34,866 bases of DNA from a virus: IMG/VR virus record IMGVR_UViG_3300046009_011339, positions 1 to 34,866 of that record. The stretch is one strand, 5' to 3'. A program made the translations under genes and the position numbers. Positions 1 through 34,866 of this stretch are shown in pieces. The notes beneath the pieces were generated by a model. It did no database searches and had not been told where the DNA came from. It saw nothing but the letters and a program-made list of their open reading frames with translations. Every line of letters starts with the position of its first letter. The stretch's first letter is position 1.

Positions 1-1209
1 AGTCCTAATCTAGATGATGAAGCAACGCAAAAAAGTGGAAGAATTGAAGTTGCTCCTCCTTCAGATGATATTACTTCGGGACTACGAATGGGAAATAATT
101 TTCACCCAGCAGTAACTCAAATATTAAGAAAGAGATTAATAGATCACGGTGATCGAATTACTGATCTTGAGGAACTTCATAAACACTTATTTGCTTTATC
201 CTCAACCTTCAAAGACTATAGAAAACGACTTGAACCATCTTTATCTGATCTACAAGCAGTTGACGAAGAACACAGATATCATATAAATCCAATTCCACAA
301 AAAGAACAATTTCAGATATCAAAACAAATAAAGAGATTGATGTCACACCCTGAGTTTCATGATGCAAATCCAAAAAAAGAACTTACTCCCACAAATGTGA
401 GAGATCTTCTTTCGGTTGCTCATAATGACACAAGTCATGGTGGTATAGGAAGTAGAAATGCTGATCTTAAAGAACCAATTATTTCAGCATCTAATAAAAA
501 ACCATTGCTTGCTTTGTTTTCCGACACATTGACAGATCCTCATGTAAGACACGATTTTCATAATTTTCTTGACTCATATGAAAGTCGTGGCACAATACAT
601 CAACAACTTTCAGCAGCAATACGGGGGCATATGATTTATTCTCCTCACATGAACGGAGAAGAGAGAATAAGAATGGTGAAGAAATATGCATTTGATCCTT
701 CATCAATTGATATCGGTGATGTTGGAAGTTATCATGTTCCAGCGCACACACAAACTGGCACTCATCCTATGACTGGACTGAGACATCGTAATGATCCAGC
801 AATAGAAGAATTTAAGAAAACCAATCGTGAATTGTGGGGAAAGAGTTATTGGTTTACACCACCATCACACAGTGGCGACAAAAATAAAAAAATACAACAT
901 TTACTTCTCAAAGACATATCAGCAGCAAGATTCAAAAAACAAGAATTGATTGACATGTTTGGTCATGCGCATCATATACTGACTACACATCCAACATTTA
1001 CTCAGCATGAAGATGCAAGAAGAGATGTAGATAAATTTGGAATTCAACAACCACCATCACAAATATTTCATCATCATGTAGATCAACTACATAGATCTAT
1101 TGGAAAGTTTGATTTGAATACTAGAAGTTGGCAAACACCAAGTCTAGACACAGCAAGAGAATTGATATTGTCAAGATCTAAAATGATCGCATCAGGAGTA
1201 GCGAGATAA
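1..1209 (+). CDS. Unknown phage protein, 5' end outside window
   Basis: The reading frame is open from base 1, so the ATG at 88 (373 residues) is probably internal and the gene begins upstream. I do not recognise the protein. It is hydrophilic and rich in His, Lys and Asp/Glu, without a signal peptide or membrane segment. A His-rich C-terminal third has an HHIL...HPTFTQHED stretch and a later HHHVDQLH stretch. A strong C6/G6 hairpin follows the stop, so this ends a plus-strand transcription unit. Its AT-rich, AGA/AAA-rich codon use matches the putative virion proteins further right and differs from the GC-rich module beginning at 1270. A virion or internal head protein is possible by context only. 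Confidence 0.75.
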   Translation, partial: SPNLDDEATQKSGRIEVAPPSDDITSGLRMGNNFHPAVTQILRKRLIDHGDRITDLEELHKHLFALSSTFKDYRKRLEPSLSDLQAVDEEHRYHINPIPQKEQFQISKQIKRLMSHPEFHDANPKKELTPTNVRDLLSVAHNDTSHGGIGSRNADLKEPIISASNKKPLLALFSDTLTDPHVRHDFHNFLDSYESRGTIHQQLSAAIRGHMIYSPHMNGEERIRMVKKYAFDPSSIDIGDVGSYHVPAHTQTGTHPMTGLRHRNDPAIEEFKKTNRELWGKSYWFTPPSHSGDKNKKIQHLLLKDISAARFKKQELIDMFGHAHHILTTHPTFTQHEDARRDVDKFGIQQPPSQIFHHHVDQLHRSIGKFDLNTRSWQTPSLDTARELILSRSKMIASGVAR

Positions 1210-1220
1210 TAAAAAAACAA

Positions 1221-1240
1221 CCCCCCGATTACTCGGGGGG
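1221..1240. terminator. Bidirectional hairpin terminator
   Basis: CCCCCCGA, loop TTAC, TCGGGGGG, with an A-run upstream and T-rich sequence downstream. It lies between the plus-strand gene ending at 1209 and the minus-strand gene ending at 1270, so it can serve both. Confidence 0.8.
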
Positions 1241-1269
1241 TTTGCGTTTGACTGGGTTGTTGTTTGTAT

Positions 1270-1485
1270 TTAGATGGTAAAGGCAATACCACCCGTGCGA
1301 CCACGCTTGAAGACGATGTTCGCACCGAAGTGAGCAACGAGCATCTTGCGGAGGTCGATGGACTTCATCTTGAACTCCTTCGACAGATGCTTGACGGTGA
1401 GGCGCTCACCATTCTTGGAACGAGCAACGAGAGCGTTGAAGTCGATCTTGGACGAGTTAGCAGTCGAGAGCATAGTGGTAGTCAT
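1270..1485 (-). CDS. Small basic protein, unknown
   Basis: 71 residues from an ATG at 1485; the upstream AAGAAAG is a weak ribosome site. I do not recognise a family. The C-terminal two thirds are basic, with alternating charged and hydrophobic residues (GERLTVKHLSKEF, then LRKMLVAHFG, then a GRTGG turn), which could form a small helix-turn-helix or winged-helix DNA-binding fold; this is inference. It follows the AAA+ ATPase gene on the same strand after about 100 bases and shares its GC-rich, C-ending codon use, so the two probably belong to one module. The opposite-strand frame over the same bases (1264-1503) looks like a shadow. Confidence 0.6.
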   Translation of the reverse strand: MTTTMLSTANSSKIDFNALVARSKNGERLTVKHLSKEFKMKSIDLRKMLVAHFGANIVFKRGRTGGIAFTI

Positions 1486-1589
1486 CTTTGGTTTCTTTCT
1501 TGAACTTGGTGATGATTTTGTTTAAGAACTGGTTAGCGAGGTTGACTGTGATTGGATTGCTGTAGATGTTGTTTGTCGAGATGTAGGAC

Positions 1590-2786
1590 TCAAAACGGAA
1601 CTTCGTCGTTCTGCGGATCCTCCTTCTTGACTTCAGCAGTCGCAGCAGGAGGCAGCGCCTCTGCGTCGATCTTGTTGTAGAACGAGATGAACGCGGTCTG
1701 CGTATCCTTGTCGAAGCGAGCGAGAGTCATGCTCAACGCCTTCTGCTTGCAACCGAAGATCGCATACGCCTTGCAGATGTTGATGAGGCGACGAGTCGTG
1801 ATGACATCGCTGAACGATCCATCGTTGAACCCGATGCGAATGGCGTCTGCCCACTTCGCAAGGCAGTCAGCGAAGTTCTCGTCCACCTTGCCGAAGGACT
1901 TCATTCGCTTGAGCAGAATGCGCTTCTCGACTGCCTTCGGCGCGTAGTCAACCTCGAACCAAAAGTCGAAGCGGTCGAGCATTGCCTCGTTCATCACGCG
2001 AGTACCGACGAAGCGACCATCATCCGAACCCTTGCCCTTCGTGTTGCAAGTCGCAACGATGTTGAAGCGCAGAGAGTTGGGAATCTTCTCAATGATGCGG
2101 TCGATGAACTTGCCCTTGCCTTCGAGCGGAGACTGAAGGCACATCGTCTTGGCAGTACCGCAGTCCATCTCGTCAAGGAGAAGAACAGCACCACGCTTGA
2201 GTGCGACGATCACAGGACCATCCTGCCACTCCATCGTGGAGTTGCCGTCACGGTTGACGAGTCGCCAAGTACCGATGAGCGAATCCTCGTCGGTCATCTC
2301 AGTGAAGTTGACGCGCAGACACTCGCGCTTCAACTTCGCGCAAATCTGCTCAATCATCTCAGTCTTACCCGTACCAGTATTGCCAGTGAGAACGATGGGT
2401 GCGAACACACCGCTCTCAATGATCTTCTTCACATCCTCGAAGTGACCGAACGGAACATAGTCAGGGTTCACATCGGGAATGAGAGAAGTACGAGTGCCAT
2501 CAGACGACGCGAGTGCGTATGCTGCGACACGATCAGGTGCGGGAGTGGAAACAGTAGTGCGATTGGTATTGCTCATGTTCTTGTTCTGCTTTGCGATAGC
2601 AATGTCGATGTGGAACATTCCACGACCAGCACTGCGTGACTTGTCCTGAACGAACCAGGCGGGAGGGTACTTGAGTCCAATGCTATTCGCTGCCTCGACG
2701 CATTGAGCGCGAGTCACAACATTGGAACCGTTTGCGAGAGACTTGACTGCGGTGAGGAACTGCTGCTTGTTGGCGATCTTCGGCAT
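1590..2786 (-). CDS. cobS: MoxR/CobS-like AAA+ ATPase
   Basis: 398-residue AAA+ ATPase. Visible: Walker A GNTGTGKT at residues 135-142, Walker B VLLLDEMD at 201-208, a sensor-like CNTKG, an arginine-finger-like MLDRFDF and a sensor-2-like TTRRLI. This is the MoxR/CobS clade, whose members remodel partner complexes and usually work with a VWA-domain protein. Such a partner is encoded divergently at 2959. Many marine T4-like phages carry a gene annotated cobS; real cobalt chelation is unproven and no other cobalamin genes are visible. The N-terminal 60 residues may be a DNA- or partner-binding domain and the C-terminal tail is acidic. The gene is GC-rich compared with the rest of the window. 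The start has a sigma70-like promoter just upstream and no Shine-Dalgarno site. Confidence 0.88.
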   Translation of the reverse strand: MPKIANKQQFLTAVKSLANGSNVVTRAQCVEAANSIGLKYPPAWFVQDKSRSAGRGMFHIDIAIAKQNKNMSNTNRTTVSTPAPDRVAAYALASSDGTRTSLIPDVNPDYVPFGHFEDVKKIIESGVFAPIVLTGNTGTGKTEMIEQICAKLKRECLRVNFTEMTDEDSLIGTWRLVNRDGNSTMEWQDGPVIVALKRGAVLLLDEMDCGTAKTMCLQSPLEGKGKFIDRIIEKIPNSLRFNIVATCNTKGKGSDDGRFVGTRVMNEAMLDRFDFWFEVDYAPKAVEKRILLKRMKSFGKVDENFADCLAKWADAIRIGFNDGSFSDVITTRRLINICKAYAIFGCKQKALSMTLARFDKDTQTAFISFYNKIDAEALPPAATAEVKKEDPQNDEVPF

Positions 2787-2795
2787 AGTTCATAT

Positions 2796-2823
2796 AATAT
2801 ACCACAAAATGCCTACGAGTCAA
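2796..2823 (-). promoter_or_regulatory. Sigma70-like promoter for AAA+ gene
   Basis: Read on the minus strand: TTGACT (2823-2818), 16-base spacer ending in TTGTGG, TATATT (2801-2796). The ATG follows after 9 bases, so the mRNA would have a leader of about two or three bases. Confidence 0.7.
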
Positions 2824-2867
2824 TATCTTTGAACAATAATCGTACCATTTTGTTGTTATCGGACGCG

Positions 2868-2887
2868 GTTGATAGTATTTATCGGAC
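2868..2887 (+). repeat. GTTGATAGTAT element next to TTATCGGACC
   Basis: GTTGATAGTAT at 2868-2878 sits between two TTATCGGAC copies (2855 and 2879) in the divergent promoter region. The same words recur after the cobT-like gene: GGTCCGATAA (inverse of TTATCGGACC) directly followed by GTTGATAGTAT at 5481-5501, and GTTGATAGTA again at 5545-5554. Possible operator or protein-binding sites flanking the module. Confidence 0.45.
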
Positions 2888-2923
2888 CCTGGTTATCACA
2901 CCACAAAAATCGGCATTTTATGC

Positions 2924-2951
2924 TTGACAAGTGATGGATTTGTGGTATATT
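2924..2951 (+). promoter_or_regulatory. Sigma70-like promoter for CobT-like gene, leaderless
   Basis: TTGACA (2924-2929), 16-base spacer ending in TTTGTGG, TATATT (2946-2951). The ATG at 2959 follows after 7 bases, where transcription should begin. No Shine-Dalgarno site is present. Confidence 0.75.
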
Positions 2952-2958
2952 ACTTATT

Positions 2959-5370
2959 ATGACTCACTCTACCAAGAACAGCAAGTCCATTCTCGCCAAG
3001 GCTCTCGCGCAGGAGAACATCAAGGTGATTCACAATCCTGCGCTTGATACCGCAATGTTTGATGTGGTCAACCGCACACTCATGCTTCCCGTGTGGGAGA
3101 ATGTTTCGTCGGAGGTCTACGATCTTCTCGTCGGTCACGAAGTTGGTCACGCGCTGTTCACTCCTGACATTGATGCGGGTAAGGCAGCAGACTGCACCGA
3201 TGGCCCGTGGACTTCTGTTGCCCAAGACATTGGTGGCAATGTTCACGCTCCCTATGTGCAGGGACTCATGAACATCATCGAAGATGTTCGCATCGAGCGC
3301 AAGGTCAAGGAGAAGTACCCTGGTCTTCGTCGCGACTTCTCCATCGGATATCGTGAGATGTTCGACAATGACTTCTTCGGTACGAAGGACAAGGATGTTT
3401 CCAAGATGTCTTTCGGTGATCGTCTCAATCTCCACTTCAAGGTTGGTGTTCACCTTGCTATTCCTTTCACCGCAGAGGAGCAGGAGATCGTTGATCGCGT
3501 TGAGAAGTGTGATTCGTTCGATGACACTTGCAATCTGACTCGCGATGTCTTCTCGTTCATCGGTGGTACTCGTCAGCACATTCCCATGCCGAAGCAGAAG
3601 CAGGATGGTGCTGGCGCGGGAATGAATGGCAAGCAGGGTCAGGATTCGTCGCAGGGTCAGGGTGTTTCGCAGCAGGGTAATCAGAAGCAGGACGGAAACG
3701 GTACTGCCTCTGCCACTAGCAGCGGAAATCAGGGAACTCCTGGCCAGGGTCAGTCGAGTGGCAATGATCCCAAGAACCCTCGCAACAATGACAGCAATGG
3801 TTCTGCTCCCTACGGTGCGGGAACTGGTCAAACTTTCGGTGACCTCTCGACGCAGAAGAACTTTGACTCCAACAGTCAGCGAATGGTGAACAAGCGCGTT
3901 GGTTCCACGAACTACTACGAACTGCCTGTTCCGATCACGAAGAACATCATCGTTCCCTACACGAAGGTGAACTCGTACCTGACGAACTACTTCGCGAACT
4001 ACACGACTCGCTATAGCAGTGCGCGTGATGCGAAGAAGATCATGGCGAACATTGATGAGAAGTATTCGCGACTCATCGGCACGACTCGTCCTCTGATCGG
4101 TCAACTCGTTCAGCAGTTTGAGATGAAGAAGGCTGCCGACGAGCAGAAGCGTACTACTGTTTCTCGCAGTGGTCGTCTTGACACGGATCGTCTGTGTCTG
4201 CACAAGATCACCGACGATATCTTCATGAACTACGCGACGATTGCCAGCGGCAAGAATCATGGCATGGTCATGGTGATTGACTGGTCGAGTTCGATGTCGA
4301 TGGTGACTGAGGATGTTCTCACGCAAGTCGTGATGCTGTCTCAGTTCTGCAAGCGAATGGGCATTCCGTTCGATGTCTACCTGTTCACCAGTCAGTATTC
4401 GGTTCTCAAGATTGTCGAGAAGGGGTCATACGATTCGCAAATGGATGCGATTCCTAATCAGTGGGACTCGCAGGGTTCCATGACTGCGTACAGCAAGCAC
4501 AAGAGCGGCGGTGACTACGAGCGTTCGTCAGAGGCGTTTGCTCTGATTCATGTTCTGTCATCAGAGATGAAGAGTCTTGAGTTCACTCAGGCACTCAAGA
4601 ATGTCTTCACTCTTGGTCAGTTCGTGACTCGTCCCAGTGATATTCGTAGTGCGAAGGACAAGAACGGATATACGGATTTCCTGCACGATTCCCTGTATGT
4701 TCCCGTTGGATTCAATCAGGGAAACACTCCCCTTGATTCCACCGTGGTTGCGATGATGGACATTGTTCCCAAGTTCCAAGCAAAGCACAAGGTTCAGATC
4801 GTGAACACGATCTTCCTCACCGATGGTGATACTGGTCACAGTGTGATTCACACTCGCAGTTACAACAAGGAGAAGATCTATGTGAACTGCCCGTTCAACA
4901 AGAAGCAGTACGAAGTGACTGATTTCCCGACGAGCACCGATGCTCTTCTTCACATCTTTGCTGATGTGACGGGAAGCAACACCATCGGGTTCTTCCTCTG
5001 TGGCAAGCATGGGCATTGTCGTTACACCGATCCCACTGCTGACCGCAAGGAAGAGTACAAGCGCATGATGGAGAAGGGTTACATCGAAGCATCGAAGGTT
5101 TGCAAGCAAAAGGTGTACAATTACGACAAGGGAATCTACGAGGAGTCTGCCGATGCCATCAATCACGGGTATGATCGTCTGTTCGTTCTTCCCGCGAATG
5201 GGAATGTGTTGGACACCGATGAGGTGGATGATGCGCTGGAACTTCTTCCCGACAACGCTACCTTCACTCGCGTTCGCAACACCTTCTTCAAGGCAGTCAG
5301 TCAGCGCGCTAACTCGCGCGGATTCATCAACCGATTCGCGGATGTGATTGCTCAACCCGTCAAGCGTTGA
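2959..5370 (+). CDS. cobT: CobT-like VWA protein with HEVGH motif
   Basis: 803 residues. N-terminal region carries GHEVGHALF (H60, E61, H64), an HExxH zinc-metallopeptidase signature. A Gln/Gly/Ser-rich linker spans about residues 210-300. The C-terminal half is a von Willebrand A domain: MVMVIDWSSSMS near 436-447 gives the DxSxS metal-ion-dependent adhesion site, and FLTDGDTG near 619 gives the later MIDAS aspartate. Architecture (metallopeptidase-like region, low-complexity linker, VWA) matches CobT-like partners of MoxR/CobS ATPases, and the ATPase gene is divergent next door. The pair may be an ATP-driven remodelling or processing machine; its target is unknown. The gene is GC-rich with C/G-ending codons, unlike neighbours at 5561 onward, suggesting recent transfer or selection for strong expression in a GC-rich host. 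A strong terminator follows. Confidence 0.85.
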   Translation: MTHSTKNSKSILAKALAQENIKVIHNPALDTAMFDVVNRTLMLPVWENVSSEVYDLLVGHEVGHALFTPDIDAGKAADCTDGPWTSVAQDIGGNVHAPYVQGLMNIIEDVRIERKVKEKYPGLRRDFSIGYREMFDNDFFGTKDKDVSKMSFGDRLNLHFKVGVHLAIPFTAEEQEIVDRVEKCDSFDDTCNLTRDVFSFIGGTRQHIPMPKQKQDGAGAGMNGKQGQDSSQGQGVSQQGNQKQDGNGTASATSSGNQGTPGQGQSSGNDPKNPRNNDSNGSAPYGAGTGQTFGDLSTQKNFDSNSQRMVNKRVGSTNYYELPVPITKNIIVPYTKVNSYLTNYFANYTTRYSSARDAKKIMANIDEKYSRLIGTTRPLIGQLVQQFEMKKAADEQKRTTVSRSGRLDTDRLCLHKITDDIFMNYATIASGKNHGMVMVIDWSSSMSMVTEDVLTQVVMLSQFCKRMGIPFDVYLFTSQYSVLKIVEKGSYDSQMDAIPNQWDSQGSMTAYSKHKSGGDYERSSEAFALIHVLSSEMKSLEFTQALKNVFTLGQFVTRPSDIRSAKDKNGYTDFLHDSLYVPVGFNQGNTPLDSTVVAMMDIVPKFQAKHKVQIVNTIFLTDGDTGHSVIHTRSYNKEKIYVNCPFNKKQYEVTDFPTSTDALLHIFADVTGSNTIGFFLCGKHGHCRYTDPTADRKEEYKRMMEKGYIEASKVCKQKVYNYDKGIYEESADAINHGYDRLFVLPANGNVLDTDEVDDALELLPDNATFTRVRNTFFKAVSQRANSRGFINRFADVIAQPVKR

Positions 5371-5403
5371 TTCCCGCACAAAGGAATCCCAATTTCTCTT
5401 ATG

Positions 5404-5435
5404 CGAGATCGTTGAAAAACGATCTCGTTTTTTTT
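5404..5435 (+). terminator. Strong intrinsic terminator
   Basis: CGAGATCGTT, loop GAAA, AACGATCTCG, then eight T. It ends the CobT-like gene. The 5436-5560 stretch beyond it contains no convincing gene. Confidence 0.92.
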
Positions 5436-5480
5436 ATTATATGATTTTAAAAATCAAAATATTTGGAAGGTTTTTTCGAT

Positions 5481-5554
5481 GGTCCGATAAGTTGATAGTA
5501 TGCCCTGCTAAATCAGAACATTATCACGACCACTAGTGCCAAAAGTTGATAGTA
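5481..5554 (+). repeat. Two further GTTGATAGTA copies
   Basis: GGTCCGATAA followed at once by GTTGATAGTAT (5481-5501), then GTTGATAGTA (5545-5554). A rough inverted match to GGTCCGATAA occurs at 5521-5531 (TTATCACGACC). These match words in the promoter region at 2855-2888. Confidence 0.45.
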
Positions 5555-5560
5555 CCCCCC

Positions 5561-6304
5561 CTATTTGTGAATAGGTTGAATCACATGAAACATTGGCATT
5601 TGACCTTTACTAGAATATGGATTATACACATATTGGGAATCATCGTGTACTAATCCAGCATCCTTCAGAGAATCTGCAATTGTATTGTACATTGCCATTT
5701 TTCTTTTCTCATGACCAGGAACATCCGATCCAGCACTAAATGCTATTGGCATTTTTGGATAGAATTTAGACACATGCCATGCAGATCTTACGATATGTGG
5801 TGCAATTTTTCTAAAAGCAAAAGACAATCCAGGTGATGCATCTCGTCTAAGTCCACTATATGCATTACCTCCTGCTGCTTGACTAAATGATAATCCTTTT
5901 TGTTTTGCAAATGTGTTTGCATATATTACACCAGGATCATCGTATCCTTCAGTCTTGCGTTCTGCATTCTTTTGTTCTCTCATAGTATCTAAGTAATCAT
6001 GATCTGTAACATGACTTACATCAAAGTGAACTTGAAGATGTGGTTTCTTTAATCCTTGTGTGGCATATCCACCTGGATAGTGCATGACATGAACCCAAAG
6101 ATTGCTTTTGTCTTTTGGCATATCTCTGAGTGGAGTATGAAAAACAAATTCCTTAAATGGAATTCTTCTCATGATATCGTCATGACCAAATACTGTTTCT
6201 ATTCCATTCTTATGGTAATGAATGAGATTGGTTTCTGGACTCAGTTCCATATTCTCTCTAGAAAAATCAAATACTTCTGTTATGTAATCTAAAAAGTTAT
6301 ACAT
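5561..6304 (-). CDS. Unknown protein with capsid-targeting-like N-terminus
   Basis: 247 residues, start ATG at 6304 preceded by AGAGA; it begins one base after the phosphatase gene stops, so the two are one transcription unit. The first ten residues, MYNFLDYITE, fit the header shared by many proteins in this window and end in I-T-E, matching the I/L-x-E cut of T4-type prohead proteases. The body is soluble and rich in His, Tyr and Asp (HLQVHFDVSHVTDHDY, then FSAGSDVPGHEKR). I recognise no catalytic family. A packaged internal protein is the best guess. Confidence 0.75.
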   Translation of the reverse strand: MYNFLDYITEVFDFSRENMELSPETNLIHYHKNGIETVFGHDDIMRRIPFKEFVFHTPLRDMPKDKSNLWVHVMHYPGGYATQGLKKPHLQVHFDVSHVTDHDYLDTMREQKNAERKTEGYDDPGVIYANTFAKQKGLSFSQAAGGNAYSGLRRDASPGLSFAFRKIAPHIVRSAWHVSKFYPKMPIAFSAGSDVPGHEKRKMAMYNTIADSLKDAGLVHDDSQYVYNPYSSKGQMPMFHVIQPIHK

Positions 6305-6305
6305 T

Positions 6306-6968
6306 TTAAATCTCTATTAGTTTGCTTTCTATTAAATCTTTTGCTAGAATTCTAGACATTTCATTGTCTGATAGGTAGTGTAATCCAACATGCACTCTAC
6401 TCATTCTCATCTTTTCGCAAAAATCACTTATTTCTTTTCTTTTATTTTTAATCATTTTGCTTAGAAAATGATCCATTAAAAAAGAATCAAGAGCATGACC
6501 AGATGGACATGCTGGATGTAATGCATTGTTCGCTATCTCTACCTGAAATGGAATATTATTCGCTGCTGCGAATTGTTCTGGTCTTGCTCTGTTATAATAT
6601 TTCTTAAGATAGAAAAGTATTGGATCTGTTTGATCGAATATATTTCTTATGAAATCGGGTGGAAGATGCAATCCGTGTGACTTTGCAAAATCAAAATACA
6701 TCTTATTCTCATCGACTTCTGCACTGATTGCGAAGAACAGATCATCGTCTGTTGCATTTGCCATTATTTGTTTGAGTTCTTTAATCTCTTCAGCAGTCTC
6801 GTTCGGAGATGGCATTTTCATGTTTTTGTACTTCTGTAAAATGCCATTCTTATTGAATTGAGAAATAATTTTATCTGATTCGTCTATCTTCTGCTCATCC
6901 TCTTGTGTCAATTTACCATATTTGACATCAACTAGATCTTCTTTTAGATAAAATTTAAAATTTTTCAT
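6306..6968 (-). CDS. PAP2-family acid phosphatase, possibly capsid-targeted
   Basis: 220 residues. All three PAP2/haloperoxidase phosphatase motifs are visible: K-x6-RP at K122-P130 (KKYYNRARP), PSGH at 155-158, and S-R-x5-H-x3-D at S190-D201 (SRVHVGLHYLSD). Members of this family hydrolyse phosphomonoesters, including lipid phosphates, through a phosphohistidine; here H197 would be the nucleophile and H158 the acid. Unlike membrane PAP2 enzymes, no clear transmembrane helices are seen. The N-terminus MKNFKFYLKE ends in L-K-E and matches the putative capsid-targeting header, so the enzyme may be packaged and delivered with the DNA. An AATAAATA element, a one-base variant of the late promoter, lies 5 bases before the ATG, predicting a leaderless late mRNA. 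Confidence 0.85.
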   Translation of the reverse strand: MKNFKFYLKEDLVDVKYGKLTQEDEQKIDESDKIISQFNKNGILQKYKNMKMPSPNETAEEIKELKQIMANATDDDLFFAISAEVDENKMYFDFAKSHGLHLPPDFIRNIFDQTDPILFYLKKYYNRARPEQFAAANNIPFQVEIANNALHPACPSGHALDSFLMDHFLSKMIKNKRKEISDFCEKMRMSRVHVGLHYLSDNEMSRILAKDLIESKLIEI

Positions 6969-6973
6969 ACTAT

Positions 6974-6981
6974 TATTTATT
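6974..6981 (-). promoter_or_regulatory. Late-promoter variant AATAAATA
   Basis: Minus strand AATAAATA, 5 bases before the ATG of the PAP2 gene. The same 5-base spacing is seen at 7862 and 12976. Confidence 0.5.
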
Positions 6982-6990
6982 AAATGAAAA

Positions 6991-7012
6991 GGTGGGGGAT
7001 TTCTCCCCCACC
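6991..7012 (-). terminator. Hairpin terminator of lysis-like operon
   Basis: GGTGGGGG and CCCCCACC flank a short loop; on the minus strand a TTTTCATTT run follows. It ends the small-gene operon 7035-7576. Confidence 0.75.
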
Positions 7013-7034
7013 CCTCCCTCTCTCAATTTTTTCA

Positions 7035-7280
7035 TCATCTGTTTGGTAATGGATCGTTTTCTTTTACAAAGGATGGGGGGACGCAATACCATCCTTCTGG
7101 TAAATGAACCTCATTGTTGCTTAGAGTCCACTCCCCCTTTTGGAGTGTGTATACTCTCACCTTCGCTTTTGGTCCCAGACGAATGGGTGAGTCCTCGGGA
7201 ATGAATACGGTCCTGTTCCCGCAACCACTCATCGATCCTACGACCAGCACGGTGCAACTTATCGCGATCCAAATCAGCAT
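7035..7280 (-). CDS. Small lipoprotein, Rz1/o-spanin-like candidate
   Basis: 81 residues from the ATG at 7280. It begins with a hydrophobic segment (MLIWIAISCTVLVVG) followed by SMSGCG, a plausible lipobox with Cys as the lipidated residue, so an outer-membrane lipoprotein is expected. The remainder is a short soluble domain (VRVYTLQKGEW, then EVHLPEGWYCVPP). It overlaps the upstream gene 7111-7365 out of frame for 170 bases, as Rz1 genes overlap Rz genes, and a two-helix holin-like gene precedes both. That order supports an outer spanin, but the proline-rich region usual in Rz1 is not striking. No good ribosome site is seen, so coupling to the overlapped gene is likely. Confidence 0.65.
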   Translation of the reverse strand: MLIWIAISCTVLVVGSMSGCGNRTVFIPEDSPIRLGPKAKVRVYTLQKGEWTLSNNEVHLPEGWYCVPPSFVKENDPLPNR

Positions 7281-7365
7281 CAACCGCAGTCGAACCCAAC
7301 TGGATTCTTTTATCCAACCAGTTGAAGAGTGCGAGTGCGAATTGTGCGACAAGTTTTTCAAGCAT
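7111..7365 (-). CDS. Small protein overlapping a lipoprotein gene, i-spanin-like candidate
   Basis: 84 residues, ATG at 7365 with GAGG five bases upstream; it starts 10 bases after the holin-like gene stops. The N-terminal 17 residues (MLEKLVAQFALALFNWL) could be an amphipathic helix or weak membrane anchor, followed by a charged helical region (DADLDRDKLHRAGRRIDEWLREQDR). This size, position and the embedded lipoprotein gene resemble an Rz/Rz1 pair. The membrane segment is weaker than in standard inner spanins, so the function is uncertain. Confidence 0.62.
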   Translation of the reverse strand: MLEKLVAQFALALFNWLDKRIQLGSTAVDADLDRDKLHRAGRRIDEWLREQDRIHSRGLTHSSGTKSEGESIHTPKGGVDSKQQ

Positions 7366-7375
7366 TTTACCTCAA

Positions 7376-7576
7376 TCATTTTGCTGGGGTGTTACCACCG
7401 TCCTTATTTGCTGCGTCCTTTGCCAGGATAAGACCAACACCAGCAATTACTGCTGCGATTGCTGCTGCAAAATCTGCGTTGGTTGTTGGATCGCCATCAA
7501 ACATTGCGCTTAAAACTGCACCCACTGCTATTAATATTGCTCCGATACCTGCTATGGTTGTATTTTTATTGTTCAT
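7376..7576 (-). CDS. Holin-like two-helix membrane protein
   Basis: 66 residues; start ATG at 7576 with AAAGGAG seven bases upstream. Two hydrophobic stretches, about residues 8-25 (AGIGAILIAVGAVLSAMF) and 36-53, are separated by a short polar turn (DGDPTTNAD) and followed by a charged tail (AKDAANKDGG). This topology fits a class II holin, which permeabilises the inner membrane at lysis. Other small phage membrane proteins have the same shape, so the call rests on topology and on the spanin-like genes that follow. TATATATA at 7595-7602, a late-promoter variant, lies upstream. Confidence 0.65.
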   Translation of the reverse strand: MNNKNTTIAGIGAILIAVGAVLSAMFDGDPTTNADFAAAIAAVIAGVGLILAKDAANKDGGNTPAK

Positions 7577-7594
7577 AAAAATCTCCTTTACTTG

Positions 7595-7602
7595 TATATA
7601 TA
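7595..7602. promoter_or_regulatory. Symmetric TATATATA, divergent late-promoter variant
   Basis: TATATATA differs from TATAAATA at one base and is its own complement. It lies between two divergent genes: 7 bases before the ATG at 7609 on plus, and 18 bases before the ATG at 7576 on minus, where a ribosome site intervenes. Confidence 0.4.
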
Positions 7603-7608
7603 TAAGTG

Positions 7609-7800
7609 ATGAAGAAGGATAAATCCTTTGCTCATAATCTCAAAGAAGTGATGAGGTCAAAAGATTCTCAGGAATTGATTCGTACTCCAGCATTCTTGCA
7701 ATATCTAAAAACCGAATCAAGAAAGAGAAATTTAGATCCTACCTTATTTTTTACAGAAAATAAGAAGTTCATGAAACATATTCATAGAAAAAAACACTAG
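7609..7800 (+). CDS. Small basic protein, unknown
   Basis: 63 residues from ATG 7609; an in-frame GTG lies one codon before. Very basic and helical, ending KKFMKHIHRKKH. The N-terminal NLKE at residues 10-13 could be an L-x-E processing site as in its neighbours. No ribosome site is present; with the TATATATA element just upstream the mRNA may be leaderless. I recognise no family. It is followed by a hairpin terminator. Confidence 0.6.
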   Translation: MKKDKSFAHNLKEVMRSKDSQELIRTPAFLQYLKTESRKRNLDPTLFFTENKKFMKHIHRKKH

Positions 7801-7832
7801 TGCCGCAGGGCTTCGCTACCTTAAGGGACTAG

Positions 7833-7860
7833 GGGGGAACCAAATTGGTTCCCCCAATTT
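7833..7860 (+). terminator. Hairpin terminator
   Basis: GGGGGAACC, loop AAATT, GGTTCCCCC, then AATTTTT. The T-run flows directly into the TATACATA element at 7862. Confidence 0.85.
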
Positions 7861-7861
7861 T

Positions 7862-7869
7862 TATACATA
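7862..7869 (+). promoter_or_regulatory. Late-promoter variant TATACATA
   Basis: TATACATA followed by AATGT and the ATG at 7875. The 13 bases AATGT-ATG plus TATA(A/C)ATA arrangement is the same at 12976-12991. Confidence 0.55.
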
Positions 7870-7874
7870 AATGT

Positions 7875-8039
7875 ATGAAGAAATTTAAGCATCTCTTATC
7901 TGAAACAATTAGAAAAGACGGTGATGAGTATACCATACTTAGCAAAAAAGGTAAAAAACTTGGCAAATATGGTAGCAAACAGGCAGCACTGAAAAGACTA
8001 AAGCAGATTGAGTGGTTTAAAAGACACAGGAATTACTGA
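7875..8039 (+). CDS. Small basic protein with capsid-targeting-like header
   Basis: 54 residues from ATG 7875; the longer in-frame start at 7845 lies inside the terminator and is rejected. The header MKKFKHLLSE ends in L-S-E, followed by T. The rest holds a KLGKYGSKQAALKRLKQIE motif, a short element (LG-x2-x-S/T-x2-A-x2-(L/Q)) I have seen at the ends of many small phage proteins, of unknown role. It stops one base before the next ATG. If cleaved after Glu10 the product would be a 44-residue basic peptide like T4 internal head peptides; this is inference. Confidence 0.75.
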   Translation: MKKFKHLLSETIRKDGDEYTILSKKGKKLGKYGSKQAALKRLKQIEWFKRHRNY

Positions 8040-8612
8040 ATGAAGAATTTCAAAACCATATTATTGGAAATAAAGCAAGGTCAGGAATGGAATGATTATA
8101 TACATTCCACCTTTGGATCTGCCGAAAGAGATGTTTCAAGTAAAAGAGAATTGGATCAACCCGCTACACGATTTGCTAGGTATCACTTATTTTCTAGTCT
8201 AGATTGGTCTTATGGCACAAAATCACAATTTGAACCAAAGAAAACAGTGTCTCTGCCAATAACAAAGGTACACCAACCATCAGATGATGTCATAGCAATA
8301 CATCTTGATGCATCCCTATATCACAGCGATCTAGACAAACATGATATGAAACATGAGGATGCAACTAAAATACATAAATGGACGGGAGAAAATCCAAGAA
8401 AACAACCAAGTTCACAACTTGAATTACAAGATTTGATCACCAGCAGATTAGGAAGCACTGTACCAATACACAAAATTCACAATGATCTTGCCAATAAAAA
8501 ATTGATTATTCATGTGCCACTTGTTTCAGTTGATGCTGCTATGAAAAAATTTAAGGATAATGAGAATAAAAAAGTAGAAGATTTTGAAAGAGACAATGAT
8601 GAAAACATTTAA
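8040..8612 (+). CDS. Unknown protein with capsid-targeting-like header
   Basis: 190 residues; the ATG abuts the previous stop (TGA then ATG). The header MKNFKTILLE ends in L-L-E. The body is soluble and charged, with a possible alpha/beta middle (VSLPITKVHQPSDDVIAIHLDASLYH) and a Lys/Glu/Asn-rich acidic end. No family recognised. The 3' end overlaps the lysozyme gene by 14 bases. Confidence 0.75.
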   Translation: MKNFKTILLEIKQGQEWNDYIHSTFGSAERDVSSKRELDQPATRFARYHLFSSLDWSYGTKSQFEPKKTVSLPITKVHQPSDDVIAIHLDASLYHSDLDKHDMKHEDATKIHKWTGENPRKQPSSQLELQDLITSRLGSTVPIHKIHNDLANKKLIIHVPLVSVDAAMKKFKDNENKKVEDFERDNDENI

Positions 8613-9429
8613 AACATATCTGGAAGAAAGAAGACTCATGACTGGACTTGCTGCACTTGGTATTGCTAGTGCAGCAAGTGCTGCTCCACCAAAACCAGAA
8701 GCGGTGGAGAGAATGGTTGACTTTATCAAACAAAAAGAAGGATTTAGACCCGTTGCAGAACCAGATAAGGATGCAGAGGGAAACCCAACGGTCATTGGAT
8801 ACGGTATCACCCACAATTATCCACACACTGGAAAGAAAATACAAATTGGTGACACAGTAACAAAACAAGAAGCAGAACAACATGTTCGTCATTATTTCAA
8901 TAATATGACACCACATCTTGAAAAGATACCAGGATGGGATGAGATGCACTCTGGTCAACAAGCAGCACTCATGAGTTTTGCATATAATTATGGTCCAGGA
9001 TTCTACAGACCAAAAGCAAAATCAAATGAAAGATTCTATTCGATTAGTCAAGATCTATTAAATAAAAACTGGGATAATGTTCCAACTAGTCTAAATTTAT
9101 ACAACAAAGGCGTAGACAGAAACACTGGGAAGAAAGTTGTTCTTCCTGGACTTGTGAAAAGAAGAGCAGAAGAAGGTAAAATGTGGAGTGGTGGTTTAGG
9201 ATCTACACAACCAACACAAACTGCACAACCACAACAAGTACAACCCAAACCAATTCAACAATCAGCACCAACATCACCTGGATCGCATCACGTTGTTGCG
9301 AAAGGTGACAGTTTATCCAAGATAGCAAAACGATATAATACATCGTTAGAAGATATTTTGGCAAAGAATCCACACCTCAAAGCAAATCCAGATAAAATCT
9401 CAATAGGTCAAAAAGTAAAGGTAAAGTGA
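8599..9429 (+). CDS. GH24 lysozyme (T4-lysozyme type) with C-terminal LysM
   Basis: 276 residues from ATG 8599. I chose it over 8584 (TTG) because it gives the header MKTFKTYLEE shared with neighbours. Residues 10-30 then form a hydrophobic Ala-rich stretch ending SAASAAPP, which could be a signal or SAR-type anchor. The GH24 domain, about 35-200, has KQKEGF (catalytic Glu47), TVIGYGITH and GLVKRRAEE. A Gln/Pro/Thr-rich linker leads to a LysM domain at about 230-276 (VVAKGDSLSKIAKRYN, ending ISIGQKVKVK) that binds peptidoglycan. The enzyme would cut the glycan between MurNAc and GlcNAc. The header suggests a virion-packaged wall enzyme, but the hydrophobic stretch also permits a secreted endolysin; the sequence cannot decide. 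Confidence 0.88.
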   Translation: MKTFKTYLEERRLMTGLAALGIASAASAAPPKPEAVERMVDFIKQKEGFRPVAEPDKDAEGNPTVIGYGITHNYPHTGKKIQIGDTVTKQEAEQHVRHYFNNMTPHLEKIPGWDEMHSGQQAALMSFAYNYGPGFYRPKAKSNERFYSISQDLLNKNWDNVPTSLNLYNKGVDRNTGKKVVLPGLVKRRAEEGKMWSGGLGSTQPTQTAQPQQVQPKPIQQSAPTSPGSHHVVAKGDSLSKIAKRYNTSLEDILAKNPHLKANPDKISIGQKVKVK

Positions 9430-9436
9430 GTAACAA

Positions 9437-9823
9437 ATGAAAAGTCTAAAAGCATACATCCAAGAACAAAATAATCTACCATCCTTTTTACAAAAGAAAA
9501 AAACATCAAGTCCAGAAGATAAACCTGTACTTGAAAAACCAAAATCAAAAGTAATAGTGATGAAAGGAAATGAAATTTCAGTTGGGGGTCAACAGACAAA
9601 TTCTTCTGTAAAACCCACTGAAGTAGTAAATGTGCCTACTAGACAACCTCATCAAAAGCAATTACCAAGTCCACTCTACAAAGTCGGTGAGAATGATTCT
9701 GTAAGAAGCATTGCAATGAAACATGGTCTTTCAGAAAGAGAATTCCTTGAAATCAATAAAGGAATTAAAGATCCAAACAAACTCAGACCAGGAACTCAAG
9801 TTAGAACAAGACGCGGACAATAA
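9437..9823 (+). CDS. LysM-domain protein with capsid-targeting-like header
   Basis: 128 residues. Header MKSLKAYIQE ends in I-Q-E. A polar, Lys/Ser/Pro-rich middle is followed by a LysM-like domain at about 77-125 (YKVGENDSVRSIAMKHGLSEREFLEIN, ending LRPGTQVRTRRG). LysM binds GlcNAc-containing glycans. It follows the LysM lysozyme by 7 bases, so the two are likely co-expressed and may act on the same wall. No catalytic domain is visible. Confidence 0.8.
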   Translation: MKSLKAYIQEQNNLPSFLQKKKTSSPEDKPVLEKPKSKVIVMKGNEISVGGQQTNSSVKPTEVVNVPTRQPHQKQLPSPLYKVGENDSVRSIAMKHGLSEREFLEINKGIKDPNKLRPGTQVRTRRGQ

Positions 9824-9825
9824 AA

Positions 9826-10383
9826 ATGATTCGTGATATATTCAACTCATTGAATGAATCGATAAAGAAGAGAAATAATCCAGAGGATTTCATCTCTAAT
9901 ACTTCTAATGAGAAGGATGTAATCCATCGTGGTTATCTAAAGAATGCTGAATATCCCATTCGTTATAATTTTATTCCTGATGAAAAAGGAAATGCAAATT
10001 CTGGAATACACGCATATCATTTTAAGAATGGCAAGATCAGTGGTGTTGTTGAAATAGTTCACAAGTATTCTCCAGATATGTCTGGTGTTGAAACAAAAAG
10101 TCATGTAAACTACGAGAACATGGGAGAAGAAAAACTCGAACCAATTGATTTACATAGAATGGTGATACCAATTGTCAAACATCATGTGAAATCACACGAT
10201 CCAGATGTAATTACATTTGGAAAAGGCATTCGATATGCAGATGATGTTGTTCGCAGATTAAACTCCCCATATCTAACAAGCAAGTCAAAAGATAAGTTTA
10301 CTGCTAAAAAGAATATTGACCCGAAGATGAAGCGTGTCATTTCTCATATTAAAAAGAAACTAAATAAAGATAAGGAGAAATGA
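9826..10383 (+). CDS. Unknown protein, possible internal head protein
   Basis: 185 residues, starting 2 bases after the LysM gene stop. The N-terminus MIRDIFNSLNE carries L-N-E followed by S, a candidate prohead-protease site, though the leading residues are less like the MKxFK consensus. The body has a possible alpha/beta region (YPIRYNFIPDEKGN, GVVEIVHKYS) and ends in a strongly basic Lys tail. No family recognised. Confidence 0.72.
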   Translation: MIRDIFNSLNESIKKRNNPEDFISNTSNEKDVIHRGYLKNAEYPIRYNFIPDEKGNANSGIHAYHFKNGKISGVVEIVHKYSPDMSGVETKSHVNYENMGEEKLEPIDLHRMVIPIVKHHVKSHDPDVITFGKGIRYADDVVRRLNSPYLTSKSKDKFTAKKNIDPKMKRVISHIKKKLNKDKEK

Positions 10384-10384
10384 T

Positions 10385-10663
10385 ATGCCATTCACAGGTC
10401 AAAACATCTATGGTTCTGGAATAGTAAACTCTAGAGAAAGATCAGCACAACGAATGCAAGAAGTTCGTACTGGTAATTGGGGTAGAATTGATCCAGAAAG
10501 ATCACCATCCGCAAGATATAATGCGTCTAGAAACTCACAAAGAGAATATATTCGCAGTGGTCAAGCATTTAAAGGAAACTTTAGAGAGAAACAAGCAGAC
10601 GCAAATCAAAAATCAATTAGTGGATTTTTACAAAGAAAGCAAATGATAGATCAACAAGGATAA
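10385..10663 (+). CDS. Small Arg/Ser/Gln-rich protein, unknown
   Basis: 92 residues, ATG at 10385 preceded by AAGGAGAAATGAT, a good ribosome site. Composition is dominated by Arg, Ser, Gln, Asn and Gly with no hydrophobic core, which suggests disorder or nucleic-acid contact. I recognise no family. It sits inside the same plus-strand run as the LysM proteins and the zinc ribbon. Confidence 0.7.
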   Translation: MPFTGQNIYGSGIVNSRERSAQRMQEVRTGNWGRIDPERSPSARYNASRNSQREYIRSGQAFKGNFREKQADANQKSISGFLQRKQMIDQQG

Positions 10664-10668
10664 TTATT

Positions 10669-10968
10669 ATGCCAGTATATGGATTTATTTGTGATAAATG
10701 TGAGCACACGTTCGATGAACTATTAAGCATTAGTGAAAGAGAGAAACCAATTGGTCTTCCTTGCCCAAGTTGCAAGAAAAAAAGTGTAAGAAGATCATAT
10801 GATGGGTTTACTCAGACTGTTGGATCAGATACAACATTGACACCAAACAAAGCAACAGGTGGTCAATGGAACGAAATGATGAACAGAATGAAAAAAGGTT
10901 TGGCAAAACGCCATCATAAAAACTTAGATCAGGCATCGGCAAACACAGGAAGGTATTGGGCGGGATAA
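10669..10968 (+). CDS. FmdB-like zinc-ribbon protein
   Basis: 99 residues, ribosome site AAGGAT upstream. It opens MPVYGFICDKC, and C8, C11, C32 and C35 (CDKC and CPSC) form a zinc ribbon as in FmdB-type small regulatory proteins, which also begin MPxYxYxC. Residues 50-99 are polar and helical. The partner or nucleic-acid target is unknown. Its stop overlaps the next ATG (TAATG), indicating translational coupling. Confidence 0.78.
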   Translation: MPVYGFICDKCEHTFDELLSISEREKPIGLPCPSCKKKSVRRSYDGFTQTVGSDTTLTPNKATGGQWNEMMNRMKKGLAKRHHKNLDQASANTGRYWAG

Positions 10969-11903
10969 TGAATAAAATCTACGAGCAACAATTACTACTA
11001 AACAAAACCAAAATCGAAGAAGGTACTAGAAGCAAGTACAGAGGAAATAGAAAAAACAAGGTGGAAACTCCAAAAGAACCACCCAGTGAACTTGCTGCTT
11101 ATACTGGTGCTGATTTAGCATGGGATGTTGCTGGAACCGTAGACCCAACAGGTGTTGTTGATATTGTAAATGCAGGAAGATATGCTGCTAAGGGAGATTT
11201 GAAGGGTGCTGCCATCTCTCTCGCTGGTGTGATTCCATATGTTGGCGACACACTTAAAGCAGGAAGAGCAACAAAGGGTGCAATGAAAGCAGCAGAAGTT
11301 CTTACACCAGCAATAAGAAAACCAAGACTTTCTGCGGATGATGCTAGAAAATTAGTAGCAGATAGATTATCAAAAAATACAACTAAAACAACACAGAAGA
11401 CATCAGAACTTGTCGCAACACAAACATCAGGAGGTAGATTAGTATCTACCGCTACCGCTGCTGCTGGTGGTGCTGTTGTTGGTGCTGCAATTCCTGCTGC
11501 TATTAAAAGAGCAGCACAAGAATACCTAGACCCTGAAACTGAATCCAAGAAAAAAGAAAAACAAATCCTAGAACCACAAAAAGATATAGGAATTGACATT
11601 CGAAAACTGAGTGCATTTGAACCAGCAGAAGCATCTGGTTATACAAAGTCTGTATCTTCTAGAAAAATGCAAGATGATCTTCATGCAGGATATCATCCAT
11701 ATTTTACAGCACCACTGAATACCGAACTTAACAGAAGAAGATCATATCATGCACAAAGCAAAGCACTTCCAGAGTCAATGGAAGCAGATATGATGATTAA
11801 AAATAAAATAAAACAATCCTTGAATAATTATTTAAGTTCAAAGCAAGGCAAAAAACTCAGTGATCATTTAGAAACTGTTCGAAAGACCATTGCATTTAAC
11901 TAA
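10968..11903 (+). CDS. Protein with hydrophobic glycine-rich helices, possible ejection protein
   Basis: 311 residues from ATG 10968, coupled by TAATG to the zinc-ribbon gene. Residues about 38-90 (AYTGADLAWDVAG, GVVDIVNAGRYAAKGDLKGAAISLAG, VIPYVGDTLKAG) resemble the small hydrophobic 'pretoxin' segment found ahead of toxin domains in polymorphic toxins, and a second Ala/Gly-rich membrane-like helix lies near 150-173 (TATAAAGGAVVGAAIPAAI). The flanks are highly charged. A conserved KIEE-G near residue 18 could be a head-protease site. A packaged protein that enters the host membrane during DNA ejection is plausible; no toxin domain follows. Confidence 0.72.
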   Translation: MNKIYEQQLLLNKTKIEEGTRSKYRGNRKNKVETPKEPPSELAAYTGADLAWDVAGTVDPTGVVDIVNAGRYAAKGDLKGAAISLAGVIPYVGDTLKAGRATKGAMKAAEVLTPAIRKPRLSADDARKLVADRLSKNTTKTTQKTSELVATQTSGGRLVSTATAAAGGAVVGAAIPAAIKRAAQEYLDPETESKKKEKQILEPQKDIGIDIRKLSAFEPAEASGYTKSVSSRKMQDDLHAGYHPYFTAPLNTELNRRRSYHAQSKALPESMEADMMIKNKIKQSLNNYLSSKQGKKLSDHLETVRKTIAFN

Positions 11904-11917
11904 AGTTGTGGTATAAT
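11890..11917 (+). promoter_or_regulatory. Sigma70-like promoter for nuclease gene, leaderless
   Basis: TTGCAT (11890-11895), 16-base spacer ending GTTGTGG, TATAAT (11912-11917). The ATG at 11918 touches the -10 box, and a GTG at 11924 falls where transcription should begin, so GTG may be the real start. Confidence 0.65.
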
Positions 11918-12583
11918 ATGTTTGTGATTGGCAATTTTACACACAATTTCTACGAACTCCCAAAAGATCAATTAGAACAGATAGAGAAAAATGGCATCAG
12001 GGTATACTCTACACCAGATGGTATATTTCCATCAGTAAGTACCGTCGTAGGATGGGAAAAACAAAAACATTTTGCTGAGTGGAGAAAAAAGAACGAAAAG
12101 GAATCAAAGCGCGTATGCGATAGAGGTACTAACCTACACTCTAAGATCGAATCGTATCTTCTCAATGAGGATGTAGAAATACAACAAGATGATAATCTTT
12201 TTGTTCTCATCAAAAAGGAAGTAGACCATATCAATAATATTCGTGCTGTTGAGCAACCACTCTGGGGCAAAATAACTGGTCTTGCTGGCAGAGTGGATTG
12301 TATTGCAGAATACAAGAAAGAACTTTCAATTATCGACTTCAAGGCAAGCACCTTTCCCAAAAAGAAAACAGATATCGATAATTACTTCTGCCAAGCAGCA
12401 GCATATTCTCTTCTCTGGCAAGAGCGAACTGGTGAATCCGTACCCAACATTGTAATCTTGATTGCAAACGAACAGGGATTTTGCCAAGTATACAAAGAGA
12501 AGACCATAAACCACATAGATAGATTAAAGTATTTTATCGATACATACAAAAAAGAGGTAAACTTCAATGGGATTATCGTTTAA
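11918..12583 (+). CDS. RecB/MGME1-like PD-(D/E)XK exonuclease
   Basis: 221 residues from ATG 11918 (the open frame begins at a TTG at 11906 that is part of the promoter). Motifs: RGTNLHSKIESY with H74, GRVDCIAEY with D127, IIDFKAS with D140 and K142, and YFCQAAAYS with Q159. This order (H, D, D-x-K, Q-x3-Y) is that of RecB-type nucleases such as MGME1 and Cas4-like proteins, which degrade single-stranded or DNA ends. It would act in replication, recombination or host DNA breakdown. Because a sigma70-like promoter overlaps the start, it is probably an early gene placed inside a late region. GTG 11924 (219 residues) is an alternative start. Confidence 0.82.
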   Translation: MFVIGNFTHNFYELPKDQLEQIEKNGIRVYSTPDGIFPSVSTVVGWEKQKHFAEWRKKNEKESKRVCDRGTNLHSKIESYLLNEDVEIQQDDNLFVLIKKEVDHINNIRAVEQPLWGKITGLAGRVDCIAEYKKELSIIDFKASTFPKKKTDIDNYFCQAAAYSLLWQERTGESVPNIVILIANEQGFCQVYKEKTINHIDRLKYFIDTYKKEVNFNGIIV

Positions 12584-12944
12584 TGATGTGAATAGAAAAG
12601 GTTCCTTTACTTGGGTGAAATGCAACGATGATGCTAAATCTTCTCTTTTTAGATCAATGTTCATCCAAAAGCATGGTGGTGAATTTAAAATTGTAGGCAA
12701 ATATTGGGAATGGAATCCAAGCAACAGTCAACTAATTTTCATAGATCCCTTCTCAGCAGAGGAAAAATTAGACGAAAATGCCAAAACTTGGGTATTCAAA
12801 AACCCAGATGGGGTTGAAATTAAAACCCAGAACATACTGGAGTTTTGCAAAAGATACGATTTGACCAGATCTAGTGTGTATGAAATAATATCAGGAAAAA
12901 GACCAGCACATAAAGGATACACGTTTGTGGAAATCCTAAACTAA
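12567..12944 (+). CDS. Small protein with NUMOD/HTH-like C-terminus
   Basis: 125 residues, ATG 12567 with AGAGG upstream, overlapping the nuclease gene by 17 bases. The C-terminal 50 residues (FKNPDGVEIKTQNILEFCKRYDL, SSVYEIISGKRPAHKGYTF) resemble the modular helix-turn-helix DNA-binding repeats found with homing endonucleases and in many phage proteins. The N-terminal half has a short beta-rich segment. No nuclease motif is seen, so it may be a DNA-binding accessory to the exonuclease it overlaps. Confidence 0.75.
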   Translation: MGLSFNDVNRKGSFTWVKCNDDAKSSLFRSMFIQKHGGEFKIVGKYWEWNPSNSQLIFIDPFSAEEKLDENAKTWVFKNPDGVEIKTQNILEFCKRYDLTRSSVYEIISGKRPAHKGYTFVEILN

Positions 12945-12946
12945 AG

Positions 12947-12970
12947 AACCCCCCTCCTCGGGGGGTTTTT
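12947..12970 (+). terminator. Hairpin terminator
   Basis: AACCCCCC, loop TCCTC, GGGGGGTT then a T-run. TATAAATA begins 6 bases further on. Confidence 0.88.
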
Positions 12971-12975
12971 TATTG

Positions 12976-12983
12976 TATAAATA
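12976..12983 (+). promoter_or_regulatory. T4-type late promoter TATAAATA
   Basis: Perfect TATAAATA, 5 bases before the ATG at 12989. Transcription would start at or next to the ATG, so the mRNA is probably leaderless. Confidence 0.75.
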
Positions 12984-12988
12984 AATGT

Positions 12989-15900
12989 ATGCCTAGAGAA
13001 CATGCAGTTATAGTATACGGTAGATTCCAACCACCAACAATTGCTCACCATATGGTTGCACAAAAAGCAGCAGATATGGCAAAGAATGTTGGTGGTGATC
13101 ATATTATTTACGGAAGTCATAGTGAGGGATCTGAGGATAATCCATTATCGACTGAGAGTAAAAGAACCCACATGGAAAGGGTACTCAACACAGATAAAAT
13201 AGTAGTTGACAAGGACATCAAGGGCATAGCTCAGGTACTACAGGATGTACACGCAAAGGGGTATCGCAAAATAACCCTAATCGCTGGTGCTGACAGAGTT
13301 GAGGGATACAAGAAGTTTAAGCAATACTTTGGAAAAAAGACAGATGCTTTAGACTTATCAAACATCCATCCAGATGATTTCGATGTAGTATCTGCTGGTG
13401 AAAGAGATCCTGACTCTGATCCCGATCCAACCGATATGAAAAGTGTTTCTGGGACCAAAATGAGAAAAGCAGCAGACGAGGGAGATTTCGACACATTCAA
13501 ATCAATGCTTCCATCACATGTCAAAGCAGCACATGCAAAAGAAATGATGAGTGATGTCAAGAGTGGTATAGATTCAGTAAGAGCAGAAAAGGAAGCAAAG
13601 AAAAAGTCGAAGAAAAAACTTAAGGAAGAAGTTAGTGCTACCACCAGAATGAAATTAGCAAAGGTGGCAAGACGAACTGCAAAACGAAGAGCAATGATTC
13701 GAAAGATCAGATCTCGCAGAAGAAAAAATATACCACAACTCAAAGTTCGAGCAAAGAATGAAATTAAGTCACAACTGAGAAGAAAAGTATTCAAAGGCAA
13801 TTGGAAAAAATTATCATATTCACAGAGAGCATCAATTGATCGCATGATCAATAAAAGAAAACCAATGATTGATTCTATGATCAAGAGAATCATGCCAACT
13901 GTAATTCAAGGAGAATCAAAGAGATTGCGTAATCTAAATTCATCTTTCGACCCAGTAGTAGATAACTTCATTTCGAATTTCCTAATAGAGAAGATGGTAA
14001 GAAAGAAACCAAATAGAGAACCACTTGACACCGAGCGTAAAGTTCGTCGTAGAGCAAAAAATAGAGTAAACAAAAGATCTCAAAGAAATAGAGACGAAAA
14101 TAAAAGAGCAGTAGGCAATACAAGAGGTTCTGTCATGGTTGTCAAATCCAAGAGTGGTGATATTGAAATCATCGACAAGGAATCATACAACCCAAATGTG
14201 CACAGTGTGCTGGTAAAAGCAGAAGATGCATCAGTTTCAAATATACAAAAATACCTCACCAATAAAGCATTTACAAATACTGTTACATCTGAAAGACTCT
14301 TTGGTTACAAAGAAGGAATGGGTGATGGTAAAAGCGATAAAAAAGGTAAAAAACAAGTGAGTGAACCAAAACAAAAGTCTTCCAAGAGCAAAAAAAGTGA
14401 ACCCACCGCAGCAGCAATGCCAGCACCAATGATTCCCTCTCTGAAGAAAGCAACAAACAGAGATACCTTTAGCACATCGCATGATGCTGGTTCTATGGAA
14501 GCGGGTATTGCATATCAAGTAAACCTTGCTCTTGGGGTCACACCAGAGCAGATGGTAAAGAATGAATTCATTGATGGAGAAACACTTAAGTCGGTGATGT
14601 CAAATCAACATGAATCATTTTCACCATCATGCGTTCGTGCAGCACAAGTTCTAATGAAACAATTTCCTGGGTGCTATGTCAAACATACTGGAAGATTGAA
14701 GAAAGAAGTAAAACTAACTGATCTTGCCAAAGATAATAAAATGACAGATACCACACCAAAACCAGATCTTGCACTAGTTGATGCAGCATCTAAACAAATG
14801 GTAGCGGGTCTTTCACAAAAAATAGGCAAAGACACACAACTTGGATCTGGTGGACCATCAGAAGTTTTAACAAATCTAAAATGGTCCAGAGATCAACTAG
14901 AAAATAAGTTATCTAATAAAGAAGTCAAATCACTTAATGATATGATTGATATTATTGAGAATGAGATGAGAGGAAACCCAAGAACAAAAATAGGACCAAC
15001 TAGTCTTTATCTCCCAGGTGGTGCTAAAGAAGGAGAAGACGAAGAGGTAACGAGAAGAGAAAACCTACACAGAAAAGTAACAGATAAATTCAACGATCTG
15101 ATGAATACGAACTCAGATTTAAGAGCATACTTTGTATACGCTTCACTAACTGGTGCTGGAAAGTTTGAACCAGGTATTGGTATTGCCACCCATGTCTTTA
15201 GTGCAAATAGAGATGGAACTGATGCAAAGGTTACACCAATTTCACTGGACTATGCTAGAAAGATTTCTGATGGTGGTAAGATAAAATTCCAAGCAACAAT
15301 CAAGTCAAGTGCAGTTGAAAGTGGTGATCTTGGTAAGAAGTGGAAAGAGTTCGAACAAGCAAAGAAGAAAGCAGGAGAAAAGATAACGATGCTTGAGGAT
15401 TTTAGACCTTATGCATTCAGATCGGTTCTTCGTGTATTCTTATCAGAAAATTTAAACAGATTATCTGGTTCTAGATTATTGAAAGTGTTAATAGAAAATC
15501 AATCCATGCTAGAACAAGTAGTTCCAAAGGATCCAACAACACCAGCAGAGGCAATTGAGTATATGAAAGATGCAGTTGATTATATCGGTGACGATGCAAT
15601 CAAAATGCAACAGTTTTTCGAAGACGCATTTGACGTAACAGTTCCACCAATTCTACTAGATTTCAACGAATACGCAGAGAGCAGCAGTGGAATAACCAAT
15701 ATTGTTTTCGTGAATGGTAAAGAATTTAGAATACCCGTGGAAGAACCATATGACTATGCCCAAGATGGTACACTGCAATCACCAATATCAGAGTCGAAGA
15801 GAAATTATCGTAAGGAATATGATAATTACCATTCAAAACCAAAGCAAAGAGCAAATAGAAGTAAGAGAGTCCTTGCTCGTAGACTCATGATGAAATTGGG

Positions 15901-16018
15901 AAAGGTTCGCAAGGGTGATGGTAAAGATGTAGATCACAAGGATGGAAATCCACAAAACAATGGAAAGCATAATCTAAGAGTCAGACCAAAATCTGAGAAT
16001 AGGGCAGACAATGCTTAA
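12989..16018 (+). CDS. Large fusion: NMNAT-like nucleotidyltransferase, PD-ExK-like region, HNH-like tail
   Basis: 1009 residues. Residues 1-180 form a cytidylyltransferase/NMNAT-like domain: GRFQPPTIAHH (11-21, the (H/T)xxH motif with Ala in place of Gly) and SGTKMRKA near 152, the ISSTxxR-type motif; such enzymes transfer a nucleotide from NTP to a phosphate acceptor. A very basic region (about 200-300) follows. Around 590-625 TTPKPDLALVD, LSQKIGKDTQL and GSGGPSE recall a PD-(D/E)XK-like core seen in T4-like phage proteins; this is tentative. The C-terminus (about 980-1009) has DVDHKDGNPQNN and NLRVRPKSENRA, an HNH-type motif. Internal L/I-x-E sites (FLIE-K, PISE-S) suggest head-protease processing. 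It is the first gene after a perfect late promoter, so a virion or internal head protein is likely. Confidence 0.8.
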   Translation: MPREHAVIVYGRFQPPTIAHHMVAQKAADMAKNVGGDHIIYGSHSEGSEDNPLSTESKRTHMERVLNTDKIVVDKDIKGIAQVLQDVHAKGYRKITLIAGADRVEGYKKFKQYFGKKTDALDLSNIHPDDFDVVSAGERDPDSDPDPTDMKSVSGTKMRKAADEGDFDTFKSMLPSHVKAAHAKEMMSDVKSGIDSVRAEKEAKKKSKKKLKEEVSATTRMKLAKVARRTAKRRAMIRKIRSRRRKNIPQLKVRAKNEIKSQLRRKVFKGNWKKLSYSQRASIDRMINKRKPMIDSMIKRIMPTVIQGESKRLRNLNSSFDPVVDNFISNFLIEKMVRKKPNREPLDTERKVRRRAKNRVNKRSQRNRDENKRAVGNTRGSVMVVKSKSGDIEIIDKESYNPNVHSVLVKAEDASVSNIQKYLTNKAFTNTVTSERLFGYKEGMGDGKSDKKGKKQVSEPKQKSSKSKKSEPTAAAMPAPMIPSLKKATNRDTFSTSHDAGSMEAGIAYQVNLALGVTPEQMVKNEFIDGETLKSVMSNQHESFSPSCVRAAQVLMKQFPGCYVKHTGRLKKEVKLTDLAKDNKMTDTTPKPDLALVDAASKQMVAGLSQKIGKDTQLGSGGPSEVLTNLKWSRDQLENKLSNKEVKSLNDMIDIIENEMRGNPRTKIGPTSLYLPGGAKEGEDEEVTRRENLHRKVTDKFNDLMNTNSDLRAYFVYASLTGAGKFEPGIGIATHVFSANRDGTDAKVTPISLDYARKISDGGKIKFQATIKSSAVESGDLGKKWKEFEQAKKKAGEKITMLEDFRPYAFRSVLRVFLSENLNRLSGSRLLKVLIENQSMLEQVVPKDPTTPAEAIEYMKDAVDYIGDDAIKMQQFFEDAFDVTVPPILLDFNEYAESSSGITNIVFVNGKEFRIPVEEPYDYAQDGTLQSPISESKRNYRKEYDNYHSKPKQRANRSKRVLARRLMMKLGKVRKGDGKDVDHKDGNPQNNGKHNLRVRPKSENRADNA

Positions 16019-17219
16019 TGAAGATTTACGACGATGGTTCAAGGAGAAATGGACCGCACAAGATGGATCTAAATGTGGAGACTATAAAGGTCGAGGCAGA
16101 GTTAAATGTAGACCATCTAAAAGAGTATCTGATAAAAGTCCACAAACCTGGAGTGAAATGTCTCCAGAACAAAAGAAAAAAGCAGTGAGACTTAAGCAAA
16201 AAGCACACAGAGAAGGTAAACAGTTTAGTTCACACAAATCTGGAAAGACATGGGACGGTTCTAAGAATAAATATAGACCAGGGAAGAAAAAAATGAATGA
16301 AATGAAAGAATACATCAAACAAATACTCATCAGTCGAAACATCATGGAAAAATATTCAGACACACTTATGCAATTAAGTGAAGCGAAAAAAAGCAAAAAA
16401 CCCTATAAAGGATTCAAGAAGGGTAAGAATCACCCAGAGGGTGGTCTTTCTCGCGCAGAAGCAAGAAGACAAGGAATTCATGCTGGTATCGAAACCAAAG
16501 ATGAAGCAAAGCGCAAGGGTGGGTTCAATAAACTTTCTAGCAAAACACAAAAGCGTAGAAAGTCATTCTGTGCTCGCATGTGTGGAATGAAGAAACGCAG
16601 AACTAGTTCCAAGACTGCTAGAGATCCAAAGAGCAAGATTAATGCAGCACTTCGTGTTTGGGGTTGTCGTTGTGGGACCAATGAGTCATATGAACCACAA
16701 ACAAATGTAATGATGGAAAAGAGAGGTTCTTGCTGGGAAGGATATAAGCAAGAGGGCATGAAGAATAAAAATGGTAAAATGGTCCCAAACTGTGTACCAG
16801 TAAATGAATCTTTAATAAGTGAAGCAAATAAACCAACAAATTCTAAATTGTGGTCAAGAGCAAAGGCACTTGCTCGTAAGAAATTTGATGTATATCCTTC
16901 AGCGTATGCAAATGCATGGGCATCAAAATGGTACAAGAAGCGTGGTGGTGGATGGAGATCAACTAATGAATCCATCGATCGTCATGAGAGAATGAGCATA
17001 GTAGAGGAAGTTGTAAACATTAAAAATGCTGGTTCCATGACTGATGCAGAACTTGCAAAAAGAGATCGTCTTGCCAAGAAACTAAAGAATATTAAAGCAA
17101 TAAAAGGCAACGATTCTGAGAAGAATGCGAAGTTCAGATATGCAACATTTATCGTCTTAAGAAATCGTAAGAAAGAAAAAGGCGAGAGGTCTGGAAAAGG
17201 CAAAAAGAAAAAGAAATAA
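16011..17219 (+). CDS. Cys-rich multidomain phage protein (DUF5872/DUF6321-like modules)
   Basis: 402 residues, ATG 16011, overlapping the previous gene by 8 bases. It strings together short modules I recognise from marine phage proteins of unknown function: residues 1-80 (WFKEKWTAQDGSKCGDYKGRG, then MSPEQKKKAVRLK), 140-220 (GGLSRAEARRQGI, KRRKSFCARMCGMK, ALRVWGCRC), 238-262 (GSCWEGYKQEGMKNKNGKM) and 278-320 (ARKKFDVYPSAYANAWASKW). All are basic. L-x-E sites precede or separate them: MLNE at the start, MQLSE-A near residue 124, SLISE-A near 272. This layout suggests a polyprotein-like internal protein cut by the head protease into small basic products; that is inference. Confidence 0.75.
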   Translation: MLNEDLRRWFKEKWTAQDGSKCGDYKGRGRVKCRPSKRVSDKSPQTWSEMSPEQKKKAVRLKQKAHREGKQFSSHKSGKTWDGSKNKYRPGKKKMNEMKEYIKQILISRNIMEKYSDTLMQLSEAKKSKKPYKGFKKGKNHPEGGLSRAEARRQGIHAGIETKDEAKRKGGFNKLSSKTQKRRKSFCARMCGMKKRRTSSKTARDPKSKINAALRVWGCRCGTNESYEPQTNVMMEKRGSCWEGYKQEGMKNKNGKMVPNCVPVNESLISEANKPTNSKLWSRAKALARKKFDVYPSAYANAWASKWYKKRGGGWRSTNESIDRHERMSIVEEVVNIKNAGSMTDAELAKRDRLAKKLKNIKAIKGNDSEKNAKFRYATFIVLRNRKKEKGERSGKGKKKKK

Positions 17220-17236
17220 ATAGGTTAGGAGAAAAT

Positions 17237-17884
17237 ATGAAAAATCTAAACGAATACAGTTCATCTTACCCAACTAGCATCGGAAATAGTCAATCGCAGG
17301 AATATCCTGGTGTATTTTCACCATTCGATGCTGAAAAGGTACAAGGGCAAAATCGCCTAAACCCACTAGATCCAGAGGGTCTTCACAGATTAAATGCATT
17401 CCTTAAGCATTTCTTCAGAAGAACATCTTTAAATCCACAACACGATTTACACCAACTAAAGGTTCGTTTAAATCACTTAAACTATGATTTTGATGTTGCT
17501 CCAGATGCCGCAAAGGAATCAGACTTCAACGTTGAGGTGTCTAGAGGTCAAGTGTTTGGAACAACTCCAACTCACGACCTTTCAACTGGTTTCTATACTG
17601 GTAATGATCTACCAAAGTTCAATTTAAACTTTAAGGTCAACAAAACAAGTGATGGATATAAAATTGATGCAGTAATGACTCCAAAGGGAGAGGTAACTGA
17701 GTCAATGATGAAGAAGATTAAGAGAAACAAGAGAATCAAAACTATTAAGGAAATGGTTTCACCAATAAGTGAACAGGAAGAAATTCGTCAAGCACATATT
17801 GGTACTGATATAACAGGTGCAAAAGAGTCAGAAACGATTAAAAGTCGTAAAAGAGAAGATAGACAGTTAAAGAGAGTAAGATAA
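17237..17884 (+). CDS. Unknown basic late protein
   Basis: 215 residues, strong ribosome site TTAGGAG seven bases before the ATG. The N-terminus MKNLNEYSS contains L-N-E followed by Y. The first half is polar with a helical LHRLNAFLKHFFRR segment; the middle looks beta-rich (KFNLNFKVNKTSDGYKIDAVMTPKGE); the C-terminal 70 residues are strongly basic and carry PISE-Q. No family recognised. It follows the multidomain basic protein by 17 bases and probably shares its transcript. Confidence 0.75.
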   Translation: MKNLNEYSSSYPTSIGNSQSQEYPGVFSPFDAEKVQGQNRLNPLDPEGLHRLNAFLKHFFRRTSLNPQHDLHQLKVRLNHLNYDFDVAPDAAKESDFNVEVSRGQVFGTTPTHDLSTGFYTGNDLPKFNLNFKVNKTSDGYKIDAVMTPKGEVTESMMKKIKRNKRIKTIKEMVSPISEQEEIRQAHIGTDITGAKESETIKSRKREDRQLKRVR

Positions 17885-17900
17885 ACAAACCCTTTATATC

Positions 17901-18278
17901 ATGAAAGACAAACTCTGTCCAAATAATTTTGTAATGTATGCTATGAAAATGTATAGCAATCCATTATGTTCTGGGATTGACGAATTTAAAGAAGATATCT
18001 GTAGAGTAAAATACGTCAAAAGACTTCTTCTTAAATATAAAAAATATGGTGATTTAAAAGAAAGATTAGTTTTAAATCACCTTATTATTTTACAAAATTT
18101 GTTTGGTGCAGAGGCATGTACGAGAATCTTATTTTATAAACTACCGAAAGAGTTGCATTCTTATCTAAAAACCTTTCTGCAATATCTACAGTATCTTCCA
18201 AAGTCAATACCAGAAGTCGATCTAGAATCTATAAATTGTGACCACAGAATAGAAAAAATATTACAGAGAGTAAAATGA
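17901..18278 (+). CDS. Conserved T4-like phage protein of unknown function (DUF7207-like)
   Basis: 125 residues, all-helical, with a pattern I know from marine T4-like phages: NFVMYAMKMYSNP, then KYVKRLLLKYKKYGDLKERLVLNHLIILQNLFG, then LFYKLPKELHSYLKTFLQYL. Function is unknown; it is usually near structural genes. Its ATG lacks a ribosome site. The stop overlaps the next start as ATGA, so the next gene is translationally coupled. Confidence 0.8.
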   Translation: MKDKLCPNNFVMYAMKMYSNPLCSGIDEFKEDICRVKYVKRLLLKYKKYGDLKERLVLNHLIILQNLFGAEACTRILFYKLPKELHSYLKTFLQYLQYLPKSIPEVDLESINCDHRIEKILQRVK

Positions 18279-19648
18279 TTACAGTAACAGAACTTTTCAG
18301 TAGAATAAATTTAAACGAATCTATACAGGTAATCAAGCACCTTGAGCATCATGGTGAAAAACTATACACTGGTAACCCAAATGCAGCAATAGAGCATTTG
18401 AAAGCAACTGCTAACTTTCTAGCAGGAAGACCACAACCTGGACACAATTTATCATATAAGGTAGATGGAAGTGTATCAATTGTATTTGGTAGAAATGGTG
18501 GAAGACCATTCGTGAAATATAAGGGTGAAGGATCTCCACATCTCTATTCGGAACAAGAAATAGAACAAGAGACAAAAGAAAAACCATATCTTACACAACC
18601 ATTCATGGTTGGATTGAAGTCAGCAAAACACCCTTCAATTGGATCAAATACTGGTTATCAAGCAGATATTGCTCTAGAATCATCACCAACGACATTCAAG
18701 GGAAATCTAATATCATACATGAAACCAGCGAAATCAAAGAAGTATGCAGTTGCGGTACACACACAACTGAATACTGATACTGGTGAGAAAACTGGATCAA
18801 ATCCAGATGTGACATTCCTTGAGTCGAAAGAGGCACACTTTCCACATCTCTCCCTCAACAATCAGTCATTCGATACAACTCCAGAAGAGATGCAAAAACT
18901 CAATACGCATATATCAAATGCAAATACTCTTCTGAATGATAAAAAAGTAAAACAAATTGCAAAATCTATAGCAGAACACGTCGATCCAACAAACAAAACA
19001 GGTCATAGACATCTCATCTTCAAGCAATACACCAATGCAGTTCAAAGAGGAGAAGTGACAGAAAGATCTATTGGTTCTCTAAAGGATTGGTTAAAATCCA
19101 AAGCAGATAAGGCAAAGAGCAGCGCAGATAAACAAAGAATCATGGGACATCTAGAATTCGTAGATAAAGACCCAGCAGCACTTCATAATCTACTCAAAGC
19201 ACACGATCATGCTGATGCTGCAAGAAACATCATCGTAGACATTCTACACAGAAATAAAAGTCTACCAATGACTCCCGAAGGTGGTCATTCAAATGGTGAA
19301 GGATTTGTTTCTGAATTACCAGGTCATGGTCAAGTTAAATTTATACCACAATCATTCACTGCTGCAAATGTTGCACAGAAAGAAAAATTCAAAAAGGCAG
19401 CAAAAGAAATCAAAGAAGAGATGGCAGCTGGTGGTGGTGCAATTGCAGGAATAGGTGTTAACCCATCTGGAAAACCAGATTCATCAGAGGTTGCTGTTTC
19501 TAGAGCAGCACAAGCAAATTACACCGCTGCTAACATGGGAGGGTTTGAACCACTATATGGTAAGCAACCAGTGAATTCAAATCCCAGACGCAGAAGATTA
19601 GCGATGAGCATTCTCAGTAAAATGAATGTTGGTAGGGAATCATACTAA
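18275..19648 (+). CDS. DUF6267-like protein with KxDG nucleotidyltransferase-type motif
   Basis: 457 residues. Near the N-terminus YKVDGSVSIVFG (K62, D64, G65) followed by RPFVKYKG matches motif I (KxDG) and the next strand of DNA/RNA ligase-type nucleotidyltransferases, in which the Lys takes AMP. The surrounding pattern (helical EHLKATANFLAG before, GEGFVSELPGHGQVKF near 340) fits the phage family DUF6267. Other ligase motifs are not obvious, so activity is uncertain. The N-terminus SRINLNE-S has an L-N-E cut site at 13-15. The C-terminal 60 residues include an Ala/Gly-rich segment and a basic RRRRLAMSILSKM. It may be an internal head protein that modifies nucleic acid on entry, or an enzyme fold kept as structure. 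Confidence 0.75.
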   Translation: MITVTELFSRINLNESIQVIKHLEHHGEKLYTGNPNAAIEHLKATANFLAGRPQPGHNLSYKVDGSVSIVFGRNGGRPFVKYKGEGSPHLYSEQEIEQETKEKPYLTQPFMVGLKSAKHPSIGSNTGYQADIALESSPTTFKGNLISYMKPAKSKKYAVAVHTQLNTDTGEKTGSNPDVTFLESKEAHFPHLSLNNQSFDTTPEEMQKLNTHISNANTLLNDKKVKQIAKSIAEHVDPTNKTGHRHLIFKQYTNAVQRGEVTERSIGSLKDWLKSKADKAKSSADKQRIMGHLEFVDKDPAALHNLLKAHDHADAARNIIVDILHRNKSLPMTPEGGHSNGEGFVSELPGHGQVKFIPQSFTAANVAQKEKFKKAAKEIKEEMAAGGGAIAGIGVNPSGKPDSSEVAVSRAAQANYTAANMGGFEPLYGKQPVNSNPRRRRLAMSILSKMNVGRESY

Positions 19649-19863
19649 TGGCAAAAAACCATAAAAGAAAAACAAATAAAGAAGCAGAAGAATATTATTT
19701 CTGCACTCATGTCGATACTGCTGGGTATAGGTATGAACTCCTTTTGACTAAAAAGGAATTTGATGCAGCAACGAAAAGAGCAGAAAAAAACCCAGAAGAT
19801 GTACCCACCCATTATATTGTTCTACAGGGGTATAGAAAAGATCAGGGTTGTAAAGATTCATAA
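19648..19863 (+). CDS. Small unknown protein
   Basis: 71 residues, coupled to the previous gene by TAATG. Basic N-terminus, then a possible beta-hairpin (YYFCTHVDTAGYRYELLLTKKEF) and a helix (DAATKRAEKNPED). No family recognised. Its last 22 bases overlap the end of the convergent RuvC-like gene, so no terminator separates the two transcripts. Confidence 0.7.
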   Translation: MAKNHKRKTNKEAEEYYFCTHVDTAGYRYELLLTKKEFDAATKRAEKNPEDVPTHYIVLQGYRKDQGCKDS

Positions 19864-20393
19864 AGTGCTTTGCAAATAGCATATGCATCTATGATGTCAG
19901 TGACTGGACTTCCGAGAAGTGTTTTGTTTGGTGTGATTATTTCTTGCAACTCGAATCCAGTTTCCTGAACAAAACTTTTATACATTAACTCTTTATCAGC
20001 ATTTCCTTTGGTAGTGAACAGTTTTTTAACTTTTGTTGGTTCAATGATATCTACAGGTATGCCTAACTGGTAAAGTTTATATTTTAATATTCCTGTGTTT
20101 TCTGCAATATGAAAGACACGACCCGTGGCATTGTACGCATATCCCTCTAAACCTATTCTTTCTGATCCAATTGTGACACGAACAACCCAATCTGATATGG
20201 AATCATATCTTTCACAATCTTGGTCATACGTCAAGAACATCTCCCCGTGTATGTTATTCATGAATGTATTTGCGTATTTCTTTGTGTCTGTCAAAAAATA
20301 AAAGTTACAATTCTTAAAATTGAACTCTTTTTTGGTGTCAAATACACAAACCGCTGGTCCGTTTAAGGAATAATCTATGGCAGAAATAATCAT
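19842..20393 (-). CDS. RuvC-like Holliday junction resolvase
   Basis: 183 residues. The RNase H-fold acidic residues are in the RuvC order and spacing: AIDYSLNG with D7, IGLEGYAY with E83, and SPVTDIIDAYAICKA with D166 and D169. A basic KVKKLFTTKG region precedes the last motif. RuvC-type enzymes cut four-way junctions; in a T4-like phage this would replace endonuclease VII in clearing branched DNA before packaging. It is transcribed against its neighbours, diverging from the late gene at 20426 with 32 bases between and converging with the gene at 19648. Confidence 0.85.
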   Translation of the reverse strand: MIISAIDYSLNGPAVCVFDTKKEFNFKNCNFYFLTDTKKYANTFMNNIHGEMFLTYDQDCERYDSISDWVVRVTIGSERIGLEGYAYNATGRVFHIAENTGILKYKLYQLGIPVDIIEPTKVKKLFTTKGNADKELMYKSFVQETGFELQEIITPNKTLLGSPVTDIIDAYAICKALYESLQP

Positions 20394-20396
20394 TGA

Positions 20397-20404
20397 TATA
20401 AATA
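20397..20404 (+). promoter_or_regulatory. T4-type late promoter TATAAATA
   Basis: Perfect TATAAATA; the ATG at 20426 lies 21 bases downstream with TTGGAG as ribosome site in the leader. Confidence 0.8.
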
Positions 20405-20425
20405 TTTAGTAAAGTTGGAGAAGCA

Positions 20426-21256
20426 ATGTACAAATTCAATTCAAATTACTACAACAATAAATTATTAAGATCGCTTTCAGAAGCAACTAATAATGTATTT
20501 CTAAATGAGCAAAAGAGAAAATACGTTGGTTCTACAACTTATCGCATGGCTGATATTGATAAATTGTCACCAGAACAACAAAGTCTACTCAGACAAACCC
20601 AAGCAGCAGCAGAAAAAGCAGAGAGAGATCCAGAAACTGGTGCTTTAAAGGTTGCTGGAATGATTGCTGGTGTTCCACGAACTGGACCAGGCGGTGATCT
20701 TTACGGTGTTGATGTTAGTGGTCAACCACTAGTCACGGTTTCTAGGTATGAGGACGTACCAGATGAACCAAAAGCACCAGCAGGAGCAATGCCATCTGCT
20801 GAAACACCAAAAGTACCACTGGGTCCAGCAGTCGGATCTAAAAATGTAGATACAAGCAAGACAAAAGATCCATTTAATGTTGATTTTGGCATATCAGAAA
20901 CCGAAAGACTAAGAAGATTAAAAAATGCAGAAAATCTTGCAGTAGATCGCGCAAAAGCACACGGTGAAAATAAGTATGATATTCCATTGGAATTTAGTAC
21001 AAGTGATATAAGAAAACCACAAGTTGGTCAGTTTGCAGCACCTGGCGCATCCGCAAAAGTTGATAGTGTAGTACCACAAGCAGAAAGTGAATTACAAAAA
21101 CAAATTCAAAGACTTGAAGCAATAAAGCAAAGAAACCTTGAACTAAAAAGACGAGGAATCGATAGAGTAAGACCCGTAAGACCCAGATCTACAGCACAAA
21201 TGATCAGTCCAGATATTAAACCAGGCGGATATCGCATGGGTAGACAAGATTTTTAA
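20426..21256 (+). CDS. Unknown late protein
   Basis: 276 residues, late promoter and TTGGAG upstream. N-terminus contains LLRSLSE-A (residues 13-20) and VFLNE-Q (24-29), two candidate head-protease sites. The middle is Pro/Ala/Gly-rich and probably disordered (APAGAMPSAETPKVPLGPA). A charged helix (SELQKQIQRLEAIKQRNLELKRRG) lies near residues 220-243 and could be a coiled coil. No family recognised. Context suggests a head or internal protein. Confidence 0.75.
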   Translation: MYKFNSNYYNNKLLRSLSEATNNVFLNEQKRKYVGSTTYRMADIDKLSPEQQSLLRQTQAAAEKAERDPETGALKVAGMIAGVPRTGPGGDLYGVDVSGQPLVTVSRYEDVPDEPKAPAGAMPSAETPKVPLGPAVGSKNVDTSKTKDPFNVDFGISETERLRRLKNAENLAVDRAKAHGENKYDIPLEFSTSDIRKPQVGQFAAPGASAKVDSVVPQAESELQKQIQRLEAIKQRNLELKRRGIDRVRPVRPRSTAQMISPDIKPGGYRMGRQDF

Positions 21257-21274
21257 ACTAAAAAGGAAACAACA

Positions 21275-22096
21275 ATGAAAGACTCAGATAAAAGAATTTA
21301 CGATTCAATTACCAAAGTATTAATGAATGAGAACTTTGGTATGGGTGGCGGTATGCCTCCCATGGGCGGCATGGGTGGACCACAAATGGGTGGTAGAAGA
21401 CCACAGATGCCACAAAGAAGAAGATCCCAAATGGGTATGATGGGTCAACCACCAATGCCTCCAATGGGTGGAGAAATGGGTCAAGACGAAATGGGTATGA
21501 TGGGTGGTATGGGAGAAATGCCTCCAATGGGCGGTGGAATGGGTGGTGGAATGCCTCCAATGGGTGGTGGAATGGGTGGTGGAATGCCCCCACAACAACA
21601 AGAACCCCCAGCAGCAATGGGTCAAAACTTCAGATTTAATCCAAACCAACAAAAGAAAAAATCAACACCAACAATGTTTGGTGATCTCTCTGATCCCGCA
21701 GACGATGCAAGAAATCAAGCACTTGCACAAAGTGCAATGATGCAACAACAAGGTCAACAACAAGGTGGACCAATGGGTGGTGGAATGGGTGGACCAATGG
21801 GTGGTGGTATGCCTCCAATGGAAGGCGAAGAGGATATGGATATGATGGGTGGTGGTATGCCCCCAATGGGTGGACCAATGGGTGGTGGAATGGGTGGACC
21901 AATGGGTGGTGGAATGGGTGGACCAATGGGTGGTGGTATGCCTCCTATGGGTGGTATGGGAAGACCTCCAATGGGTGGACCACAAATGGGTGGACCACAA
22001 ATGGGTGGCATGGGAAGACCTCCTATGCCCCAGAGAAGAAGACCACCTATGGGTGGCATGGGAAGACCCCCAATGCCTCCAATGAGAGGATACTGA
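21275..22096 (+). CDS. Gly/Met/Pro-rich repeat protein
   Basis: 273 residues with AAAAGGAAACAACA before the ATG. After a short helical start (DSITKVLMNE-N) nearly the whole protein is built from MGG, GGGM, PPMGG and GPMGG units, broken only by a 60-residue Gln/Asn-rich patch near 110-170. No folded domain is expected. Met- and Gly-rich low complexity of this kind could be sticky, phase-separating or metal-binding; none is proven. Three nearly perfect 24-base tandem units at 21871-21942 suggest growth by slippage. It lies in a late unit between two other late proteins. Reverse-strand frames over it are artefacts of the repeats. Confidence 0.8.
   Translation: MKDSDKRIYDSITKVLMNENFGMGGGMPPMGGMGGPQMGGRRPQMPQRRRSQMGMMGQPPMPPMGGEMGQDEMGMMGGMGEMPPMGGGMGGGMPPMGGGMGGGMPPQQQEPPAAMGQNFRFNPNQQKKKSTPTMFGDLSDPADDARNQALAQSAMMQQQGQQQGGPMGGGMGGPMGGGMPPMEGEEDMDMMGGGMPPMGGPMGGGMGGPMGGGMGGPMGGGMPPMGGMGRPPMGGPQMGGPQMGGMGRPPMPQRRRPPMGGMGRPPMPPMRGY
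21871..21942 (+). repeat. Three tandem 24-bp units
   Basis: Unit starts TGGACCAATGGGTGGTGG; copies at 21871, 21895 and 21919, the last with two changes near its end. Each encodes eight residues of the Gly/Met repeat. A related partial array lies at 21766-21815. Confidence 0.85.
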
Positions 22097-22102
22097 TAAT
22101 AC

Positions 22103-22126
22103 CAACCCCCAGAAATGGGGGTTGTT
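22103..22126 (+). terminator. Hairpin terminator fused to a late promoter
   Basis: CAACCCCC, loop AGAAAT, GGGGGTTG, then TTT which is also the start of TTTATAAATA. Confidence 0.78.
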
Positions 22127-22134
22127 TATAAATA
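22127..22134 (+). promoter_or_regulatory. T4-type late promoter TATAAATA
   Basis: Perfect TATAAATA directly after the hairpin; TAGGAG and the ATG at 22150 follow. Confidence 0.82.
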
Positions 22135-22149
22135 CATTAGGAGAATTTT

Positions 22150-23583
22150 ATGCCACTACAAGGGATCAGAGCAGGTCTTGATATTCTTAATATTTTTGAT
22201 CAAGAGAAAAAGAAGCAAGAAGAAAGAAAAGCAGAAAAAATAAGAGAAGTAGAAAGAAGCGCACAACAATTCTCCTCTCTTGCAAGAGATGTTGCTGTTG
22301 GTCAAGAAGAATTAAAAAAACCATTCGAAGAGAGAAAATGGGAAAATCTGCCACCCGAAGCAAGAGAATATGTACAAAATCGTAGATTTATAACAGTGCG
22401 ACAAGGTGAACTTGGAAGAAAACCAGGAGAACCAGAACGCATGGAAATACAAGATCTTCGTGGTCCAAGAACAAGTCAATCTCTTCTTACTCCGCAAGAC
22501 ATTATGGGAGATAAAGGTGATGCTTTAACCGCTCAATCACAAATGTCACTTGACCTTGGTAGAAAAATGAGACAAAGAATGGCAGATGAAGCAAAACAAA
22601 AATTAGTTGCAAGATATGGTGAACAAGGATTCAATCAAATTCGATCAGATAATGTCAAACGTGCTCAAGATAAAATAGCAGAACTAGATAGAAAATGGGC
22701 AGAAAAAAGAAAACTAAGAGGTCAAAATCCAATGAGAGAAGAAGTAGAATTTTATAAACAAAGACTGAACGAAGGTATAGGACAAAGAATAAAACAAGGA
22801 TATGATTTTGTTAAAAATATACCTGGAGTAAAACCAGTAGTTAGAACTGCTGGAGTTGCAGCGGGTGTAGCAGGTGGAGTATATGCATATAATGAATTAA
22901 TTAAACCAGATTCTCCACAAATCAATGTGCCTAATGAATCTGGAGCAACTAAAACTGTATCTGCTAGTGATCTAGAAATCCCAAACCGAAATAGACAACA
23001 ACCAAAACAAACAAGACCAAGAAGAAGCGGTGGTGGATATTCTAATACTATAGTCCCCGTTCGCAAAGAAACTAGTGCAGACTTTGCAGCATACGGAGCT
23101 GACGCAAGAAGTCCTGGTGGTGCTGTTGGTGCTCAGAGAAGAAGAGAAGCAGAAAGAGTTTGGCAAAAATGGCAAGAAGAAGATAAAGCACCAAAGCAAG
23201 AAGAATCGCCAGTCAAAGCAAATCTACAAAGAGAACTTAGAAAGATCTCAACAGAGTTAGGCGCAAAAACAACAGCAGAGACAATGGCATCTTCTAACTT
23301 CGCAACACAAACAACTCCAAAGGCAGAGGTAACAAAACCAAAACCAGTTATTGTTGCAAACCAACCACTTGATTTGTCAGCAGGGGAAAAATTTGCACTA
23401 CAAGCGGGACAAGAAACCATTAAGCGTGGTGAAGATGCTAAAGCATTCCAAACACAAATGCAAAGTGATGCAAATCGTAGAACTAGATTTGGAAAATCAT
23501 TCCAAGCACAAATGCAAAAAGATGCGGCGTGGAGAAGAAACTTTGCTAGAAATTTTGGAAAACAAATGAGACAAGGTAAATAA
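22150..23583 (+). CDS. Unknown late protein with one membrane-like helix
   Basis: 477 residues, TAGGAG seven bases before the ATG. Very charged, rich in Arg, Lys, Glu and Gln, with long predicted helices (ILNIFDQEKKKQEERKAEKI at the start). One Ala/Gly/Val-rich segment (VVRTAGVAAGVAGGVYAY) near residues 230-247 could span a membrane. The C-terminus repeats a short unit: FQTQMQSDANRR, FQAQMQKDAAWRR, FGKQMRQ, each joined by a basic F-x3-F step. The mixture of coiled-coil-like charge and a single hydrophobic helix resembles phage internal or ejection proteins; function unknown. It is the last gene before a bidirectional terminator. Confidence 0.75.
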   Translation: MPLQGIRAGLDILNIFDQEKKKQEERKAEKIREVERSAQQFSSLARDVAVGQEELKKPFEERKWENLPPEAREYVQNRRFITVRQGELGRKPGEPERMEIQDLRGPRTSQSLLTPQDIMGDKGDALTAQSQMSLDLGRKMRQRMADEAKQKLVARYGEQGFNQIRSDNVKRAQDKIAELDRKWAEKRKLRGQNPMREEVEFYKQRLNEGIGQRIKQGYDFVKNIPGVKPVVRTAGVAAGVAGGVYAYNELIKPDSPQINVPNESGATKTVSASDLEIPNRNRQQPKQTRPRRSGGGYSNTIVPVRKETSADFAAYGADARSPGGAVGAQRRREAERVWQKWQEEDKAPKQEESPVKANLQRELRKISTELGAKTTAETMASSNFATQTTPKAEVTKPKPVIVANQPLDLSAGEKFALQAGQETIKRGEDAKAFQTQMQSDANRRTRFGKSFQAQMQKDAAWRRNFARNFGKQMRQGK

Positions 23584-23587
23584 AAAA

Positions 23588-23608
23588 CCCCCCTTTCGGG
23601 GGGTTTTT
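23588..23608. terminator. Bidirectional hairpin terminator
   Basis: CCCCCC, loop TTTC, GGGGGG with A6 before and T5 after. It serves the plus gene ending at 23583 and the minus gene ending at 23610. Confidence 0.9.
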
Positions 23609-23609
23609 C

Positions 23610-24380
23610 TTAACTCCAGTTTGACACAAGTATTGCTAGATCTCCAGCACCCACCACACCATCTCCATCTAAATCATATGGATTATTCTTGAAGGATAAT
23701 GCTCCCCAATTTCCCAGTAATGCTGCCATATCTTCAGATCCAACTACACCATCTCCGTTAAAATCTCCAGCGGGTGCGGGAGTTCCAAAGATGACTGCAT
23801 CGGTTATTGTACCAAGAACAGATAATCCTGGAATATTGCTTCCATAGATTACTGTTTTGTTTTCGATAACAGTATTGTATTCTGGAAGAACCTTAACTTC
23901 GGTTTGAACAAATGATTCTAAAACTTTAAATTGTAAACGAACAATTTGAATGGGTTGTTGATTCACTATAAACACATATCCAAGAGCACCATATCCGTAG
24001 TAGAGTCCATTACCATCTGCGGGTGGAATTGCTTCATTGATCTGTGTGTAGTCAGTACCAATACCAGCACAATTTTGATAACCAGCGGGGCATGGCATAC
24101 CACTTGGGGGAACCCAAATATTTGGATGCGAACCAACGTGACTTATACCAAGAAACTCAAGTTTTGTTTGATCCCAACCAAAGATTATATCAGATACAAT
24201 ATATCTTTGTGGTTCTGTTGCTGCTGCCATTAAAATTGGAACTTCAAATGTTTCTCCAACAGAAACTGTTGTTTCTGGTGATTCTAGAATCAGATTAATC
24301 TTTGCATCAGGATTAGTCTGACCAAAACTTGAACTAACCATCAATAAAAAAGATGCTGCCGTTGCTATAATACTTTTCAT
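23610..24380 (-). CDS. Secreted cohesin/dockerin-like protein
   Basis: 256 residues. A signal peptide is clear (MKSIIATAASFLLMVSSSFGQ, cut before or after Gln21), so the protein is exported. Residues 25-180 form a beta-rich cohesin-like domain (TTVSVGETFEVPILM, then FGWDQTKLEFLGISHV). The end carries two EF-hand-like calcium loops typical of type I dockerins, DFNGDGVVGSEDMAALLGNWG and DLDGDGVVGAGDLAILVSNWS. This C-terminal pattern is very common in planctomycete secreted proteins and rare in phages. A perfect late promoter and a TAGGAG site precede it, so it is made with virion proteins. Possible roles: virion surface decoration, binding host surface dockerin/cohesin partners, or changing the host surface. 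Codon use matches the phage, so it is not a very recent arrival. Confidence 0.85.
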   Translation of the reverse strand: MKSIIATAASFLLMVSSSFGQTNPDAKINLILESPETTVSVGETFEVPILMAAATEPQRYIVSDIIFGWDQTKLEFLGISHVGSHPNIWVPPSGMPCPAGYQNCAGIGTDYTQINEAIPPADGNGLYYGYGALGYVFIVNQQPIQIVRLQFKVLESFVQTEVKVLPEYNTVIENKTVIYGSNIPGLSVLGTITDAVIFGTPAPAGDFNGDGVVGSEDMAALLGNWGALSFKNNPYDLDGDGVVGAGDLAILVSNWS

Positions 24381-24397
24381 ATGATGTCTCCTACCAG

Positions 24398-24405
24398 TAT
24401 TTATA
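24398..24405 (-). promoter_or_regulatory. T4-type late promoter for dockerin-like gene
   Basis: Minus strand TATAAATA, then ACTGG-TAGGAG-ACATCAT and the ATG at 24380. It directly follows the terminator of the minus-strand replication operon. Confidence 0.82.
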
Positions 24406-24411
24406 AAAGAA

Positions 24412-24445
24412 ACAACCCCCCATAGACGGGGGGTAGGGGGGTTGT
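24412..24445 (-). terminator. Terminator of replication/nucleotide operon
   Basis: ACAACCCCCC pairs with GGGGGGTTGT; an alternative inner stem CCCCCC/GGGGGG exists. On the minus strand TTTCTTTT follows. A second small hairpin (TGAGAT, GCT, ATCTCA at 24451-24465) lies between it and the reductase stop. Confidence 0.8.
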
Positions 24446-24479
24446 CGGACCTGAGATGCTATCTCAAGTGGGGTACTTA

Positions 24480-26399
24480 TTATGTAGTAAGATCTACAAG
24501 TTCACATTTATCGCCACTACAGGCAAAGGTTTGTGCTCCTACAGTCTTATCTTCTTTCTCATATTTAGAAAGTAGAGTCCAGTCTACATTCTTTGGCATC
24601 TGTATATATGCTGCTTCATATTCTTCTTTAGTGCAGTCTTGGTAAGGTGCTTGACGATATGAGTGATCGCTGTGGGGAAGGAATGAGATGCCACTGATTT
24701 CATCAAAGTGCTTGTAAACAAATGCTCCGACCTCCATCCATTCGTGTTCCTTGACGGTGACAGTGATTGATGGTTTGTGTTCACACCAGTGTCTCTGATA
24801 TGTTAACCATAACTCTAGATGCTCAATTGCAGTCATGTCGTTACGAGTAATTGATCCCTCTGCTTTCATTGGGAATGAGAAGACCATTGTGTGGTCTGGT
24901 TTCATTACACAAGGTTCCGCAGGGAATCCCATATCAATCATCATTTGGCACAGAGGATCCTTACGATCAGCACGAACCGTGCGGATGTAATAATTATTGT
25001 GACGAGCATGAATACCAGATGCTGCATCAGTTAGTTGTGAGACTGTACCCGATGGTTTGATGCAAGTGATTGCTGCTGCTGGATTAATACCAATAGTTTT
25101 TGCCCAAACTTCATTGGTTGTAATTGCTTCTTGCTTCAGAACCTCCAAGGTGTTTGGAAGATCGCCAACCGAACGCATCATTTGGTTGTCTAGAATACCA
25201 GTGAGTGAGAGTCCTAGCAATGCTTCCTCTTCACAGTTCTTCTTCCATTCAGAAGAAAGATATGGGAAGTGAGTTAGTGATGCTTGCCAAGTTCCAAGAA
25301 TAGCAGCAAGACGAACCTTACGACGAAGAGATGCTAGACCATCACCTGGACGAACTACAACTTCAGTAAGGTTGCAAAATTCACGGTCGCGTAGAATAAT
25401 CTCAGAGCAAGGATTTGTACCAAACTCATAAGACGAGTCACGGCGATCTCCAAGTTTAGCGACAGTCTTCCTACAAGCATCGCGATTAAAAATACCACGT
25501 TCTCCACTTTTTGATTTATATAGCGAAACCCACTCATCCATGAACACTCCTATTTCTGGTTTTTCCTTGTACGCAACGGAATTGTTTGCGAGTGCTCTTT
25601 GCGGATTTTCATTCCACCATGCACCAGATTTGGCATCTCGCATTCTTTCGTCTGTAAGATTGGATAGGCTAATAAGAGCAGATCTACGGACTCCTCCCAC
25701 CACCACAATTTCTGCAATTTTACAGACGATATCATGGCATTCGATACTTGTGAGTTTTCTCCCCGATGCTCTCTTAAAAGTATCAACGGTGAACTTAAAC
25801 AGGTCTTCCAGAGGTCTTGGTCCGCTTGCTCTGCCACCGAAAGTTTTGAGACGAGCCCCAGCAGGACGAATTTTTGATATATCCCATTTTGGTATTTGAC
25901 CTCCAATGAGTAAGGAGACAAGTTCTTTGTAAGCCTTAGCCCAACCAGCCTTGCTATCTTCCACAATGATAGTGGTATCACTAGCAGAGAAGTTTTCAGC
26001 AATTGTAGGAAGTTTTTCAACATATTGTCTCTCCACCGAGAAACCAACACCTGTACCACACATCAAAATATATAGTATTTCATCGAAAGCACGAACACGA
26101 TTGATTGCTACATACGAGCAATTATATCCTGCTGTGTTGTCACGACGAAGTGCCTCTCCAGCAGTCATCAATGCTCTCATGCTTGGCATGATTTCAAGAT
26201 TGAGAACAGCATTCTCAAGTTCTGCTCTTAGTTCTTGTGGAATCGTATAATTGTTGTGTTCCTTGAGGTGTGTCTCAAAGAAATCAAAATAACGCTTTAC
26301 TGTCTCACCCCATGTCTCTCGTCGTTTTTCTTTTTCAATCCAACGAGCGTATCGTGATGTGTGAATAAATTTTTGATAATCCGATGGTAATTCTTTCAT
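24480..26399 (-). CDS. nrdJ: Class II (B12-dependent) ribonucleotide reductase
   Basis: 639 residues from the ATG at 26399, chosen because AGGAG lies five bases upstream; the longer frame starts at a TTG that precedes this site. Sequence matches monomeric adenosylcobalamin-dependent ribonucleoside-triphosphate reductases: EIMPSMRALMTAG, YNCSYV (first redox Cys), MCGTGVGFSVER, NPCSEIIL (active-site Cys and Glu), REFCNLTEV (second redox Cys), CIKPSGTVSQL, and a C-terminal FACSGDKC pair that relays electrons. It makes dNTPs without oxygen or a second subunit, but needs host B12. It ends the minus-strand operon after ThyX, supplying DNA precursors to the replication genes upstream. Confidence 0.93.
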   Translation of the reverse strand: MKELPSDYQKFIHTSRYARWIEKEKRRETWGETVKRYFDFFETHLKEHNNYTIPQELRAELENAVLNLEIMPSMRALMTAGEALRRDNTAGYNCSYVAINRVRAFDEILYILMCGTGVGFSVERQYVEKLPTIAENFSASDTTIIVEDSKAGWAKAYKELVSLLIGGQIPKWDISKIRPAGARLKTFGGRASGPRPLEDLFKFTVDTFKRASGRKLTSIECHDIVCKIAEIVVVGGVRRSALISLSNLTDERMRDAKSGAWWNENPQRALANNSVAYKEKPEIGVFMDEWVSLYKSKSGERGIFNRDACRKTVAKLGDRRDSSYEFGTNPCSEIILRDREFCNLTEVVVRPGDGLASLRRKVRLAAILGTWQASLTHFPYLSSEWKKNCEEEALLGLSLTGILDNQMMRSVGDLPNTLEVLKQEAITTNEVWAKTIGINPAAAITCIKPSGTVSQLTDAASGIHARHNNYYIRTVRADRKDPLCQMMIDMGFPAEPCVMKPDHTMVFSFPMKAEGSITRNDMTAIEHLELWLTYQRHWCEHKPSITVTVKEHEWMEVGAFVYKHFDEISGISFLPHSDHSYRQAPYQDCTKEEYEAAYIQMPKNVDWTLLSKYEKEDKTVGAQTFACSGDKCELVDLTT

Positions 26400-26427
26400 A
26401 GTAACTCCTGTTCCCAAAAGGGCATTC

Positions 26428-27135
26428 TTATGTATTCGTATTACGAGTGAGTGCTAACCAAGATTCTGGGAAAAGAGGTTCAATGATCTCACCAATTGCT
26501 TTGGCATATTCACGCACTTCCCACTGCGCGTGTGGGTTAATTCTTTGTGTATATACTCGCGCATATGCAGACAATGAACCAGTCCACCACCACTCTGTAT
26601 ATACACCTTGTGGTAGAACAAATCGTGCTTGTTCTGGTGCTACTCCTGATGCCAATAGTTCATCATAAATTTCAACACACTTTTCTGCTGCTTCACGATA
26701 CTTCCGATCAATCTCTTCTTTCAGTCTGATATCCGTAATGAAGTCTTCAGAACCTTGCTTTGCACCAGTTGTAGGTTTGCCGCGAAAGTACGGGAAATAA
26801 AGATCTGGTTCATAAGAAACATAACGACGAGAAATTTCATTCTCGACAAATCCAACTTTATGTTTGAAAAGTTGTGTACGAATAGAAATGGGTGCTTTGA
26901 TTCTCAATGTAATTTGTGGATGAGCAAAGGGAGTCCAATGCTCATGATCAGCAAGATAACGAATGAGTTTGAAATCCTTATCAGAAAGAATCTTGTTTCC
27001 TTTTTGATCAGTTTGCCAAGTTGCTTCTTTGTTGAAAGAAACTCTTGCAGCATTGACCACAGTCAGATCCGAACCCATGCACTCTACGAGTTCAACAAAT
27101 CCAGCATCAAGTACATTAATTTTTTGTTTCATCAT
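26428..27135 (-). CDS. thyX: Flavin-dependent thymidylate synthase ThyX
   Basis: 235 residues from ATG 27135 (the codon before is TTG; AAGGAA is five bases upstream; the next ATG, 27132, is also possible). ThyX methylates dUMP with methylene-tetrahydrofolate and FAD. The signature region reads RTQLFKHKVGFVENEISRRYVSYEPDLYF: the common RHR-x7-S motif appears as KHK-x7-S, a conservative change. HWTPFAHPQITLRIKAP and the C-terminal R-x-NPHAQWEVREYA also fit the family. It overlaps the end of the previous gene by 20 bases and is followed by the reductase, forming a dNTP pair. Confidence 0.92.
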   Translation of the reverse strand: MMKQKINVLDAGFVELVECMGSDLTVVNAARVSFNKEATWQTDQKGNKILSDKDFKLIRYLADHEHWTPFAHPQITLRIKAPISIRTQLFKHKVGFVENEISRRYVSYEPDLYFPYFRGKPTTGAKQGSEDFITDIRLKEEIDRKYREAAEKCVEIYDELLASGVAPEQARFVLPQGVYTEWWWTGSLSAYARVYTQRINPHAQWEVREYAKAIGEIIEPLFPESWLALTRNTNT

Positions 27136-27640
27136 CAAATTCCTTAATTAGTTCAGAATCTTCACCCAATACTCTTTTGATCTGACCGATGCTAAACTCT
27201 ATGAACTTTGGATCATTTTTTATATTCTTTGCTATTTTTACAAAGTTGATCCAATCTTGCATATCAAAAGCATCATAATCCAATTCCCTAGCATGTCTTA
27301 CAAAATTAGAAAAATAATTCTTCATGCCAAGAGGATCTTCATTGGTTGTTTTCTTTTTAGATATCCAAACCTTTGTTGCTTCTTCCTTGCCAAGTTTACT
27401 TGCGAGTTTATCAAAATTAGTTTGACGCTTACGAATGATATCGTAAAGTTCTTGAAGGAATCTCTTATTATCTTCGTGCCAGTAATCGAATTTTATTCCT
27501 TGCACATTTGTAAATGTTTGTGCATAATCGATTGCGCGAAAAAACATTTCTTCATTATTCTCGCGGACATACTCACTGAATTTAAAATGAAATTCTGCAA
27601 GTCCAGTAAGTAACAAAAAGTCATCTTTAGATATGTTCAT
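27116..27640 (-). CDS. Unknown helical protein in replication operon
   Basis: 174 residues from the ATG at 27640. That start is preceded by GGAGG at eight bases and overlaps the primase stop as ATGA; the longer start at 27655 would read through the ribosome site. All-helical, acidic C-terminus (KEFDDETKN), with WHEDNKRFLQELYDIIRKRQTNFDKL in the middle. I recognise no family. Between primase and ThyX, it may be a replication accessory protein, but nothing in the sequence shows this. Confidence 0.75.
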   Translation of the reverse strand: MNISKDDFLLLTGLAEFHFKFSEYVRENNEEMFFRAIDYAQTFTNVQGIKFDYWHEDNKRFLQELYDIIRKRQTNFDKLASKLGKEEATKVWISKKKTTNEDPLGMKNYFSNFVRHARELDYDAFDMQDWINFVKIAKNIKNDPKFIEFSIGQIKRVLGEDSELIKEFDDETKN

Positions 27641-28632
27641 GTGCATTTCCTCCAAGCATTATATGCCATCATAGCAGATGGTCCCCGATACACGCTTTCA
27701 CTAATCATACCATGTACATCAATTCCTTGCAACACCATATCATTTATATCTTTTTCTTTTACACTGCTTGGAAAAATACAAATTTTTTCATTATTCTCAA
27801 TTAGTGTTTTCATGGTCAATGCAACTGTTCTACTTCTAGGTTCATTATCTACTATAAAAATTAGATCTTCATTTGGAAACATTTTTCTGACTTCTATGAA
27901 GTTTCCTATCCCAAGACAAGCAATTGAATTGTTCAAGAACATGCTATCTATAGGCCCTTCTACAACAAAAATTGGTTTGCTTTTATCGATTCGATTCAAT
28001 CCATAAACCAACTTAATCTTTTCATCAGTCTTGAGGGTGATGTACTTTGGTTTTACATTTCCAAATGATCTACCTTGAACACCAATGAGTTTATTGTGCT
28101 CATCGTGTATGAGTATCAACATTCTTTCATCATCAATTAGATCATAATCAGCACTTATCTCTTTGGCAAATTTACTAAAATGTTCTGTATATGCAAATTT
28201 ACCCCACTGATTCTTTGGTATCTTTCTAGATTCTAGAAATTGAATTGCCTTATGATCATTCGATAAAGAATCTATTATTTTATATGAAGATATGAGTGTA
28301 TCTGGTCTTGGTTTGCTATGTGCAATTGGTTCTTCTTCATTTACAAATTTGATATCCTTGTCTGTAAATGTTTCCAAACAATATTGCTTGAACAAGGAAG
28401 GAGAAATTATTTCAAGAAACTTATAAATGTTATATGAAATCCCACAATTATGACACTTATAAAAATAGTTATCATTATTGCTGAAAAAATAACCTCTCGC
28501 TTTGTTTTTATTTGTTTCGGAATCCCCACACAACGGACAACGGCAGTTAGCAAGATTTACCTTCTTCCATTTAAACTTCTCAAGGGAAGTAGATACTAGA
28601 TTTACATATTTCTTATCGATATAAAGCGACAT
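27637..28632 (-). CDS. 61: DNA primase, T4 gp61-like
   Basis: 331 residues. Zinc-finger cysteines at 32, 35, 60 and 63 (CPLCGDS and CHNCG) match the spacing in T4 gp61 and DnaG. The TOPRIM core follows: IFVVEGPIDSMFL with the catalytic Glu and LIFIVDNEPRSRT with the metal-binding Asp. It makes RNA primers for lagging-strand synthesis with the helicase encoded just upstream, to which it is coupled by TAATG. Confidence 0.92.
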   Translation of the reverse strand: MSLYIDKKYVNLVSTSLEKFKWKKVNLANCRCPLCGDSETNKNKARGYFFSNNDNYFYKCHNCGISYNIYKFLEIISPSLFKQYCLETFTDKDIKFVNEEEPIAHSKPRPDTLISSYKIIDSLSNDHKAIQFLESRKIPKNQWGKFAYTEHFSKFAKEISADYDLIDDERMLILIHDEHNKLIGVQGRSFGNVKPKYITLKTDEKIKLVYGLNRIDKSKPIFVVEGPIDSMFLNNSIACLGIGNFIEVRKMFPNEDLIFIVDNEPRSRTVALTMKTLIENNEKICIFPSSVKEKDINDMVLQGIDVHGMISESVYRGPSAMMAYNAWRKCT

Positions 28633-30017
28633 TAGAATTTCCAGGTATCTATATCATTTGCCTTTGTGAATGATTTGCTAGAAGCAGTCATCTGAATCTG
28701 CTTGTTTGAAGCAGGAATAATAGATGCATCTTCTTTCTTGATATCGAAAACTTTCATCTTGGAACGATTGATTCCTAGAATAAATTTACGATTTGTTGCA
28801 GTGTCATTATAGCGATTCTTCAATTGCTTTACCATGATTTGATTTGCTTCTGCTAGTTCTTCAGTAGAAATCAAAGCAATCATAAAGTCAGCAGTTGCAG
28901 GAAGACCGAATGACTCAGATGTATCTTCAAGACCAACATCGGTGCTGGAATATCCAGATCGTGTAGTCTGTGTTGCACTGAACAAAGGAACACCATACTC
29001 GACTGCAAGACCTCTTAGTTCTTCTGCTATGGACTTTACATATGTGTATGAATTTACATTATTGCCACTCTTAAGTCTAGCAGAAGCACAAATGTTCAAA
29101 TAATCCACAAAGATCACATCTGGTTTGAATTTTCTCTTGAGATTCAATTCATCAAGAAGAAATCTAAAATGATTGACATTTGCAGTTGCTGTTGGATATT
29201 CCTTGATAATTAACTTACCACGAACACCCGAACCTAGAGTCTTCATCTTGCTTTCATATACACTCTTAGGAAGTTCACGAAGATTATCTAGACTCACATC
29301 CAATAGATTTGCATCTATTCTCTCAGCAATTCTTTCCTCTGCCATTTCACATGTTATGTAAAGAACATTTTGATTTTGCTTCAAACAATTTGCTGCATGG
29401 TGACATAGGAACAAAGATTTACCAACTCCAGTCCCTGCCATGACAATGTTCAATGTTTTTGTTGGTGTTCCACCATTCGTGATTTGATTGAAGAAGTCAA
29501 GATCAAATGCGATTCGCTTTTCCTTTGCATGATAGAAATCATATCGCTCATTGTAGTCTTCGATATAGTCATGACCGATATGAACGTCGAAGGAGACTGC
29601 TAGTGCCTTTGACAAAATATCTGGAATAGATCCTTGAGACTGCTGGGTCTTGCCATCGATAATCTGAATCGACTCCATAATGGCATTGTAAACCGCTTTG
29701 TCTTTACAGAAATTTTCTGTCTCGTTGAGCAACCATTCCGCATCACATAATTCTTGATTGTTCGAGATTTGCTCAACGATACCAACGACACGCTTCATCT
29801 CCTCTTGAGTTATGCTTTTGTTTTTATCCAGAAGAATATACAACGCTTCCTTTGTGGGAAGATTGTTGTATTTGATTATAAAGTCATTAATAGTTTCATA
29901 TACAAAACGAACACTACGATCATGAAAATACTCCCTTTTGATAAAGGGAGTGACTTTTCTAGAATACGTTTCGTTTTTAAGTAGATTGTGAAGAATTAGT
30001 TTTTCAACATCAGTCAT
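28632..30017 (-). CDS. 41: Replicative DNA helicase, T4 gp41/DnaB family
   Basis: 461 residues from ATG 30017: CGAGG is six bases upstream of this ATG but touches the earlier ATG at 30023, so the later start is preferred. A helical N-terminal domain (primase binding in the family) is followed by a RecA-type core: AGTGVGKS Walker A at about 194-201, [15 protein letters not shown], Walker [11 protein letters not shown], and SATQTTRSG. It unwinds the fork 5' to 3' as a hexamer. It overlaps the uvsX stop by 8 bases and leads into the primase. Confidence 0.93.
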
Positions 30018-31059
30018 TTTCATCCTCGTTAGTTACAGAGTCTGCGCCGTAACTAAACTCAGTATACACTGCCTTGTCGATCAGATCAAGAACATCCTTG
30101 GTAAAATACTTTTCAGGATTATCATAGATGGTCTTTTCAAATACTTTACTTCCATCTGGCAATTCAATTCGTGTTGAATTTTTCTTAAATATACCAGCAT
30201 TTACAGCAATTTCTACAAGACCATAATATGGATCAAGACCAGTGTCATAATTTAGACGAACATCGATTTGTTTATTTTCCTTGGTAAACCTACCCTTGTA
30301 AAGTTTACAATGAACAATGTTACCAACAACTTCACCATCGGAATTCTTATCTTTCTTCTTCGAAAGATAAACAATAGTTGATGCTGCATACTTAAGACCT
30401 GTACCACCACCCATCTCAGACATTGGGACATAAGCACCAACGACTTGATAAGTATGATTCGTCATGATCATTGGAATCTTTGCGATGCCAAGTTTGACTG
30501 TAAGTACACGGAAAGTTGACTTCACAATTTGTGCGCGAGTCATATCTCGCGTTTCCTTGCCTTCGGCAGTATCGTTCATCTCTTTGGATGTTGACAACAT
30601 ACCAAGAGAATCAAGAACAATCATAGTTGGTTTACGATCATCCTTTGGAAGTTCAAGATACTTATCAACAATCGTGATTGCCTGATGACGAAACTCTTCT
30701 ACAGTCGATACAGGAAATACTGCAATTCGCTTTGGATCGATGCCACGATTCTTGAACATCTCAGAAGTGACTGCTTGCTCTGAATCAAAGTACAGAACAA
30801 CTGCTTCTGGATTGTCTCTTAGAAACTTGGATACAATAGATAGAGTAAAGTAAGTTTTACCTGTAGAAGATTCCCCAGCAAGTGCAAGGATTTTGTTACC
30901 AGGCATTCCAGAATAGATACTTCCACTCAGCAATCCGTTGAGAAGATAAGTTCCAGTGTCTACAAATCCACTGACATCTGATCCTTCAAGACCGTCACTA
31001 ACCAATGATGCATATTTGTTTCCTGATGATTTAACCATCGATGATAAAAAGTCACTCAT
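30010..31059 (-). CDS. uvsX: UvsX/RecA-family recombinase
   Basis: 349 residues, AAGGA upstream. Walker A GESSTGKT at 62-69, Walker [11 protein letters not shown] near 145, FDSEQAVT and an [17 protein letters not shown] region that in RecA/UvsX contacts DNA. It forms filaments on single-stranded DNA for strand exchange and recombination-dependent replication. C-terminus is acidic (TNEDEND), as in RecA. Gene order polymerase, uvsX, gp41, gp61 is T4-like. Confidence 0.94.
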
Positions 31060-31069
31060 AATATTCCTT

Positions 31070-32215
31070 TCAACCGAATAAATTTTCTAGTGTATTTTTC
31101 TTCTCTGTTGACCAACCAATAGTATCTAGGATGGCAGTCAATGGATCAATAAATGATTTCTCAAACTGAGTTTTAAAATCAATATATCCTTCAAGTTTAA
31201 ATTCCTTTGGAAGAACATTAGGAAATGAAATTACTTGATCTTCTCCTATTGATCCACCAAGAGGATTTGGTTTCTTGAGCATAAGAAATTTAATTTTGTC
31301 ACCTTCTCGGATATTGCGATATTTCTTGCTGATCTTAAATTGATTGAGATAATGATTATAGATCAAAGCACCTTTGACAGCGATTGGTGTTGATTTTTTA
31401 TAAATCGATTCCCGATCCGCATATTTGTCCATGCCATTGACGCTTCGGGGAAATGCAATATCCTCTGGGGGCAAGGAATAAAATTCCTGACGACATTTCT
31501 CAACAAAGTCAACCATATCGCTTTCGGTCCCATTCATTGTAATATTGATCGCAGTCTTCAAATGCTTGCGAACAAATTCGGGAGTCGATGAGCGAGTTGT
31601 TTCAATGCCCATGATCTTGAGTTTGGGTTCTGCATATCGTACACCTTCAGAATCCCACACATTCAACATGTATCTTTTCTTCGCAGTCCAAATTCCCTTG
31701 TCAGCAATAACCTCTCGACCCATCTGCATTTTATTTTCATAGGCATTTGTAAGATCGGCAAGTTCCTTAAACTTCTTGTCGATGAACGGAAGAAGCAATT
31801 CTTCTGCTGACTTATCAAGAAAGTTCACTACATTCTTGGTATCGGGAGGAGGGACAGGTTTGCCATCAACCATTCCCTTGTTTGGGAATGCTTTCTCCAC
31901 CAACACATCCAATCGAAGATAGACCGAATCTGTATCTGAGGAAATTACATAATCAACATCTTCTGTCTTTACTACTTTATTCAGATACTTATTCAATTCC
32001 TGACCAATCCATTGAATAGACAACTGACCCGACAGAGTGATTGCCTCTGCGAGTTCAGTTGAATAATATCTGAAATATTGGTTGCCTATTGCACCGTAAG
32101 CAGAGTTCAATTGAATCTTACGAACCAACTGAAAGTTATGATATTTGGAAATATCAAGTTCTGCTTGTCTTTTAAGTTTCAACAATTCATCATTAGAAAG
32201 AGATTTCAAATCCAT
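31070..32215 (-). CDS. 43B: DNA polymerase family B, C-terminal part (gp43B)
   Basis: 381 residues. It opens in the fingers domain and carries motif B ([14 protein letters not shown]33 to N45) and motif C (SSDTDSVY, D94 and D96), the latter giving two of the catalytic metal ligands, followed by thumb sequences ([14 protein letters not shown]). Motif A and the exonuclease are in the separate gene at 34320. The two halves join end to end at the tip of the fingers without apparent loss, so they probably assemble into one active enzyme. Split gp43 genes are known in some T4-related phages. It has its own sigma70-like promoter 6 bases before the ATG and no ribosome site, and heads the replication operon. 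Confidence 0.93.
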
Positions 32216-32221
32216 AATAAA

Positions 32222-32249
32222 AGTATATCACAAATCAATGAAGTGTCAA
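32222..32249 (-). promoter_or_regulatory. Sigma70-like promoter for gp43B operon, leaderless
   Basis: Minus strand TTGACA (32249-32244), 16-base spacer ending TTTGTGA, TATACT (32227-32222), 6 bases, ATG at 32215. The -35 box lies inside the 3' end of the DUF5856 gene. Confidence 0.75.
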
Positions 32250-32594
32250 CAGATACTTTGTCTGATTGAGTAAACCTAGCATTTCATCTCGAATATTCAA
32301 AAGATCTGTATCCTCTTCTGACAAATCGGATGGAAGTTCGTTGGTCAAATAATCTTCAAAATATTTTATAACTGGCATTGGATGTGCAGTTTCGTATCCC
32401 TTAAGTTCAATGCCTCTGTGTTGCTCAGTATCTTTTCCATACTTTCCCATGTATGTTTCGACAAAGGTATCGATAAGATCGTCTAATCCCTCGTAGGCTT
32501 TACCTAATGCCTTGTGCTCGGCATAGGATGGGGTTTGCCAATGATGAATACGAAGTTGATTCTGAAGCGTTAATAATTTAGTAATACATTCCAT
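32235..32594 (-). CDS. DUF5856 / Dps-ferritin-like small protein
   Basis: 119 residues, AGAGGG upstream. The helical pattern LLTLQNQLRIHHWQTPSYAEHKALGKAYEGLDDLIDTFVETYMG resembles the first helix pair of Dps/ferritin-like proteins, where His, Asp and Glu bind iron (here H17/H18, H27, D38/D39), and fits the viral family DUF5856. Whether it stores metal or protects DNA is unknown. It has a perfect late promoter, unlike the early-type promoters on either side, so it is a late gene placed between the polymerase halves. Confidence 0.78.
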   Translation of the reverse strand: MECITKLLTLQNQLRIHHWQTPSYAEHKALGKAYEGLDDLIDTFVETYMGKYGKDTEQHRGIELKGYETAHPMPVIKYFEDYLTNELPSDLSEEDTDLLNIRDEMLGLLNQTKYLLTLH

Positions 32595-32612
32595 AAGTTT
32601 GTCCCTCTGGTT

Positions 32613-32620
32613 TATTTATA
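32613..32620 (-). promoter_or_regulatory. T4-type late promoter for DUF5856 gene
   Basis: Minus strand TATAAATA, overlapping the stop of the upstream gene; AGAGGG and the ATG at 32594 follow. Confidence 0.8.
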
Positions 32621-32861
32621 AGTTTTGTTTCCATGACCCATCTAAAATAATACCACACTCTGGAACATCCTCGGGTGTTGCCTTTTGGACAGAATAGCAG
32701 TGAGATATTTTCATTCTCTTGCGAATTTCGTTTAGACTTTCTGCTTCCGTTACCGCATTTGATTTCTTCTTAAAAACAAGAAGACCCTTGCGGGGTTCTC
32801 CCGAAGAGTCTACTAGGTTATCTGACACAAATTGGTTTGTTTCAGTAATGATTCCGTACAT
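32616..32861 (-). CDS. Small unknown protein coupled to PEP-CTERM gene
   Basis: 81 residues; its ATG overlaps the PEP-CTERM stop as TAATG, with AAGGCGG upstream. Soluble alpha/beta composition (RKGLLVFKKKSNAVTEAESLNEIRKRMKI). The pattern suggests a small one-domain protein, but I recognise no family. Codon use is phage-like, unlike the GC-rich gene it is coupled to. Confidence 0.72.
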   Translation of the reverse strand: MYGIITETNQFVSDNLVDSSGEPRKGLLVFKKKSNAVTEAESLNEIRKRMKISHCYSVQKATPEDVPECGIILDGSWKQNL

Positions 32862-33493
32862 TATCGTCGCCGCCTTCGGATCACACCAGCAACCGCAAGC
32901 AGAGCAAGTGCCGATGGTGTGGGAACGATCTCGTAAGAGAAATTGTCGAGGATGAAATGGTTGATGGGCGAGTTAGGAGAAAACCCTGAGATCTTCAAGG
33001 TATCAATGGCTACTTCATCGAACTCTAGCCTTGTTCTCACCATAGAAGGGATCGACAGAGTGCGGCTCCATACAACCGAACCATCCCGATATCCTGTGAG
33101 AGTCAAGTCAAGGTCAATCCATGCAGCGGTGATGTCCGCACCGACAAACCTCCAAAGTTCGTCTCGACTGATTCTAAACCCATTGGCAGCGTCCGACCCA
33201 TAGGGGGTGAATAGCGCACGGTCACCGACGAGCCCATCGTCGTAGCCGCCGAAGTCCACATCCTTGATGTCGTAGTATGCCCATCGTCCTGAGAATGGTT
33301 GCCATTCGGGATTCGATGCAGGAACGACGAGATTGCTCAAGAACTGAAATCCTTGGTAATCTCCGATAGGACTTGCAACCACGAACTCAACGTTTGAGGA
33401 AGGTACTGTAGGCTCAGGCAGATCCTCAAATGTGAGTGTGAGATTTGCGTGTGCTGCCGTTGCGATAAATGCTGTTGCGATTAGTGTCTTCAT
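32861..33493 (-). CDS. Secreted PEP-CTERM-like protein
   Basis: 210 residues from ATG 33493. The longer frame to 33589 is rejected because it reads through tRNA-Leu. Signal peptide MKTLIATAFIATAAHA, cut before Asn17. The body is beta-rich (LTFEDLPEPTV, FQFLSN, ITAAWIDLDLTLTGYRDG, INHFILDNFSYEI), as in PEP-CTERM proteins of planctomycetes and other exosortase-bearing bacteria. The end VPTPSALALLAVAGVIRRRRR has the three-part sorting signal: PxP-like motif, hydrophobic helix, Arg cluster. In a host with exosortase it would be cut and moved to the surface. The gene is clearly richer in GC than its neighbours, pointing to acquisition from a GC-rich host. Its role in infection is unknown; surface alteration or superinfection exclusion are guesses. 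Confidence 0.87.
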   Translation of the reverse strand: MKTLIATAFIATAAHANLTLTFEDLPEPTVPSSNVEFVVASPIGDYQGFQFLSNLVVPASNPEWQPFSGRWAYYDIKDVDFGGYDDGLVGDRALFTPYGSDAANGFRISRDELWRFVGADITAAWIDLDLTLTGYRDGSVVWSRTLSIPSMVRTRLEFDEVAIDTLKISGFSPNSPINHFILDNFSYEIVPTPSALALLAVAGVIRRRRR

Positions 33494-33513
33494 TGTGTCT
33501 TCTAGTTTCATAA

Positions 33514-33595
33514 TACCAAAGGTGGGAATCGAACCCACATGCCATAAGGCAATGGATTTTGAATCCACCGCGTCTGCCAGTTCCGCCACATTGGT
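33514..33595 (-). tRNA. tRNA-Leu (anticodon CAA)
   Basis: 82 nt. Acceptor ACCAATG/CTTTGGT with one T-T mismatch, D-arm TGGCGGAACTGGCAGACGCG typical of Leu, anticodon loop TTCAAAA (CAA), long variable arm TGCC-TTAT-GGCA, T-arm GTGGGTTCGATTCCCAC. CCA is not encoded. Reads UUG codons. Confidence 0.93.
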
Positions 33596-33599
33596 GTAA

Positions 33600-33683
33600 T
33601 GGGAATGGTGGGAATCGAACCCACACGATCAATTGATCGACAGATTTTAAGTCTGTTGCGTCTGCCTGTTCCGCCACAATCCC
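33600..33683 (-). tRNA. tRNA-Leu (anticodon UAA)
   Basis: 84 nt. Acceptor GGGATTG/CATTCCC with one T-T mismatch, Leu-type D-arm, anticodon loop CTTAAAA (TAA), long variable arm CGATCAATTGATCG, T-arm as in its neighbour. CCA is not encoded. Four bases from tRNA-Leu(CAA). Reads UUA. Confidence 0.93.
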
Positions 33684-33686
33684 GAA

Positions 33687-33757
33687 CTACCCCGCCTAGA
33701 TTCGAACTAGGAAAAAGAGAACCAAAGTCTCCTGTGATACCGTTTCACCACGGGATA
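33687..33757 (-). tRNA. tRNA-Gln (anticodon UUG)
   Basis: 71 nt. Acceptor TATCCCG/CGGGGTA, anticodon stem GGAGA/TCTCT with loop CTTTGGT (TTG), T-arm CCTAG-TTCGAAT-CTAGG. CCA is not encoded. It starts directly after the methyltransferase stop and reads CAA, an A-ending codon favoured by this phage. Confidence 0.92.
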
Positions 33758-34297
33758 TTAAAACACATTACTTGCGAGTGCGTACATTGCGATACCACTC
33801 GCGGTTCCTACATTCAGACTCCTGACACTTCCATACTGTTTAATGTACAATACTTGGTCGCAGATGTCAAGGATTTCTGCGGGTAGACCAACTTGTTCCT
33901 GACCAAACGCTAGAACATAATGTGTATTTGAGTCCCATACAAACTCGTCAATTGCCGTAGCACCTGGCACATTATCTATGCCAATTACTTTGACTGTTCC
34001 GTAAGATCCACGAATTATCTTGATCTGATCTTCCAGTTCAACAAAGGTCTTGGCGTGCTTGAAATGTGTGTAATGATGTGTGCCTACAGTGCCACGGCGA
34101 TCATACTGCTTTGCTCCATAAAGGATTACTTGCTTAGAAAGAAACGCATTCGCGTTACGAATAACTGTAGCAATATTGAAGTCATTATAAAGATTGCTAC
34201 AAACAACGGTAAAATTATTCCGCTTTGCATCAAGGTCTGCGATGATCGCTTCATGCTTCCAATAATGGTAGTGGTCAATCACGTTCCTCGTTTCCAT
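33758..34297 (-). CDS. SpoU/TrmH-family RNA 2'-O-methyltransferase
   Basis: 179 residues. The three SPOUT trefoil-knot motifs are present: YNDFNIATVIRNANAF (35-52, with the catalytic-type Arg and Asn), LAFGQEQVGLPAEIL (near 129-143) and YGSVRSLNVGTASGIAMY (near 155-172), the SAM-binding knot. The family methylates ribose 2'-OH in tRNA or rRNA. The gene is followed at once by three tRNAs, two of them Leu(CAA) and Leu(UAA), exactly the pair whose wobble base is methylated by E. coli TrmL; TrmH-type Gm18 activity is an equal alternative. It has its own leaderless-type promoter. Confidence 0.88.
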   Translation of the reverse strand: METRNVIDHYHYWKHEAIIADLDAKRNNFTVVCSNLYNDFNIATVIRNANAFLSKQVILYGAKQYDRRGTVGTHHYTHFKHAKTFVELEDQIKIIRGSYGTVKVIGIDNVPGATAIDEFVWDSNTHYVLAFGQEQVGLPAEILDICDQVLYIKQYGSVRSLNVGTASGIAMYALASNVF

Positions 34298-34303
34298 AGG
34301 TAT

Positions 34304-34331
34304 AGTATACCATTAAACTTTACTTTGTCAA
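34304..34331 (-). promoter_or_regulatory. Sigma70-like promoter for methyltransferase/tRNA unit, leaderless
   Basis: Minus strand TTGACA (34331-34326), 16-base spacer ending TTAATGG, TATACT (34309-34304), 6 bases, ATG at 34297. It overlaps the 3' end of gp43A. Confidence 0.78.
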
Positions 34332-34866
34332 GCCCCTTCGCTTCATTTCTGCGTTGATATCTTCCAGATTCTTTTTGGCATCAATCATTTTGTTCTTGAA
34401 CATTTTACGATCTTTATACATTTGATCCATAAGTTCTGGCAAGAATCCACGCACATCTTTTCTATAGGTAGTTCCATTAGCAGCAGTTGATACATTTCTC
34501 TTCTTGTTATCTTCAAGAACACCCATTGTCACTGAACCTCTTTTTAGTACGCCTTCGGGTGATACCACACCACGAACACTTTCCTTTGTGATTGTTTCTG
34601 GTGAGATATTGTACTGCATGATGAGATGCGGATACAGTGAATTCAAGTCAAAGGATACTACCCACTTGTGCATACCTACTTGTGGTTCTTTTACATAACC
34701 ACCAGCATATTGCTCGTCTTTTCTTCCCTTTTTCTTTGGTGGAATTGCAATTCCTTTGTTGCTAAGTGTGTTGTAAATGATTACATCCCATGTACGAACT
34801 TGGGAGAAGACATCCTGATAATTTACTCCTGCTGAATATGCCAGAGCAATTGCCAGTTCAATTAAT
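34320..34866 (-). CDS. 43A: DNA polymerase family B, N-terminal part (gp43A), partial
   Basis: The frame is open to the window edge, so the exonuclease domain and start lie outside. Visible: RTWDVIIYNTLSNKGIAIPPKK, GGYVKEPQVG, and motif A SFDLNSLYPHLI whose Asp binds catalytic metal, then NISPETI and the first fingers helices (MYKDRKMFKNKMIDAKK). It stops after RRGLTK, in the middle of the fingers, and the chain resumes in the gene at 31070-32215. The internal ATG at 34673 is not the start. Confidence 0.93.
   Translation of the reverse strand, partial: LIELAIALAYSAGVNYQDVFSQVRTWDVIIYNTLSNKGIAIPPKKKGRKDEQYAGGYVKEPQVGMHKWVVSFDLNSLYPHLIMQYNISPETITKESVRGVVSPEGVLKRGSVTMGVLEDNKKRNVSTAANGTTYRKDVRGFLPELMDQMYKDRKMFKNKMIDAKKNLEDINAEMKRRGLTK

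Follow-up and report, generated by a model that had tools for sequence, protein, structure and literature searches.

Exosortase sorting is a house system of bacteria, and most of its substrates are of unknown function. To our knowledge, the phage proteins described for superinfection exclusion and surface conversion are lipoproteins, membrane proteins or glycosyltransferases, none of them with exosortase sorting, and our literature search found neither an exosortase-sorted phage exclusion protein nor a phage-encoded PEP-CTERM protein. Substrates of exosortase (EpsH), represented by the models TIGR02595 and PF07589, combine a signal peptide and a body without internal membrane spans with a C-terminal proline motif, a hydrophobic helix and an Arg cluster; the founding description of the class gives the proline motif as a near-invariant Pro-Glu-Pro (Haft et al. 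2006, PMC1569441). The phage gene reported here encodes a protein that shares this architecture and has relatives in exosortase-bearing genomes, but differs in having P-T-P or P-A-P for P-E-P, in scoring below the curated cut-offs, in being encoded by a phage and in having a body that is shuffled between constant ends. We think the best explanation of the whole, with a probability of about 0.7, is that it is a cargo gene of Phycisphaerales ancestry whose product would be sorted by exosortase and displayed by the infected cell.

The window, by which we mean the whole stretch of 34,866 bases that was analysed, is an entire IMG/VR record and probably a fragment of a genome of T4-like type, with a split family-B DNA polymerase, a UvsX/RecA-like recombinase, a DnaB-like helicase and a primase. 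The two polymerase halves lie about 2.1 kb apart, and between them are a methyltransferase gene, tRNA genes, the surface-protein gene, an 81-aa ORF and a DUF5856 gene. The features of this segment, all on the minus strand, are as follows.

34320–34865, minus strand: DNA polymerase (split family-B), N-terminal half (phrog_262/phrog_2062), cut off by the contig edge
34304–34331, minus strand: sigma70-type promoter, TTGACA-16-TATACT, at -34 from the methyltransferase gene
33758–34297, minus strand: SpoU-family RNA 2'-O-methyltransferase (PF00588, E=4e-23), presumed first gene of the operon
33687–33757, minus strand: tRNA-Gln(ttg)
33600–33683, minus strand: tRNA-Leu(taa)
33514–33595, minus strand: tRNA-Leu(caa), directly upstream of the surface-protein gene
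32861–33493, minus strand: gene for a predicted exported, exosortase-type surface protein, 210 aa, body type A (from the ORF and its viral relatives)
33446–33501, minus strand: near-invariant 5' block, 8 nt before the ATG plus 48 nt of signal peptide, common to body types A and B
32927–33445, minus strand: exchangeable body, residues 17–189, predicted jelly-roll with a DUF4465/CBM-like fold (from comparison and a structure model)
32864–32926, minus strand: C-terminal sorting signal VPTPSALALLAVAGVIRRRRR, with P-T-P, hydrophobic helix and five Arg
32616–32861, minus strand: 81-aa ORF overlapping the stop of the surface-protein gene (TAATG); L023, a related contig, has the same downstream neighbour
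31070–32215, minus strand: DNA polymerase (split family-B), C-terminal half (phrog_262/phrog_1918)

The surface-protein ORF runs from ATG to TAA and encodes 210 aa, with the N-terminus MKTLIATAFIATAAHA|N and the C-terminus VPTPSALALLAVAGVIRRRRR. The original prediction described it as a signal peptide, a beta-rich body and an RRRRR ending, and the coordinates, the sequence and an AlphaFold2 model all agree with that description. The N-terminus reads as a signal peptide, MK followed by TLIATAFIATA and AHA|N, and is the second most hydrophobic region of the protein; the two hydrophobicity peaks are this N-terminal segment (around residue 4) and residues 187–205. The ORF is, on comparative grounds, genuine and neither a chance nor a spurious reading frame, because it is kept in independent viral contigs: the relative in contig L004 is 93% identical in amino acids, that in L005 66–68%, and those with the second body type about 36% in the body. 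L023 shares the downstream neighbours of the gene in the window. A false junction or chimeric assembly is ruled out by L023 and by three other IMG assemblies that carry the junction at 99.99–100% identity. An upstream GTG start at 33589 is rejected as well: it overlaps tRNA-Leu(caa), and conservation begins at the ATG at 33493.

The gene has a GC content of 51% against 39.6% for the window and 0.38–0.42 for its direct neighbours, and its GC3 is 0.51 compared with a mean of 0.31 (sd 0.13) over the other genes of the window. The proposal that it forms a GC-rich island thus stands with respect to its neighbours, but it is one of several GC-rich stretches and not unique in the window, because genes at 1270–5370 reach GC3 values of 0.63–0.71. 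These genes, which include a CobS/MoxR-like ATPase and a VWA-type protein, have a more foreign composition than that of the surface-protein gene.

The C-terminal tail consists of a hydrophobic helix (SALALLAVAGVI, modelled at residues 195–208) followed by RRRRR. A check against PEP-CTERM models, which had been put forward as a means of identifying the protein, came out negative: no PEP-CTERM model, TIGR02595 and PF07589 included, reaches its cut-off on the window protein. Among 11 phage members, seven are matched weakly by PF07589 (best E=0.0013) and seven by TIGR02595 at a level below cut-off (best E=0.043). The motif is P-T-P in the window and P-A-P in most relatives, with Glu absent. A degenerate DNA search for VP[AT]PSALALLA across 84,980 genomes gave 15 matches, nine of which are true C-terminal tails that continue into an Arg run; six of the nine come from bins whose titles name Phycisphaerales, Phycisphaerae or other Planctomycetota (for example VPAPSALALLAIAGVCRRRRR and VPAPSALALLAVAGLVRRRRH), and exosortase (PF09721) is present in all nine genomes. 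A census of 40 tails, taken from loci in these genomes and their relatives and partly chosen by that very tail, contains 33 P-A-P, three P-T-P and no P-E-P. These sequences indicate that P-A-P/P-T-P is the form of the tail that Phycisphaerales uses. Since the phage protein fails the letter of PEP-CTERM but has this form, we regard it as exosortase-substrate-like and not as a canonical PEP-CTERM protein. The designation as a full exosortase substrate is accordingly retained in part: the protein is phage-encoded, predicted to be exported, of exosortase type and of Planctomycetota ancestry, but it lacks both a PEP-CTERM model match above cut-off and the Glu of P-E-P.

It is improbable that the tail is a mere membrane anchor or belongs to another sorting class resembling MYXO-CTERM. 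MYXO-CTERM and similar models do score as well as those for PEP-CTERM, all below cut-off (13.5 of 20 bits and 10.9 of 15.85 bits for TIGR03901 and TIGR03382). However, MYXO-CTERM needs a conserved Cys and the tail of the window protein has none, and the same tail occurs on many proteins of the Phycisphaerales, an order in which 98% of the genomes encode PF09721.

That order was searched by way of G001, a genome titled Phycisphaerales that contains locus L037, and comprises 301 genomes. A profile of the phage family matches 205 of them, mostly through the tail, and none of 200 genomes of Pseudomonadota; full-length homologues were recovered with E-values as low as 1.4e-27. Of the 301 genomes, 294 (98%) encode exosortase, so that homologues in exosortase-bearing bacteria, whose absence would have told against the original prediction, are present throughout the order at full length and with the same tail; exosortase is thus established for the order of the relatives, to which the phage's own host is assigned indirectly. 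A close likeness is to P-A-P-tailed surface proteins of this order (for example loci L050 and L051 in genomes G270 and G264), which are homologous over their full length (E=1.4e-27) and share both the LTFENLP start of the body and a VPAPS...RRRR tail. They differ in that the signal-peptide DNA block of the phages (MKTLIATAFIATAAHA/G), which is almost fixed, is absent from the cellular relatives read. A peptide-pattern search of genome contigs found no close cellular relatives.

The tRNAs of the phage score best at 100, 96 and 94 bits against those of Phycisphaerales and at most 73 bits against those of 200 Pseudomonadota. The window also encodes a second exported, host-type protein (23610–24380, minus strand), which has a dockerin-like repeat at its C-terminus (DFNGDGVVGSEDMAALLGNWG). 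It has matches in 79 of 151 Phycisphaerales genomes, mostly through the dockerin end, the best being full-length homologues of 37–39% identity, and copies that are 69% identical occur in other phage contigs, including that of L024. The best DNA matches listed include no prophage copy and no clear CRISPR spacer match. Together, the profile, exosortase, tRNA and dockerin-protein matches make a strong but indirect case that the host is probably a member of the Planctomycetota, order Phycisphaerales, for which we know of hardly any cultivated phages. On these comparisons the protein is very probably an exosortase-type substrate of a Phycisphaerales phage, written in the dialect of its host.

In pattern scans covering 2.9 million viral contigs, the gene family turned up on about 20 of them. 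All 16 matches to the tail pattern belong to the family, one being a decayed remnant: at L073:120-320 the sorting tail is joined to one of the small ORFs of the neighbouring cassette family, as after a deletion. The parts of the gene are of known kinds, namely exosortase substrates and phage cargo genes; neither PHROGs nor 50,697 phage records nor the literature searched yielded a phage family of such substrates whose ends are constant and whose bodies are exchanged. No PHROG family matches the surface protein, and neither does any isolate phage in a tblastn search of those 50,697 records. Two body types are recognised, A (window, L004, L005) and B (L019–L028 and others), with 34–40% identity between the bodies and a split that has 100% bootstrap support. 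Many residues of the body are nevertheless invariant, including W71, Y73 and GDRALFTP.

The two types share their ends at the level of DNA. Where A and B encode the same amino acid, the codons are identical at 99% of positions in residues 1–15, 75% in the tail and 43% in the body. Searching with a 23-mer alone would bias the collection toward conserved signal DNA, but a protein-pattern scan that also used [VI]GDRALFT recovered 15 loci, and the exact 23-mer is present in 14 of them; we therefore set ascertainment bias aside as the source of the conservation. Exchange of the body is illustrated by two pairs of related phages that have the gene at the same locus, with flanks about 87–98% identical and body alleles at 36–38% amino acid identity. 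L005 and L024 are 94% identical over 1.6 kb downstream and 88% over a 400-bp upstream match that extends into the signal peptide, and despite these common flanks their bodies are 36% identical. The window and L023 are about 87% identical over 1.4 kb of downstream genes and 98% over a 50-bp 5' block, with bodies at 38%. Flanks thus pair the window with L023 and L005 with L024, whereas bodies pair the window with L005 (66%) and L023 with L024 (72%). In L020 and L028 the genes are 97–98% identical and the upstream flanks are unrelated; between L004 and the window, identity is 79% across the phage backbone and 94% in the surface-protein gene. From these mismatches between flank and body it follows that the body or the whole gene moves between phages, and the alignments indicate that in related phages one body takes the place of another while the signal-peptide end stays near-constant and the tail conserved.

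ORFs for HNH endonucleases lie near the gene in most of the related contigs (L004:2260-3066, L019:8161-8625, L023:4314-5009, L025:2708-3253 on the minus strand, and L028:10819-11061), with none in the window, and such neighbouring genes could drive the exchange. Small GC-rich ORFs with endings of the form ERDEARR...WDCYKEN/DYK are found upstream of the gene (L004:3394-3675, L019:8681-8971, L022 and others); this family has several copies per phage, and the upstream ORF often runs into the start of the surface-protein gene.

The AlphaFold2 model, built with 11 phage sequences, has a helix at residues 4–12, an all-beta body and a helix at 195–208, at moderate confidence (mean pLDDT 74.9, pTM 0.73). 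The body is predicted to be a jelly-roll. Its best match among solved folds is DUF4465 (BtuJ1/BtuJ2, 4jqr, 9hmu; Z 12.6, rmsd 3.0, 159 residues), a comparison that starts from a moderate-confidence model and in which other jelly-rolls, CBM families among them, score about 10. The DUF4465 proteins are cobalamin-binding, come from Bacteroides and differ from the phage protein in sequence, with 13–18% identity; the window protein has no Pfam match of any kind, and no DUF4465 match was found in its relatives. A sequence search of the PDB gave nothing significant, and Foldseek against viral predictions returned merely generic tail-fibre and CBM jelly-rolls at a TM of 0.5 or lower. A predicted fold in common with DUF4465 and CBMs does not in itself show a function.

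The position of the sigma70-type promoter is kept in the window, L004 (12/12), L023, L021 and L028, and it is this conservation that carries weight, since sigma70-type matches across the whole window are no commoner than in shuffles. Because the position is conserved in five contigs, it suggests that the gene is transcribed early by the host machinery. No T4-type late promoter was found for the surface-protein gene, although TATAAATA sites occur elsewhere in the window.

Taken together, we propose that the protein would be made early through host-type transcription, exported by Sec and held in the inner membrane by its tail, where the host exosortase would cut it at the P-T-P site; the processed protein would then pass to the outer surface or the extracellular matrix of the infected cell. 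There the jelly-roll, which resembles carbohydrate-binding modules and DUF4465, may bind or mask a surface ligand, and exchange of the body may follow changing receptors or rivals. The likeliest benefit would be superinfection exclusion or some other modification of the envelope or EPS. As a non-structural phage gene predicted to change the envelope, it resembles the superinfection-exclusion and surface-conversion proteins known as morons, and we put forward exclusion or masking as its function tentatively. A more speculative extension is that phages of Planctomycetota draw on a common pool of exosortase-sorted surface proteins in which the ends are constant and the ectodomain can be exchanged. 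The near-fixed signal-peptide DNA and the tail would then serve as recombination handles, letting the displayed domain be swapped and the sorting signals be retained, in a manner akin to antigenic variation that controls rival infection.

A protein exported and sorted in the same way might instead act on the extracellular matrix, loosening, coating or re-routing exopolysaccharide such that progeny disperse or adsorb better, or might scavenge a ligand for the infected cell. The predicted jelly-roll, with its CBM-like and B12-binding DUF4465-like fold, fits such a role, as do the dockerin-type exported protein of the same phages and the nucleotide-sugar epimerase genes of L022, and PEP-CTERM proteins are linked to exopolysaccharide and floc formation (PMC1569441; cited in PMC12642866). 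However, catalytic or ligand-binding residues are not assignable in the body, and the apparently early promoter suits takeover or exclusion better than release. Strong exchange of bodies is also more usual in receptor-interacting proteins, and we consider the matrix role possible but doubtful. It is unlikely that the gene is simply a passenger, a host gene acquired within a cargo segment prone to recombination (tRNAs, HNH endonucleases and small ORFs), which is often exchanged because of where it lies and which benefits the phage little. HNH endonuclease ORFs nearby in L004, L019, L023, L025 and L028, the small 'DEARR' ORF cassettes and GC-rich segments around the gene, and the decayed remnant in L073 are what a passenger would leave; yet the ORF is intact across types down to 34–38% body identity with signal and tail kept, about 20 contigs carry it amid a wide variety of flanks, and many body residues are invariant.

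If phages do repeatedly acquire, keep and reshuffle an exosortase substrate, this would mean that hijacking the pathway pays. The gene would also offer a sequence-level host marker for Phycisphaerales phages, and its product, being small and defined, could be used to test exosortase cleavage and a role in phage competition.

We note some further features of these phages. In L022, the region downstream of the surface-protein gene (17712–20229) contains genes for GDP-mannose dehydratase-like and fucose-synthase-like epimerases and a putative glycosyltransferase. The window encodes a 273-aa low-complexity protein (21275–22096, plus strand) with Met/Gly/Pro repeats (GGMGGPMGGGMPPMGG). A T4-late-type promoter, TATAAATA, is present at 24398–24405, just upstream of the dockerin-type gene. 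The window has five exact TATAAATA sites, a number near chance on a rough base-composition estimate, and all five lie just 5' of a same-strand gene start, an arrangement expected for 2% of placements.
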